Shown here piece by piece: positions 1-64,000 of a stretch of 64,000 bases of DNA. This stretch comes from Enterovibrio sp. JCM 19048 (GTDB taxonomy: Bacteria; Pseudomonadota; Gammaproteobacteria; Enterobacterales; Vibrionaceae). The stretch lies in assembly GCA_001310415.1 (NCBI GenBank), contig BAXE01000004.1:1-64000 (forward strand). The letters run 5' to 3'. Both the position numbers and the translations under genes were made by a program. The notes beneath the pieces were generated by a model. The model ran no database searches. It was not told the origin of the DNA and saw nothing but the letters and a program-made list of their open reading frames with translations. Position 1 is the stretch's first letter, and each line of letters begins with the position of its first letter.

Positions 1-56
1 CATTGCCTTTGTAACATTTTGAAAAAGTGTCGGTTAAATCCGCGCCAGAGGCGAGA

Positions 57-1270
57 TTAGTCTTCCAGCAGGCGCTGTAACAACGCGCCGTTGAGCATGG
101 CGCGCTTCACCAATGCAAATGCACCGAGTGTCGGCGTCGTAGAAAGACCCGCTGCGACAATAGGAAGATTTTGGTGGAACGTGCGCAAAGACTGGTTTTC
201 TACACAGCGTTGAATTGCCGGGAATACCACGCTTTTCGCTTCAGTGATCTCACCGGAGATAACAACCTGCTGAGGGTTAAACAGGTTAATGGTCATGGCA
301 ATGGCTTTACCCAAATGGTTGCCTACCTTCACCAAAACCTGACGCGCCAGTTCATCACCGGCAACGGCTGCACGGCAGATGTCTGAAACGTTGAGGTCTT
401 TTTTACCCTGCAACATGCTTTCATGACCTTGAGCAAGCAGTTGTTGTGCATGTTCAATGATCGCCGGGTTCGAGGCCACTGTTTCAAGGCAACCAAAATT
501 GCCGCAAGAGCATTTTTTACCGAGAGGGTCGATTTGGATATGACCGATCTCACCGACGTTGCGGTTGTAGCCCAGAAATACCTGACCGTTGACGATAATA
601 CCGGCGCCTGCACCGTTATGGACACTGACAAGCAGGGTGTCGTGGTAATTTTTACTAACCCCGAAATAATGTTCCGCAAGTGCTTGGCCACGGGTGTCAT
701 TTCCGATAAAAACACTGCACTCCAAATTCGTCGCGAATTAAGTCACCCAGAGGTAATTTATCGACCGAAACATGCGGCATGTATTCGACAATACCGGTTT
801 CAGCATCCACCAGACCTGACAAAGAGATCGCAACAGCAATCAGCTCTTTCAGGATATCCTGGTTCGCGTCCAGGAAGTTACGCAGGTGGAATATAAGCTT
901 CAACCAGGGTTTCCTGATTTGGGTAATGGAATGATTCGGTGTGCTCTGCCAGCGGTTTGCCAGACAGGTCGAAAAGGGTGAGTTCAATGCGATCCCTTCC
1001 AAGGCGCACAGCCAAAGAATGGAAGGGAGCACATTCGGTGGTCAACGATATTGCACGTCGACCGCCGGTAGACGCCTGTTGCGCGACTTCTTTGATTAAG
1101 CCGCGCTCCAGTAACTGGCGGGTGATTTTGGTAACACTTGCTGGTGCAAGGCTACTTACATCAGCGATTTGGATTCGAGATATCGGACCTTGCTGGTCGA
1201 TAAGTCTATAAACGGCGGCACCGTTTAGCTGTTTAACCAGATCTACGTTACCAATTTGTCCGCCTGTCAT
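57..1270 (-). CDS. nagC: N-acetylglucosamine repressor NagC (two frameshifts)
   Basis: ROK-family transcriptional repressor that senses GlcNAc-6-phosphate and controls nag and chitin-use genes. A winged helix-turn-helix fills the first ~80 residues (start MTGGQIGNVDLVKQ at 1270), followed by the sugar-kinase-like ROK core with the zinc-site pattern CSCGNFGCLE (about 485-515) and the C-terminal ALVKRAMLNG. The frame breaks near 885-895 (one extra or two missing bases after QETLVE) and near 712-716, where a T run is one base too long and QCF continues as IGNDTRG in another frame. Repair gives about 403-404 residues, the family length. It is the last gene of nagBAC, 7 nt after nagA. The breaks look like sequence errors. 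Confidence 0.93.
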
Positions 1271-1277
1271 AAATGTC

Positions 1278-2413
1278 CTAGTTCAGTGTGTATTCGCCGT
1301 TAACAACAGTCGCTTTAACATTGAAATCACGGTCAAACACGGTCAGGTTGGCGACATATCCATTTTTGATAGCGCCAAGTATGTTATCCATGCCAATAGC
1401 ACGCGCAGGATACAAAGTTGCCATGCGAACCGCTTCATCCAAAGCGATGCCTACATGTTCGACAGAGTTCTGAACTGCTTCAATCATGGTCAATGCCGAA
1501 CCGCCAAGTGTGCCATTTTCATCTACACACTTACCATCACGGTAATATACTTTCTTGCCCACAAAAATAAAGTGATCCATGTCTGCTCCTGCAGGCGCTG
1601 CCGCGTCTGTGACCAGAACCAGCTTTTCACCTTTCAGTTTGTGAGCAATACGGATATTTGCGTAATCAACGTGGAAACCGTCAGCGATCACACCGGTGTA
1701 AACTTCTGGTGTGTCGTAGATCGCGCCTACCATGCCTGGTTCACGACCCGCGATTGGTGTCATCGCGTTGAACAGGTGCGTAGCGAAGGTGATGCCAGCT
1801 TTGAAGCCTTCACGTGCTTCAACGTAGCTTGCATTGGTGTGGCCAGCTGAAACCACGATACCTGCGTCTGCCAGCTTGCGGATATGCTCAGCCGGGGTCA
1901 GTTCAGGTGCCAGGGTTACTTTGGTCACTACATCTGCGTTTGCTGCGATGAAATCGATCATGGCATCGTCAGAGCGGCGGATGTAATCCACGCTGTGGAT
2001 GCCTTTCTTCGCGACGTTAAGGTATGGACCTTCAAGGTGCAGACCCAGTGCCTGATTTGCGTACTGATCTTGGTAATCACGGATAGCACTGACAGATGCA
2101 CGCATGTCTTCGTCAGAGAGGTGATCAGCGTCGGCAGGAAGCTGGTACAGCCAGACTTCAGGTTTGCCAGATGCATAGTGCGGATTGTTTCCGCGGTCAC
2201 TTCATCGTTGAACATCACGCCGCCACAACCGTTAAGTTGCAGGTCGATGAAGCCAGGAGTCAGGTAAGCGCCATCCAGTGAACGGGTTTCGATGCCTTCT
2301 GGCAGCTCGTTTACAGGGCAAACGTTCTGGATAAGGCCGTCATTGATGATGACAGCATGGTTATCCAGCACATCGCTACCGGTGAAGATGCGGCAGTTTG
2401 TCAGTGCGTACAT
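1278..2413 (-). CDS. nagA: N-acetylglucosamine-6-phosphate deacetylase (one frameshift)
   Basis: Amidohydrolase that removes the acetyl group from GlcNAc-6-phosphate to give glucosamine-6-phosphate. The start [12 protein letters not shown] at 2413 is followed by [13 protein letters not shown], then [24 protein letters not shown] and VTDAAAPAG, which carry the metal and substrate residues of the family. The frame breaks near 2110: TSLTKTC continues correctly as DEDMRASV, consistent with one base lost from a TCTTCT run. Repair gives 378 residues, typical for NagA. Middle gene of nagBAC, 15 nt after nagB. Confidence 0.95.
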
Positions 2414-2428
2414 GAATACTTCCTTACC

Positions 2429-3229
2429 TTACAGGTTCTTGATGTTTTGTGCTTCCAGCTCTTGGAAGTACTTAACCGTTTTCACTTTCAGCTCAGCGGT
2501 AGAAGGCTCATCACATACCATCAGTGCTTTCGGGTGCAGTTGCAGCGCAGACACAGTCCACATGTGGTTCACTGAACCTTCAACCGCTGCTTGCAGTGCC
2601 AGCGCTTTGTTGTGACCGGTGATTAGGATCATCACTTCTTCAGCGTCCAGCAGAGTGCCAACACCGATAGTCAGAGCGTGTTTTGGCACCTGATTGATAT
2701 CGTTATCAAAGAAACGTGAGTTTGCAATACGCGTGTCTTCAGTCAGGGTCTTGATGCGTGTGCGAGACGCCAGAGACGATGCTGGTTCGTTGAATGCGAT
2801 GTGACCGTCGTTACCTACGCCACCCATGAACAGGTTAATTTTGCCGTAAGATTTGATCTTGTCTTCGTAACGCTTGCACTCAACCAGGTGATCTTCTGCG
2901 TTGCCGTTCAGCAGATTGATATTTTCTTCTTGAATATCAATGTGATTGAAGAAGTTGTTGTACATAAAGCTACGGTATGACTCTGGGTGGTCTGCTGGGA
3001 TGCCGCAGTACTCATCCATGTTGAAAGTCACAACGTGTTTGAAGCTTACTTCGCCTTGCTTATGAAGATTAATCAGTTGCTTATAAGTGTTCAGAGGGGT
3101 GCCACCAGTAGGCAGACCTAGAACAAACGGACGCTCTTCAGTTGGAGCGAATTTATTAATAGCATCAACAATATAACGCGCTGACCATAGGCCTACTTCA
3201 TGTGCGGTTTGTAGCGGGATAAGTCTCAC
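2429..3229 (-). CDS. nagB: Glucosamine-6-phosphate deaminase
   Basis: Converts glucosamine-6-phosphate to fructose-6-phosphate and ammonia, the last step from GlcNAc into glycolysis. Intact, 266 residues, the usual length. The phosphate-binding LPTGGTP is near residue 40, the proton-acceptor Asp lies in FNMDEYCG (residue 72), and the ring-opening triad is in [11 protein letters not shown] (near 140-150). First gene of the leftward nagBAC operon; its promoter lies in the 264-nt region shared with nagE, which holds a CRP-like site. Confidence 0.97.
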
Positions 3230-3349
3230 GGGACACCTCTCAGTTAATTCAAATTCTGACTATACATGATAGCGGATTTGTATCTTAGTTTTCATCATAA
3301 AATAAGTTTTATGAGCGTGCTAGCAAAAAACCGGATCTTGAAGTGTTTT

Positions 3350-3367
3350 GAGTGACGATAATCACAA
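3350..3367. promoter_or_regulatory. CRP (cAMP receptor protein) binding site, predicted
   Basis: GAGTGA-CGATAA-TCACAA sits in the divergent nagB/nagE region, with symmetric half-sites GTGA (3352-3355) and TCAC (3362-3365) separated by six bases, as in the CRP consensus. GlcNAc uptake and catabolism genes are commonly activated by CRP, so the site could serve nagE, nagBAC or both. Position relative to a start site is not known. Confidence 0.6.
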
Positions 3368-3380
3368 TTGCATCCGTTTT

Positions 3381-3398
3381 AATTTGCGGGGCGAAATT
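3381..3398. promoter_or_regulatory. Possible NagC operator
   Basis: AATTTGCGGGGCGAAATT has outer arms AATTT/AAATT and an inner TTTGCG/CGAAA arrangement similar to NagC operators (TTTCG...CGAAA). It lies 15 nt from the CRP-like site between nagB and nagE. The inner symmetry is imperfect, so this is a weak prediction. Confidence 0.35.
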
Positions 3399-3493
3399 AA
3401 TGGAATAAACTCGCACTGACCCACATAGGATCGTAAAAAAAGTCCCATGTGGTCATCACAACTCTGAGAAAGAACACTATAGGGGGAACAAAG

Positions 3494-4987
3494 GTGAATA
3501 TTCTCGGTTATTTCCAAAAAGTAGGTAAAGCGCTGATGGTGCCAGTCGCCACGCTGCCTGCTGCTGCAATTCTAATGGGTATCGGTTACTGGATTGACCC
3601 GAATGGCTGGGGTGCGAACAGCGCACTGGCAGCATTCCTGATCAAAGCTGGTGCTGCAATTATCGACAACATGTCTGTACTGTTCGCCGTTGGTGTTGCG
3701 TACGGTATGTCTAAAGATAAAGATGGTGCGGCTGCACTGTCTGGTTTCGTTGGTTTCCTGGTTGTTACCACTCTGCTGGCACCGGGTGCGGTTGCGCAAA
3801 TTCAGGGCATTGACCCAAGCGCAGTACCTGCAGCGTTCGGTAAGATCAACAACCAATTCGTTGGTATCCTGGTAGGTATCGTATCTGCTGAGCTGTACAA
3901 CCGCTTCTCTGCTGTTGAACTGCACAAAGCACTGGCGTTCTTCTCTGGTAAGCGTCTGGTTCCTATCCTGACTTCTTTTGCTGGTATCTTCATTGCATTC
4001 ATCCTGATGTACGTATGGCCAACCGTTTACGGTGGTCTGGTAAGCTTCGGTGAAGGCATCCAAGGTATGGGCGAGCTGGGCGCGGGTGTATACGCTTTCT
4101 TCAACCGTCTTCTGATCCCTGTGGGTCTGCACCACGCTCTGAACTCAGTATTCTGGTTCGACGTTGCGGGTATTAACGATATCCCTAACTTCCTGGGTGG
4201 TGCTAAGTCTATCGCTGAAGGTACTGCAACTGCTGGTGTAACCGGTATGTACCAAGCGGGCTTCTTCCCAATCATGATGTTCGGTCTGCCTGGTGCAGCA
4301 CTGGCTATCTACCACACTGCGAAGCCTGAGAACAAAGAGAAAGTAGCATCTATCATGCTGGCTGCTGCGTTCGCATCATTCTTCACTGGTGTAACTGAGC
4401 CTCTGGAATTCTCATTCATGTTCCTGGCACCTGGTCTGTACGTACTGCACGCACTGCTGACCGGTATCTCTGTATACATCGCAGCATCTATGCAGTGGAT
4501 TGCAGGCTTCGGCTTCTCTGCTGGTCTGGTGGATATGGTTCTGTCAACGCGTAACCCGCTGGCGGTTAACTGGTACATGCTGATCGCTCAAGGTCTGGTG
4601 TTCTCGGTTATCTACTACACCGTGTTCCGCACTGCTATCGTGAAATTCAACCTGGCAACTCCTGGCCGTGAAGATCTGGACGAATCATCTTCTTCAGACG
4701 TTCAAGGTTCAAAAGAGACCGGTATCCTGGCTCGCCAATACCTGAAAGCTCTGGGTGGTCACGACAACCTGACTAACATCGATGCATGTATCACTCGTCT
4801 TCGTCTGACCGTTAAAGACGGCAGCCAAATCGACGAGAAAACGCTGAAAGCACTGGGTGCGATGGGCGTTGTTAAGCTGGGTACCAACAACCTTCAGGTT
4901 ATCCTGGGCCCACTGGCGGAAATCGTAGCTGGCGAGATGAAAAAAGTTGGCGCGAGCGAAGATCTGTCAGCAGTAAAACTGCCTTAA
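3494..4987 (+). CDS. nagE: PTS N-acetylglucosamine transporter, IICB form
   Basis: Inner-membrane phosphotransferase permease that imports and phosphorylates GlcNAc. I place the start at GTG 3494 because AGGGGG (3481-3486) sits 7 nt before it and the protein then begins VNILGYFQKVGKALM, as in the family; 497 residues. The IIC membrane domain (about residues 1-370; LMVPVATLPAAAILMG, LHHALNSVFWF, GVTEPLEFSFMFLAPGLY) is followed by a IIB domain with the phosphorylated cysteine in NIDACITRLRL. There is no IIA domain, unlike the longer E. coli NagE, so a separate IIA (probably glucose IIA) must supply phosphate. Intact; ends at a terminator. Confidence 0.95.
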   Translation: MNILGYFQKVGKALMVPVATLPAAAILMGIGYWIDPNGWGANSALAAFLIKAGAAIIDNMSVLFAVGVAYGMSKDKDGAAALSGFVGFLVVTTLLAPGAVAQIQGIDPSAVPAAFGKINNQFVGILVGIVSAELYNRFSAVELHKALAFFSGKRLVPILTSFAGIFIAFILMYVWPTVYGGLVSFGEGIQGMGELGAGVYAFFNRLLIPVGLHHALNSVFWFDVAGINDIPNFLGGAKSIAEGTATAGVTGMYQAGFFPIMMFGLPGAALAIYHTAKPENKEKVASIMLAAAFASFFTGVTEPLEFSFMFLAPGLYVLHALLTGISVYIAASMQWIAGFGFSAGLVDMVLSTRNPLAVNWYMLIAQGLVFSVIYYTVFRTAIVKFNLATPGREDLDESSSSDVQGSKETGILARQYLKALGGHDNLTNIDACITRLRLTVKDGSQIDEKTLKALGAMGVVKLGTNNLQVILGPLAEIVAGEMKKVGASEDLSAVKLP

Positions 4988-5015
4988 TTAAAAATACTGA
5001 TTAAACAGTCAATAT

Positions 5016-5046
5016 AGCCGGCCTCTGACGGGGTCGGCTTTTTTTG
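5016..5046 (+). terminator. Rho-independent terminator after nagE
   Basis: An AGCCGGCC / GGGTCGGCT stem (5016-5039) is followed by a run of eight T. It separates nagE from the hexosaminidase gene, which therefore probably has its own promoter or depends on read-through. Confidence 0.8.
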
Positions 5047-5080
5047 GGCCTTTTTCGGCCACTCGTAGGGAGAAATGACC

Positions 5081-7757
5081 ATGAATACAACATTTAAGAT
5101 GGGATTTTTGTCTGCTGCTATTGCAGCTGGCCTAACTGGTTGCGGTTCTCTGCAGTTAGGTTCAGCGCAGCAGGATATGGTTGATGCGCTGGCTTCTCAG
5201 CTAGAAATCAGCTACGACGTACAAACAAATACTGGCGCACAAGATGGCATGGCTTGTCAGGCGATGGGCGCTGAATGGGCATCTTGCAACACTATCCTGA
5301 TGACCGTAGTCAACGACGGTGAAGCCGTTTCCGGCAATGACTGGAAAATCTATATTCACAGCATCCGCGTGATCTTGGACGTTGAAAACAAAGACTTCAC
5401 GGTTAAACATCTGACCGGTGACCTGTACGAACTGACGCCTACTGAGTCGTTCAAAGGTTTCGCAGCTGGCGAGAAAGTTGAAATCCCTCTGATCCAGGAA
5501 TACTGGACGCTGTTTGAAACTGACTTCATGCCACGCGCTTACGTAGTAGCAGGCGACGCAGAGCCAAAAGTGATTGAGTCTCTGAATACAGAAAACGTTG
5601 ATGCATTCGTTTCAGAAATCGACGGTGACCTGTACAAGCGTGTACCAGAAGACAAGAACATTCTGGCAACTGCAGCATCTCGCTTTGCGAAAAACAGCGA
5701 CGTAGCAGTGTTGTCTGAAGGCGCAATCGAAGCGTCTATCATCCCAACCCCACTGAAAACTCGCCACATGCGTGGTGAACTGAACATTGCTTCAGGCTTT
5801 GCAATCAACAACAAAGCACTGGATGACGCACAGCTGGACGCATTTGAAGGTCGTGCAGAGCTGCTGGGTGTAAACCTGGGCGGCGATATTGCTCTGGATA
5901 TCAATGTTGACGCGAATGCATTCGACGGTGAAGAAGCGGTATCTGGCGCTTACAACTGGCAATCGAGCTTCAGGCGTAAAAGTGCTGGGCTTTGACAGCG
6001 TAGGTGCATTCTACGGTCTGCAGTCGATGCTGGCGCTGATGGAGAAAGGTGACGCTGAGATCCTGCCATGGGTGGCGATTGAAGATGCGCCACGTTTCGA
6101 ATACCGCGGCGTCATGGTTGACGTAGCACGTAACTTCCACTCAAAAGAAGCTATCCTGCGTACCGTTGACCAAATGGCAGCGTACAAGCTGAACAAACTG
6201 CATCTGCACCTGACAGATGATGAAGGCTGGCGTCTGGAAATCCCTGGCCTGCCAGAGCTGACTGACGTAGGTTCAAACCGTTGTCACGATCTGTCTGAGA
6301 CCTCATGTCTGCTGCCACAACTAGGTTCAGGCCCAACGACTGAAAACTTCGGTTCAGGCTTCTTCTCAAAAGCGGATTACCTGGAAATTCTGCGTCACGC
6401 AAAAGCACGCGGTATTGAAGTGATCCCAGAAATCGACATGCCAGCACACTCACGTGCAGCGGTTGTTTCAATGGAAGCACGTTACAAGAAATACGCAGAG
6501 CAGGGCGATCTGGTTAAAGCAGAAGAGTTCCGCCTGATGGATCCAATGGATACGTCAAACGTGACGACCGTTCAGTTCTACGACAAGCGCAGCTTCATCA
6601 ACCCATGTATGGACTCTTCGATGAACTTTGTAAACAAAGTTATCGATGAAGTGAAAGCGATGCACGACGAAGCCGGTATGCCGCTGTCTACCTGGCACTT
6701 CGGTGGTGACGAAGCGAAGAACATCAAGCTGAATGCAGGCTTCCAGGATCTGAATGCATCTGAGCCAGTGGCTTGGAAAGGTTCTATCGACCTGAGCCAA
6801 CAGCACAAGCCGTTTGCGAAATCGCCAATGTGTCAGAAGCTGATCGAAGAAGGTACAGTGTCTGATTTCGGTCACCTACCAAGCTACTTCGCAGAGCGCG
6901 TAAGTGCGGTAGTTGCGGACAAAGGCATCGAAAACTTCCAAGCGTGGCAAGACGGCCTGAAGTACTCGAAAGATGCGTCAGCGTTCAAAACTGAAAACAC
7001 CCGCGTAAACTTCTGGGACGTTCTTTACTGGGGCGGCGATGCGTCTGCATACGACTGGGCAGCGAAAGGTTACGATCTGATCGTTTCTAACCCAGACTAC
7101 GTGTACATGGACATGCCATACGAAGTGGATCCGAAAGAGCGTGGCTACTACTGGGCGACCCGTGCAACTGATACCCGTAAGATGTTCGGTTTTGCACCTG
7201 AAAACCTGCCACAGAACGCAGAAACTTCTCTGGACCGCGATGGCAACGGCTTCAACGGCAAAGGCACAGTAGTTTACAAAGGTGGTTTCCACGGCCTGTC
7301 TGCTCAACTTTGGAGTGAAACCGTGCGTACTGACGAACAGTACGAGTACATGGTATTCCCACGTGTGATTGCAGCGGCAGAACGCGCATGGCACAAAGCT
7401 GACTGGGAACTGGATTACCAAGCAGGTAAGCAGTTCAACCAAGACACCAACCACGTAAACAAAGAAGCTCAATTGCAAGATTGGACCCGCTTTGCAAACG
7501 TAATGGGCCAGCGTGAAATGGCGAAACTGGATGCATCTGGCATTAACTACCGTATCCCAGTGCCGGGTGCGGTGATGCAAGAAGGCAAACTGCGCATGAA
7601 CATCAGCATGCCAGGTCTGCCACTGCAGTACTCTGTAGACGGCGGCAAAACCTGGGCTGATTACTCAGCGCCAGTTGCTATCGAAGATGCAAGCAAGGTT
7701 CAGGTTCGTGCTCTGAGCGCAGACAAACAACGCGAAGGCCGCGCTGTTTCACTGTAA
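5081..7757 (+). CDS. Beta-N-acetylhexosaminidase (chitobiase), GH20 lipoprotein (frameshift)
   Basis: Glycoside hydrolase that splits chitobiose and short chitooligosaccharides to GlcNAc. ATG 5081 is preferred over ATG 5075 because GTAGGGAG (5065-5072) has proper spacing only to 5081. A signal peptide ends in the lipobox LTGC, so it is probably anchored to the outer membrane. An N-terminal carbohydrate-binding-like domain, a small alpha+beta domain, the GH20 barrel with the catalytic Asp-Glu pair in HFGGDEAKN (6692-6718) and a C-terminal immunoglobulin-like domain follow. The frame breaks at 5950-5985; two lost bases (in an AAC run and in GAGCT) restore GAYKLAIEASGVKVLGF and 892 residues, the chitobiase length. 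Its product feeds nagE and nagAB. Confidence 0.92.
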
Positions 7758-7776
7758 TCCCCCCGATTCTGAATTC

Positions 7777-7803
7777 AAAGCCCGCTTTTGCGGGCTTTTT
7801 TTG
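7777..7803 (+). terminator. Rho-independent terminator after the hexosaminidase gene
   Basis: AAAGCCCGC-TTTT-GCGGGCTTT forms a perfect 9-bp stem followed by further T residues. Confidence 0.88.
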
Positions 7804-7959
7804 CCCAAATGGTGCTGTGGCGCGCTGTAGTGTTGAGTAATTAGCCACGATCGTGGATCATTGGGCGTTATTTAAAATCTACCCAAACTCAGGTATGGAA
7901 ACGCGACATCCAGCGTTTGCCTGAGCACAACTTCAGGGTCTTCCTACGAGGTAATTTTG

Positions 7960-9623
7960 ATGAGTGAGTCTGAGGCTCGTCCAACTAACTTTATCCGTCA
8001 AATCATTGATAAGGATTTGGCAAGTGGTGCTCACACCACAGTTCACACGCGTTTCCCGCCAGAGCCAAACGGCTACCTGCACATCGGTCACGCGAAATCT
8101 ATCTGTCTGAACTTTGGCATTGCGAAAGATTATCAGGGTCAGTGTAACCTGCGCTTTGATGATACCAACCCAGAGAAAGAAGACATCGAATTCGTTGAAT
8201 CGATCAAAGATGATGTGAACTGGCTGGGCTTCCAGTGGAGCGGTGAAGTTTGTTATTCGTCTGACTACTTCGATCGCCTGCATGGCTACGCGGTAGAGCT
8301 GATTGAAAAAGGTCTGGCATACGTTGAAGAACTGAGTGCCGACGAGATCCGCGAATACCGTGGTACGTTGACTGCGCCGGGCAAACACAGCCCATACCGC
8401 GACCGCAGCGTAGAAGAAAACCTGGCACTGTTCGAGAAAATGAAGAACGGTGAGTTCGCAGAAGGTAAAGCATGTCTGCGTGCCAAGATCGACATGGCAT
8501 CCCCATTTATGGTGATGCGCGATCCAGTGCTGTATCGCGTGCGTTTTGCCCACCACCACCAAACCGGTGACAAGTGGTGCATCTACCAATGTACGATTTC
8601 ACCCACTGTATCTCGGATGCGATTGAAGGCATTACTCACTCACTGTGTACGCTGGAGTTCCAGGACAACCGCCGTCTTTACGACTGGGTACTGGATCACA
8701 TCACCATCGAATGTCAGCCACGTCAGTATGAGTTCAGCCGCCTGAACCTTGAATACACCGTGATGTCGAAGCGTAAGCTGAGCCAACTGGTGAGCGAGAA
8801 TCTGGTTAACGGTTGGGATGACCCACGTATGCCTACCATTCCGGTCTGCGCCGCCGTGGTTACACGCCAGCGTCAATCCGTGAATTCTGTAAGCGTATCG
8901 GTGTGACCAAGCAAGACAACACCATCGAGATGAGCTCACTGGAGTCATGCATCCGTGATGACCTGAACGAGAACGCTCCTCGCGCGATGGCGGTTCTGGA
9001 GCCAATCAAACTGGTGATTGAAAACTTCCCAGAAGGTGAAGTGGAAACCCTGATTGGTCCAAACCACCCGAACAAACCAGAAATGGGCGAGCGTGAAATC
9101 CCGTTCAGCCGTGAAATCTGGATTGAAGCGGAAGACTTCCGCGAAGAAGCGAACAAGAAGTACAAGCGTCTGGTTCTTGGTAAAGAAGTGCGTCTGCGTA
9201 ACGCTTACTATGTAAAAGCTGAGCGTTGCGAGAAAGACGAAAATGGTAAGGTGACTACTGTTTTCTGTACTTACGATCCAGAGACGCTGGGTAAAGATCC
9301 GGCAGATGGCCGTAAAGCAAAAGGCGTTATCCACTGGGTATCTGCTGATGCAGGCGTGGAAGCAGAATTCCGTTTGTACGATCGTCTGTTCACTGTGCCA
9401 AACCCAGGTGCAGCGGATGACTTCGCGGCAACTATCAACTGAGTCATTGACCGTGACCCGTGGCTATGTTGAGCCAAGCTTGAAATCAGCAGTTGCTGAG
9501 CAAGGCTACCAGTTTGAGCGTATGGGCTACTTCTGTGCTGACCGTAAAGACAGCAAAGAAGATGCATTGGTGTTTAACCGCACCGTTGGCCTGCGTGACA
9601 CCTGGGCAAAAATGGGCGAGTAA
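7960..9623 (+). CDS. glnS: Glutaminyl-tRNA synthetase (three frameshifts)
   Basis: Class I aminoacyl-tRNA synthetase that charges tRNA-Gln. The start is ATG 7960 ([16 protein letters not shown]) after a GAGG motif. The HIGH-type motif appears as [12 protein letters not shown], the KMSKS-type loop as VMSKRKL, and the C-terminal anticodon-binding part ends [16 protein letters not shown]. Breaks lie near 8592 (CIY-CCC lost a C before MYDFTHC), near 8849 (TIS lost a T before GLRRRG) and near 9435 (two C lost before ESLTVTRGY). Restoring them gives 555 residues, one more than E. coli. An essential gene broken three times argues strongly for sequence error. Confidence 0.96.
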
Positions 9624-9640
9624 TTCGCGCACGAATAAGA

Positions 9641-9667
9641 ACCGGAGCCTGCGCTCCGGTTTTTTTA
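9641..9667 (+). terminator. Rho-independent terminator after glnS
   Basis: The inverted repeat ACCGGAGC / GCTCCGGT (9641-9660) is followed by seven T. Confidence 0.88.
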
Positions 9668-10190
9668 TGCCTTCCTTTTAGGGGCCAAAAGTTCTTCCTC
9701 AGCAGTAATGCCAACTTACTCACGGCAAATCTCGGTCGTCTGACCCAACGTTTAAAAACCAAACTCCTCGCCTTTTAAGTTAACACTTGGTGGTACTTTG
9801 TACGGCGCAACCGATATCACTAATTAGACAAATATCATGACTGCGATACTGGGATGAAATGAGCGCTCCAAGCCTTTGAATTCGCCGTTTAGAGTCACTG
9901 TGCACCTGTGAATTTGGTCTAAGCTTCTGCCTTGAAGTTCAGAGACAGGCTTCATATGCCTTTGAAAAAATTAGGCAGGACAATTCGGTTGGAAACACAT
10001 TTTTACTCAACCGAACAAGAATATACGCGTATGTCTTCGACAAATTTTGGTGATGGGCACAAGCATGTTCCAAAACGCGGTTTTTGGATATCGGAATAAG
10101 AGGTCTTCACATCAAATCTACAGCAGCAGCGTCGGCGCGTATTCACAGGGTATTTTTAAATAATCAGACGATTATTGGTGAGAGGTCAGT
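9668..10190. other. 523-nt intergenic region upstream of the outer-membrane barrel gene
   Basis: No convincing reading frame on either strand. The only clear structure is a perfect inverted repeat AATAATC-AGAC-GATTATT at 10159-10176, 15 nt before the next gene's ATG and immediately upstream of its GAGAGG ribosome-binding site. It could be an operator or an mRNA hairpin that limits translation. The length of the leader suggests a regulated promoter. Confidence 0.5.
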
Positions 10191-11219
10191 ATGTTGAAAA
10201 GGCATAGTTTATTGCTTATCCCGCTTGTGGCGACAGCCGCGGGTGTTCAGGCAGAGGCATTTACGCCAAACGGATCCGCGAGTGTGACACAGACGTTTTA
10301 TGGTGATGCGGGAGACTATGACACGAAGGGTGGCCATAGTAACGTCGATGTTCTGTATAATTTTACCCCGGATATCAGCCTGGAGCTGGAGTGGGACAGG
10401 GCGTGGAACCTATACACTTACACAGGTGCAGACAACCAATACGACAATAGCTACAGCAATCCACAGGCAACGTTGTCATTCAATCAAAGCAGCCTGTTTG
10501 GCAGCAAAGCAACCGGTGTTACTTCGCTGAACATCCAAAATCACAATGTGTTTGATGGCACGAAAACATCGTATGTACTTCTGCAGCAAACCATTGGCTT
10601 TGCAGACTATTTTGACCAGTCTGGCCCAGTTTCTATCAGTGAGTTGTCCATTGAACCGACTTACATTTATGGTTGGAATACCGATGGCCCATCAGGCTCT
10701 GTAAACACAGCAGCAATTTCCCTGTTATCGACCATCCAATTGCCTGCAAACTTCAGCATCACCCTTAATGGTTATCTGTTCAGGGACTGGTATAGCGGTG
10801 ACTTTGTTCTCTCCGGTGAGGGTAATCAGGAGTACAAGAGCGCCAACTTTTTCATGCTGATGGCGTGGCTGCAATACTCTTCAACGCTGCATAAGTTCTC
10901 AGAAAATGACAGCCTTGATTTTAGCTTCGTTGGTGGTCTTGACCCATACATTGCTTCGAATCGACGGGCGTCTTGGAGTCCATTCCTACTCGGTGATGAG
11001 ATCTATGAGTGGAACCAGCCAACCCAGATGAACGGCAATTACAAAAACACGTATGTGCTGTTTGCCTTACCTGAAGTGACCTATACCTACAACTTCAACA
11101 AAGATCTCTCTTTGAATGTATTTGCTGGTGTGAAGTATTCCAACCAGGTGTGGGGTGACAATGAAAAAGACTGGGAATGGCAACCACAGGGTGGTTTAGG
11201 GCTGAGTTATAATTTCTGA
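10191..11219 (+). CDS. Outer-membrane beta-barrel protein, porin-like, in the chitoporin position
   Basis: Intact, 342 residues. A typical signal peptide (MLKRHSLLLIPLVATAAGVQAEA) precedes a chain of alternating hydrophobic and aromatic strands rich in Tyr, Trp and Asn, ending in LGLSYNF with the C-terminal Phe recognised by the BAM machinery. GAGAGG precedes the ATG. In E. coli the gene between glnS and fur is the chitoporin chiP, and the upstream cluster is chitin-related, so oligosaccharide uptake is a reasonable inference. The sequence does not look like the OprD-type ChiP I know; it is closer in character to small monomeric sugar channels. The substrate cannot be stated. Confidence 0.7.
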   Translation: MLKRHSLLLIPLVATAAGVQAEAFTPNGSASVTQTFYGDAGDYDTKGGHSNVDVLYNFTPDISLELEWDRAWNLYTYTGADNQYDNSYSNPQATLSFNQSSLFGSKATGVTSLNIQNHNVFDGTKTSYVLLQQTIGFADYFDQSGPVSISELSIEPTYIYGWNTDGPSGSVNTAAISLLSTIQLPANFSITLNGYLFRDWYSGDFVLSGEGNQEYKSANFFMLMAWLQYSSTLHKFSENDSLDFSFVGGLDPYIASNRRASWSPFLLGDEIYEWNQPTQMNGNYKNTYVLFALPEVTYTYNFNKDLSLNVFAGVKYSNQVWGDNEKDWEWQPQGGLGLSYNF

Positions 11220-11234
11220 TTAAAGCCCAAAGTA

Positions 11235-11264
11235 AAAAGGTCCGCTATCGTGCGGACCTTTTTT
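11235..11264 (+). terminator. Rho-independent terminator
   Basis: AAAAGGTCCGC / GCGGACCTTTT forms an 11-bp stem with a TATCGT loop and ends in T residues. It ends the barrel gene. Confidence 0.88.
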
Positions 11265-11327
11265 ATATCGGACTTTTGATGGATTCTCTGAAAGCCATGT
11301 GAGCAACAGCCTTCAGACAATCTGGTT

Positions 11328-11771
11328 TCAAGCGTCGTGAAGACTTGGGTCTTCCTTGCAGTCACCATCAAGCAGTGGCCGTAAAGGTAAAGGCTATGGT
11401 TAGTCAGGCGTACGTTGTATTTGCTGGCAATTTCTTTTTGGCGTTTGTTCGATGACATCATCACGAAATTCAATCACCTTTCCACAATCCAGACATACCA
11501 GGTGGTCATGGTGTTGCTGGGTTGCCAGCTCAAATACCGATTTACCACCTTCAAAATGATGGCGGGTGACGATACCTGCATCGTCAAATTGGTTGAGTAC
11601 GCGATAAACCGTTGCCAGACCGATTTCTTCACCAATATCGAGCAATTTCTTGTAGAGATCTTCGGCGCTGGTGTGTTGGCAGTCCGGCTCTTGCAACACT
11701 TCTAAGATTTTCAAGCGAGGCAGTGTGACTTTCAGACCTGCGTCTTTGAGGGCCTTGTTGTTATCTGACAT
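11328..11771 (-). CDS. fur: Ferric uptake regulator Fur (two compensating frameshifts)
   Basis: Iron-sensing repressor. The start MSDNNKALKDAGLKVTLPRL at 11771 is the DNA-binding domain; the metal sites are in HHFEGGKSVFEL, QQHHDHLVCLDCGKVIEF and the distal HCLDGDCKED region. The frame breaks near 11447 (one extra A in CAACGCC, so EQ should continue RQKEIASKYNVRL) and again near 11383 (one base lost after YGHC, restoring DGDCKEDPSLHDA). The insertion and the deletion cancel, so the span of 444 nt gives 147 residues, standard for Vibrionaceae Fur. Between the breaks the sequence reads in another frame. Confidence 0.95.
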
Positions 11772-11963
11772 CCGGTTCTTCCTACGTGATTTCTTTTCCC
11801 TGTGTCATGGGAGGCGGGAAAAATTGATAGCTAGCGTAACAAATGTGGATAGTCGCCGCCAGTATCACCGGATAAATATCTGACCTAATTGGTTGGTTTT
11901 GCGGCTTGTTGTCGCAATGTAAAAATGGCACCATTGACTGGTATGACCAGAAAGGAATCAATC

Positions 11964-12443
11964 GTGTACAAATACTACAAGCCAGGAATAGTCAAATTCG
12001 CGCTAAATTGCTGGCCACCATTTTGGGGGGCAGGGATACGAATCACGAACATCAGCGATGATTTTCGCTATGTGAAAGTCCGCCTAAAACTGCGCTGGTG
12101 GAACAAAAACGCCAACCGTACTCAGTATGGCGGCAGTATCTTCTCAATGACGGATCCAACTTACGCCCTGATGCTGATGGGGATCCTGGGTGAACGTTAC
12201 TACGTGTGGGACAAGGAAGCGGATATTAATTTTATCAAACCGGGCGCGACGGATTTGTTTGCGGAGTTTGTGATTTCTGAAGAAGTGATTGGTTCGATAG
12301 TGAAAGCTACGGCTTCCGGTGACAAGGTATTTCCGGAGTTTGTCGTCAATGTGCAGGATGCCAATGGCGAAGTGGTGAGCCGGATCCGGCGTGTGTTGTA
12401 TGTGCGTAAAAAACCAAAATACAGAAATGAAACGGATACATAA
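11964..12443 (+). CDS. DUF4442 hotdog-fold protein (thioesterase-like)
   Basis: Intact, 159 residues from GTG 11964, chosen because AAAGGA (11951-11956) lies 7 nt upstream; an ATG at 11940 would add eight residues. The protein begins MYKYYKPGIVKFALNCWPPF and continues GAGIRITNISDDFRYVKVRLKL, the pattern of the DUF4442/PaaI-like hotdog family, some members of which are acyl-CoA thioesterases. A substrate cannot be assigned. It reads divergently from fur and convergently with fldA, sharing a terminator with it. Confidence 0.75.
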   Translation: MYKYYKPGIVKFALNCWPPFWGAGIRITNISDDFRYVKVRLKLRWWNKNANRTQYGGSIFSMTDPTYALMLMGILGERYYVWDKEADINFIKPGATDLFAEFVISEEVIGSIVKATASGDKVFPEFVVNVQDANGEVVSRIRRVLYVRKKPKYRNETDT

Positions 12444-12470
12444 AAAAACGCGCCAATCGGCGCGTTTTTT
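12443..12470. terminator. Bidirectional terminator between the DUF4442 gene and fldA
   Basis: AAAAAACGCGCC / GGCGCGTTTTTT with an AATC loop has A and T tracts on both sides, so it can serve both converging genes. Confidence 0.88.
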
Positions 12471-12481
12471 CAAATGCTTGC

Positions 12482-13008
12482 TTAGCCTTCCAGCTCTGCC
12501 AGGCACATTTCTTCGTAGACCTGGTTCACCCATTTTTCTACACGTGCTGCAGTCAGTTCAGGCTGGCGGTCTTCGTCGATGCACAGACCAACGAAGTTGT
12601 TGTCATCAACCAGCGCTTTAGACGCTTCAAATTCGTAACCTTCGGTAGACCAGTTACCGATAATGGTGCCGCCTTTGGTTTCCACGATATCGCGGATAGT
12701 ACCCATGGCATCACAGAAGTACTCTGCGTAGTCTTCCTGATCGCCACAACCAAAGATCGCAACCAGCTTGGTTGAGAAATCAATTTGCTCAAGCTCTGGG
12801 AAGAAGTCATCCCAGTCACACTGTGCTTCGCCGTAGTACCAAGTTGGGATGCCCAGCAGAAGGAGATCGAAGTTGTCGATATCTTCTTTGCTGCTCTTCG
12901 CGATGTCCTGAACATGGACCATCTGCTTACCCAGTTGTTTTTGAATCATCTTGCGATAGCTTCAGTGTTACCTGTATCGCTACCAAAGAAGAGACCTACG
13001 CTCGCCAT
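12482..13008 (-). CDS. fldA: Flavodoxin FldA (one frameshift)
   Basis: Small FMN electron carrier for MetH, BioB and IspG/H-type enzymes. MASVGLFFGSDTGNTEAIA starts at 13008 and includes the FMN phosphate loop; the rest, from MIQKQLGKQMVHV, includes GIPTWYYGEAQCDWDDF and FGCGDQEDYAEYFCDAM. The frame breaks near 12951: GCAAGATG should be GCAAAGATG, one A lost. Repair gives 175 residues. Often iron-linked through Fur, whose gene is close by. Confidence 0.95.
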
Positions 13009-13123
13009 ATAGAAAATACCTATTCGTGTTAGTCGCGCTGCTATGATTGCAGCCTAAAATCTAAAGTTTAGAAGAAGGATACACCTTCTTGCTGTTTGGA
13101 TTCAGGGGCGGTGTTATTAACCG

Positions 13124-13345
13124 TCAGCCAATGCCTACGCCTTCCCAGAAAAGCTGGATCACGCCTTTAGTGACGAAACCGGCACAGCCGAGAAATAACA
13201 CTAGCCAGACAATACGTCGACCGAAGGGCGGAACATTGCCTTCGTTAAGCACATCCTTGATAGCCATACCGATAAAAAAGAAGATGCCTGCAAACAATAA
13301 GTCCAGACCAATCTTCTCGAGCAGTTCAAAGTGCTCGGCCAGCAT
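13124..13345 (-). CDS. DUF2788 small membrane protein
   Basis: 73 residues from ATG 13345, which has GGAGG five bases upstream (an in-frame ATG at 13357 lacks one). Two membrane helices: IGLDLLFAGIFFFIGMAI and IVWLVLFLGCAGFVTKGV. Matches the DUF2788 family found beside fldA and ybfF in vibrios. Function unknown. It lies upstream of fldA in the same direction, 115 nt apart. Confidence 0.8.
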   Translation of the reverse strand: MLAEHFELLEKIGLDLLFAGIFFFIGMAIKDVLNEGNVPPFGRRIVWLVLFLGCAGFVTKGVIQLFWEGVGIG

Positions 13346-13404
13346 TTCCGCCTCCATTCGGAACCACAATTCGCGCGCACTATAGCACAACTGACAGGTG
13401 ACTG

Positions 13405-14178
13405 TTAACGCTCTGAGTTTGTTAAAAAGCGGATGATCACACGTGCAACTGTCTCCGGCTTTTCAGCGTGTAGCCAATGTCCGGTATTTGCCACAACATG
13501 GGCTTTCGCTTTGGGAAACTGCCGCTCAATAGCGGTGCGGTGTGGTGCATCAATGTAGTCTGAATTGCCACCTTTGAGGAAAAGGGTAGGGCCGCTGTAA
13601 ACCCCGGCTTCGGGCCAACCGGTAATGTCGAGATAGCCAGCTTCAAGTGCCTTGATATTGAAGCGCCAGTCGAAGGTGCCATCATCTGTTTTCGCCAGTG
13701 ACTTCAGTAAAAACTGGCGTACGCCAGGTTCTTCGATGTGCTCAGCGAGAATGCTTTCAGCCTCTTTCCGGTTTTGGATGGGCTGATTTGCAGAGGCGTT
13801 GAGACCAGCAAAAACGTCGTCATGTCGGCGTACTTGGTACGCGACAGGCGCGATATCCATAACCACCAGAGATTTCACTTTTTCAGGATGGCGCTGGGCC
13901 AGCATCATCGCGACCTTTCCGCCCATGGAGTGGCCGATGAGGGTCACTTCATTCAGGGACTGTTGGTCTAAAAAAGCGTTAACAGCGTCTGCCTGTGACA
14001 GGTAATCGACGTTGTCTGTTCTGTCTGAAAGGCCATGATTGGGCAGATCGATTTGGTAAACGGTGTAATGTTCAGCCAATACCTTGGCCAGTCCGCCGAG
14101 GTTGTCCAAGCTGCCAAACAGGCCGTGGATCAACACCAGAGGTTGCCCCTCTCCCTGGATCTTGTAATTCAAATGCAC
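13405..14178 (-). CDS. ybfF: Alpha/beta-fold esterase YbfF
   Basis: Serine esterase, 257 residues from GTG 14178; longer in-frame starts would run into the seqA promoter and add unrelated residues. The oxyanion region LVLIHGLFGSLDNLG is followed by the nucleophile elbow IGHSMGGKVAM, the acidic region GGNSDYI and the catalytic His in NTGHWLHAEKP. Intact. It sits between a DUF2788 gene and divergent seqA, as in E. coli. The natural substrate is not known; E. coli YbfF acts on short acyl esters. Confidence 0.9.
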   Translation of the reverse strand: MHLNYKIQGEGQPLVLIHGLFGSLDNLGGLAKVLAEHYTVYQIDLPNHGLSDRTDNVDYLSQADAVNAFLDQQSLNEVTLIGHSMGGKVAMMLAQRHPEKVKSLVVMDIAPVAYQVRRHDDVFAGLNASANQPIQNRKEAESILAEHIEEPGVRQFLLKSLAKTDDGTFDWRFNIKALEAGYLDITGWPEAGVYSGPTLFLKGGNSDYIDAPHRTAIERQFPKAKAHVVANTGHWLHAEKPETVARVIIRFLTNSER

Positions 14179-14360
14179 CGGAAATTGCTCTTGGTTGTAA
14201 CGAATCGCTCCAGTATATCGATCCTTACGGTTGCTCAAAACCATGTATTGATCACGAAGCCGGTTATTCTCACTGAAACCAGCATCTTGAGGTGGCTCGG
14301 GTACCCCTAACTCTGTATAATCCCTGCGTTGAATTGTAATTAGGACACGATGATCGAACG

Positions 14361-14906
14361 ATGAAGACGATTGAGGTTGATGAAGAGCTATACCGGTATA
14401 TTGCCAGCCAAACTCAGCACATTGGTGAAAGCGCATCTGACATTCTGCGCCGCTTGCTGATGGCACCTCAGGTGGAGCAACAACCCCTTACGACGTTGAC
14501 ACCAAGCCCTAAAGTACAGGGAATTGTCGTCAGTAAAGATGCAGGTCATATTGACGGTGTTGATCGTGTTAAAGAAATGCGCTCGCTATTGATCTCTGAC
14601 GAATTTGCGGCACAAGAGAAAGCCATTGGTCGCTTTATGTTGGTGTTGTCTGCCCTTTATCGTATCGACGGCACTGCATTTGCGGAAGCAACAGCACTCA
14701 AAGGTCGTACCCGCGTCTATTTTGCGGATAATGAGCAAACACTGCTGGAAAGTGGCAAGACCACTAAGCCGAAACACATTCCAGGCACACCATTTTGGGT
14801 TATTACTAACACCAATACTGGCCGTAAGCGTCAGATGGTTGAGCAACTGATGAACAAAATGGGTTTCTCGGCAGACATCACTGAAAAAGTGGTTGGCGAA
14901 ATCTGA
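14361..14906 (+). CDS. seqA: Replication initiation negative modulator SeqA
   Basis: Binds hemimethylated GATC and sequesters new origins. Intact, 181 residues. The N-terminal multimerisation segment MKTIEVDEELYRYIASQTQHIG is followed by the DNA-binding domain, with GRTRVYFA and GTPFWVITNTNTGRKRQMV. Just upstream of pgm, as in enterics, with a 118-nt gap. Confidence 0.96.
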   Translation: MKTIEVDEELYRYIASQTQHIGESASDILRRLLMAPQVEQQPLTTLTPSPKVQGIVVSKDAGHIDGVDRVKEMRSLLISDEFAAQEKAIGRFMLVLSALYRIDGTAFAEATALKGRTRVYFADNEQTLLESGKTTKPKHIPGTPFWVITNTNTGRKRQMVEQLMNKMGFSADITEKVVGEI

Positions 14907-15024
14907 TCGCGACGCTAACGGTGTATGTGCGCTCCCCATTTACAATATTGAATTCCAAGAGGCCCGTCCAAGACGAGCCTCTTTCTGTTTCTAGCATTTA
15001 ATTTTCCTGAAAGGACGCAATGTC

Positions 15025-16670
15025 ATGGCAAGTCATGAACGTGCAGGGCAAAGAGCCCAGCAGCAAGATCTGCACAATATCCCACTGTTGGTGGCGAACT
15101 ACTTTCAACTGACTCCTGATCCGCAAAACCCGGCGCACAAAGTGGAGTTTGGTACTTCCGGGCACCGTGGTTGCGCCGATAAATCAACGTTTAACCAGCA
15201 TCACATTGAGGCGATTGCCCAGGCAATTGCCGAGCTGCGCCTGCAGCAAGGGATCACGGGGCCACTGTTTGTGGGTAAAGATACCCATGCATTGTCAGAA
15301 CCCGCTTTCTGCTCAGTTGTAGAAGTGCTGGTGGCGAATGGCGTCTCGGTCGTCGCGCAAAAAGAAGGTGGGTACACACCAACGCCAGGGATTTCCCACG
15401 CTATTTTGACCCACAACAAGGCCAACAGCAGCAAAGCTGACGGTATTGTTATTACGCCTTCACACAACCCTCCACAAGATGGTGGTATCAAATACAACCC
15501 ACCTCATGGTGGCCCGGCAGAAGGTGAATTGACCAAAGCCATTGAAGAGCGTGCCAATGCACTGATTGCTGGTGGTTTGACTGACGTTCGCCGTATCTCT
15601 TTTGCTGACGCAGTGGCGAGCGATCTGTTCATTGAGCAGGATTTGGTCATGCCTTACGTTGAAGATCTGGCAAATGTAGTCGATATGGCGGCTATTAAAA
15701 AAGCTGGCCTGCATATTGGCGTAGATCCGCTAGGTGGATCAGGGATCGACTACTGGAAAGCGATTGCAGCGCACTATGAACTGGATATCACGCTGGTGAA
15801 CGATGACGTGGATCCATCATTCCGCTTCATGTCTCTGGACAAAGACGGCGTGATCCGCATGGATTGTTCCTCTCCATCAGCGATGGCGGGGCTGCTGGCC
15901 TACAAAGACCAGTACGATTTGGCTTTTGGTAATGACCCTGACTTTGACCGTCATGGTATTGTTACCCCTGCAGGCCTGATGAACCTAATCACTACCTGGC
16001 AGTATGTATCGACTATTTGTACCAGCACCGTCCGCAATGGGGCGAGGGTGTAGGTGTAGGTAAGACACTGGTTTCCAGTGCAATTATCGACAAAGTTGTA
16101 GCAAACCTGGGCCGCAACCTGTGCGAAGTTCCAGTTGGCTTCAAATGGTTTGTGGACGGTCTGTATACGGGTGAGATTGGTTTTGGTGGCGAGGAGAGCG
16201 CAGGCGCATCATTCCTGCGTCTGGACGGTACACCTTGGGCGACAGATAAAGACGGTATTTTGTTGTGTCTGCTGGCGGCTGAGATCACCGCTGTAACGGG
16301 CAAAAATCCACAGCAATATTACGACGAACTGGCTGCCAAGTTTGGTGCTTCAAGCTACGCGCGTCTGCAAGCGGTTGCCAATGGTGCGCAAAAAGCGATA
16401 TTGAGCAAGCTATCTGCTGAAATGGTCACGGCTGAAACGCTGGCGGGTGATGCTATCACAGCGAAACTGACTCATGCGCCGGGTAATGGTCAGGCGATCG
16501 GTGGTCTGAAAGTCTGTACGGAATTTGGCTGGTTTGCGGCTCGTCCTTCCGGTACTGAAGAGATTTATAAAATCTACTGTGAAAGCTTTAAAGGGGATGA
16601 GCATTTGGCGCTTATCCAGGAAGAAGCGCAGAAGATTGTCAGCGACGTATTTACGGCCGCAGGCCTGTAA
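15025..16670 (+). CDS. pgm: Phosphoglucomutase, alpha-D-glucose type (one frameshift)
   Basis: Interconverts glucose-1-phosphate and glucose-6-phosphate. The active-site phosphoserine lies in [14 protein letters not shown], the metal loop in [10 protein letters not shown], the sugar loop in [10 protein letters not shown], and the phosphate site in [19 protein letters not shown] precedes the ATG. The frame breaks near 15984, where GLMN should continue as [10 protein letters not shown] has become CC. Repair gives 548 residues (E. coli 546). Ends in a strong terminator. Confidence 0.95.
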
Positions 16671-16682
16671 ATTCTCTCTCGA

Positions 16683-16709
16683 AAACACCGCTCCGGCGGT
16701 GTTTTTTTT
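16683..16709 (+). terminator. Rho-independent terminator after pgm
   Basis: AAACACCGC-TCC-GGCGGTGTTT plus a run of T. The converging DUF1853 gene ends a few bases further on. Confidence 0.85.
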
Positions 16710-16712
16710 ATG

Positions 16713-17475
16713 CTAGTCACTGTCAGGCCATGAGTCAGGGACGACGAACCAAAACTGGCCAGAATCATCAATACAATGCAGCGGACGTTTAATGCTTTGA
16801 ATGTCGAGAGGCGAGCACAAGTCTTGCACTGGTGCTGTTATCCACTGGATACGCTGAAGAGGATATAACGTTGGCATGTCAGGAAGTTGCCCAGCAAAGC
16901 ACCACTTGCCAGTACAGCAATGATTGATGATGTTGGTAGGCGTTGAGTCATTCGGTTCATCACACCACAGCCTTGATATAAGCGCCCTTGCAACAATAAT
17001 CGGTGATGGGTAATTTTGAGATCCGGGTATTGGATTTGGAAGCTTCAGTGCGGGTTATCGCCAGTTGATGTGAACACATCTTATGGTACTTTTTTGCCAG
17101 TGAATCCTTTGCATTTGGGCCATACCATTGGGCATCATAGGCGAGGTAGAATTTTACTGCGACTTCCCAGTGTTCTAATTCTCCGGCGGGATTTCGCACG
17201 ATAAAATCAATCGCGCCCAATGTTCTGCCATCCTGAAAAACTTGTATTTCCTCTGCGACCAGTTGGTAGCTTTTACTGTGTTCAATACACAGTCTTATTA
17301 ACCACTGATAGTAGAAGCCAATTCTCTCACTGCCTTCATATTCCGGATAGCTATTGAAAGAAATGGATGTCCAGAAGTCATCCGGGATCTTATGTATGGG
17401 CGGTAATTCAAGCAGATTGGGTTCTCCTAGAATCCATTGAATATCCCGCTTTACCTGCAAGCTGTCTGCAAACAT
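16713..17475 (-). CDS. DUF1853 family protein (two or more frameshifts)
   Basis: The N-terminal 145 residues (MFADSLQVKRDIQWILGEPNLL, then GAIDFIVRNPAGELEHWEVAVKFYL) match DUF1853, a family with a PD-(D/E)XK nuclease-like core (the D...EVAVK pattern is visible); the function is not established. The frame breaks near 17028, after which KSN-YPDLKITHHRLLLQG continues in another frame, and again near 16915-16930, after which CFAGQLPDMPTLYPL leads to the end DSWPDSD at 16713. Total span is about 254 codons. A single-stop annotation would miss the last 90 residues. Confidence 0.7.
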
Positions 17476-17585
17476 TGAAAAACCAGCAAATTGAGTGATA
17501 AAACGAGCTTAACGTAAACGAGGTTCACCTGCATCGCTATGCTGGGTAGAATGGCAAAAACTCTCTGGCTGATTCAGGAAGAACA

Positions 17586-18342
17586 ATGAATAACCTAGAA
17601 CTCGAATCCCTGCTCAATGATTATCTTAAACCTTTGCCATTAAAGATTACTGCCCGAATGGACTTCAGGTAGAAGGCAAGGGGAACGTAAAGAACATTGT
17701 TACGGGGGTGACAGCATCACAAGCACTGATTGATGCGGCAATCGCGCAGAAAGCGGATGCTCTGCTGGTTCATCATGGCTACTTCTGGCGAGGCGAGTCT
17801 GAGCGATCAGGGGTATGAAGTTCAAGCGAATCAAGGCACTTATTGAAAGTGGCATCAACTTGTATGCTTACCATTTACCTTTGGATGTGCACCCTGACGT
17901 GGGAAACAACGCGCAGCTTGGCAAACTGCTTGGCATTAACCAGCTTGGCGGTTTGGAAGCGGGCAATCCAAACTCTGTGGCGGTTTATGGTGAGCTGGAT
18001 ATTCCAATGACAGCAGAGGCGTTTAGCCAGCGGATTGAAGAAGTGTTGGGTCGCAAGCCGTTGTTTATTGATGGCGGCTCAGAGGTGATGATTAAAACAG
18101 TTGGGTGGTGCACCGGTGGTGGTCAGGACTATATTGATTTGGCGGCAAACCGCGGACTGGATGCGTTCATCTCAGGTGAAATTTCCGAACGTACAACCTA
18201 TTCAGCACGAGAGCAGGGTATTCATTATTTCGCGGCGGGTCATCACGCAACCGAACGTTATGGTGTGAAAGCGCTGGGTGAGTGGTTGGCCGGAGAACAC
18301 GGCTTGAACGTGACCTTTATCGATATTGATAATCCGGTTTAG
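17586..18342 (+). CDS. ybgI: Nif3-like dinuclear metal protein YbgI (two frameshifts)
   Basis: Nif3/NIF3L1 family, hexameric dimetal protein, sometimes annotated as GTP cyclohydrolase I type 2; role uncertain. The true start is [16 protein letters not shown] at 17586 after AGGAAGAA. Breaks: near 17645 (an A lost before [13 protein letters not shown]) and near 17802 (a G lost in [13 protein letters not shown]). Metal-ligand regions [19 protein letters not shown] and [12 protein letters not shown] are present. Repair gives 252 residues. Annotation of only the frame starting at 17815 would lose a third of the protein. Confidence 0.9.
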
Positions 18343-18365
18343 CGCGAGATTGCGAGAAATAAAAA

Positions 18366-18390
18366 AACGCCGCAAACATGTTGCGGCGTT
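18366..18390. terminator. Bidirectional terminator between ybgI and gltA
   Basis: AACGCCGCAA / TTGCGGCGTT with a short ACATG loop, and an A tract on the left. It serves the converging ybgI and gltA. Confidence 0.8.
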
Positions 18391-18408
18391 ATTGCATCAA
18401 TCCAGTGA

Positions 18409-19698
18409 TTAGTCGCGGTCTTTCAGCGGCTTGAAGTCACGTTTATCGTAGCCTGTGTACAACTGACGTGGACGACCAATGCGATTTTGCGGATCACCAT
18501 GCATCTCGTTCCAGTGCGCAATCCAGCCAATGGTACGCGACATTGCAAAGATCACGGTAAACATCGACACAGGAATACCGATCGCTTTGAGGATAATGCC
18601 GGAGTAGAAATCTACGTTCGGGTAGAGTTTCTTCTCGATGAAGTAAGGGTCAGAAAGCGCAATTCTTTCCAGCTCCATTGCAACATCCAGCAGCGGGTCA
18701 TTGATCTTCAGCTCATCAAGCACTTCGTGACAAGCTTCATTCATTACCGTAGCACGTGGGTCGTAGTTCTTGTAAACACGGTGACCAAAGCCCATCAAAC
18801 GGAATGGATCATCTTTGTCTTTCGCACGTTCAATGTACTCTGGAATGTTTTCGACAGAACCAATCTCTTCCAGCATCTTCAGACAGGCTTCATTTGCACC
18901 ACCGTGTGCAGGACCCCACAAAGATGCAATACCTGCAGCGATACAGGCAAATGGGTTAGCACCGGAAGAACCAGCCAAACGCACTGTAGACGTCGATGCG
19001 TTTTGTTCGTGGTCTGCATGCAGGGTGAAGATTTTGTCCATAGCACGCGCGACTACAGGGTTTACTTCATACTCTTCTGCAGGCGTTGCGAACATCATGT
19101 GCAGGAAGTTTTCTGCATAATCCAGATCATTACGTGGATAGATGAACGGTTGACCAATCGAGTACTTGTAACACATCGCTGCCAGCGTAGGCATCTTCGA
19201 CAGAAGACGGAACGCAGTGATTTCACGGTGTGTATCGTTGTTGATGTCTAAAGAATCGTGATAGAACGCAGCCAGCGCGCCAACTACACCCACCATGACC
19301 GCCATTGGGTGGGCATCACGACGGAAACCATGGAAGAAGCTCGCGATCTGTTCGTGAACCATGGTGTGACGGGTAACAATGCGACGGAATTCTTCGTATT
19401 GACTGCGGGTTGGGGCTTCCCCATACAACAGGATGTAACAAACTTCCAAATAGTCAGCGTTATTGGCTAGTTGATCAATCGGGTAGCCGCGGTGCAATAA
19501 AACGCCTGCTGTGCCATCAATATATGTAATTTGTGACTCACACGACGCAGTTGCAACGAAACCAGGGTCAAAAGTGAAATATCCATTTGCCCCTAATGCA
19601 CGAACATCGATCACTTCCGGACCGATTGTGCCCCCTTTGATCGGCAGGTCGATTGGCGCTTTCCCTTCGATATGTAGGGTAGCTTTCTTGTCTGCCAT
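18409..19698 (-). CDS. gltA: Citrate synthase, type II
   Basis: Condenses oxaloacetate and acetyl-CoA. Intact, 429 residues from ATG 19698, chosen because AAGGAGAATGTT directly precedes it; an upstream in-frame start at 19728 has no such site. Catalytic residues lie in [20 protein letters not shown] and [14 protein letters not shown], with a third in the [13 protein letters not shown] region. Divergent from sdhCDAB across about 405 nt, the standard gammaproteobacterial arrangement. Confidence 0.97.
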
Positions 19699-20103
19699 AA
19701 CATTCTCCTTTGTTATTTTATAATCCAATCCCGGATATGGACATCGATGTTGTACCGATCGCCGTTGAACTTGTCAAACTGCTCAAGTGAACTTTGTTGG
19801 GTGTGCGCAAGTATCAAATTTGTGTACGCAATAAGTTAATGCTCTGTTTCGGGATTTCCGTCAATTTTATTGGTTTGTGTTTAAATGTTACGGGGCATAT
19901 ACTCTGCGCAGGTCTCTGGATATTACTCAAAGCCGGAGCGTTTCGGGGCTCAAATCGATACTTTCTCTGCGTAAATCGGTTCGTGAATTGCAGTTATAAG
20001 CAAAGGCGGTCGAAAACGTAACTAAAGATGTTGTAGGTCTGGCGCTTTCCGCGAGATGTGATTCCAGAGAGTGTAATAACTATAATTTGCTCAATGGAGC
20101 TGA
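19699..20103. promoter_or_regulatory. Divergent gltA/sdhC control region
   Basis: 405 nt without a gene, AT-rich, between two TCA-cycle units that in relatives respond to ArcA and CRP. GTTAA-like ArcA half-sites occur (for example around 19833 and 19884), but I could not define a convincing full site by eye. Confidence 0.4.
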
Positions 20104-20496
20104 GTGGGCCATATCGTGAAAGTAAAAAAGCCAAGACCGGTAAACCTCGACCTCCAGACCATTCGCTTCCCTATCACAGCGATAGCGTCTATCACGCACC
20201 GAGTATCGGGCGTCATCACCTTTATTTCTGTTGCCATTCTTCTGTGGCTGTTAAGCCTGTCACTATCATCCCAGAGCGGCTTTGAAGCGGCATCTGACAT
20301 CGTTAACAGTTTCTTCGCCAAGTTTGTGTTGTGGGGCATCCTCACCGCATTGGCGTATCACATCGTTGGTGGTATTCGCCACTTGTTGATGGATATGAAG
20401 TATTTCGAAGAGCTTGAGTCAGGTTCACAAAGCGCGCGTGTTGCCTTTGGTATCACTGCTGTGCTTTCTGTATTAGCGGGGATTTTAGTATGGTAG
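20104..20496 (+). CDS. sdhC: Succinate dehydrogenase cytochrome b556 subunit
   Basis: Membrane anchor that binds haem b and quinone. GTG 20104 follows GGAG (20096-20099); a second GTG at 20116 would give [14 protein letters not shown]. The conserved [31 protein letters not shown] and the haem-ligand His in [12 protein letters not shown] are present, with three membrane helices. 130 residues, intact. First gene of sdhCDAB; overlaps sdhD by 7 nt. Confidence 0.95.
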
Positions 20497-20837
20497 GACA
20501 CGTATCTTCACTTGGCAGAAATGGAGTCCATGATTGGCTCCTGCTCCGTGCGACTGCCATTATTATGACCCTTTACACCCTCTATTTGGTGGGCTTTTTT
20601 GCGTTCGGACCAGAACTGACTTTCCAAAACTGGATCCTGTTCTGGGCACAGACAAGCAACAAAGTATTCACCATGTTGGCACTGATCTGCATCTTGATCC
20701 ACGCATGGATTGGTATGTGGCAAGTGCTTACTGACTACATTAAACCGACCATGATCCGAGCATTCATGCAATTCGGCATTGTGGCGCTGCTGTTTGTCTA
20801 TTTATTGACTGGCTTTTTTGTATTGTGGGGTGTGTAA
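20490..20837 (+). CDS. sdhD: Succinate dehydrogenase membrane anchor subunit
   Basis: 115 residues, three membrane helices, intact. The conserved [13 protein letters not shown] near the start, the [19 protein letters not shown] helix with the haem-ligand His, and the C-terminal [12 protein letters not shown] identify it. sdhA starts at the next base after its stop. Confidence 0.94.
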
Positions 20838-22604
20838 GTGAGTATTCCAGTAAGAGAATTCGACGCAATTGTGATTGGTGCGGGCGGTGCAGGTATGCGC
20901 GCTGCACTGCAAATTTCTGAGCAGGGACTGTCTTGCGCGCTGCTGTCTAAAGTATTCCCAACCCGTTCTCACACAGTGTCTGCGCAGGGTGGTATTACCG
21001 TTGCTCTCGGTAACTCCCATGAAGACAACTGGGAATGGCACATGTATGACACCGTTAAAGGGTCTGATTACATCGGTGACCAAAACGCCATTGAGTACAT
21101 GTGTAAAACAGGGCCTCAATCAATCATTGAGCTTGAGAAAAATGGGGCTGCCATTCTCCCGTTTCGAAAACGGCAGTATTTACCAGCGCCCGTTTGGTGG
21201 TCAATCAAAAGCCTTTGGTGGCGAGCAGGCTGCACGAACTGCAGCGGCAGCTGACCGTACCGGTCACGCGCTGCTACACACCCTCTACCAGCAGAACATC
21301 AAGAATAAAACCACTATCTTCTCTGAGTGGTACGCGCTGGATTTGGTGAAAAACCAGGATGGTGCAGTGGTTGGTGCAACAGCAATGTGCATGGAAAGTG
21401 GCGAGATTTGCTACTTCAAAGCCAAAGCGACGGTACTGGCGACAGGTGGCGCGGGTCGTATCTATCAATCCACTACCAACGCGCACATCAACACCGGTGA
21501 CGGCGTGGGCATGGCGTTGCGTGCTGGCGTACCTATGCAAGACATGGAAATGTGGCAATTCCACCCGACAGGTATTGCCGGTGCAGGTGTACTGGTGACT
21601 GAAGGCTGTCGCGGCGAAGGTGGTTATCTTCTTAATAAAGACGGCGAACGATTCATGGAGCGCTACGCGCCAAACGCGAAAGACTGGCTGGTCGTGACGT
21701 GGTTGCCCGCTCAATGATGGTGGAAATCCGTGAAGGTCGTGGTTGTGACGGTCCATGGGGCCCACACATCAAACTGAAACTGGATCACCTAGGTAAAGAT
21801 GTACTTGAAGCGCGTCTGCCGGGCATTCTTGAGCTGTCACGCACCTTTGCACACGTCGATCCTGTCAAAGAGCCAATTCCGGTTATTCCAACCTGTCACT
21901 ACATGATGGGTGGCGTGCCAACACAGGTTTCTGGTCAGGCACTGAAACAAGACGCCAACGGTAATGACATAGAAGTACAAGGTCTGTTTGCATGTGGTGA
22001 GATCGCAAGCGTATCTGTACACGGTGCAAACCGTCTGGGCGGTAACTCGCTGCTCGACCTTGTGGTCTTTGGCCGCGCAACGGGTCTGCACCTGGGTGAA
22101 ACCCTAGCAGCTCAAGTTGAAGCACGTGATGCGTCTGAGTCCGACATTGAAGCGTCTCTGGCTCGTGTGAATCGCTGGAACACAACCCAGAAAGGTGAAG
22201 ATCCGGTTCAAATCCGCAAAGACCTGCAATCATGCATGCAGAACAACTTCTCGGTCTTCCGTGAAGGTGAGGCAATGGCAAAAGGCCTGGAAGAGCTGAA
22301 AGTTATCCGAGAGCGTCTGAAAGAAGCGCGTTTGGATGACACGTCTATGGAGTTCAACACCCAGCGCATCGAGTGTCTGGAGTTGGATAACCTGATGGAA
22401 ACTGCGTTCTCGACTGCAGTAGCTGCAAACTACCGCACAGAGAGCCGTGGTGCGCATGCTCGCTTTGACTTCCAAGATCGTGACGATGCGAACTGGTTGT
22501 GCCACACCATCTACAACCCGGAAACAGAAGCGATGTCCAAGCGTGATGTAAACATGCAGCCTGTTCATCGTGAAGCATTCCCGCCGAAAGCGCGTACTTA
22601 CTAA
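20838..22604 (+). CDS. sdhA: Succinate dehydrogenase flavoprotein subunit (two frameshifts)
   Basis: Oxidises succinate to fumarate with covalent FAD. The FAD dinucleotide loop [13 protein letters not shown] and the flavinylated His in [12 protein letters not shown] are near the N-terminus; [21 protein letters not shown] and [13 protein letters not shown] follow. The frame breaks near 21138 (an extra A makes EKNGAA out of [14 protein letters not shown]) and near 21690 (a base lost before [12 protein letters not shown]). Insertion plus deletion leaves 588 residues, identical to E. coli length. Confidence 0.96.
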
Positions 22605-22619
22605 GGGAGGTAGAAGATT

Positions 22620-23330
22620 ATGAAACTCAATTTTTCTGTATATCGTTACAACCCTGATGTTGATGACGCGCCACACATGAAAGGCTATACGCTGGAAGTG
22701 CCGGACGGCTCAGACATGATGGTGCTCGATGCACTGATCCTGCTGAAAGAGCAAGATCCTACGTTGGCGTTCCGTCGCTCCTGTCGAGAAGGTGTCTGTG
22801 GTTCAGACGGCATCAATATGAACGGTAAGAACGGTCTGGCGTGCATCACACCGCTCTCAGCACTCACTGACAAATCCAGCATTGTGATCCGTCCTTTGCC
22901 TGGCCTGCCAGTAGTACGTGACCTGATTGTAGATATGACTCAGTTCTACCAGAACTATGAGCGTGTTAAACCGTACCTTATTAATGACAGTACACCACCG
23001 GCGCGAGAGAACCTGCAATCTCCGGATGACCGTGCACACCTCGATGGTTTGTACGAGTGCATCATGTGTGCATGTTGCAGCACTTCGTGCCCATCTTTCT
23101 GGTGGAACCCTGACAAATTCGTTGGCCCTGCGGGCTTGTTGGCGGCGTACCGTTGGCTCATCGATAGCCGTGATACTGCAACCGACGAACGTTTATCTGA
23201 TCTGGACGACGCTTTTAGTGTTTTCCGTTGCCATAGTATTATGAACTGTGTAAATGTTTGTCCTAAAGGGTTAAATCCAACGAAAGCAATCGGCCATATT
23301 CGCTCAATGCTATTAAAACGCGCTGTGTAA
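22620..23330 (+). CDS. sdhB: Succinate dehydrogenase iron-sulfur subunit
   Basis: 236 residues, intact, preceded by GGGAGG. The [2Fe-2S] ligands are in CREGVCGSDG plus a later Cys in GLAC, the [4Fe-4S] ligands in CIMCACCSTSCPSFW and the [3Fe-4S] ligands in CHSIMNCVNVCPKGLNP. Passes electrons from SdhA to quinone. Confidence 0.96.
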   Translation: MKLNFSVYRYNPDVDDAPHMKGYTLEVPDGSDMMVLDALILLKEQDPTLAFRRSCREGVCGSDGINMNGKNGLACITPLSALTDKSSIVIRPLPGLPVVRDLIVDMTQFYQNYERVKPYLINDSTPPARENLQSPDDRAHLDGLYECIMCACCSTSCPSFWWNPDKFVGPAGLLAAYRWLIDSRDTATDERLSDLDDAFSVFRCHSIMNCVNVCPKGLNPTKAIGHIRSMLLKRAV

Positions 23331-23361
23331 TATCGGCTTCTGTACCTACAATAACTTAAGA

Positions 23362-23411
23362 TTTAAGCTCCCGGTTTTAGGAGCTTAAAAGGAACGCCGG
23401 TTAACCTCCGG
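23362..23411 (+). repeat. Two RNA hairpins between sdhB and sucA
   Basis: A perfect 10-bp inverted repeat TTTAAGCTCC / GGAGCTTAAA (23362-23371 and 23380-23389, 8-nt loop) is followed by CCGG-ttaacct-CCGG (about 23397-23411). Neither has a T tract, so they look like mRNA processing or stability elements between the sdh and suc parts of the transcript and not like terminators. Confidence 0.6.
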
Positions 23412-23449
23412 TCGTAGCAACATAAAAACTAAGTGGTTAAGGGATAACA

Positions 23450-26259
23450 ATGCAAAATGGCGTGATGAAGGCTTGGATTGAGTCTTCTCATTTGGCTGGC
23501 GCCAATGCAACTTACGTAGAAGATCTCTACGAACTGTACCTCAGTGACCCCGAGTCTGTAGATAGCGAATGGCGAGCAGTATTTGATGGTTTGCCTGTAA
23601 GTAATGGCAACGCACCAGAGCAACCGCACTCAAGAGTTCGTGACTATTTCCGCAGACTTGCAACCGAGACAGCGCATTTCAGTGCCTCAGTCAGTGACCC
23701 CGACGTCGACGCGAAACAGGTTAAAGTTCTTCAACTTATCAATGCCTACCGTTTCCGTGGACATCAACAAGCAAATCTGGACCCTCTTGGTCTTTGGCTA
23801 CGTGATCGCGTGCCAGACCTGGATCCTGCTTATCACAATTTAAACGAAGACGATTTCCAAGAAACCTTCAATGTCGGTTCTTTTGCTATTGGGCAAGAGA
23901 GCATGAAACTCGCTGATCTCTATGACGCACTAACGAAAACGTATTGCGGCGCGATCGGTGCAGAATACATGCACATTACCGATACGGAAGAAAAACGCTG
24001 GATCCAACAGCGTTTAGAGTCCGTAGTGGGTCAACCAAAGTTCTCAAGCGATGAAAAAATTACGTTGCTGGAAGAACTGACAGCGGCTGAAGGTCTCGAG
24101 CGTTATCTGGGAGCAAAGTTCCCGGGTGCGAAGCGCTTCTCGCTTGAAGGCGGTGATGCACTGATCCCAATGGTGAAGGAAATTATTCGCCACTCCGGTG
24201 CAAACGGCGTTCGTGAGGTCGTGGTGGGAATGGCTCACCGTGGTCGTCTGAACATGCTGGTCAACGTACTGGGTAAAAAACCTTCAGAACTGTTTGATGA
24301 GTTTGCCGGCAAGCACGATGAAACCTGGGGTACCGGTGACGTTAAATACCACCAAGGCTTCTCCAGTGACTTTGCAACACCTGGTGGGGATGTTCACCTG
24401 GTGCTGGCATTTAACCCTTCACACCTTGAAATTGTGATCCTGTTGTCATGGGCTCTGTCCGTGCCCGTCAGGATCGCCTTGGTGACAAGAACGGTTCAAA
24501 AGTACTGCCAATCACAATTCACGGTGACTCTGCAATTGCAGGTCAGGGTGTGGTGCAAGAGACGTTCAACATGTCTCAGGCGCGTGGTTACAAAGTGGGT
24601 GGCACCATCCGCATTGTGGTCAACAACCAAGTTGGATTTACAACATCCAACCCGCACGATACCCGCTCGACCCAATACTGTACTGACATCGCGAAAATGG
24701 TGCAGGCTCCGATTTTCCACGTCAATGCAGATGATCCTGAAGCGGTCGCGTTTGTTGCCCGACTAGCACTGGACTACCGCAACGAGTTTAAACGTGATGT
24801 GGTGATTGATCTGGTTTGTTATCGCCGACACGGTCATAACGAAGCAGATGAGCCAAATGCGACTCAGCCTTTGATGTACCAGAAGATCAAGAAACATCCT
24901 ACACCTCGCAAGATCTATGCAGATGTGCTGGATGGCGAAGGTGTTGCCGATTTAGAGAAGGCGACGCTGCTGGTCAACGAATACCGTGATGCCTTGGATC
25001 ACGGCGAGTGTGTGGTGAAAGAATACCGTCCGATGGCACTGCACTCTGTCGACTGGTCTCCTTATCTTGGACATGATTGGACTGTAGAGTGGCCGCATAC
25101 TTTTGATATGCAGCGTTTGGTTGAACTGGGCAAGCGCATTTGTACATACCCGGAAAGCCACAAACTTCACAGCCGCGTTAATAAGCTCTATACCGATCGT
25201 CAGGCCATGGTAAATGGCGAAAAGGCGCTGGATTGGGGTATGGCGGAAACCTTGGCATACGCAACCATCGTCGATGAGAGCAAGCGTATCCGTATTTCAG
25301 GTCAGGATTCTGGCCGTGGTACTTTCTTCCATCGTCACTCTGTACTGCACAACCAGAATGATGCGAGCACCTACATTCCGCTGTCGAATATTCATGACAA
25401 ACAGGGGCCTTTCCAGGTCTTCGATTCCGTCTTGTCAGAAGAAGCCGTACTTGCGTTTGAATACGGTTATGCAACAGCAGAGCCAGGTGGCCTGACCATC
25501 TGGGAAGCGCAGTTTGGTGATTTTGCCAACGGTGCTCAGGTGGTTATCGACCAGTTCATCAGCTCTGGCGAACAAAAGTGGGGCCGTATGTGTGGCCTGA
25601 CAATGTTGTTGCCACACGGCTATGAAGGGCAGGGACCAGAACACTCCTCTGCACGCTTGGAGCGCTACTTGCAGCTTTGCGCTGAGCAAAACATGCAGGT
25701 TATCGTGCCGTCAACACCGGCGCAGGTATACCACATGTTGCGTCGTCAGGTGTTCCGTCCAATGCGCCGTCCTTTGATTGTAATGTCGCCAAAATCCCTG
25801 CTGCGTCATCCTCTGTGTACCTCCACTCTGGACGACCTGGCAAACGGCAATTTCCAACCAGCAATCGGCGAGATCGACGAGCTGGATCCAAAAGCGGTTA
25901 AACGTGTTGTGATGTGTTCAGGCAAGGTTTACTACGATCTGCTTGAAACCCGTCGTAAGGAAGAAATCAAAGACGTCGCCATTGTTCGTATTGAGCAGTT
26001 GTATCCATTCCCGAAAGAGGATTTGCAGGCAGCGATCAGCGAATACGTCAACGCCAAAGACTTTGTATGGTGTCAGGAAGAGCCCCAAAACCAGGGCGCT
26101 TGGTACAGTAGCCAGCACAATTTCCGATTGGCAATCCCGGCAGATGCCACCTTGAGTTACGCAGGCCGTGCGGCTTCAGCGTCGCCGGCGGTTGGTTACA
26201 TGTCGGTACACTTAAAACAACAAAAGGCGTTGATAGAAGACGCGCTTACCCTGAATTAA
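23450..26259 (+). CDS. sucA: 2-oxoglutarate dehydrogenase E1 component (one frameshift)
   Basis: Thiamine-diphosphate E1 subunit of the 2-oxoglutarate dehydrogenase complex. An N-terminal segment for E2 binding (SSHLAGANATYVEDLYELYL) precedes the ThDP core with GMAHRGRLNMLVNV, HGDSAIAGQGVVQE and the C-terminal WCQEEPQNQGAWY. The frame breaks near 24435: HLEIV-NPVVMGSVRARQDRLG needs one more A. Repair gives 936 residues (E. coli 933). Follows sdhB by 119 nt. Confidence 0.96.
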
Positions 26260-26287
26260 GAACTAGAAAGTTAAGGAATTAAACACA

Positions 26288-27498
26288 ATGACAATCGAAA
26301 TTCTGGTTCCCGACCTTCCTGAGTCTGTTGCTGATGCAACAGTCGCGACATGGCACAAGAAACCAGGTGATGCGGTTAGCCGTGACGAAGTGCTGGTAGA
26401 TATTGAAACGGATAAAGTTGTACTGGAAGTTCCTGCACCTGACGACGGTGTTTTGGAAGCCATTCTTGAAGAAGAAGGGGCTACAGTCCTGTCTAAACAG
26501 CTTCTGGCCAAGTTGAAGCCAGGCGCAGTAGCAGGCGAGCCAACGAAAGATGTGCCAGCATCTTCTGAAGCATCTCCGGATAAGCGTCACACCGCTTCTT
26601 TGAGTGAAGAGTCAAACGATGCACTGAGCCTGCGGTTCGTCGTCTTCTGGCTGAAAACGACCTGACTCCAGAGCAAATTAAAGGCACTGGTGTGGGTGGT
26701 CGTATCACCCGTGAAGACGTTGATGCGTTCTTGAAAAACGGTGGCACTAAAGCCGCTGCCCCAGCTGCTGCAAAAGAAGAAGCGCCAGCTCTGGGTCACC
26801 GCAGTGAGAAGCGTGTGCCAATGACACGTCTTCGTAAGCGTGTTGCAGAGCGTCTGCTGGAAGCGAAAAACAGCACGGCGATGTTGACCACGTTCAACGA
26901 AGTGAACATGAAGCCAATCATGGACATTCGTAAGCAATACAAAGATGTATTCGAAGAACGTCACGGTATTCGCCTTGGTTTCATGTCTTTCTACGTGAAA
27001 GCAGTCGTTGAAGCGCTGAAACGCTACCCAGAAGTGAACGCGTCAATTGATGGTGATGACATCGTGTATCACAACTTCTTTGATGTCAGCATGGCGGTGT
27101 CAACGCCTCGTGGTCTGGTAACACCAGTATTGCGTGATTGCGATCGTCTGGGCTTGGCTGAAATTGAAAAAGGCATCAAAGAGCTGGCAATCAAAGGCCG
27201 CGATGGCAAGCTGACCGTTGAGGAGCTTACTGGCGGTAACTTCACCATTACTAATGGTGGTGTGTTTGGTTCACTGATGTCGACACCAATTATCAATCCA
27301 CCGCAAGCCGCAATTCTAGGTATGCACAAAATCCAGGATCGCCCAATGGCGGTTGATGGCAAAGTCGAAATCCTACCGATGATGTACCTTGCTCTTTCAT
27401 ACGACCACCGTTTGATCGACGGACGTGAGTCTGTTGGCTTCCTAGTGACTGTAAAAGAGCTTTTAGAAGACCCAACACGTCTGCTGCTTGACGTTTAA
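26288..27498 (+). CDS. sucB: Dihydrolipoyllysine succinyltransferase, E2 (one frameshift)
   Basis: E2 core of the 2-oxoglutarate dehydrogenase complex. One lipoyl domain (lipoyl Lys in [11 protein letters not shown], near residue 43), a peripheral subunit-binding domain ([21 protein letters not shown]) and the catalytic domain with [15 protein letters not shown]. The frame breaks near 26630, where ALS should continue PAVRRLL; CCC has become CC. Repair gives 403 residues. Confidence 0.96.
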
Positions 27499-27526
27499 TT
27501 AGCAGCTCGGCGTCTGCCGAAAAAAA

Positions 27527-27545
27527 CAGGGGGCTGGAGCCCCTG
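27527..27545 (+). repeat. Hairpin between sucB and sucC
   Basis: CAGGGG-GCTGGAG-CCCCTG is a perfect 6-bp stem; a smaller CGGC/GCCG repeat lies just before it (near 27508-27519) followed by an A tract. No T tract after the main stem, so probably an mRNA stability or processing element inside the suc operon. Confidence 0.5.
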
Positions 27546-27601
27546 TGTGGAAAGCAAAAAAATCAAACCTATAAAACGGAAATAGACACGGATAGAACAT
27601 C

Positions 27602-28766
27602 ATGAATCTGCACGAATATCAGTCAAAACAGCTCTTTGCTGAATACGGACTGCCCGTCTCTGAAGGGTATGCATGCGACACACCTCAGGAAGCCGCAGAA
27701 GCTGCAGCAAAACTGGGTGGTGACAAGTGGGTTGTTAAATGTCAGGTCCACGCAGGTGGCCGTGGTAAAGCCGGCGGCGTTAAGCTGGTAACAACCAAAG
27801 AAGAAATCAAAGAGTTTGCTCAACACTGGCTGGGTAAAAACCTGGTTACTTATCAAACAGACGCGAACGGTCAGCCGGTAAGCAAAATCCTGGTTGAAGA
27901 TTGCACTGATATTGCGAAAGAACTTTACCTGGGTGCGGTTGTTGACCGTGGCTCTCGTCGCGTTGTTTTCATGGCATCAACAGAAGGTGGTGTGGAAATC
28001 GAGAAAGTGGCGGAAGAGACGCCAGAGCTGATCCACAAAGCCGCTATCGATCCATTGGTTGGTCCTCAACCATACCAAGGCCGTCAACTGGCGTTTAAAC
28101 TGGGCCTTCAAGGTGACCAAATCAAGCAATTCACCAAGATTTTCATGGGTATTGCAAAGCTGTTTATCGAGCGTGATGTTGCACTGGTTGAAGTTAACCC
28201 TCTGGTTATTACCGACCAAGGTAACCTGCACTGTCTGGATGCCAAACTGTCTATCGACAGCAACGCGGTATACCGTCAGCCAAAAATCCGTGAAATGCAC
28301 GACCCAACGCAAGATGACCCACGCGAAGCACATGCTGCGCAATGGGAACTGAACTATGTTGCGCTGGATGGCAACATCGGTTGCATGGTAAACGGCGCAG
28401 GCCTTGCAATGGGTACCATGGACATCGTAAACCTGCATGGCGGTAGCCTGCGAACTTCTTGGATGTTGGTGGCGGTGCGACAAAAGAGCGCGTAACAGAA
28501 GCATTCAAAATTATCCTCTCTGACGACAAAGTTAAAGCGGTTCTGGTAAACATCTTTGGCGGTATTGTGCGCTGTGACCTGATCGCAGACGGCATTATCG
28601 GTGCTGTTGAAGAAGTTGGCGTTAAATCCCTGTCGTTGTGCGCCTTGAAGGTAACAACGCGGAGCTTGGCGCGAAGAAACTGGCTGAGTCAGGCCTGAAC
28701 ATTATTGCTGCGACCTCACTGACTGAAGCAGCAGAGAAAGTTGTTGCTGCAGCGGAGGGTAAATAA
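27602..28766 (+). CDS. sucC: Succinyl-CoA synthetase beta subunit (two frameshifts)
   Basis: ATP-grasp subunit that forms ATP or GTP from succinyl-CoA. [39 protein letters not shown] and [10 protein letters not shown] are family hallmarks. Breaks lie near 28452 (GGS should continue [13 protein letters not shown] to CC) and near 28627 (VK should continue [11 protein letters not shown]; an A lost). Repair gives 388 residues, the E. coli length. The stop overlaps the sucD start (TAATG). Confidence 0.96.
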
Positions 28767-29638
28767 TGTCTGTTTTGATCAACAAAGATACCAAAGTCAT
28801 TTGTCAGGGCTTCACCGGTGGTCAGGGTACTTTCCACTCTGAGCAGGCGATTGATTACGGCACACAAATGGTTGGTGGTGTTTCTCCAGGTAAGGGTGGC
28901 ACTACCCACCTTGGTCTGCCGGTGTTTAACACCGTTGCAGAAGCGGTAGAAGCGACTGGCGCGACAGCAACCGTTATCTATGTACCGGCTCCATTCTGTA
29001 AAGATGCGATTCTTGAAGCGATCGACGCAGGTATCGAGCTGATTGTGACTATCACTGAAGGTATCCCAACGCTGGATATGCTGGAAGTGAAAGTGAAGCT
29101 GGATGAAGCTGGCGTTCGCATGATCGGTCCAAACTGCCCGGGCGTTATCACTCCTGGTGAATGTAAGATCGGTATCATGCCGGGTCACATCCACAAGCCA
29201 GGTAAAGTCGGTATCGTATCGCGTTCAGGTACACTGACTTATGAAGCGGTCAAACAAACGACTGATGAAGGTTTTGGCCAATCAACCTGTGTAGGTATCG
29301 GTGGTGACCCAATTCCGGGTTCTAACTTCATCGACATCCTGAAACTGTTCGAAGAAGACCCTGAAACTGAAGCAATTGTGATGATTGGTGAAATCGGTGG
29401 TACCGCGGAAGAAGAAGCAGCTGCGTACATCAAAGATCACGTCACTAAGCCTGTGGTTTCTTATATTGCTGGTGTTACAGCGCCTCCGGGTAAACGCATG
29501 GGTCACGCTGGAGCGATCATTTCCGGTGGTAAAGGTACGGCGGAGGATAAATTCGCAGCACTGGAAGCCGCAGGAGTCACGACGGTGAAAAGCTTGGCTG
29601 ATATCGGCAAGGCACTTCGCCAGCGTACTGGCTGGTAA
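28766..29638 (+). CDS. sucD: Succinyl-CoA synthetase alpha subunit
   Basis: 290 residues, intact. The CoA-binding Rossmann part ([17 protein letters not shown]), [31 protein letters not shown] and the phosphorylated active-site His in [16 protein letters not shown] identify it. Last gene of the sdhCDAB-sucABCD unit, followed by a terminator. Confidence 0.97.
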
Positions 29639-29655
29639 ACATACCGCCCAGATGT

Positions 29656-29686
29656 AAAAAACCGCTCATTGAATGAGCGGTTTTTT
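29656..29686 (+). terminator. Rho-independent terminator after sucD
   Basis: AAAAACCGCTCATT / AATGAGCGGTTTTTT, a long GC-centred stem with a T tract; the A tract on the left lets it also work for the converging znuB. Confidence 0.9.
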
Positions 29687-29703
29687 GTCTCTTCGGGCAG
29701 CGG

Positions 29704-30489
29704 TTAAGCATCCTGTTTACGTAAATGGCTTAAAAAGAACAGCGCACCTGCGGCCACGACGACGGAAGGACCTGCGGGAGTGTCTTCAAACCAGGATAAT
29801 GAAATTCCACCTAGTACGGATAACACACCTATTAGGCTTGCCAGCATCGCCATCTGTTCAGGGCTTTTTGAGAAGCGGCGGGCTGTTGCTGCCGGTATGA
29901 TCATCAGTGATGTGATTATTAGAGCCCCAACAAACTTCATCGCCACGGCAATGACTAACCCCACCAGTAACATAAGGACAAGTTTTAATTTGTCGACATC
30001 GTAACCGTCGACACGCGCCATTTCTTCATTCACCGTAATGGCCAGAAGTGGCGTCCATAGACGGTACAGCAGCAAAGAGACCGCAGCACAGCCTGCGGCA
30101 ATCCATCCAAGATCTGCCGTGGTGACTGACAACAAATCACCGAACAAATATGCCATTAAGTCGACACGCAAATCGTCAACAAAGCTGATACACACTAACC
30201 CCAAAGACAAAGAGGTGTGGGCTATGATGCCGAGCAAGGTATCGGTTGATACTGTGCTCTTACGTTGTAGGCCGACCAAAAGGGCTGCAATCACCAGGCA
30301 GGTCACAATCAGTGCCAGATTAAGGTTGATTTGCAGCATAAAGCCAAGTGCCAAACCCAGCAGCGAACCATGTGCCAGTGTGTCACCGAAGTAGGCCATG
30401 CGACGCCAGACCACAAATGAGCCGAGAGGACCAACAGTAGCTGCGATACAAATACCTGCGAGAAGCGGTATTGCCAGAAATTCAAACAT
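29704..30489 (-). CDS. znuB: Zinc ABC transporter permease ZnuB
   Basis: ABC-3 family permease, 261 residues from ATG 30489 ([20 protein letters not shown]), with about eight membrane helices and the conserved [26 protein letters not shown]. Another in-frame ATG at 30504 would add MERIK. It overlaps the end of znuC by 8 nt, so the two are translationally coupled. Intact. Confidence 0.93.
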
Positions 30490-31246
30490 CTTTATGCGCT
30501 CCATGTTGGCATGGCCCAACAGGGTGGCCGGATAAGTCGTGGTCGTGGTTATGGTGGTGATGATACAGAGCGAGTTGTTCGCTCTCCCGTCTTCCAAACA
30601 GAGCAACATATTCTGGGTGGGATGAAATGGCTTCGGGCTCGCCGGAACAACAAATATGATGCTGCAGACAAATAACCTCATCCGTTTTTGCCATAACCAG
30701 ATGCAGGTCATGGGATACCATCAGTACGCCGCAATGCAGCATTTCTTTTAGGCGGGCAATCAGACTGTAAAGTTCCAGTTGACCTGCGACATCCACCCCT
30801 TGAACAGGTTCATCAAGAACCAGCAGATCTGGCTTTTTCAGCAACGCACTGGCAAGTAAAACGCGCTGGGTTTCCCCCCGGACAGTATGCATGTTGCTGT
30901 GGAGCAAATGTCTGGCGTTAACCAATTGAAGGGCTTCATCAAGTGTATTGGCATTTGCCAGCGGAGAGAGTTTCAAAAAACGCTCGACGGTGAGTGGCAG
31001 GCTAGGATTCAACTGCAACTTCTGTGGGACATAACCGATCTTAAGTCCTTTGATACGCTCAACCGACCCTTCCGTTGGACGGGTAAGTCCAATCACGGTT
31101 TTTACCAATGTTGATTTACCTGCTCCATTGGGGCCAATCAGCGTTGTGATCTTATTGCGGGACAGTGAGAAAGAGACACGGTCAAGCACGTTTCTTTCGT
31201 CAAATACCACTGAAACGTTGTTAAGCGTAATTAAAGGAGTGGGCAT
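30482..31246 (-). CDS. znuC: Zinc ABC transporter ATPase ZnuC
   Basis: 254 residues. Walker [11 protein letters not shown]-loop YVPQKL, Walker B LLVLDEP and H-loop VSHDLH are present, and the C-terminal tail is His-rich ([12 protein letters not shown]), as in ZnuC. The signature motif, normally LSGGETQR, reads VRGETQR because three bases are missing around 30880-30890 near a run of six G. Because the loss is three, the frame is kept. Probably the same error type seen elsewhere; if real, the ATPase would be impaired. Divergent from znuA around a Zur box. Confidence 0.93.
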
Positions 31247-31270
31247 AATTTGAACACGGTGTTTAAAAAT

Positions 31271-31293
31271 GAAATGTTATAATATAACATTTC
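31271..31293. promoter_or_regulatory. Zur box between znuC and znuA
   Basis: A perfect 23-nt palindrome with arms GAAATGTTATA and TATAACATTTC around one central base. This is the gammaproteobacterial Zur consensus. It lies between the divergent znuCB and znuA and would repress both when zinc is plentiful. Confidence 0.93.
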
Positions 31294-31328
31294 ATGGATT
31301 TTGAAAATGTCGCCAGATGGAACCCATT

Positions 31329-32226
31329 ATGACTGGACTGATTAATCGTCTCATTATTGCCCTATTGTTGACCTTCCCTTTTTACGCTTCGGCAGCACCT
31401 TATCTGGTGACCACTATCAAGCCGATTGGCCTTATTGCAAAGGACATCGCTGGTGACAATGCCACCGTGGATGTGCTGTTGCCGGACAACGCATCCCCAC
31501 ATGACTACTCACTGAAACCCTCTGATGTGAAGAAACTGCGCCAAGCAGACCGGGTATTCTGGGTAGGGCCTGAGATGGAGCTGTTTTTAAGTAACACATT
31601 GGAAAACGCCGACAACGCGGTGAGGTTAACGGACTTCCCTGGCATGCCGGTGCTCTCTTACGATGGCAATGAATCCGATCATGACCATCACGGACATGAT
31701 CATGACCACGAAGGGATTGATGGTCATATCTGGTTGGGGCCGGAGCAAGCCAAAGTGGTTGCCCGTGCTGTATATGAAAACCTAATCCATCTCGATCCTG
31801 AACATAAAGATGCCTATACCGAAAACCTCAACCTGTTTAATGGGCAAGTTGATGACGCATCAACAAAAATAGCGCAGCAGTTGGCTCAATCTCCGAAAGG
31901 GGGTATTTCCTATTTCACGATGCCTACGGCTACTTTGAAAAAAGCTTTGGTCTGAAGCCTCTTGGTCACCTTACTGTCAATCCTGACAGAAAACCGGGAG
32001 CCAAGACCTTAGTGAAAATCCGCAATGCGATCAAAGACGGGCAAGCAAGTTGTGTGTTCAGCGAGCCGCAATATAACCCTGCGATGGTGGAATCATTGGT
32101 CAAAGGTACCAATGTAAACGTTGTATTGTTGGATCCGATGGCGAAAAACCTGACGCTGAAAAAAATCACTATGCAGACTTTCTCAACGCACTGGGTCAAA
32201 GTTATTCCTCGTGCTTTACAAAATGA
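31329..32226 (+). CDS. znuA: Zinc ABC transporter substrate-binding protein ZnuA (two frameshifts)
   Basis: Periplasmic zinc-binding protein. The signal peptide MTGLINRLIIALLLTFPFYASA precedes TTIKPIGLIAKDIAGD, the His ligand in NASPHDYSLKPSD, the His-rich loop SDHDHHGHDHDHEG and GHIWLGPEQA. The frame breaks near 31907 (a G lost in a G run; PKGG should continue YFLFHDAYGYFEKSF) and near 32166 (an A lost in a run of seven; LK should continue with NHYADFLNALGQSY). The true stop is TGA 32224-32226, giving 299 residues. ATG 31329 is preferred for its upstream GGA; 31317 is possible. Confidence 0.94.
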
Positions 32227-32395
32227 GCATAACCGCCAATGCACGAAGACTGTGAAACGCCCAAATAGCAGAGAATGCATATGGTACTCGCTTTTGTATC
32301 ATCAAGTGATATCGATCGCATATGCGCACCTGAACAGTTAGCTGCAAGGTAAAAGTGGGAGAATAGAACGACAACAACCCATATCAAACATAATT

Positions 32396-35300
32396 ATGTT
32401 GTCTTTTCTGTTCTCTTTGCTTGCACAATTTAGAGCCTGCTTTTACCTGGTGATGGTATTTTTTGCCACCACAACATTCGCATCCCCTCTTTTTTATACC
32501 TTCCCCTATTCAAGCGCCAACGCAACCGGGAAGTTTAAAGACATTGAGTATGTCGAAAATAAGGGTGTTTGGTTATTGGATAGTGATGGCAAAGTCAGCT
32601 ATTACGACGGTATCCATTACCACAACATGAATGCATTCACTAAGTCTGGCGTTACCCCTGTCATGCAGATTGCCTCATTCCAATCTTCGTTCTGGCAGCT
32701 CACAGACGGTCAATTGCAAAGCTACTCAAACGATAGTAACCAGTTTAAAACGGTACCGTTACCAGGGGCTGCGGTGGATCTGGCACATGATAACCACTCG
32801 CTTTATGTCACAACGGCGAATGCGACTTTCCGTATATCAGCAGAAACCCTAAGTGCAGAAAAAGTCAGTGAGAAAGCCTATGAGCGCCTTTTCAATGGCT
32901 ATGATTCTGTGCTCGGCTCTACGATGGCAAATTGTTCTCATTAAATAATGGCCAGGATATCCTCATGCTTGGTACGTTGGATGTGACGATTGCCCGCGCC
33001 TATGGCGATACCATCTGGGTTGGTTCAACCAACGGACTGGCACGCTATGACGACGGGATTTTGGTCGCTACCTATCTGCCAACCTTGCCGGTGTTCGATA
33101 TTGAAGTGAACCAGGAAGGGGTTTGGGCTGCCACCTCCGCGGGATTGTATTTGGGGAAAGCCCACAGTGGGCAGACCGGGGACTTCATGCCAATCGACGG
33201 TAAATTTGATGACCGTTTCAGCTTCTCAGGAAGGTATGTTTCCGATATCGAACTGAGTGACAAGGGAGAGCTTTGGATTGCTACCGAATCGGGGCTGAAT
33301 TTCCGGCCTCCAATGGCTCAGGACATTCTCCGCTTCCCTCTCTATGCTTTGTCACCAAACAGGAACGATGAAGAGTTTTCTGCGTTGGTTCCCTGGCGTG
33401 ATAAATACCTTGTTGCTGCGCGTTACAAGCTGGTGACACTGAATAGCGATTTGAGCCCTTTGCAATCGGTAAAACTCGATGTAGAGGTGGAAAGTATGGC
33501 GGTGCTGAATGACATCCTTTGGATTGGGTCAGCATCAGGCTGAGGGGATATAATCCGCAAACACTCCAGCCCATTGACCGGATACTACCCGTTAAGTTAA
33601 AGCGGTTGGCGGTCGACGCAATCATCAGTGACAGCCATTCGCTTTGGATCTCGTCAGGAGCTAACCTTTACCGGTTTTGGCCAAGTACGGAAACAGTCAT
33701 TGATTTTGGCAATGACTGGGCTGGAAGCATTGATACCAGTCTGACGTCCGTTGTTGATATGGATGAAAAAGGCACATGGCTCGGTACCACAAACGGTCTC
33801 TATCTCTACTTCGATGGACGCTTTGTCCCCACGCTTAGTCGCGAAGATGTAGGCAGGGTCAACTCTTTACACGTCATCAATGCAAGTACGCTCTGGTTAG
33901 CGACGAGCAAGGGGATCTTTAAATATGGTGGTGCCGGGGAAATGAGCTCTGCTTTTCATTTTTCGGGCAGAACTGAAGAAGTTGTGACATGTCTTACTGC
34001 GTCAAATGCTCAGGTGTTTGCGATTACCAATATGGGGACTTATGCCGTCGGAACTGAAACAGAAGCGCTAAGTTTTGCCCCACAAATCAAACACCGCAAT
34101 CACCTTTCGTCGCGCCACTATGCCTGCACAACCGACAACAACCGAATGATTATGGCTGGGGACGAAGGCGTGTTTTCTATACCGCTGCCGGTGTTAGAGA
34201 TAATGATGTCGGGAGAACGGCACAATCCTACCACCGGAGCTATTCATCTCAATGGACATCCCTGGCGGTTCAATATTTCTCCTACTGAGCCGCTTGAGGT
34301 GCCCAATGGTGCATCCCTGATGGTTGAGGTTGGACAATTGCCTTTCAATCAATTCAGTGAGGTTGTCTATCGCCTTGAAGGCGAAAGTCACAGCGAATGG
34401 TATGCCACCAAAGACCACCGGCTGGTTTTCAGTGCGCTTGAGTCCGGGGACTATACCCTGTTGATTAAACTCAAAGAAGGAGCCAAAGAAACGGCTGAAT
34501 TCCAACTGATGCGTATCCAGGTCAAGTCTTCATGGTATGAGCGGGTAGGCGTCATGGTGGCATTGTTGTTGCTCTTTGCGTTGATGCTAATCGCTTCTTA
34601 CCGCCGTAAACACGCGGCTGTTCGTGAACAAAACCGGCAGTTGAGAAGCACGGTTCACCGCAAAGTCGCGGTAATAGACAAGCAGCAATCAGATGTATGC
34701 CGCAGCAATGTTCTGGTGCAAACCCAACAGTTCATAGAGTGCTTTGACGCTGAAGTTGAATATGACGAATCCACACCGGATAAAGCGGCGGTGGCCGGTG
34801 TCCAGACGCAAAAAGACAGCGAAACCTGGGCAAGGAGCGTGCTGAGTGAGATTCAGTATAACTTCCATGATCCTGACTATTCGCTGGCCATATTGGCCAA
34901 AACGCTTTACTCGTCAGAGCGGAGTCTACAGCGTCGTTTCCGTCAGGAGTTTAATGCCACCTTTAAAGACCTGCTTATTGCCACGCGTTTGGAAAATGCC
35001 AAACGTATGCTGTGTCAGGGGGATAAAATAACCGATGTTGCCGTGTCTTGCGGTTTCAACGAACCGTCGTACTTTACCAAGTCTTTTAAAGCAAGATTTG
35101 GCGTAACGCCGTCGCAGTTTAGGGATGGGTGTGAAGCCTTGGAAGAGAAAAAAAGAGCGTGGTATAGTCGCCAGACCATACCACGGGCGTCAAAGACACC
35201 TTCGCTTGCTGCCGGAGGTGTGTGGGTGACCACACACCGTCTGGAATTCGTTTCAATTAACGTGGATTCATTAAACCGATTTTCGCTTCCTGAGCGATAG
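32396..35300 (+). CDS. Membrane-bound AraC-family regulator with periplasmic propeller and Y_Y_Y domain (two frameshifts)
   Basis: About 968 residues after repair. An N-terminal hydrophobic signal is followed by a long series of WxxT/S-type propeller repeats (VGSTNGLARYDDG, WAATSAGLYLG, WIATESGLNF, WLGTTNGLYLYFDG, WLATSKGIFKYG), an immunoglobulin-like Y_Y_Y domain (VYRLEGESHSEWYATKDHRLVFSAL region), one membrane helix (VGVMVALLLLFALMLIA), a basic linker, and a C-terminal AraC domain (LAILAKTLYSSERSLQRRF; VAVSCGFNEPSYFTKSFK). There is no kinase or receiver domain, so periplasmic sensing appears to be linked directly to DNA binding. Breaks near 32916 and 33538 each need one base. The last ~55 residues look non-native; the true stop may be near 35165. 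The ligand is unknown; it lies between znuA and feoA. Confidence 0.8.
35217..35238 (+). repeat. Perfect hairpin with GTGA tetraloop at the 3' end of the AraC gene
   Basis: GGTGTGTGG-GTGA-CCACACACC: nine base pairs and a GNRA-type loop. A second inverted repeat TGGTAT...ATACCA flanks 35160-35183, and ACACC at 35196 could pair alternatively with GGTGT. No T tract follows. The location suggests a 3' untranslated structure, if the coding frame really ends near 35165. Confidence 0.5.
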
Positions 35301-35654
35301 TAATTTCCCGCCAACATTTCATTTCAATGAAAATGGGTTCCTTTTTTTGTTCTCTGTCGAAAAAAGTTCGCCACTTATTCCACTGAATATCCTTGTTTTA
35401 ACGATTTTGCCTAAAAATCCCGTGATGTTAGTTCAGCTTGTTCGGGGAAGGGCTCGTGCTACAGACTGCTTTGGTTTGATGGCTTTTAACGAAGTTAACG
35501 TTTTTTTTGACGAAATTGACGAGAAGGTGAAATTATTCCCGGTTGAGTAATCGCTTGAAGTGCCGTTTTTGTTGATCAAAAACAACTTTATTCCGGTAAC
35601 AATTTGCAATACTCTTCATTGTAAATCTATATGATTCTCATTTGGGTTGAGGTT
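35301..35654. promoter_or_regulatory. feoA upstream region with a Fur-box-like sequence
   Basis: 354 nt with no credible gene; a 67-codon frame at 35347-35550 has no ribosome-binding site or recognisable features. TATGATTCTCATTT at about 35630-35643 matches the core of a Fur box (TGATAATCATT with two differences), 12 nt before the feoA start. feo operons are normally Fur-repressed. Confidence 0.45.
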
Positions 35655-35888
35655 ATGAAGCTTAGTGAGCTAAAACCGGGAATGTCGGGGCGTGTTATCT
35701 CTCTTTCAAACGTTCCAACGCTTCCGCGTAAAAGGCTAATGGCAATGGGACTGCTGCCTGATACCGATGTCAGTATTGTGCGCTATGCGCCAATGGGCGA
35801 TCCCCTGCAGCTTCGTGTCCGTGGATGTGACATCGCGCTGCGTTTGAGTCTGGCTGAGCAGGTTGAGGTTTCACCGCATGAGCAATAA
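35655..35888 (+). CDS. feoA: Ferrous iron transport protein FeoA
   Basis: 77 residues, SH3-like fold. The start ATG 35655 (MKLSELKPGMSGRVISL) follows TTGAGG; longer in-frame starts are not supported. LPRKRLMAMGLLPDTDVSIVRYAPMGDPLQLRVRG and the LSLAEQVEV ending are typical. Overlaps feoB by 11 nt. Intact. Confidence 0.94.
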   Translation: MKLSELKPGMSGRVISLSNVPTLPRKRLMAMGLLPDTDVSIVRYAPMGDPLQLRVRGCDIALRLSLAEQVEVSPHEQ

Positions 35889-38155
35889 GCAAGTACTTAC
35901 CGTTGGTAATCCAAACTCAGGAAAAACCACGCTGTTTAATCGCCTGACCGGTGGTAAGCAGGAGATTGGTAACTGGGCGGGCGTGACGGTTGATAAAAAG
36001 ACCGGTCAGGCGGATCTGGGCAATCAACAATGCTCGCTGACAGATTTGCCGGGCATTTATACCCTCGACAATGCAGATGGTGAAAATAGCCTGGATGAGT
36101 CTATTGCTATTTCCGCGCTGTTTTCTCTGCCAAGTGATCTGATCATCAATGTCGTTGATGCAGGCAGCCTTGAACGAAGCCTCTACCTGACACTTCAGCT
36201 CAGGGAGTTGGGACGCCCTATGGTTGTTGTTCTCAACAAAATGGACATTGCAGAAAAACACGGTTTCCGCATTGATACTGAGGTTTTGTCTGAGCTTTTG
36301 GGTTGTCGTGTGCTCACCGTTACGGCAACGTCACCGGCTTCCGTTGACAGCTTTAAGTCTGCGCTGAATGACGTGCTGAATAATAGAGAAGAAAACACAC
36401 CGCTACAGCTTCACTATGGCGAACCTCTTGAAGCAGCTATCGATACACTGGGCGACGCATTGAAAGCTGCGGGTTATACCTACACACGTGCTGCCGCTAT
36501 CCGTCTGCTTTGTGGTGATCAGGCGCTCATCCATCAGGTGCCTGACCCGGTCAAGCAATGCCTGAATGCAACCAATCAAACCCTAACCGGGCATGATATT
36601 GACTTGACTGTAGCGGACGTACGCTATTCTGACGTTGCCGATATTTGCCACAAGAGTAAACGCCAAATTGTGCCTTTAAAAGCGCGCGTGACAGATGCTA
36701 TTGATAACGTCGTGCTCAACCGCTACCTCGGTATCCCCATTTTCTTTGCTGTGATGTACCTGATGTTTATGTTCTCCATTAACATCGGCAGTGCGTTCAT
36801 CGACTTCTTTGATATCAGTACCGGTGCGCTGTTGGTGGATGGCGGCCATTACCTTCTCGACAATCATCTACCTGTCTGGTTGGTCACTATCATTGCTGAC
36901 GGTATTGGTGGCGGCATTCAGACTGTCGCGACCTTTATCCCTGTTATTGCCTGTCTTTATCTCTTTATGTCACTGCTGGAAAGCTCGGGCTACATGGCAC
37001 GTGCAGCCTTTGTGCTGGATAAAGCGATGCAGAAAATCGGTTTGCCAGGCAAGGCATTCGTCCCTCTTGTGCTTGGATTTGGCTGTAACGTACCGGCAAT
37101 CATGGCGACACGTACGCTGGATCAGGAACGCGAACGCCGACTCGCTGCTGCTATGGCTCCGTTTATGTCCTGCGGCGCCCGTTTGCCGGTTTACGCGCTG
37201 TTCGCAGCGGCATTTTTCCCAGAAAACGGCCAGAACATTGTTTTCCTTCTTTATCTGTTGGGAATCGTGATGGCGGTATTTACCGGCATGGTCATGCGCA
37301 AAGTTCTGTTTCCAGGGGACAGCGAAGCCCTGTTGATGGAAATGCCACGTTATGAATGGCCCCGTTTGAAAGACGTGGTACTGAAAACTTGGCACAAGCT
37401 GAAGCGTTTTGTACTGGGCGCAGGCAAAACGATTGTTGTGGTTGTTACTCTGTTGAGCTTCATGAATTCGGTCGGCACCGACGGTTCTTTCGGTCACCAG
37501 GATTCAGACTCATCAGTGTTAGCGAAAGTTGCCCAGACTATCACGCCGGTATTTAGCCAATGGGGATTCAGGAAGATAACTGGCAGGCGACGGTGGTATT
37601 ATTACCGGTATTTTCGCGAAAGAAGCGGTCGTAGGTACGCTGAACAACCTGTATGCCGCAAACGCGACAGAAAATGATGCGCCATACAACCTTATGAACA
37701 GCCTACACGACGCTGTACTGACGATTCCGGAAAACCTGTTGGGATTGAACTTTGTCGACCCGCTGGGCTTGGATGTTGGCAACCTACCGGATAAGGCTGC
37801 AGTAGCAGAAGAGCAGGGCGTGGATATGAGCATTTTCGCTAACCTCAGCCTGAACTTTACGGCAGCGAGCGCGTTCTCCTACCTGGTCTTTATTTTGCTA
37901 TACACCCCGTGTGTTGCAGCCATGGGGGCCTATGTCCGTGAATTTGGCCGTCCTTATGCCATTTTCATCGCGAGCTGGACCATGTTACTGGCGGTCGTTT
38001 CTGCCACGGTTTGTTATCAAGTGCTGACATTTATGGCGTCGCCATTCGCCAGTGCAATGTGGGTGGCACTCAGTGTGGCGCTCATGCTGGGGGCTATTTT
38101 TAGCCTGAAGCACTCCGCGCGTCTGAATAACAGGCTCAGGGCTGCAGCCGTATGA
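35878..38155 (+). CDS. feoB: Ferrous iron transporter FeoB (two frameshifts)
   Basis: Inner-membrane Fe(II) transporter with an N-terminal G protein. ATG 35878 gives MSNKQVLTVGNPNSGKTTLFN with G1; G3 is DLPGIYTL and G4 LNKMD. The membrane part has the Gate motifs (LGFGCNVPAIMATR, YVREFGRPYA). Breaks near 37559 (CCA lost a C before MGIQEDNWQATV) and near 37593 (GTGGGT lost a G before IITGIFAKEAVVGTL). Repair gives 759 residues. Overlaps feoC by 4 nt. Confidence 0.95.
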
Positions 38156-38374
38156 TCCTGACCGAGCTGAAAGACTATGTCATCGCCCACCCGCAGTGTT
38201 CGGCAAGTGAACTTGCAAAGCAGTTTGCGCTTTCTGAAGATGGAATTGATGCCATGCTGGCGGCTTGGGTGAAGCGTGGCAAGCTGAAGATTACCGTCTC
38301 TGAATCCCGGGGGCGGGGTAGAAAAGCGCTACTTGTGGGTAGACGATCAGTTGGGAATCACTGTCCTGTCATGA
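38152..38374 (+). CDS. feoC: FeoC-like winged-helix protein (frameshift)
   Basis: Small partner of FeoB. MILTELKDYVIAHPQCSASELAKQFALSEDGI is the winged-helix part; the frame breaks near 38310-38318 in a G-rich stretch, after which RYLWVDDQLGITVLS ends at TGA 38372-38374. About 74 residues. Only one cysteine is visible, so the four-cysteine iron-sulfur site of the E. coli type is absent. ATGA overlap with feoB. Confidence 0.82.
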
Positions 38375-38405
38375 AAAAAGCGGTCTGAAAAGACCGCTTT
38401 TTCTT
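38374..38405. terminator. Terminator after feoC
   Basis: AAAAAAGCGGTCT / AGACCGCTTTTT with a GAAA loop and T residues; A and T tracts on both sides make it usable for the converging HIT gene. Confidence 0.88.
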
Positions 38406-38836
38406 TATCCTGCCACTGTAAAGTCGGCAATTTCACCTAAATGGGCACGCCATTTTTCTGCCGCTTCAATCTGGGACAGTTCGTGTCTGACGATACCGTG
38501 TGTATTTCCCCAAACTGGTCCTGGCCAGGCAATGTCTGTCTGGAATCGGGCAATGTGATGGACATGCAGTTGCGGCACCATATTCCCCAGCGCACCAATA
38601 TTGATTTTGTCGGGTGAGGCAAATTGTTCCAGTCGGGAGGCAATAAGGGAGGATTCGCGCATGAACTGCTGCTGGTCTTGCTCACTCAAATGATGCAGTT
38701 CAGTGATCCCATCGACTTTAGGAACGAGGATAAGCCAGGGGCCGATGTCTTCTTTACTCAGCAATACACGACAAAGAGGAAGGTCTCCCAGCCATGTTGT
38801 ATCTGCTTCCAATCGTGGATGGAGTGCAAATGCCAT
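38405..38836 (-). CDS. HIT-family protein
   Basis: 143 residues, intact. Histidine-triad nucleotide hydrolase/transferase fold with the active-site segment MVPQLHVHHIARF, then WPGPVWG, a form common in gammaproteobacteria. The His spacing is H-V-H-H where the classical motif has alternating His, so catalysis may differ. Substrate unknown. Confidence 0.85.
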   Translation of the reverse strand: MAFALHPRLEADTTWLGDLPLCRVLLSKEDIGPWLILVPKVDGITELHHLSEQDQQQFMRESSLIASRLEQFASPDKINIGALGNMVPQLHVHHIARFQTDIAWPGPVWGNTHGIVRHELSQIEAAEKWRAHLGEIADFTVAG

Positions 38837-39058
38837 TGTTATTCTCTGGTTTATTTTAGTTTTGCCAAACTACTGCGAATTCCCGGAAAAGTAAACCAAT
38901 GACAAAGCTAAAACTCTTGCTCAAACTGGCAGGGGGCGTTGCGCAAATACCTTGTCATAGTCACAAAAGCGATGCTCTGTCTGCGATTGGACGACGCCTT
39001 GGCTGTTTAGCGTTTAGTCTAAAATAAAGACGACCATGTACGAGTTCGTGAGGCGTGA

Positions 39059-39658
39059 ATGGACTATATCGAAGTGCTGGATTATTGGTTTGGTGATGCT
39101 GAGGCGCCCGAAGCGGGTGATACGTTGCAGGCGTTATGGTTTCAAGGTTGTGATGAAAGCGATGCGTATATCCGAGAGCATTTTCTACCACATGTCAGTA
39201 TGGCCGGTGAGGGGAAAATGTCTCAGTGGCTATCCACGCCCCAAGGCACACTGGCGATGATCATTCTACTTGACCAGTTCAGCCGCCGAATCTACCGCGG
39301 ACTCAGTGCGGCATTCCGTTACGATGAGTTTTCTCTTGCTGTGTGTAAACGCGGGTTGGCCAGCGGGCAGGATCTGACCCTTCAGCCGATACAGCGCGCC
39401 TTTTTCTATATGCCGCTTCAGCACTCAGAGCATATTGAAGATCAGGAAGAGGCCTTGTTCCGTTACAGCCAGCTGTGCGAGTCGGTCTCGCAGGATGAAG
39501 CCGGTTTGTTTGAAAATATTTACCGCCACGCCAGAAACAACTTTGACATCATCAAACGTTTTGGCCGTTATCCTAACCGGAATGCTGCCCTGGGCCGCTT
39601 ATCGACCGAAAAGGAACTGCAATGGCTGGCAGGTGGCGGGGCGAAAATTGAACATTAA
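39059..39658 (+). CDS. DUF924 family protein
   Basis: 199 residues, intact. Begins MDYIEVLDYWFGDAEAPEAG and contains LLDQFSRRIYRG, RAFFYMPLQHSEHIEDQE and FGRYPNRNAALGR, the signature segments of DUF924, an all-helical TPR-like family of unknown function. It converges with the GGDEF gene, 8 nt apart. Confidence 0.85.
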   Translation: MDYIEVLDYWFGDAEAPEAGDTLQALWFQGCDESDAYIREHFLPHVSMAGEGKMSQWLSTPQGTLAMIILLDQFSRRIYRGLSAAFRYDEFSLAVCKRGLASGQDLTLQPIQRAFFYMPLQHSEHIEDQEEALFRYSQLCESVSQDEAGLFENIYRHARNNFDIIKRFGRYPNRNAALGRLSTEKELQWLAGGGAKIEH

Positions 39659-39666
39659 CGCGGTGC

Positions 39667-40689
39667 TCAGCGACAAAGCGGCATAACGCGGTTCCGGCCC
39701 TGGGTTTTGGCATTGTAAAGCGCATCGTCAGTACGGGTGATCAACACGTTCTTATCTTCCCCGGCACAACGCTCTCCTACACCAAACGAGGCAGTGATAG
39801 AGTTGATCTTCTGCCCGGTTCGTTTGTCTGTCACTGAAAGCCTTTCCAGAGATACCCGTGCTTTTTCCGCAAGCAAATACGCCGACTTCTGTGAACTTCC
39901 TGGTGCGATAACGGCAAATTCCTCACCGCCATAGCGAAAGACTGAGCCTGCTGTTCCAATGACCTGCATCAGCTTTTGCGCCACGATCTTTAATACCTTG
40001 TCACCCATCTGGTGCCCGTATTCATCATTGAAGGATTTAAAGTGATCAATGTCAGCCAGAAGCAGGCTGAAAGGCGTGTGCTGCTCGATACAGTCGTTAA
40101 TCTGCTTATCGAACTCCCGGCGGTTAAGGCAACCGGTTAGTGCATCGTGTGACGCTTGCTTTTTGTACTCTTCAAGCTGGCGTGTCAACAAGTCAATTTC
40201 TGAGCGTTGGTTGGAAACCTGGAGCTGATATTGTGAGGTGGTATTGAGCAGTTGCTGGGAGCCCGTTATCAGTTCCTGAAGGACTTGTTTCCCTTCGCTG
40301 CCGATTGAAGCATTGCTGTTCGCGGTTTCCAGTTTGGTGACGGAAGAACTCAGGATGTCCCGGAACTCTTTGGTATCAGAGACGGTATGTTCCATGGAGT
40401 CGCCAAGGTCAGCCGCCAGTGATTCCAGTTTTTGCCGGAAGCTATCCATTTCTTTTTTTGCATCGTCCAGCAGAAAAGTTTCAATCAGTGAATCGCATTG
40501 TGCGACGGAGCAGGTGCCATAGCGTTCGACAGTATCATCTACCGCTTGATTTAACTGGGGATAGGTTTGCGCGCAGTAGGTGTACCAAAGTGAAAAGTAA
40601 TGAGGAGTGGTCGGCACTTTATACTTTACCATCAGCGGAACAGCGCGCTTGAAAATACGCGTGGCTTCAAAAAATGCGTAATCGCCCAT
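39667..40689 (-). CDS. Diguanylate cyclase (GGDEF), soluble
   Basis: Makes cyclic di-GMP. 340 residues from ATG 40689, preceded by AGGATG; an upstream start at 40719 is less likely. The N-terminal ~130 residues (RAVPLMVKYKVPTTPHYFSLWYTY) form a helical domain of unknown role, followed by a coiled-coil-like stretch and a full GGDEF domain (HDALTGCLNRREF, DIDHFKSFND, FRYGGEEFAVI). No membrane helix. No RxxD inhibitory site precedes GGEEF. Intact. Confidence 0.92.
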   Translation of the reverse strand: MGDYAFFEATRIFKRAVPLMVKYKVPTTPHYFSLWYTYCAQTYPQLNQAVDDTVERYGTCSVAQCDSLIETFLLDDAKKEMDSFRQKLESLAADLGDSMEHTVSDTKEFRDILSSSVTKLETANSNASIGSEGKQVLQELITGSQQLLNTTSQYQLQVSNQRSEIDLLTRQLEEYKKQASHDALTGCLNRREFDKQINDCIEQHTPFSLLLADIDHFKSFNDEYGHQMGDKVLKIVAQKLMQVIGTAGSVFRYGGEEFAVIAPGSSQKSAYLLAEKARVSLERLSVTDKRTGQKINSITASFGVGERCAGEDKNVLITRTDDALYNAKTQGRNRVMPLCR

Positions 40690-40761
40690 GACGTCATCCT
40701 GACCTGTTTTGTATATCAATAATCATACGACATCTGGCGTAAGATTTAACAGCAGGCATGA

Positions 40762-40790
40762 AAAAGCCCCGGGGAAAATGCCGGGGCTTT
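40762..40790. terminator. Terminator-like hairpin upstream of the GGDEF gene and downstream of argS
   Basis: AAAGCCCCGG / CCGGGGCTTT, a strong stem with an A tract on the left: on the minus strand this reads stem plus T tract, so it terminates argS, which ends at 40819. Confidence 0.85.
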
Positions 40791-40818
40791 GTGATCAAGC
40801 ACGTAAATCTATTAGCGA

Positions 40819-42547
40819 TTACATACGTTCAAGCGTTTTGATGCCAAGAAGATCAAGACCCTGCTTGATGGTCTTCGCAGTCAGAGCAGCCAGTTTCAGG
40901 CGGCTTTGCTTGGTTTCGCCTTCAGCATTCAGTACCGGGCACGCTTCGTAGAAGCTAGAGAAAGTGCCTGCCAGATCGAACAGGTAGCTACACATAATGT
41001 GTGGCTGACCTTCACGGGCAACGCCATCCACTGCTTCTTCAAATTGCAGCAGTTTGGAAACCAGCGCTTTTTCTTTTTCATCTTCAACGATGATCTTGCC
41101 ATCGATGTTGTTGATGTCGATACCGGCCTTGTTGAAGATAGATGCCACACGGGTGTAAGCATATTGCATGTAAGGCGCAGTGTTGCCTTCAAACGCCAGC
41201 ATGTTGTCCCAGTCAAACACGTAGTCAGTGGTACGGTGTTTAGACAGGTCAGCGTATTTCACCGCTGCCATTGCTACTGTGTTAGCAATGTTCGCTTTCT
41301 CTTCAGCAGACAGGCTTGGGTTTTTCTCTTCGATCAGCTTGTTCGCGCGAACTTCTGCTTCATCCAGCAAATCAGCCAGACGAACAGTACCACCCGCACG
41401 GGTTTTGAATGGCTTGCCATCTTTACCCAGCATCATACCGAATGCATGGTGCTCCAGGCTCATTGACTCTGGCACGTAGCCCGCTTTACGAACGATGGTC
41501 CACGCCTGCATCAGGTGCTGGTGCTGACGTGAGTCGATGAAGTACAGCACGCGATCCGCGTTGAACGTTTCGTAGCGGTATTTCGCACACGCGATATCGG
41601 TGGTGGTGTACAGGAAGCCGCCGTCACGCTTCTGGATGATAACACCCATAGCTCGCCGTCTTTGTTCTTGTACTCGTCCAGGAACACAACCACTGCGCCG
41701 TCGTCTTCTACCGCCAGACCTTTTGCTTTCAGATCTTCGACGATGCCAGCCAGCATGCTGTTGTACATGCTTTCACCCATCACGTCTTTATCGGTCAGGG
41801 ATACGTTCAGACGGTCATAGTTACGCTGGTTTTGCTCCAAAGTGATCTTAACCAGTTGCTGCCATTTTTCTTTGCAGTACTCGTCGCCGCTTTGCAGACG
41901 AACCACGTAGTTACGCGCAGTTTTCGCGAACTCTTCATCTTCGTCGTACAGTGCTTTTGATTCGCGGTAGAAGCCTTCGATGTCGCTCAGATCCATCGAA
42001 ATGTCGCCGCCTTGTGCTTCATGGCGCTCAAGGTTTGCGATCAGCATGCCGAACTGCGTACCCCAGTCACCCAGGTGGTTGGCACGAATCACGTTGTGAC
42101 CCAAAAACTCAAGGGTACGTACAACTGCATCACCGATGATGGTTGAACGCAGGTGACCAACGTGCATTTCTTTCGCTACGTTTGGTGCTGAGTAGTCAAC
42201 AACGATGTTTTGTTTTTCAGCTTGCGCGACACCCAAACGGCTGTCTGCCAGCGCTGCATCTGCTTGCGCCGACAGCCACTCTGGCTCAGGAAGATATTGA
42301 TAAAGCCAGGGCCTGCAATTTCCGTTTTTGCAGCCATGCCGTCCAGGTCCAGAACATCCAGTACTTTCTGCGCGAATTCACGCGGGTTGCAACCCAGTTG
42401 CTTGGCAACACCCATGATGCCATTGGCTTGGTAGTCACCAAATTGCGCTTTCGCTGATTGACGAACAGCCGCTGGGCTGCCTTCCGGTGCGCCGGCAGCA
42501 ACCATAGCTGCAGCGACTTTTTCATTGAGAAGGGCTTGAATATTCAC
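40819..42547 (-). CDS. argS: Arginyl-tRNA synthetase (two frameshifts)
   Basis: Class I synthetase for tRNA-Arg. Starts [19 protein letters not shown] at 42547; the HIGH-type motif is [20 protein letters not shown], followed by [13 protein letters not shown], and the C-terminal anticodon-binding domain ends LGIKTLERM. Breaks near 42284 (FLS should continue [15 protein letters not shown] to CC) and near 41650 (DGE should continue [14 protein letters not shown] to C). Repair gives 576 residues (E. coli 577). Essential, so the breaks are unlikely to be real. Confidence 0.96.
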
Positions 42548-42866
42548 TTGCTTACCTTAATTTTGCACCCGACTAAGACAGCGCCGGGTCAACTGAACTT
42601 GCTAAAGCAAAAATCCGTCAACAATACCGAGCGTGTTGCATGAATGTGCTGGGCATGGTTGACGGCTTTTATACTGAGTTTCAAACACCAGATACGGTGC
42701 GGAAAGTTAGCGGTAATAATACCCACAAACAGAGACCGTTTGAAAGCGGATTCCAATGAAATAGGCGTAATTCATAGCATTCACGAGACGAGGCTGTACC
42801 GGTATCGTGCACAAAGGAAGTCAGGATGTTACATTGCGGCAAACCGTGTTGTTGTAAAGAGAAATC
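42548..42866. other. Divergent argS/yecM intergenic region
   Basis: 319 nt. An 88-codon frame at 42644-42910 overlaps the yecM start, has biased Cys/Arg content and no ribosome-binding site, and I do not accept it. I see no other structured element. Confidence 0.4.
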
Positions 42867-43445
42867 ATGTCCCAGATATCTGTCGCATCGCTGGATGCAT
42901 CTTTACCTGAATTTGCCCGCCGCATAGACGCCCTGTTGCAGACACTCGAACTCGATTTATCTGCTTACAAAGCAGACCACATTGCCCTTCGTGTGAACAG
43001 CTTGGAAGCCGCGAAATCCCTGCATCAGCAGTGGTTGACCTGTGGTGAGGAGCGTTCGGTAAATGTGATTAATGGCCGTCCAATCGTGGTGATCAAAGCG
43101 ATGCAACCACGGGTGTTTGGTGTATGGGAAACGGATTGCGTGGAGCTGCCATACCCGGGTGACAAAGCCTATCCTCAGGAAGGGTGGGAGCATGCAGAGT
43201 GGGTGATCCCGTCTACGGCGACGACGCCAGAATCATTTTTGGAAGATGTGTTTGCAATTTTCCCATCGCTGAAAGCGCGTTGGAGCGAACTGGAAACGCT
43301 CGGTGTGAAGGTGAAATTGAGTTCACCTGCCGGCGAAGGGGAGCGCATTGCTAACCCAACCGTTGCCTTTAAAGCCAGTGGTGTTTGTGTGAAACTGCAC
43401 CCGGTATCGCTGGAGCAAGTGATTGAAAGTGAAAAAGGAGCCTGA
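42867..43445 (+). CDS. yecM: YecM family protein (VOC superfamily)
   Basis: 192 residues, intact. DHIALRVNSLEAAKSLHQQW, ELPYPGDKAYPQEGWEHAEWV and FKASGVCVKLHPVSLEQVI match YecM, a glyoxalase/VOC-fold protein predicted to bind metal. In E. coli yecM is also next to argS. Function unknown. Its stop codon lies in the loop of the terminator. Confidence 0.88.
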   Translation: MSQISVASLDASLPEFARRIDALLQTLELDLSAYKADHIALRVNSLEAAKSLHQQWLTCGEERSVNVINGRPIVVIKAMQPRVFGVWETDCVELPYPGDKAYPQEGWEHAEWVIPSTATTPESFLEDVFAIFPSLKARWSELETLGVKVKLSSPAGEGERIANPTVAFKASGVCVKLHPVSLEQVIESEKGA

Positions 43446-43456
43446 GGCTCCTTTTT
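43432..43456. terminator. Bidirectional terminator overlapping the yecM stop codon
   Basis: AAAAAGGAGCC-TGA-GGCTCCTTTTT: a perfect 11-bp stem whose three-base loop is the yecM stop codon. It also serves the converging purU. Confidence 0.88.
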
Positions 43457-43477
43457 ACTGTCTGGTTTCGCTGTCGG

Positions 43478-44324
43478 TTACAGAATCACTGTTTTATTAC
43501 CGTACACAAAAACTTTGTCTTCCAGCACCTGGCTGAGCGCGTTGCTCAACACGGTTTTTTCCACATCACGACCGGCTTTCACCATATCCTCAGCACTGTA
43601 GGTATGGTCAACGTGCCTGATGTTTTGGTCGATGATTGGGCCTTCATCCAAATCATTGGTGACAAAGTGCGCAGTGGCACCGATGATTTTCACCCCACGT
43701 TCCCACGCTTGGTGATAAGGCGTGCACCGATAAAAGCAGGCAGGAAGCTGTGGTGGATATTGATGATTTTGCGCGGGAAGCGGGCAACAAAACCAGGGGT
43801 CAGCACACGCATAAATTTGGCCAGAACGATGTAGTCCGGTTCATAGCCGTTGATAAGCTCGATAATCTGGTTTTCGTGTGCTTCGCGCTCCAGCCCTTCG
43901 TGGCTGACAAAATGGAACGGGATATCGAATTTTTCTGTCAGTGCCTGCAGTTTGTCATGGTTGCCAATGACTGCAGCAATTTCCACGTCCAGTGAGCCAT
44001 CGTAGGCTTTCATTAGAATATCGCCCAGACAATGGGATTCCTTGGTCACCATGATCACAATGCGTTTGCGACGGTTAGCATTCACCAGGGTGCGGTGACT
44101 GCCAGCGGGCAAAGCTTGATCAATATCCATCAGGAATGTCTGGTCGTTGAATATCCCTTCCAGTTCCGTACGCATAAAAACTGACCGGTACTGTGGTCTA
44201 CGTACTCTTTGTTGTGGATGATATTGAGTTGGTGTTTGTAACAGATGTTGGTGATTTTCGCGATGAGGCCCTGTGCGTCAGGGCAATCCGTCAGTAGGGT
44301 TTTTCTTTCCATAGAAGCGTACAT
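43478..44324 (-). CDS. purU: Formyltetrahydrofolate deformylase (two frameshifts)
   Basis: Hydrolyses 10-formyl-THF to formate and THF. An N-terminal ACT domain (TDCPDAQGLIAKITNICYKH) precedes the formyltransferase fold with VIGNHDKLQ, the NIHHSFLPAFIGA active-site segment and GATAHFVTNDLDEGPII. Breaks near 44176 (a T run lost one base; GQF should continue FMRTELEG) and near 43716 (GAR should continue PYHQAWERGVK; CCC to CC). Repair gives 282 residues. Confidence 0.95.
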
Positions 44325-44456
44325 CTCTGTGTTAAATCTAAATCTTGCCGTTAGTCACGTTTTACTCTGAATTGACCAGAAGGTCAAAGCGTTACCACCT
44401 CTGTGGCGATGCGTTGCGATTGTTGGCATAATGCCCCCCTTTCAAACACTGTATAA

Positions 44457-46421
44457 ATGACCAATGATTTCGAAGGTTTTCTCCACTACAGGTGCATTGG
44501 CTAAGGCCATCTCCGGCTTCCAGCCGCGCCAGCCGCAAACCGACATGGCATTGTCTGTTGAGCGAGCAATCAAAGACAGCACCCAACTGGTGGTGGAGGC
44601 CGGTACAGGTACGGGTAAAACCTACGCCTATCTGGTTCCTGCGCTGCTTAGCGGCAAGAAAACCATTGTCAGTACCGGTTCAAAAAACCTTCAGGAGCAG
44701 CTTTTCCACCGCGATTTACCGCTAATGGTGGAAACGCTCGGTTTTACCGGCCGAGTGGCACTGCTGAAAGGACGGGCGAATTACCTGTGCCCGGAAAGGC
44801 TCAGCCGCCAGATGATCGAAAGCCATGATGGTCATGCTGATCCCACCCTGCTTTCGCAACTGGTCAAGGTGCGCAGTTGGTCGTCTGAAACCAAAACCGG
44901 CGACCTTGGCGAGTGCGATGATTTGGCTGAAGACAGCCCAATCATCCCGACCATTACGTCGACAAACGACAATTGCTTGGCAAAGATTGCCCAAGCTATG
45001 AAGATTGCTTTGTGGTGAAAGCACGCCGACGTGCGATGGACGCTGATCTTGTTGTGGTAAACCATCACTTGTTCCTGGCTGACCTCGCCATCAAAGAAAC
45101 CGGCTTCGGAGAGCTTATTCCTGAGGCGGAAGTATTTATCTTCGACGAAGCGCACCAGATCCCGGATATTGCCAGCCAGTATTTTGGCCAGAGCCTTTCC
45201 AGCCGCCAGATTCAAGAGCTTGCCAAAGACATCAACATTGCTTACCGCACGGAACTTCGTGACACCAAGCAATTGGAGAAAGTGGCAGACCGCCTGTCGC
45301 AGGCCGCGTCTGATTTACGCATTGTTCTCGGCGAACCCGGTTTTCGGGGAAATTGGCGCGAAACCAGCACGTCACCTGCGGTTGCCCGCGAGCTGGTACG
45401 GTTAAGTGATGCACTGGAGCTGGCGCATGATGTGATGAAACTGTCGCTAGGTCGCTGCCAGTTGCTGGATGCCGCCTTTGATCGTGCCACCTTGTTCAAG
45501 GCGCGCTTTGAGCGCCTGAAAGATACTTCTATTCCTGGGTATTCCTATTGGTATGAGTGCAGCCGTCATCACTTTAGCCTTAATATCACGCCACTGTCGG
45601 TGGCCGAGAAATTCCGCGAGCAAATCAAGCAGCAGGAAGGGGCATGGATTTTTACGTCGGCAACCCTTGCGGTAAATGACGATTTCAGCCACTTCAGTCA
45701 CCGCTTGGGATTGGAGCCTGCAGAGCAGTTTACCTTGCCGAGTCCGTTTGATTATGAAACCCAGGCCATTTTGTGCGTACCCCGCTTTTTGCCCGAGCCA
45801 AACAGTTATGGATTGGCAGACAAGCTGGTGGACATGTTGTTGCCTGTTATCAAGCAAAATGATGGTCGTTGCTTCTTTCTTTGTACCTCCCACCAGATGG
45901 TGCGCGATTTGTCAGAGCGCTTCCGCGAACAGCTGGATTTGCCCGTGTTGGTGCAGGGGGAAACCTCGAAGCAGAAATTACTGGCAGAGTTTTTGGAGCT
46001 TGGTAATGCTTTGCTCATCGCCACCGGCGCTTTCTGGGAAGGGATCGACGTTAGAGGGCAGGCGCTGAGCTGTGTTATTATCGACAAACTGCCTTTTACT
46101 GCGCCGGATGATCCGCTGCTGAAAGCGCGCATTGAAGATTGTCGCATGCAGGGTGGCGATCCCTTCTCCCAGGTACAGATCCCCGATGCGGTGATCACCT
46201 TGAAGCAGGGGGTGGGTCGTCTTATCCGCGACAGAAGCGATCACGGTGCGTTGATCATTTGCGACAACCGCCTGGTAAGTCGCCAGTACGGTGAAACCTT
46301 CCTGCGCAGTTTACCGCCAATCCCGCGCACGCGGGATCTGGTAAAAGTCGGCGAATTCCTCGCCGCATTAGACACAAACAGTAACGATGCTGCTGAGAAA
46401 ACAGCGGCACCTGAGGTGTAA
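44457..46421 (+). CDS. yoaA: DinG/XPD-type helicase YoaA (two frameshifts)
   Basis: Iron-sulfur superfamily 2 helicase linked to repair of stalled replication. I place the start at ATG 44457, giving MTNDFEGF, like the MTDDF start of E. coli YoaA; a shift near 44475 leads into TTGALAKAISGFQPRQPQ. Walker A is VEAGTGTGKTYAY, the cluster Cys are in NYLCPERL and CLGKDCPSYEDCF, Walker B is FDEAHQ, and motif VI is QGVGRLIRD. A second break near 44984 (a C lost in TGCCTTGGC) compensates the first. About 654 residues. tsaB begins directly after its stop. Confidence 0.92.
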
Positions 46422-47116
46422 ATGACATCCAAAATTCTTGCGGTCGATACGGCCACTGAAAACTGCTCTGTTGCCCTGAAAGTGGGTAATGAAATCATCG
46501 CCCGCTGTGAAATGGCACCGCGTGAGCACACCACTAAAATTCTGCCAATGGTAGACAGCGTGCTGGCTGAGGCGGGTTTGACGCTGAACCAACTGGACGC
46601 ATTGGCGTTTGGCCGAGGCCCGGGCAGTTTCACCGGTGTACGTATTGGTATTGGTATTGCCCAGGGACTGGCGTTTGGCGCTGAGTTGCCAATGATTGGT
46701 GTCTCCACGTTGGCAGCGATGGCTCAGCAGGCGTTTCGTAAGCAGCAGGCCACCCATGTGCTGGCTGCCATCGATGCGCGTATGAATGAAATCTACGTGG
46801 GTGGTTACAAGCGTCTGGATAACGGTGACTGGGAAACGGTGGTTGCCGAAGCCGTGACAGCTCCTGAAAACTTTAAACCTGACTGGTAGAGAATGTGTGG
46901 TCGTTGGCAGGAACAGGATGGCCAGCTTACCCAGAATTGCAAGGCCAGCTAAACTTAACCGTAAGTGACAGCGGCGTACTTTACCCGGAAGCGGAAGACA
47001 TGCTTTTGCTTGCACATCATGCCTTTGAGCGTGGTGAAGCGGTAGACGCCGAGCACGCCAGCCCGGTTTACCTACGTGACACCGTGGCATGGAAAAAACT
47101 GCCCGGTCGCGAGTAA
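46422..47116 (+). CDS. tsaB: tRNA threonylcarbamoyladenosine protein TsaB (one frameshift)
   Basis: Scaffold partner of TsaD in t6A37 modification of tRNA; also called Yea[55 protein letters not shown] and the ending AWKKLPGRE are diagnostic. The frame breaks near 46887 ([18 protein letters not shown]; a T lost), creating a false stop. Repair gives 231 residues, identical to E. coli length. Usually essential, so the break is probably an error. Confidence 0.95.
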
Positions 47117-47158
47117 CCCGTTACCCGCGTAAAAACACAATACGGCGAAAAGGTTAGC

Positions 47159-47449
47159 ATGGTTTCAATACACGGACTACCGCAACCCATACAGCGCACC
47201 GGAAATACCGGTCGTAAAAAAGCACGTAAGGCTGAATCGTCTCAGGAGTCGAGTCAGCCTTCACCGGTTGCGAAAGCGGTATCACGCGGTATCCGAAACC
47301 CTGAGCTGGCGCAGGATGCCCATCAGCATATCCATTACGATCTGCCTGATGGGCGCAGCCGCCACGCGCTCGCCGCCTATATGGACGTGAAGAATCAGGC
47401 AAAACGTGAAGAGTTAATGGCACTGTTTGGCGTTGATATCTTTGTCTGA
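47159..47449 (+). CDS. Small conserved-looking protein of unknown function
   Basis: 96 residues, start preceded by AAAGG. The first half is polar and low in complexity (KKARKAESSQESSQPSPVAKAV); the second half looks folded (DAHQHIHYDLPDGRSRHALAAYMDVKNQAKREELMALFGVDIFV), with an amphipathic helix. No membrane segment or signal peptide. I do not recognise the family. It lies between tsaB and a hydrolase gene in the same direction. Confidence 0.65.
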   Translation: MVSIHGLPQPIQRTGNTGRKKARKAESSQESSQPSPVAKAVSRGIRNPELAQDAHQHIHYDLPDGRSRHALAAYMDVKNQAKREELMALFGVDIFV

Positions 47450-47543
47450 CTAACTCGTCGTACCACTTTACCAACCCAGTCTGTGATAGGCTTCGCGCGC
47501 TCTCAAAGAGGTGCGGTGCCAGCACGGCATACTGCAGCAAAAA

Positions 47544-48421
47544 ATGGTATTACAAGAAAAACAATTCGCCGTGAGATTTGGCAACCTCGCCGCGCAGGTT
47601 CACCTGACCCAACGCAAGGTGCCCACGCTCCTGATGTTACACGGGTGGCAGGACAACAGTGGCAGTTTCGAGCCTCTCGCGCCAACTCTTTCCGAACACT
47701 TCGACCTTGTAATGCCTGATTGGCCCGGACATGGACTTTCCGACCATAAAGGTGCTGACAGCTATTACCCCTTTTTCGACTATGTGGATGATCTTCACCA
47801 ACTGATTTTGCAGCTGGGCGATCGGCCTGTTTATCTGGTTGGTCACTCGCTGGGTGCCTGGTGGCATCTTGTTGGTGTGCAGCATTTGCAGAGCGTGCAA
47901 AAGGGTTAGTGATGATTGAGGCGTTGGGACCAATGTCAGAACGTGATGACAAAGTTGTCGAGCGTCTGCGTCAGGGGATCGACAGCCGCCATGCACTGAA
48001 ACCGCAGCGTGAACTCCCGTCGCTGGAAGCCGCGCTCAAGTTGCGCCGTGGTATCAACAAAGTGGCGATTGAAGATTTAACGCCTCTGGTGACCCGCGGT
48101 ATCAAGCAGGTAGGGGATGTGTGGCAGTGGCGTCATGATGCCAAGCTGAAAGCGGATTCTATTTACAGAATGTCGGCCCATCATGCAGAACACCTCATTC
48201 GGGCAATTGATTGCCCGGTATTAGCGATTATCGGCGACGATGGCTACCCGGAATTGAGGAGCCCACTCGCGGAACAACGTAAAGCGTGGTTTAAGAATCT
48301 GACCGTAGAAACAGTGGCAGGAACCCATCATTGCCATTTACAGAGTCAGGCAGACACCACCGCGTTGATCATTGATTTTGTGACCAAACTACATCTCACA
48401 GCGTGTGACGATGTTAATTGA
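47544..48421 (+). CDS. Alpha/beta-hydrolase (one frameshift)
   Basis: About 292 residues from ATG 47544. The oxyanion segment LLMLHGWQDNSGSF and the nucleophile elbow LVGHSLGA are followed by a break near 47862 (one base lost before MVASCWCAAFAERAKGLVMIEAL), then a cap domain and the acid and His regions (IIGDDGYPELRSP, VAGTHHCHLQ). Similar to serum-lipase-like hydrolases found upstream of fadD in vibrios. Substrate unknown. Confidence 0.85.
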
Positions 48422-48519
48422 TTGTTAATCATGGTCTAATTGAGCTTTAAAACGCTCGTTTGAATTTATTGCGTCTGGCGCGGGGGTTAGAACCCGCGGA
48501 CAAAATTAGGAGATATCAA

Positions 48520-50213
48520 GTGGATAAGGTTTGGCTTAACCGCTACCCATCAGATGTACCAGCGGAAATCTCTACGGACATGTACCCGTCACTGGTCGAA
48601 ATGTTTGAAAAATCGGTTCAGAAATATGCCGATCAGACTGCCTTTATTAACATGGGTCAGGTGATGACATTCCGTAAGCTGGAAGAGCGCAGCCGTGCTT
48701 TCGCCGCTTACCTGCAAAATGACCTTGGACTGAAAAAAGGTGACCGCGTAGCGTGATGATGCCAAACCTGCTGCAATACCCAATTGCACTGTTCGGTATC
48801 CTGCGTGCGGGCTGTGTGGTAGTTAACGTTAACCCACTGTACACACCACGTGAACTGGAACACCAACTGAATGATTCCGGTGCTGCTGCGATTGTAATTG
48901 TCTCTAACTTCGCTCATACACTGGAAAAAGTTGTCGACAACACCAGTGTGCGCCATGTGATCCTGACCAGCCTGGGCGACCAGTTGCCACGCGCAAAAGG
49001 TACCATCGTTAACTTCGTGGTGAAGTACATCAAGAAGATGGTACCGAAATACAGCTTGCCACACGCCACCTCTATGCGCAAAGCGCTGCAGAAAGGCCGT
49101 CGCATGCAGTATGTGAAGCCGTTTATGAATGGCAGCGATGTTGCGTTCCTGCAATATACCGGCGGCACAACCGGTGTGGCGAAAGGCGCGGTATTGACCC
49201 ACAACAACATGCTGGCAAACGTGAACCAGGCAAAAGCGACTTACGCGCCTGTGCTGAACGAAGGCCGCGAGCTTGTAGTTACGGCACTGCCGCTGTATCA
49301 CGTGTTCGCGCTGACAGTAAACTGTCTGCTGTTTATCGAAATGGGTGGCCAGAACCTGCTGATCACCAACCCACGTGATATCCCAGCGTTTGTGAAGGAG
49401 CTTAAACAGCACCCGTTCACGGCGATCACCGGCGTAAATACCCTGTTCAACGCACTGCTGAACAATGAAGATTTCCATGAACTGGATTTCAGCAACCTGA
49501 ACCTCACCGTGGGTGGTGGTATGGCCGTACAACGCGCGGTAGCTGAAAACTGGATGAAACTGACCGGCAAACACCTGCTGGAAGGCTATGGCCTGACCGA
49601 GTGTTCACCGCTGGTGGCAGCGTACCCTTACGATCTGAAAGCTTACAATGGTTCGATCGGCCTGCCTGTGCCGTCTACCGATGTGCGCATCGTGGACGAA
49701 GAAGGCAAGGTTCTGACAAATGATCAGGTGGGTGAACTGCAGGTGAAAGGCCCGCAGGTGATGCAAGGTTACTGGCAGCGTCCTGAAGCCACCCGTGAAG
49801 TGCTGACTGAAGATGGCTGGCTGTCGACCGGTGATATCGTGAAGTTCGACGAAGACGGCTTCCTGCACATTGTCGACCGCAAGAAAGACATGATTCTGGT
49901 ATCAGGTTTCAACGTTTACCCGAACGAAATCGAAGACGTTGTGGCACTGCACGGTAAAGTGCTGGAAGTAGCGGCGATTGGCCAGCCTCATGAAACGTCT
50001 GGCGAAATCGTGAAGATCTGTGTGGTTAAACGCGACCCAAGCCTGACTAAGGAAGAGCTTCTTGCGCACTGTCGTGAACACCTGACAGGTTACAAGGTAC
50101 CGAAAGTGGTGGAGTTTCGCGAAGAGCTGCCGAAAACCAACGTCGGTAAGATCCTGCGCCGTGCTTTGCGCGAAGAGCAGGAAGCGAAAGACGCGAAAAA
50201 AGAAGAAGCGTAA
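48520..50213 (+). CDS. fadD: Long-chain fatty acyl-CoA synthetase (one frameshift)
   Basis: Activates fatty acids with CoA during uptake. GTG 48520 ([17 protein letters not shown]) follows AGGAG with good spacing. The ATP/AMP motif [12 protein letters not shown] and the fatty-acid motif [17 protein letters not shown], with [20 protein letters not shown], are present. The frame breaks near 48753 (GDRVA should continue [10 protein letters not shown]). Repair gives 564 residues. Single-gene unit upstream of rnd. Confidence 0.95.
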
Positions 50214-50350
50214 TCCTGAATGCGCTTAAGCGTTTAAGCGCGTACAATGAGGTTATGCCTTTGAAAACATGCTGCTCAGGCCGGCATGTTTGCTTTTTGC
50301 TTTCTATGAACTTTCCTTTGCCGGACAGGCAAAAAACACTGGAAAACAGC

Positions 50351-51476
50351 GTGAATTTTGAAATTGTAACTGAGCTTTCCCAACTTGAGCGCGTGTGCGA
50401 AAGGGCGCGTCAAGTGCCTGTAGTCATGCTGGACACCGAGTTTGTCCGCACCCGCACGCTTTATCCAAGACTGGGTCTTATCCAGCTATATGATGGTGAG
50501 ACGCTGTCGCTTATCGATCCGATTGAGCTGGAGGATATGTCTCCGTTTGTCGCGCTGTTGACTGACGCCTCCGTGAAGAAAGTGCTGCACGCCTGCAGTG
50601 AAGATTTGGAAGTGTTCCACCACTGCTTTGGTGTAATGCCAACCCCGATGGTGGACACCCAAATCATGGCAGCATTTTTGGGACACGGTCTTTCAACCGG
50701 TTTTGCATCATTGGTTGAAGAGTATCTGGTTGTCACGCTGGACAAAGGCGAGGCGAGAACCGACTGGTGTGCGCGTCCGCTGACGTCAAAACAGCTTGAA
50801 TACGCAGCGGCGGATGTTTACTACCTGCTGCCGCTATACAACCTGCTGGCAGAACGTGTTGTGGATTCTAGCTGGGAGGAGGCCGTGACTCAAGAGTGCG
50901 AACTTTTGGTGAGCAAGCGTGGGAAATCACCGGAACCGGAAAAAGCATATCTGGATATCAAAAATGCCTGGCAACTGCGCCCGAACCAACTGGCAGTATT
51001 GCAAAAGCTTGCAAGCTGGCGTTTGAAGGAAGCACAGCGTCGTGACCTTGCCCTGAACTTTGTCGTGAAAGAAACTGCATCTTTGGAAAATGGCGCGCTT
51101 CAACATCCGTTCATTGGACAAAATGGCGGATGAAGGTTTTGACCGTTTTGAGATTGAACGCCATGGCAGCCGCCTGATCCGTATGGCGCAGGAAGCCGAT
51201 AAATTGCCGGTATCCCGTCACCCAGAACCGATTGTACGTCTGGTGGATATGCCGGGTTACAAGCAAATGGTTAAAAATATCAAAGACCAGACTAATGCAG
51301 TTGCCGAAAACCTAGGTGTGGTTCCTGAGTTTGTGGGTTCCAAAAAGCAAATCCACCAGGTACTGAAGTGGGCGTGGATCAACGACCGCAATCCGGAAAA
51401 AATGCCGGATATCCTGTCAGGCTGGCGTAAGCCTTACCTGGCAGACAAAGTACTGTCCGTACTGGACAAAGCGTAA
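50351..51476 (+). CDS. rnd: Ribonuclease D (one frameshift)
   Basis: 3'-5' exoribonuclease for tRNA 3' end processing. GTG 50351 gives VNFEIVTELSQLERV; an ATG at 50306 adds an unsupported stretch. DEDD residues lie in MLDTEFVRTRT, CSEDLEVFHHCFG and LEYAAADVYYLLPLY; an HRDC domain follows (YLDIKNAWQLRPNQLAVLQ) and continues after a break near 51080 (one extra or two missing bases before LWKMARFNIRSLD). About 374 residues. Ends at a terminator shared with minE. Confidence 0.94.
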
Positions 51477-51500
51477 AAAACCGGCGAAAGCCGGTTTTTT
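51475..51500. terminator. Bidirectional terminator between rnd and minE
   Basis: AAAAAACCGGC-GAAA-GCCGGTTTTTT: strong stem, GNRA loop, A and T tracts on either side. Confidence 0.9.
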
Positions 51501-51519
51501 ACGCTTTAGTAAAAGCAGG

Positions 51520-51778
51520 TTACTTATCGTCTGGGAGCGTGACGTTAAGCTCCAACACCGACAAATCGTCATCGCGCTGCTCAAGGGCAACAGAGACCTG
51601 CTCCGGTGCGATGTCCACATACTTGCGGATCACCTCAAGGATATCCTGCTTGAGCTGCGGCAGATACGAAGGCCCAGGCTTCCAGCACTGCGGCGCTCTG
51701 CCACAATGATCTGCAAACGCTCTTTAGCCAGTGATGCTGACGCCTGTTTTTTCGGTCGGAAAATTCCAGAAGTGCCAT
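51520..51778 (-). CDS. minE: Cell division topological factor MinE (two frameshifts)
   Basis: Drives MinCD oscillation. Starts MALLEF at 51778; a T lost near 51762 hides the link to [25 protein letters not shown], and CCC to CC near 51675 hides [19 protein letters not shown]. The C-terminus [13 protein letters not shown] ends at 51520. Repair gives 86 residues, the family length. Three nt after minD. Confidence 0.93.
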
Positions 51779-51781
51779 TTA

Positions 51782-52591
51782 TCACCCCCCGAACAGTCGC
51801 TTCAAAAAGCCTTTCTTCTCTTCCTCCAGGAAGCGGAAAGGACACTCGTTGCCAAGCAGACGGCTGATCGCATCTGCGTAAGCCTGACCTGCATCAGATT
51901 CATTATCAAGGATCACCGGCTCGCCTTTGTTAGAGGCGTGAAGCACTGATGGGCTTTCCGGGATCACACTCAACAGTGGAATGCGCAGGATTTCTTCAAC
52001 GTCTGCCACGCTCAACATCTCGCCACGTGTTACACGCGCCGGGTTGTAGCGGGTCAGCAGAAGGTGTGTTTTCACCGGCTCTTCACCATTCTCAGCGCGG
52101 CGTGATTTGGAATCAAGAATACCCAGGATTCGGTCAGAGTCGCGCACTGAAGAGACTTCAGGTTGGTGGTTACAATGGCTTCATCTGCAAAGTACAGTGC
52201 CATCAGGCGCCGGCTTCGATGCCTGCAGGGGAGTCACAGATAATGAAGTCAAAGCCCATGGCTTTCATATCTTCAAGCACACGGCCAACGCCTTCTTTGG
52301 TCAGCGCGTCTTTATCACGGGTTTGCGATGCAGGCAGGACGAAAAGGTTTTCAACACGTTTGTCTTTGATAAGTGCCTGGTGCAGGTTCGCTTCGCCGTT
52401 GATGACGTTAACAAAGTCATAAACCACGCGGCGCTCACAGCCCATGATCAGGTCAAGGTTACGCAGACCGATATCAAAATCGATAACAGCGGTTTTTTGC
52501 CAGCAAGGGCAAGGCCGGTAGCAATAGCAGCACTGGAAGTGGTTTTGCCCACGCCGCCTTTACCGGAAGTGATTACGATAATTCGAGTCAT
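51782..52591 (-). CDS. minD: Septum-site ATPase MinD (three frameshifts)
   Basis: Membrane-cycling ATPase of the Min system. MTRIIVITSGKGGVGKTTSS at 52591 contains the deviant Walker A; FDIGLRNLDLIMGCERRVVYDF, DSPAGIEAGA and the membrane-targeting helix near KKGFLKRLFGG follow. Breaks: near 52498 (A run one short, GKKTAVID), near 52211 (CCC to CC before LMALYFADEAIV) and near 52167 (CCC to CC in TNPEVSSV). Repair gives 270 residues, identical to E. coli. Confidence 0.96.
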
Positions 52592-52610
52592 TCCTCAATC
52601 CTTTGGAAAA

Positions 52611-53273
52611 TTAGAGTGTGAGGTGTTCAATATTTAAAGAGTCGTTGTGCAGCGAAACTTTTACCGGTCGGGCAGCGAACTGCTCCGGAATGGTTTCACT
52701 CAGCCAATAAGTTCCTGCAATCGACAAAAGCTCAGACTGCAGGTTCTGGCAAAAAATGTGCGATTCGTTTTGGCCGCTCGCACCGGCAATAGCGCGGCCG
52801 CGTAGAACGCCGTAAATATGAATGCTGCCATCAGCAATCACTTCTGCGCCAGCACTGACGTGATTTAATACCACCAGATCCGCATTTTTCGCGTAAACCT
52901 GTTGCCCGGAACGGATAGGCGTGGTGATCACTTTGGTAGGCGTTTGCAGGGGTTCATTTACCCTTGCTGCCTGCTTGGCAGGCTGCATCACGGCCAGTCC
53001 TGCCAGACGGGCTGCTTCACGCACGGCATTTTGTTTACAGCCAGTTACCCCAACAACCAACATGCCGGTTTTTCGATGGTTGCTTTAAGCTGGACAAAGT
53101 CCGGCTGGTTATGGAGCCTGGAAATATCGACGACAACAGGGGCGCCATCGAAATGCCGGTGCCTGGCTGACTTTTTCAGACAGGATTTGCATTGCGCCGT
53201 CGAGATTGTCATCCATCAAATGAAGGACAGAAAGAGTAAATGAACTGCCTTTGAGTTCAGCGTTTTTCGTCAT
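52611..53273 (-). CDS. minC: Septum-site inhibitor MinC (frameshifts)
   Basis: FtsZ polymerisation inhibitor positioned by Min[23 protein letters not shown] starts at 53273; breaks near 53152 (two T lost, [16 protein letters not shown]) and near 53069 (an A lost, [14 protein letters not shown]) lead into the C-terminal beta-helix, with [31 protein letters not shown]. Repair gives 221 residues. First gene of minCDE. Confidence 0.94.
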
Positions 53274-53578
53274 TGGTCGTTATCCAGCTGGCACGCAGTA
53301 TATGGTTATGACAACAGCAAAGCGCATTCAATCCCGAATTATGTCACCAGAAAGTAAAGGTTTGCATTGGCGGGGAATAAAGCGGCGTACGTGCATTATC
53401 AGACAGTGTTCTGCATGGTATATTCATGGCATCTTTGCGGCAAGCGCCAACACGGGATGTGGTGCTTTAATCGCCGAATTCATTACGCTTTTCTAAGCGA
53501 TTTCTCTTAATCGGGAAGTGGATAAAAAATGATGGTTTGAGATGGTCACATTTCAGACACCAGAATGAGAGGTACAAG
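53274..53578. promoter_or_regulatory. Divergent minC/ycgL promoter region
   Basis: About 305 nt with no gene. It must hold promoters for minCDE and ycgL; I see no distinct operator or hairpin. Confidence 0.45.
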
Positions 53579-53854
53579 GTGTATTGCGCAATTTATAAAA
53601 GCAGCAAAAAGGAATCGACCTATCTTTACATTAATCGTAAAGATGACTTCAGCGAAGTGCCTGAAAAATTGTTACAAACTTTCGGGAACCCTCAGTTTGT
53701 CATGATGGTCAATCTAGACAAACGTGAAAAATTAGCGATTGCAGACATCAAAAAAGTGCGTGAAAACCTCACGAATGATGGTTTTTATCTGCAACTGCCT
53801 CCGCCGCCGGATGCGGTGTTGCAACATATTCGTCAAAAAAATACCAAGTTATAA
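53579..53854 (+). CDS. ycgL: YcgL domain protein
   Basis: 91 residues from GTG 53579 (MYCAIYKSSKKESTYLYINRKDDF); upstream in-frame starts are not supported. QFVMMVNLDKREKLAIADIKKVRENLTNDGFYLQLPPPP is the YcgL core. Function unknown; the gene adjoins minC in many gammaproteobacteria. The transglycosylase gene follows 9 nt later. Confidence 0.9.
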   Translation: MYCAIYKSSKKESTYLYINRKDDFSEVPEKLLQTFGNPQFVMMVNLDKREKLAIADIKKVRENLTNDGFYLQLPPPPDAVLQHIRQKNTKL

Positions 53855-53863
53855 AGGAGCGCT

Positions 53864-54837
53864 ATGCGTAAAGGATTAATTGGGAGCCTGATAGGGGTTG
53901 CATTGTCTCTGGCGGCGCCCGCCATGGCTGAGAAGCCTAGCTTTGAGTCCTATATAGAAGGGCTCAAAAAGGAAGGCAGTGAGAAGGGCTATTCGCCAGA
54001 GCTGCTGGATGTGGCCTTTTCCGACATTACTTACCGTGAGCGCGCAGTGAAAGCTGACAGAAACCAACCGGAAAAACGTCTGACACTGGATGAATATATT
54101 CCCCGTGCAGTACCGGATTGGAAAGTGGCTAAAGCGCGTCGTTTATATGAAGAAAACTACGCGGATTTAAAACGTATTGGTGACGCCTATGGTGTTCAGC
54201 CTCGTTTTCTGGTTGCTTTGGGGGTTGAAAGTAATTTCGGCGCGCTGATGGGGAACTTTAATGTTGTTGAGGCTCTGACCACTCTGGCCTATGACGGCCG
54301 TCGGGAAGCTTTTTTCCGCAATGAAGTCTTTTCAGCATTAACTATTTTGCAGCAAGGCCATATCTCACCAAAAGATATGAAGGATCATGGGCAGGCGCCA
54401 TGGGGCAGTGTCAGTTTATGCCAAGCTCCTTTATCTCGTTTGCCGCCGATGGCGATCTTGATGGTAAAAAAGATATTTGGAATACCAAGGCTGATGTTTT
54501 TGCCTCTTCCGCCAATTATTTAAAAAATGCCGGCTGGGATGATGAATACACTTGGGGCAGACAGGTTTCTCTTCCAAAAGGATTCAATAAAGATTTGTCA
54601 GGGCTTGGTCAGGAAAAGGCAAAATCATTAGCAGAGTGGCAGGCATTAGGTGTGCGTCAATTGAATAATACACCGCTACCGGATGTGGATATTCAAGCTT
54701 GGCTTATTCAACCTGATGATGAATTTGGTCGAAGCTACCTGGTGTATGGTAATTATCAAAGCCTGATGAAATGGAACCGTTCGCATTACTTTGCGTTAGC
54801 CGTAAGCCATTTGGCCGATCGCATTAAGTTTGGTTAG
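53864..54837 (+). CDS. MltB-type lytic murein transglycosylase (one frameshift)
   Basis: Cleaves peptidoglycan glycan strands to 1,6-anhydro products. A signal peptide (MRKGLIGSLIGVALSLAAPAMA) precedes an SLT_2-type domain with the catalytic Glu in LVALGVESNFGALMG and the GSWAGAMGQCQFMPSSF segment, which spans a break near 54387 (a G lost before SWAG). Repair gives 324 residues. After TAG 54837, another frame reads on without a stop to 54919 (RKGEALKAESKTVSALNAEK), so the protein may be about 27 residues longer. Confidence 0.9.
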
Positions 54838-54917
54838 AAAAGGTGAAGCCCTGAAGGCTGAATCAAAAACGGTATCCGCTCTCAATGCTGAGAAGTTTGG
54901 GGCGATTTTAAAGAAAT

Positions 54918-54945
54918 AAAAAAGGAGCTTTCGCTCCTTTTTGTT
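54918..54945. terminator. Bidirectional terminator between the transglycosylase gene and hns
   Basis: AAAAAAGGAGC-TTTC-GCTCCTTTTT with A and T tracts on both sides. Confidence 0.88.
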
Positions 54946-54963
54946 TTTATCATTTAGACAGGA

Positions 54964-55362
54964 TTAGATCAGGAAATCTTCGATTTTCTTGCCTGAGTCC
55001 AGTGCATCCTTGATAACTTTTGGTGTGCGACCCTGACCAGTCCAAGTTTTTTCTGAACCGTCTACATCAATGTATTTGTATTTAGCAGGGCGAGCTGCAC
55101 GCTTAGATTTAGGCTTAGTGCCACCCAGCGTTGCCAGTAATTCTTCTGGATCGATACCGTCGTTGATCAGCATTTCACGGTATTTCTCAAGCTTTTCTTC
55201 GCGCTCTTTTTCTGCTGCACGAGCTTCTGCTTCAGATTCTTCACGCTCTGTAACTACAGCTTGTAGTTTTTCCAGCGCTTCTTGTAGTTGTTCCAGAGTA
55301 AGTTCACGCGCAACGGCACGCAGGCTGCGCAGGTTTAACAGTACTTTCAGTGCATCAGACAT
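54964..55362 (-). CDS. hns: H-NS nucleoid protein
   Basis: 132 residues, intact. N-terminal coiled-coil oligomerisation domain ([25 protein letters not shown], then a charged stretch), a flexible linker, and the C-terminal AT-hook-like DNA-binding domain with [16 protein letters not shown]. Silences AT-rich and acquired DNA. Its upstream region is strongly AT-rich, consistent with autoregulation. Confidence 0.96.
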
Positions 55363-55711
55363 TATGCCAGTCCTATTCTCTTGTTTGTAATAATTAATAG
55401 CCGTATAAAGAATAGCAAGAACAATTAATTCTTTGCAATATTTTATCCGTTTTAATCTTGAGTATTAGATATCGAAATTAAATAAAGTGCAAATATAAAA
55501 TAATCAGACCCATTTTAGTTGGATTCAATTACCTATTTCTTGTGTGATCTGTACAATAAATCCGTCATCGATGTTTGAGTTACTATGCTGGGAATTGGTT
55601 AACAATGCGCCATGTAATGATTGTGTGACGGGTTCTTGAGTGGTTTGTAAAAGTTTGTTGTTTTGTATTGCAAACCAACAAATGTCACATAAAATACGCT
55701 GGCATTATGCA
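55363..55711. promoter_or_regulatory. AT-rich hns upstream region and riboswitch promoter region
   Basis: About 350 nt with no gene. Very AT-rich near hns (55400-55510), as expected for an autoregulated hns promoter. The rightward promoter for the lysine riboswitch transcript should be within the last 100 nt. Confidence 0.5.
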
Positions 55712-55883
55712 CGTAGAGGTGCGCGGTTTATGAGTATTTCGTCTTAGGGTGATACCAATGAGGACGAAGGAAAGGAAATAGCGCCGAAGCAGAAGTTCGC
55801 TTATCAGGCTATTCTGCTGGGGTTGTGTCCGAATAGGTACAACACTGCCATAGTATTGGGATTTAACTATGGAGCGCTACTGT
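55712..55883 (+). ncRNA. Lysine riboswitch (L-box) aptamer
   Basis: Matches the lysine aptamer in order: CGTAGAGGTGCGC with GAGTA (5' strand of P1 and the P2 loop-E region, 55712-55734), GAAAGGAAATAGCGCCGAAGC in the centre with the invariant GCCGAAG, the CTGCTGGGGTTGTGTCC ... ACAACACTGCC arm, and the closing GGAGCGCTAC (55871-55880). The CTAC pairs with GTAG to close P1. L-boxes repress lysine synthesis or transport when lysine is abundant; here the target is the NhaC-family gene 95 nt downstream. Confidence 0.95.
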
Positions 55884-55977
55884 AGGATTAAATTAATGTG
55901 TTTACCATTGCCTTAGCTCAAATCTGGTTTTCCATTTCTGCAGTAGATCTCCAACCGTATAGGTTGATATAGAGATC
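55884..55977 (+). promoter_or_regulatory. Riboswitch expression platform with a Shine-Dalgarno sequestering hairpin
   Basis: GATCTC (55946-55951) pairs perfectly with GAGATC (55972-55977), next to the ATG, and AACC/GGTT pair inside with a GTATA loop, masking the ribosome site. The same strand, CAGTAGATCTCC (55941-55952), can instead pair with GGAGCGCTACTG (55871-55882), the 3' strand of P1, in 10 of 12 positions. The two states are exclusive: lysine-bound P1 frees the strand to mask the ribosome site. This suggests translational control; no terminator is visible. Confidence 0.75.
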
Positions 55978-57556
55978 ATGAACTTAGTCGATTTTTCCAC
56001 ATCTTCTTTATCTGTGCTGCCCGCCGTTTTGGCGCTGGGTCTGGCCATTATCACACGCCGCGTTCTGCTCTCGCTGGGTCTGGGTATTCTCTCAGGCGCA
56101 CTCTTGCTTAACGACTTCTCGCTGACATCGACAACCTCTTATTTAAGCAATCTGGTGTTCGGCCTTTTTGTTGATGATGGCAGCATTAACACCTGGAATA
56201 TGAGCATTGTGGCATTCCTGATGCTACTCGGTGCGATCACTGCGCTACTGACCCTTTCTGGTGGTACCCGTGCGTTTGCTGAATGGGCGCAAAGCCGCGT
56301 GAAAAGCAAACGTGGTGCAAAATTGCTGGCGGCATTCCTGGGCGTATTCATTTTTGTTGATGACTATTTCAATAGCCTGGCTGTGGGTGCAATTAGCCGC
56401 CCTGTGACCGACCGTTTCCATGTTTCCCGTGCGAAGCTTGCGTATATCCTGGACTCAACTGCAGCGCCAATGTGTGTGATCATGCCGGCTTCGAGCTGGG
56501 GCGCGTACATCATTACGGTTATTGGTGGCATTCTTGTCAGTCACGGTGTGACGGAATACAGCCCGCTGAGTGCATTTGCACACATGATCCCAATGAACTT
56601 CTACGCGGTTTTCGCACTGGCGATGGTATTTGCTGTTGCGTGGTTCCAGATGGATGTGGGTCCAATGCGCCGCTTTGAATATGAAGCATCAACCGGCAGC
56701 CGTCTGGGCGATGATGAGAACCATGTTCAGGCGATTGATGATGAACTGGGGATCGTAGAAAGCGAAAAAGGCCGAGTGTCTGATCTGATCATTCCTATCG
56801 TGGTGCTGGTTGTTGCGACCATGTCTTGGATGGTGTTTTCCGGTGCGCAAGTGCTCGAAGCCGACGGTAAAGCCTTCTCCGTTCTTGGTGCATTTGAAAA
56901 TACCGATGTAGCATGTCATTGCTGTATGGTGGTGCAATGGGTCTGCTGTCAGCATTGATCACTGTATTCAAACAAGGCTTGCCGGTTGCCGATGTTGCGC
57001 GTACCACCTGGGTGGGTGCGAAATCGATGTTCGGTGCCATCTTGATCCTGTTTTTTGCATGGACGATTGGCAACGTGATTGGTGATATGGCGACCGGTAA
57101 ATTCCTGTCGACCCTGATTCAGGCAACCTGTCACCACAATTGTTGCCGGTTCTGTTGTTCCTGATCTCTGCAGCGATGGCGTTCTCCACCGGTACTTCCT
57201 GGGGCACGTTTGGCATTATGCTGCCAATTGCAGGCGATCTGGCTGGCGCGACAGACATCGCTATGATGTTGCCAATGTTGTCTGCAGTGCTGGCTGGTGC
57301 AGTATTTGGTGACCACTGTTCACCAATTTCTGACACCACTATCTTGTCATCTACCGGTGCCCGTTGTGGCCACATTGACCATGTTTCAACCCAGTTGCCA
57401 TACGCGCTGGCGACTGCTGCCGTTGCTGCTGTGGGTTACCTGGTTCTGGGCTTTACCGATTCGCTGAGCATTTCACTGCTGGCGGGTGGCAGTGCCTTTG
57501 TGGTGGTGTGTGCCTTGTTTGGTTGGCTGTCACGCCGCCCGGGTAAACTTGCGTAA
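55978..57556 (+). CDS. NhaC-family transporter, probable lysine transporter (two frameshifts)
   Basis: About 526 residues after repair, with around a dozen membrane helices. LGVFIFVDDYFNSLAVGAI, DSTAAPMCVIMPASSWGAYI, FSTGTSWGTFGIMLPIAG and FGDHCSPISDTTILSSTGA are hallmark segments of the NhaC/ArsB-like antiporter superfamily. Breaks near 56910 (before MSLLYGGAMGLLSAL) and near 57127 (IQ should continue GNLSPQLLPVLLFL; a G lost). Generic annotation would be Na+/H+ antiporter, but the L-box upstream points to lysine uptake, as for the LysW group. Confidence 0.88.
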
Positions 57557-57580
57557 TCCGCCAGCTCTTTGATTTACAGA

Positions 57581-57606
57581 GCCTCCCCCAGTGGGAGGCT
57601 TTTTTC
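57581..57606 (+). terminator. Rho-independent terminator after the NhaC-family gene
   Basis: GCCTCCCCC-AGT-GGGAGGC followed by seven T. Confidence 0.88.
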
Positions 57607-57686
57607 TTCTTATTCGCAGCGCATGTCGCTTTTACCATCGCCTGTTTTTCGGTAGCATGCTGCGGTCTTATTTTCGGGAGAACCTA

Positions 57687-58283
57687 ATGGCTCAGCTGTA
57701 TTTCTATTACTCTGCAATGAATGCAGGTAAGTCGACCACGCTTTTGCAGTCATCGTTTAACTACCAGGAACGCGGCATGAATCCGCTGATTTTCACGGCT
57801 GCAATTGATGACCGTTACGGTACCGGCAAAGTCAGCTCCCGAATCGGCCTGCAGGCAGATGCGCAATTGTACGGGCCAGAAGATAATATCTATGCGGCAG
57901 TTTGTGATATCACCACCAACACGAAAGTGGATTGCCTGCTGATTGATGAATGCCAGTTCCTGACCAAAGAGCAGGTTTACCAAATTACCGAAGTCGTCGA
58001 TAAGCTGCACATCCCGGTACTCTGTTACGGATTACGTACAGATTTTCGTGGTGAACTGTTTGAAGGCGCACAATATTTGTTGGCCTGGGCTGACAAATTG
58101 GTTGAGCTGAAAACCATTTGTCACTGTGGCCGTAAAGCGAATATGGTTATCCGGACTGATGCCGATGGCAATGCGATTGCAGATGGTGCTCAGGTAGTGA
58201 TTGGCGGTAATGACCGCTATGAATCTGTTTGCCGTATGCATTACAAAGAGGCGTTGGTAAGTAACCCCACTCGCAAGAAATAA
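57687..58283 (+). CDS. tdk: Thymidine kinase
   Basis: Type II thymidine kinase, 198 residues from ATG 57687, preceded by GGGAG. P-loop [13 protein letters not shown], catalytic and Mg region LLIDECQFL, the lasso region, and a zinc site with Cys in TICHCGRKA and ESVCRMHY. Longer in-frame starts lie in the terminator of the preceding gene and are rejected. Intact. Confidence 0.95.
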
Positions 58284-58315
58284 AAAATGCCGCTGAATTT
58301 TTCAGCGGCATTTTT
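58284..58315. terminator. Terminator between tdk and mobB-moeA
   Basis: AAAAATGCCGCTGAA / TTCAGCGGCATTTTT, a long stem with flanking A and T tracts; usable by both converging genes. Confidence 0.9.
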
Positions 58316-58333
58316 GTTTCTGTTGTTGAGATT

Positions 58334-60097
58334 TTAAAGTCTCGAAGCCAGAGGAATAATGGTTACCCGGTCGCCGGTTTCAGCGTTTTCCACTTCCGGT
58401 GATACTTCAATCAGGCAATTGGCTTCATACATGGAGCGTAAAATGCCTGAACCTGAGAGCCTGTGGAGCGCACTTCCAGTTGACCATTTGCCCCGATGGA
58501 ATAAATCCCACGGGTATATTCAGTTCGGCCTAGACGGGAGCGTATTTTTCCTGTGTGATGGCTGAAATACGCTGCGGTTGCCAGAACCTGTCACCTTGCA
58601 TTTTCCGGATAGCCGGTTCCACAAATTGCAGAAATGTCACCATTACCGCTACCGGATTTCCCGGCAACCCAAAGAAGGGGGTGTCGCCTAATTTACCAAA
58701 TGCCAAAGGCCTGCCTGGCGCATATTCACGCGCCAGAAGTTAATGTCACCAAGGTTAGCCAAAACCGTTTTAATGTAATCAGCATCGCCCACGGAAACAC
58801 CACCGGAAGACATCACCATATCGGCATTTTCCATGGCGTTGGTCAGGGTGTCCGTCAGCGACTGCTCGCTGTCCTCGATAATACCGAGATCCAAAACTTC
58901 ACAGCCAAGTTGTTCTAATAAGCTACGAAGCGTAAAGCGGTTGGCATCGTAGATGCAGTTTTCTTTTGCTTCAGTCCCCGGTGCCTGCACTTCGTCACCG
59001 GTTGAAAACAGCGCCACTTTGATGGGTTTGAAGCAACACGCTTTGTCCATGCCAAGGGACGCCATCATGCCGACAGAGGCAGCGTTCATGCGACTGCCTG
59101 CAGCAAAGACAGTCGCGCCGTATTTCAGATCTTCACCTGCCTGACGCACATTCTGACCCGCGCGCACTGCCCCTTTGCTGGTATCGAAGCGGACGAGATC
59201 ACCGTCCACGGTCGCCTGTTCACGCATAATGACGGTATCAGCGTCCTGCGGCACTGGCGCACCGGTCATGATGCGAACGCATTCCCCTTGGTTCAGTGTT
59301 TCACTGTAATGGTGTCCCGCGAAAACTTCACCGACAATCCGGTAATGGTCGCGGCCAATGTCATCGCTGCGGATAGCGTATCCGTCCATGGCCGAATTGG
59401 TACTTGAAGGCACATTGACCGGCGCTACCACGTCTTCAGCCAATACCTGTCCGTGCAATGTCTCGAGTGGCAACCACGCTTTCGCGGTGGGTTCATTCAG
59501 GGCTGTCAGGATTTTTTCCCGGCCAGCATCGACGGAAAGCATTGTTGGAGAAAGGGAATCGCAGGTGGCTGTCTGGGCTTTGTGGCCTTCCATCCAGCGC
59601 AGGATGAAATCACGGATAGCAGTAATGTTGTTGATATCAAGCCGTGGCAGGGCGGTATCAGGCTGTGAGTCACAGGCGACGGCAACGATGTTGCTGTCGT
59701 CCGGGAACAACCAAGGCTTACCCAGCGTTTCGCGGTGCAGTTCGATTTTCGGGAAGCGCTCGTGTTTAAAGCCTTCTACCAAGACCAAGTCCGCACGGGT
59801 CTGGTCGAGACGGGTAAGCAATTGGTTCAGGCTGTATTCGCCATCAGCTGTTTCGTTCATCAGAGCGTGACGGCGACGGGAGCTGATAAGCATCTGCTCC
59901 GCACCGGCTTTCCGCAGCCTGAAGCTGTCTTTGCCCGGCTGGTCGACATCAAAGTCGTGGTGGGCATGTTTGACCATGGCAATACGGATGCCTGATTCGA
60001 CGAGCAGGGGAATCAGCTGTTCAAGCAAGGTTGTTTTTCCAGTGCCACTGAATGCGGCAAAACCTAAAACCGGCAGTGAGCAGTTGGAAAAACTCAT
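58334..60097 (-). CDS. MobB-MoeA fusion protein (three frameshifts)
   Basis: 588 residues after repair. Residues 1-170 are MobB, the GTPase adaptor of molybdenum cofactor guanylation (P-loop FAAFSGTGKTTLLE; VEGFKHERFPKIE). From about 190 on it is MoeA, which inserts molybdate into molybdopterin (NSAMDGYAIRSDD, PVPQDADTVIM, STGDEVQ, SSGGVSVGDADY, GLPGNPVAV). Breaks near 58712 (NMR should continue PGRPLAFGKLG), near 58555 (EKIRSRLGRTEYTRG; an A lost) and near 58455 (SQGSGILRSMYEAN; a G lost). The true end is TAA at 58334. ATGA overlap with mobA. Confidence 0.92.
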
Positions 60098-60675
60098 GAA
60101 AGTGCTCCGTACTTTTGCAATTCATCAGGCGTATTGAGGTTCACGAATGCATCGTGCTCTTCACTGAAATCGACAAACACGGTATTGCAGATGTCGTATA
60201 GCAGCACGATTTTGCGATCGCCGTTATTGAGGAAATTCTCCAGGCGCTCAAACACATCGCGTTTATACATAGTGACAACCGGCTGAACAGATTCACCGTC
60301 GTGGGCGACCACGATTTCTGTCCCGGCATCGATTGCGGCGTACATTTTTTCCAGCAGGTTGTGTGGGAGGTTAGGGCAGTCGCAGGGGACGAAGCCATAC
60401 CATTCGGCGTTCAGTTGCGCCATGGCGGCGTGAATACCACCCAGCGGGCCTGGGAAGTTCGATGACGTCACCAAAAACCTGGCCGTATTTCCCATAAGTA
60501 TCCTGGTTACGGTTGGCATTCACAGCCACCGTTGCGCCTTGCTCATGCAGGCGGTGGTAGACGTAATCAATCAGCGGCTTGTCATTGAGCTGACCAGCCC
60601 CTTGTCCTGGCCACCCATGCGCCTGGCCTGGCCGCCGGCAAGAATGACCCACAAAGTATCAGGAAGCGAATGCAT
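60094..60675 (-). CDS. mobA: Molybdenum cofactor guanylyltransferase MobA (two frameshifts)
   Basis: Joins GMP to molybdopterin. Starts MHSLPDTLWVILAGGQARRMGGQDKGL at 60675, with the LAGG and RMGGxDKG nucleotide loops. Breaks near 60597 (GLV should continue QLNDKPLIDYVYHRL) and near 60460 (shift before FPGPLGGIHAAMAQ). CDCPNLPHNLLEKMY and TPDELQKYG follow. About 193 residues. Overlaps the ATPase gene by 17 nt. Confidence 0.93.
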
Positions 60676-61360
60676 GGTTGTCCTTGTCGATAATATTGAG
60701 TTTAGGTTTGTGGATGAGCCGCTGGTTTTCAATCAGCCACTCTTGATTACAACAGGCCGTCAGCTTGTTGGGGTGGTGGCTGGTGATCACTAGGCTTGCG
60801 CCTCGCTCCAGCAGATCTTCCACCATGATTTTTTGTGCGTCGATGGCATCGGGATCAAGGTTAGCGCAGGACTCATCCATCAGCAGGATAGAGGGATTCA
60901 GCGCCCATGCCCTTGCCATGGCTACCTTCTGTTTTTCACCGCCTGAAAGCAGTGAAACATGTTCCCGGCTTAAGCTTTCCAGCCCTATTTTGCGCAGCGC
61001 CTGCATTGTAATCTGGCGACAGGATTTTTGACAAAAATGCTTTCGCTTCAGCCCATACGCTACGTTTTCCGCCACGGTACCGTCAAACAGGTAGGGAGCC
61101 TGATGCATGTAAATGACACCGCTTTGGCCAGAAAAGCCAGCAAGGCGCTGAAGTAGCGAGGGGTGTTTAAGGTTTAATGTGCCGTGGGTCGGCTTTTGGA
61201 TGCCTGCCAGCACTTTCAGCAGTGTGGTTTTCCCGATGCCGTTTTGCCCAGTCAGGTAAATGGCGTCACCCGGATTGATCTTCAGCGAGGGAATATGGAA
61301 CAGCAGCCGCTGCTTGTACTTCACGGAGAGATCGATAGCTTCCAACGTAACCTGACTCAT
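60659..61360 (-). CDS. tupC: Tungstate/molybdate-type ABC transporter ATPase
   Basis: 233 residues from ATG 61360 (MSQVTLEAIDLSVKYKQRLL). Walker A GQNGIGKTT, signature LLSGGEKQKVAMARAW, Walker B ILLMDESCANLD, H-loop TSHHPNK. Intact. The neighbouring permease and binding protein are of the Tup type, so this is probably TupC; specificity between tungstate and molybdate cannot be read from the ATPase. Confidence 0.88.
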   Translation of the reverse strand: MSQVTLEAIDLSVKYKQRLLFHIPSLKINPGDAIYLTGQNGIGKTTLLKVLAGIQKPTHGTLNLKHPSLLQRLAGFSGQSGVIYMHQAPYLFDGTVAENVAYGLKRKHFCQKSCRQITMQALRKIGLESLSREHVSLLSGGEKQKVAMARAWALNPSILLMDESCANLDPDAIDAQKIMVEDLLERGASLVITSHHPNKLTACCNQEWLIENQRLIHKPKLNIIDKDNHAFAS

Positions 61361-61368
61361 AGCTGTCC

Positions 61369-62069
61369 CTAGCTCGTTCGTAAATGGCCGTTGCCACGGG
61401 CAAAACTGATAAAGAAATTCATGGTCAGTGCCAGAACCAGCAATACCATGCCGAGCGCGACGCCTTGGGCGAACGCACCTTTGGATGTTTCGAGTGCAAT
61501 TGCGGTGGGGATGTTCCGGGTGTAATTCAGGATGTTGCCTCCCACCATCATAGAGCAGCCCACCTCGGTGATAATCCGGCTGAATGCAGTGATCACCGCG
61601 GCCAGCAATGGGAAACGGATTTCCCACATTAAGGTCAGCATCGCGCGGGGCATGGATGCCCCCAGTGTATAGGCGGTTTCCCATGCGCGGCGGTCACTGT
61701 TTTGAAACGCGGCGTGCATCATGGAAACCAGAATAGGCATGGCAATCAGCACTTGCCCCAGAATCATCGCTTTTTGGGTAAACAGCATTTTCCAGTCCCC
61801 GAGAGGCCTGCACGTGACAGCATCATGTAAAGCAGCAAGCCGATCACCACGGTCGGTACGGATTGCAGGGTATTGATGATGGAGAGCACGAACCACTTTC
61901 CCGGCACCTGCCAGTAAGCCAGTGCAAAGCTGAGCAACAGGGCTGGCAGGATCACCAGCCCAATGGCAAAAAGAGACACTGAAAACGACACACCGACGAT
62001 CCCCCAGAGCGTGACATCAGCGCTCAACAGAAGGGATACGGCTTGTCGGGTTGTTTCCAGTATTTCCAT
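61369..62069 (-). CDS. tupB: Tungstate-type ABC transporter permease (one frameshift)
   Basis: About 233 residues, five to six membrane helices. MEILETTRQAVSLLLSADVTLWG at 62069; LQSVPTVVIGLLLYMMLSRAG should continue PLGDWKMLFTQKAMILGQ but breaks near 61803 (CCC to CC). The permease loop ETAYTLGASMPRAMLTLMWEIRFPLLAAV is the EAA-type contact with the ATPase. Its start overlaps the tupA stop (TAATG). Confidence 0.9.
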
Positions 62070-62874
62070 TAGCCTGCATCCGCCACAAACAGTTGCTGAC
62101 CATTCACTTTGAAGTCGTTGATCATCGCTTGTGCTTTCGGACTGACCAGCCAGTCACTGAACAGTTTCGCACCTTGGTAGTTGGCATCCGGGTAGCGGGT
62201 TGGGTTTACCAAAATAACTTGGTAAGGGTTAAACAGACGCTTGTCACCTTCAACCAGCACATCCAGATCCAGCTTGCTTGCATACGCCAGCCAGGTGCCG
62301 CGGTCAGTCAGGGTGTAGCCTTGCAGCTCGTTTGCCATGGTCAGAGTTGGTCCCATGCCTTGGCCTACTGCTTTATAAGCTGCAAATTCCGGTGACATAC
62401 CAGCCGCTTTCCACAGCAGCAGCTCTTTCTTGTGAGTGCCAGAATCGTCACCACGGGAAACAAAATCCGCATTGGCTTTGGCAATGTTTGCCAGTGCTGT
62501 CGCTACATCTTTGCTGCCTTTAACGTTGGCTGGGTCAGCAACCGGGCCAACCAGCACGAAATCGTTGTACATCAGTCCGCGGGGCAATACGCCAAAGCCT
62601 TTTTCAACAAACGCTGCTTCCGCGTTTGGCGCGTGGGTCATGACCAAATCTACATCTCCGTTCTCACCCATCTTCAGGCTTTACCAGTACCAGCAGCCAG
62701 GATTTGGATATCGTATCCGGACTCTTTTTTAAATTCGGGAACCAGATAATCCAGTAACCCGGAGTGATAGGTGCTGGTGGTGGTCGCGAGGCGAACAATG
62801 TCTGCGGCGGTGACGGAGAAGGACGCAAATAGAGAGAGAAGGGCAAAGGTAGTGATGTTTTTTATAATACGCAT
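62069..62874 (-). CDS. tupA: Tungstate-binding periplasmic protein (one frameshift)
   Basis: Binding protein, 268 residues after repair. Signal peptide MRIIKNITTFALLSLFASFSVTAAD, then RLATTTSTYHSGLLDYLVPEF with the TTTS oxyanion-binding pattern of TupA, and FVSRGDDSGTHKKE. The frame breaks near 62683 (GKA should continue LKMGENGDVDLVMTHAP; CCC to CC). TupA proteins prefer tungstate; the neighbouring Mo-cofactor genes leave molybdate open. First gene of tupABC-mobA-mobB/moeA. Confidence 0.92.
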
Positions 62875-62949
62875 GTTGTCTTCCTGACGTTGAAATAACT
62901 GACTAAGTCGCACACCACAAACCACAGGGTGGGCTGAATTGTGGACAAA

Positions 62950-62964
62950 GCAACAAAAATGCCA
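62950..62964 (-). promoter_or_regulatory. Sigma-54 (-24/-12) promoter upstream of tupA
   Basis: On the minus strand TGGCATTTTTGTTGC, continuing with T, fits the TGGCAC-N5-TTGC consensus with one mismatch and the required ten bases between GG and GC. It points toward tupA, with transcription expected to begin near 62938, about 64 nt before the ATG. An NtrC-type activator gene lies divergently 200 nt away. Confidence 0.65.
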
Positions 62965-63161
62965 AAATTTCAATCAGATATAGGCTTAAATTAAGAGGTT
63001 GAATATTAACGCTTTTCTGTATCAAATATTGTGCGTTTGACCAATTTTTTATGCATGCTCACAGTTCATGAGGGTTGGACTGAGTCAAAATGTCCCATGT
63101 ATGATGAAACAAATTGATCTCTCGGGATTTAACCGCTCAGATTTTATAGGCTTTTGACTGT

Positions 63162-64000
63162 ATGAAGGATGCATTGCAGCAATTTGGTTTTTCCGCACTG
63201 GTGGTTGATGACGAACCGGGCATGCGGGCAATCCTCAATAAAGCGTTATCGAAAAAACTAACCCAGGTGGAAACCGCCTCTTCGCTGGAAGAAGCGGAAG
63301 CGCTGCGCCAGCGGAACCATTTCGATTTACTGATAGTGGACATCAACCTTCCGGGCCGATCGGGCATTGATTGGCACGAAGCCTTTACGGATGATGAGCG
63401 CCGCAGCGATATTATCTTTATGACGGGTTACGCCGAGCTGGAAACAGCCATTAAAGCGCTGCGTGCGGGTGCATCAGACTTCATTCTCAAGCCTTTTAAC
63501 CTCGAACAAATGCTGCAGTCGGTTCAGCGCTGTCTGGATAAACGTATGATGGAGCGACGAAATGTCGCCCTGCAACGTGATGTCGCGCGCTCTTTTCCGG
63601 TTGATATTATCGGTGAAGCACCCAAAACCCAGGCGATGCGTGAGATGGTATCCCGCCTGGCACCGTCACCTGCAGCAGTGTTGATTGAAGGGGAGTCCGG
63701 CACCGGCAAAGAGCTGGTTGCCCGTGCCCTTCATTCGCTAAGTGGCCGCACCGGGCCTTTTGTCCCGCTTAACTGTGGCGCGATTGCACCTGAGCTTCTG
63801 GAAAGCGAGCTGTTTGGCCACGTTTCCGGCGCTTTTACCGGCGCGCGTAAAAACAAAGACGGCCTGTTCCGTGTCGCCGACAAAGGCACCCTGTTTTTGG
63901 ACGAAATTGGCGAGATGCCGTTGTCGATGCAGGCATCACTCTTCGAACCCTGGAGCAAAAAACCATCCGTCCGGTAGGGGCAGAGCGGGAAGTCAGTGTG
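63162..64000 (+). CDS. Sigma-54-dependent response regulator, NtrC family (partial, one frameshift)
   Basis: The receiver domain ([14 protein letters not shown], phosphoacceptor Asp in [13 protein letters not shown] near residue 60, Lys in FILKPFN) is followed by an AAA+ domain with Walker [16 protein letters not shown] sigma-54 contact loop ([10 protein letters not shown]) and Walker [10 protein letters not shown]. The frame breaks near 63941 ([20 protein letters not shown]; a C lost). The gene runs off the window, so the DNA-binding domain and any kinase partner are not visible. Divergent from tupABC, which has a sigma-54 promoter. Confidence 0.93.

Follow-up and report, generated by a model that had tools for sequence, protein, structure and literature searches.

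The window analysed here is a 64,000-nucleotide stretch of Enterovibrio sp. JCM 19048, positions 1–64000 of contig C4 (C4:1-64000) in a 5.27-Mb draft assembly that is 87.5% complete. Near its right-hand end a tup-mob operon on the minus strand faces a divergent regulator gene, and a kinase gene follows just past the edge. Coordinates are those of the contig.

58340–60097, minus strand: mobB/moeA fusion gene, its 3′ part frameshifted and its 3′ end approximate
60094–60675, minus strand: mobA, frameshifted in the assembly, start read by eye
60659–61360, minus strand: tupC, ATPase
61369–62069, minus strand: tupB, permease, frameshifted in the assembly
62069–62874, minus strand: tupA, periplasmic tungstate-binding protein with a TTTS motif, split near 62672 as assembled
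62936–62940, minus strand: predicted tupA transcription start at about 62938, placed from spacing alone, 12 nt 3′ of the −12 GC
62950–62964, minus strand: sigma-54 −24/−12 element TGGCATTTTTGTTGC, an exact TGGCAYN5TTGC oriented toward tupA
62965–63080, strandless: DNA between the activator site and −24, a stretch enriched family-wide for IHF-like sequences
63081–63097, strandless: palindromic upstream activator site TGAGTCAAAATGTCCCA, consensus TGNGACA-N3-TGTCNCA, predicted from recurrence and a genome-wide pattern search
63162–64000, plus strand: NtrC-type response regulator gene, divergent from tupA; receiver and Sigma54_activat AAA+ domain with GAFTGA, Fis-type HTH past 64000
64556–66592 of contig C4, directly after the regulator: sCache_3_3 histidine kinase of 678 residues

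The gene names of the operon were compared with family models and structures through its relatives. In relative L119, the mobB/moeA product reaches 972 bits with the NCBIfam MobB/MoeA fusion model, above its cut-off of 532, and the TupA of the same relative matches NCBIfam TupA as its sole family, but with 231 bits against a cut-off of 400. For the TupA of relative L115, the best PDB sequence match is 3muq (E 3.4e-111), a protein named TupA in the available text of PMC5517513. Tungstate, not molybdate, is probably the cargo that matters.

Apparent frameshifts lie at approximately 56930, 58688, 60519, 61790–61900, 62672 and 63940. Relatives keep open frames for tupA and the regulator, which makes assembly error the likely cause, and the draft is probably rich in indels. 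The rpoN gene of the genome was found on contig C9 with one internal stop, in line with other genes of the assembly. A plasmid-collection search with window positions 62000–64000 matched 148 records, none over 80% of the query, and the best 5 of the 148 were sigma-54 regulators or unannotated.

The original prediction placed TGGCAT-N5-TTGC, with GG-N10-GC spacing, on the minus strand at 62950–62964 and pointing at tupA, and re-reading of the sequence agrees. TGGCATTTTTGTTGC contains the GG-N10-GC core of a sigma-54 promoter within TGGCAY and TTGC, and it points at tupA, whose ATG is at 62874. Exact TGGCAYN5TTGC occurs twice in the 64-kb window when both strands are read, the second time at 34558 on the plus strand.

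Comparison with relatives, which the prediction had named as its check, revealed pronounced conservation of this element. TGGCAYN5TTGC faces tupA in 59 of the 60 regions between tupA and the regulator that were compared first, those of the window and of 59 relatives (the incomplete locus L096 was set aside), and, after 45 further loci were added, in 101 of 105, compared with 20 matches in 21,000 shuffled regions. The N5 spacers of the 101 element-bearing regions take 44 distinct forms, and the opposite strand carries the pattern in none of the 105. Some genomes occur in both sets and the sequences are related, so that the regions are not independent trials. The 45-locus set spans Vibrionaceae, Moritella, Shewanella, Ferrimonas, Neptuniibacter and Neptunomonas, with kinase identity down to 43%; it comes from 52 loci (L115–L166) taken out of 80 matches, among which seven loci with no TupA match (L156, L158–L162 and L165) went uncounted. 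The exact element is absent from four of the 105 regions: L077, from Vibrio-genus genome G148; L155 and L157, from Halomonas and Modicisalibacter; and L163, from Motiliproteus. Near-matches are present in L155, L157 and L163. L077 retains the −24 half, TGGCATTGTCC, and its palindrome, and the TTGC half is gone.

A chance match, with tupA driven by a sigma-70 promoter, could draw on the abundance of degenerate matches: with up to two mismatches allowed, the window holds 166, about as many as its shuffles (mean 158). Recurrence of the exact element at the same place throughout the family, with so many different spacers and never on the opposite strand, speaks against this, and we consider the chance reading largely ruled out by conservation, with next to no probability left to it. 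The sequence pattern thus argues, almost to the point of certainty, for a sigma-54 promoter at tupA.

The divergent gene had been described as encoding an NtrC-type response regulator with an intact GAFTGA loop. Domains and motif agree with this: the protein has a receiver domain, an AAA+ domain with GAFTGA and a Fis-type HTH, although as assembled it is frameshifted near 63940 and resumes in another frame beyond 64000, leaving two pieces. Among 52 related regulators, GAFTGA was found in 41, GSFTGA in seven and no match in four. The sensor kinase that had been guessed to lie past the window was found beside the regulator. The genes after 64000, which the original prediction had proposed to read, comprise the kinase, an HTH + PBP_like regulator, fdhD, a DUF3305/DUF3306-like pair and the formate dehydrogenase (FDH) operon, in that order. 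The conserved element, the regulator domains and the kinase next door make a two-component sigma-54 circuit facing tupABC-mobA-mobB/moeA well supported, and the adjacent regulator is very likely the activator of the tupA promoter.

The palindrome likely marks the site at which this activator would bind. In the window, 116 bp separate it from the −24 element, and 133 bp lie between the start of the site and the −24 T on the tupA strand; family-wide, the latter distance ranges from 74 to 196 bp. Allowing at most one mismatch to the 12 fixed bases, the palindrome is present in 82 of 105 regions and in 2 of 2,100 shuffles; with at most two mismatches the counts are 100 of 105 and 19 of 2,100. Because the motif was derived from these same regions, genome-wide searches weigh more. 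In the 5.27-Mb draft the strict palindrome has just two occurrences, 63081–63097 and 69581–69597, and the latter precedes the FDH operon, 6.5 kb from the tup site. A loose search of the same genome (at most two mismatches) gave 27 forward matches and 30 for a reversed control, showing no excess over that control; exact matches alone were therefore used.

Genome-wide searches of two genera placed almost all palindromes in the same system. A related strict pattern found 19 sites in 11 of 18 Enterovibrio-genus genomes, with one control match, and by their coordinates 18 of the 19 fall inside the tup/FDH locus. The sole site elsewhere is G026:C3:121418-121434. Across 41 Vibrio-genus genomes, 37 palindromes were found in 28 genomes, with no control match. 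Loci were fetched for 28 of these 37 sites, and each of the 28 belongs to the system, with 20 preceding the gene for the FDH iron-sulfur protein, seven between tupA and the regulator and one between a related regulator and mobA. For this last site, in locus L241 of genome G159, the 3-kb locus contains no tup match.

The DNA between palindrome and promoter may contribute to activation as well. Of 58 loci, 26 have an IHF-like pattern in this stretch in its relaxed form (2.6 expected) and seven in its strict form (1.2 expected), an enrichment that is suggestive given that the sequences are related. Helical phasing of the site-to-promoter distances gave a best period of about 11 bp (p 0.0066 after a scan of periods); the test comprised 25 distinct distances from related sequences, and we place no weight on it.

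The FDH operon comprises genes for an iron-sulfur protein, a TorD-like chaperone, the catalytic subunit and an iron-sulfur subunit. In all 11 genus loci, a promoter-like TGGTTC-N5-TTGC with GG-N10-GC spacing lies exactly 68 nt past the palindrome. A candidate sigma-54 element was also found in 18 of 19 loci from named genomes whose DNA extends to the FDH gene, and in 13 of those 18 a palindrome was found as well, with the element 85–87 or 97 bp from the start of the site; L136 has palindrome sites and no candidate FDH-side element. These FDH-side elements score just 12 to 13.5 of 15, with one at 15. In the spacer between fdhD and DUF3305, a GG-N10-GC element points toward DUF3305 in 20 of 20 loci and toward fdhD in 19 of 20, the fdhD-facing element being absent in L152 and without its leading T in L151, L153, L154 and L164. 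A palindrome with at most two mismatches sits between the two elements in six of the 20 (L143, L145, L151, L153, L154 and L164). As best-scoring sites per region, the fdhD/DUF3305 elements carry less weight than the exact element at tup. The names DUF3305 and DUF3306 come from Pfam matches in relative L131, not in the window genome.

The palindrome before the FDH operon, together with the elements at FDH, fdhD and DUF3305/DUF3306, points to an FDH regulon that includes oxyanion uptake. Two-component sigma-54 control of tupABC-mobA-mobB/moeA, as originally proposed, stands, but that scope was too narrow, since FDH, fdhD and DUF3305/DUF3306 have elements too. Control of tup is very probably shared with FDH.

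Co-occurrence across 150 family genomes is in keeping with this association: 113 have the kinase, 118 have TupA and 116 have the iron-sulfur protein of FDH, and among the 113 kinase genomes TupA was present in all and the FDH protein in 112. The exception, G086, has a locus that runs into a contig edge. Genomes G011, G030, G121 and G127 have TupA and FDH with no kinase, and fdhD adjoins tupA in the stretches fetched from them; these stretches hold no palindrome with up to one mismatch, and their three sigma-54-like sites scoring at least 13 of 15 are all intragenic. With the cut-off lowered to 12, 20 sites appear across the 23 kb of these four loci, a few of them outside matched genes; L253 has a complete core between tupA and tupB, and L251 and L252 each have an incomplete core, GG-N10-TC, right before the FDH gene. 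These kinase-less loci thus serve as a clean control where the palindrome and strong elements are concerned, and as a less clean one for weak elements.

Two further situations were encountered. In L254 and L255 (G041 and G067, members of the same genus group), the kinase has no recognisable sensor half and the tup element is absent, and the FDH-, fdhD- and DUF3305-side elements are kept. L256 (G022) has a good sigma-54 element at tupA (3964, minus strand); the 9 kb fetched there holds neither the regulator–kinase pair nor FDH, and no kinase or FDH marker was found in the G022 genome. That L256 keeps its tupA element in these circumstances indicates that the coupling is not strict.

Published data on the V. 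parahaemolyticus orthologues bear directly on these promoters. As given in the part of PMC9817140 available to us, deletion of rpoN yields log2 fold changes of −1.45 for VP1501, −1.84 for VP1508 and −3.17 to −4.75 for VP1510–VP1515, and −24/−12 sites are predicted at VP1501, VP1508 and VP1510, with V. cholerae ChIP-seq support as cited there; VP1510–VP1515 are the FDH operon and VP1501 is listed as hypothetical. VP1501 is TupA in the accessible text of PMC5517513, and in that of PMC10469919 VP1502/VP1503 are an NtrC-type sigma-54 regulator and a kinase, for which the Vibrio survey gives no tested target and a predicted link to an ABC transporter only. The site at VP1508 is one base away from the L131 element, which makes VP1508 a probable DUF3305 gene. 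RpoN dependence of both the tup and the FDH orthologues in V. parahaemolyticus is accordingly already on record, as far as these sources extend.

According to the same text (PMC9817140), no shift of the VP1510 promoter was obtained with purified RpoN, and indirect control was an alternative that the authors weighed; both points count against a simple direct reading. The activator, the enhancer site, the signal of the kinase and the link to tungstate uptake are not named in the portion of PMC9817140 that we used. A separate observation is an AphA ChIP peak in the V. cholerae VC1522/VC1523 spacer, a hint of quorum-sensing input in the available text of PMC6855506. In literature on tungstate, FDH, RpoN, Vibrio and tupABC, searched mostly outside subscription journals, we recognised no description of the circuit among the papers listed. 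Dong and Mekalanos reportedly described the RpoN regulon of V. cholerae in 2012.

The original prediction left the signal of the circuit unknown; the kinase next door now supplies a candidate, formate, through its sensor domain, remote fold matches and cited receptors. The sensor matches Pfam sCache_3_3 (E 9.3e-29; 100.3 bits, cut-off 28.8), as do six of six related kinases. A structural model was built with 30 sequences for the sensor of relative L115, whose kinase is 82% identical (mean pLDDT 88). Foldseek with this model ranked the MkcA receptor first and 8py0/8py1, chemoreceptor domains solved with formate bound, at ranks 2–4, 6 and 7; the resemblance to the latter is remote, with E of about 2e-6 to 5e-6, 17–20% identity and TM-scores of about 0.25 by query and 0.5–0.6 by target. 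A profile search with the sensor returned LuxQ (E 0.0015), 8py1 (E 0.0059), DcuS (E 0.0073) and 8py0 (E 0.035). Conserved Arg and Tyr columns of the kinase family align with 8py1 and 8py0. In the accessible text of PMC12415202, an sCache_3_3 receptor domain, for which formate-binding residues are reported, has formate as its assigned ligand, and only one kinase domain is given a ligand, which is indole. Related Cache_3-Cache_2 receptors bind or respond to formate, as far as PMC12501870 was available, and the formate receptor in the available part of PMC8698456 is placed in sCache_3_2, so that more than one class can bind formate. Taken together, this evidence slightly favours formate as the signal that the kinase would sense.

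The same circuit could instead respond to another small carboxylate or fermentation product, such as lactate, pyruvate or oxalate, with FDH and metal uptake forming part of a wider anaerobic response. The alphaproteobacterium Kiloniella (L165, 6345–8081 on the minus strand, and upstream) has a related pair facing an MFS carrier, with a palindrome at one mismatch and TGGCACAACACTTGC. This carrier and that of Marinobacterium L161 reach 312 and 330 bits against the SfMCT model (cut-off 320), and a Kiloniella pair facing a lactate or oxalate/formate-type carrier makes another small carboxylate possible. Both pairs adjoin carriers of the L-lactate or oxalate–formate kind, a gene that looks similar on inspection by eye is close to the pair in Methylophaga L156, and sCache families bind several small acids in the available texts of PMC8698456 and PMC12415202; the remoteness of the sensor's similarity to formate receptors also leaves room for a different ligand. 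Set against these points, the palindromes examined precede FDH, tup/regulator or regulator/mobA (one of 19 Enterovibrio-genus sites lies elsewhere), 8py0/8py1, which contain formate, are among the best fold matches, and the domain class is the one assigned to formate in the accessible part of PMC12415202. Another carboxylate is accordingly the less favoured choice, though a serious one among the minority readings.

Explanations that put metal status first are less probable still. The kinase might sense a shortage of periplasmic tungstate or molybdate, directly or via TupA, and switch FDH as the main consumer. The divergent neighbour of the pair is tupA in every kinase locus with a TupA match, and no ModE passes its cut-off in the genus, both of which would suit such a sensor; however, sensing of scarcity should not also raise a metal-consuming enzyme, the sensor is a Cache domain of the organic-acid class, and the locus has a separate candidate oxyanion sensor, which together render this improbable. 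That candidate is the HTH_17 + PBP_like gene (L009, 10608–11505 on the minus strand), which sits beside fdhD and which we take to resemble the tungstoenzyme regulators of the TaoR type; the copy in the window genome matches PF12727, and that of L119 matches HTH_17 and PF12727. Its domains make it a plausible oxyanion sensor, and it might even be the main governor of tup, with the sigma-54 element minor or vestigial. The adjacency to fdhD, the existence of a known family of W/Mo regulators, and the element kept by L256 with no pair would agree with such control. Conservation of the element across orders and the drop of VP1501 in the rpoN deletion strain (PMC9817140, as far as available) oppose it, as does the lack of a match to the gene in many element-bearing loci, though locus DNA often ends before FDH there; we give this explanation even less credit than metal shortage.

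Metal-status control may nonetheless coexist with substrate control. The original prediction had the circuit acting in place of ModE-type repression. ModE passes the TIGR00637 cut-off in none of the 18 Enterovibrio-genus genomes, with weak sub-cut-off matches in eight, and ModA passes its cut-off in 17 of the 18. The absence of ModE at that threshold sides with the prediction, but the HTH_17 + PBP_like candidate sensor in the locus makes replacement of ModE a tentative reading.

Collectively, the reading that we prefer is a formate-responsive two-component sigma-54 circuit that, in many marine bacteria, couples FDH to oxyanion uptake and cofactor maturation, to which we assign a probability of roughly two in three. 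An inner-membrane histidine kinase would sense formate through its periplasmic sCache_3_3 domain and, judging from the pairing of the genes, would phosphorylate the adjacent NtrC-type regulator. The regulator would then bind the TGNGACA-N3-TGTCNCA palindromes seen at the locus, where IHF bending probably helps it to activate sigma-54 polymerase. The promoters so activated would be those of tupABC-mobA-mobB/moeA, the FDH operon, fdhD and DUF3305/DUF3306, at all of which the elements are conserved. FDH would thus be made, when its substrate is present, together with the genes for oxyanion uptake and bis-MGD maturation.

We rate at about even odds the fuller proposal that a periplasmic formate-sensing kinase gates metal acquisition, so that the substrate of FDH would induce, via sigma-54, both the enzyme itself and the import of tungstate and maturation of bis-MGD. 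If this is true, metal uptake is set by substrate demand and not by metal status alone; to our knowledge, the timing of tungstate import has been explained mostly by metal-sensing regulators. The pathway would also be old: Vibrio, Neptunomonas and the groups between them share one tup element, and Kiloniella has a related pair accompanied by a similar palindrome and a sigma-54 element. The locus predicts a regulon with an activator, a DNA site and a candidate ligand, giving pairs of the VP1502/VP1503 type a role and proposing the missing activator for the RpoN-dependent FDH of the Vibrio transcriptome, as described in the available text of PMC9817140.

Among known systems, regulators of the TaoR/TupR type have a possible counterpart in the locus gene with HTH_17 and PBP_like domains, which is separate from the two-component pair. 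Rajeev and colleagues are said to have described such tungstoenzyme regulators in 2019, and these are not known to be sigma-54 activators. ModE controls molybdate/oxyanion uptake genes; the tup system would likewise set oxyanion uptake, by sigma-54 activation instead of repression. The formate chemoreceptors with sCache_3_3 or Cache_3-Cache_2 domains (8py0, 8py1, PacF and McpF) have the same class of sensor domain and, remotely, the same fold, but they are chemotaxis receptors, whereas the Enterovibrio sensor drives a histidine kinase and its ligand is putative. The FhlA/formate hydrogenlyase regulon of E. coli is alike in the sigma-54 activation of formate-oxidising enzymes by formate, as far as the accessible part of PMC11291172 describes it. 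However, the formate-binding part of E. coli FhlA is the N-terminal domain of the regulator itself, and the N-terminus of the window regulator is a receiver domain, which sets it apart from the FhlA type. Unlike FhlA, the Enterovibrio system would have a membrane Cache kinase signal to a receiver-domain regulator, and it would include metal uptake.
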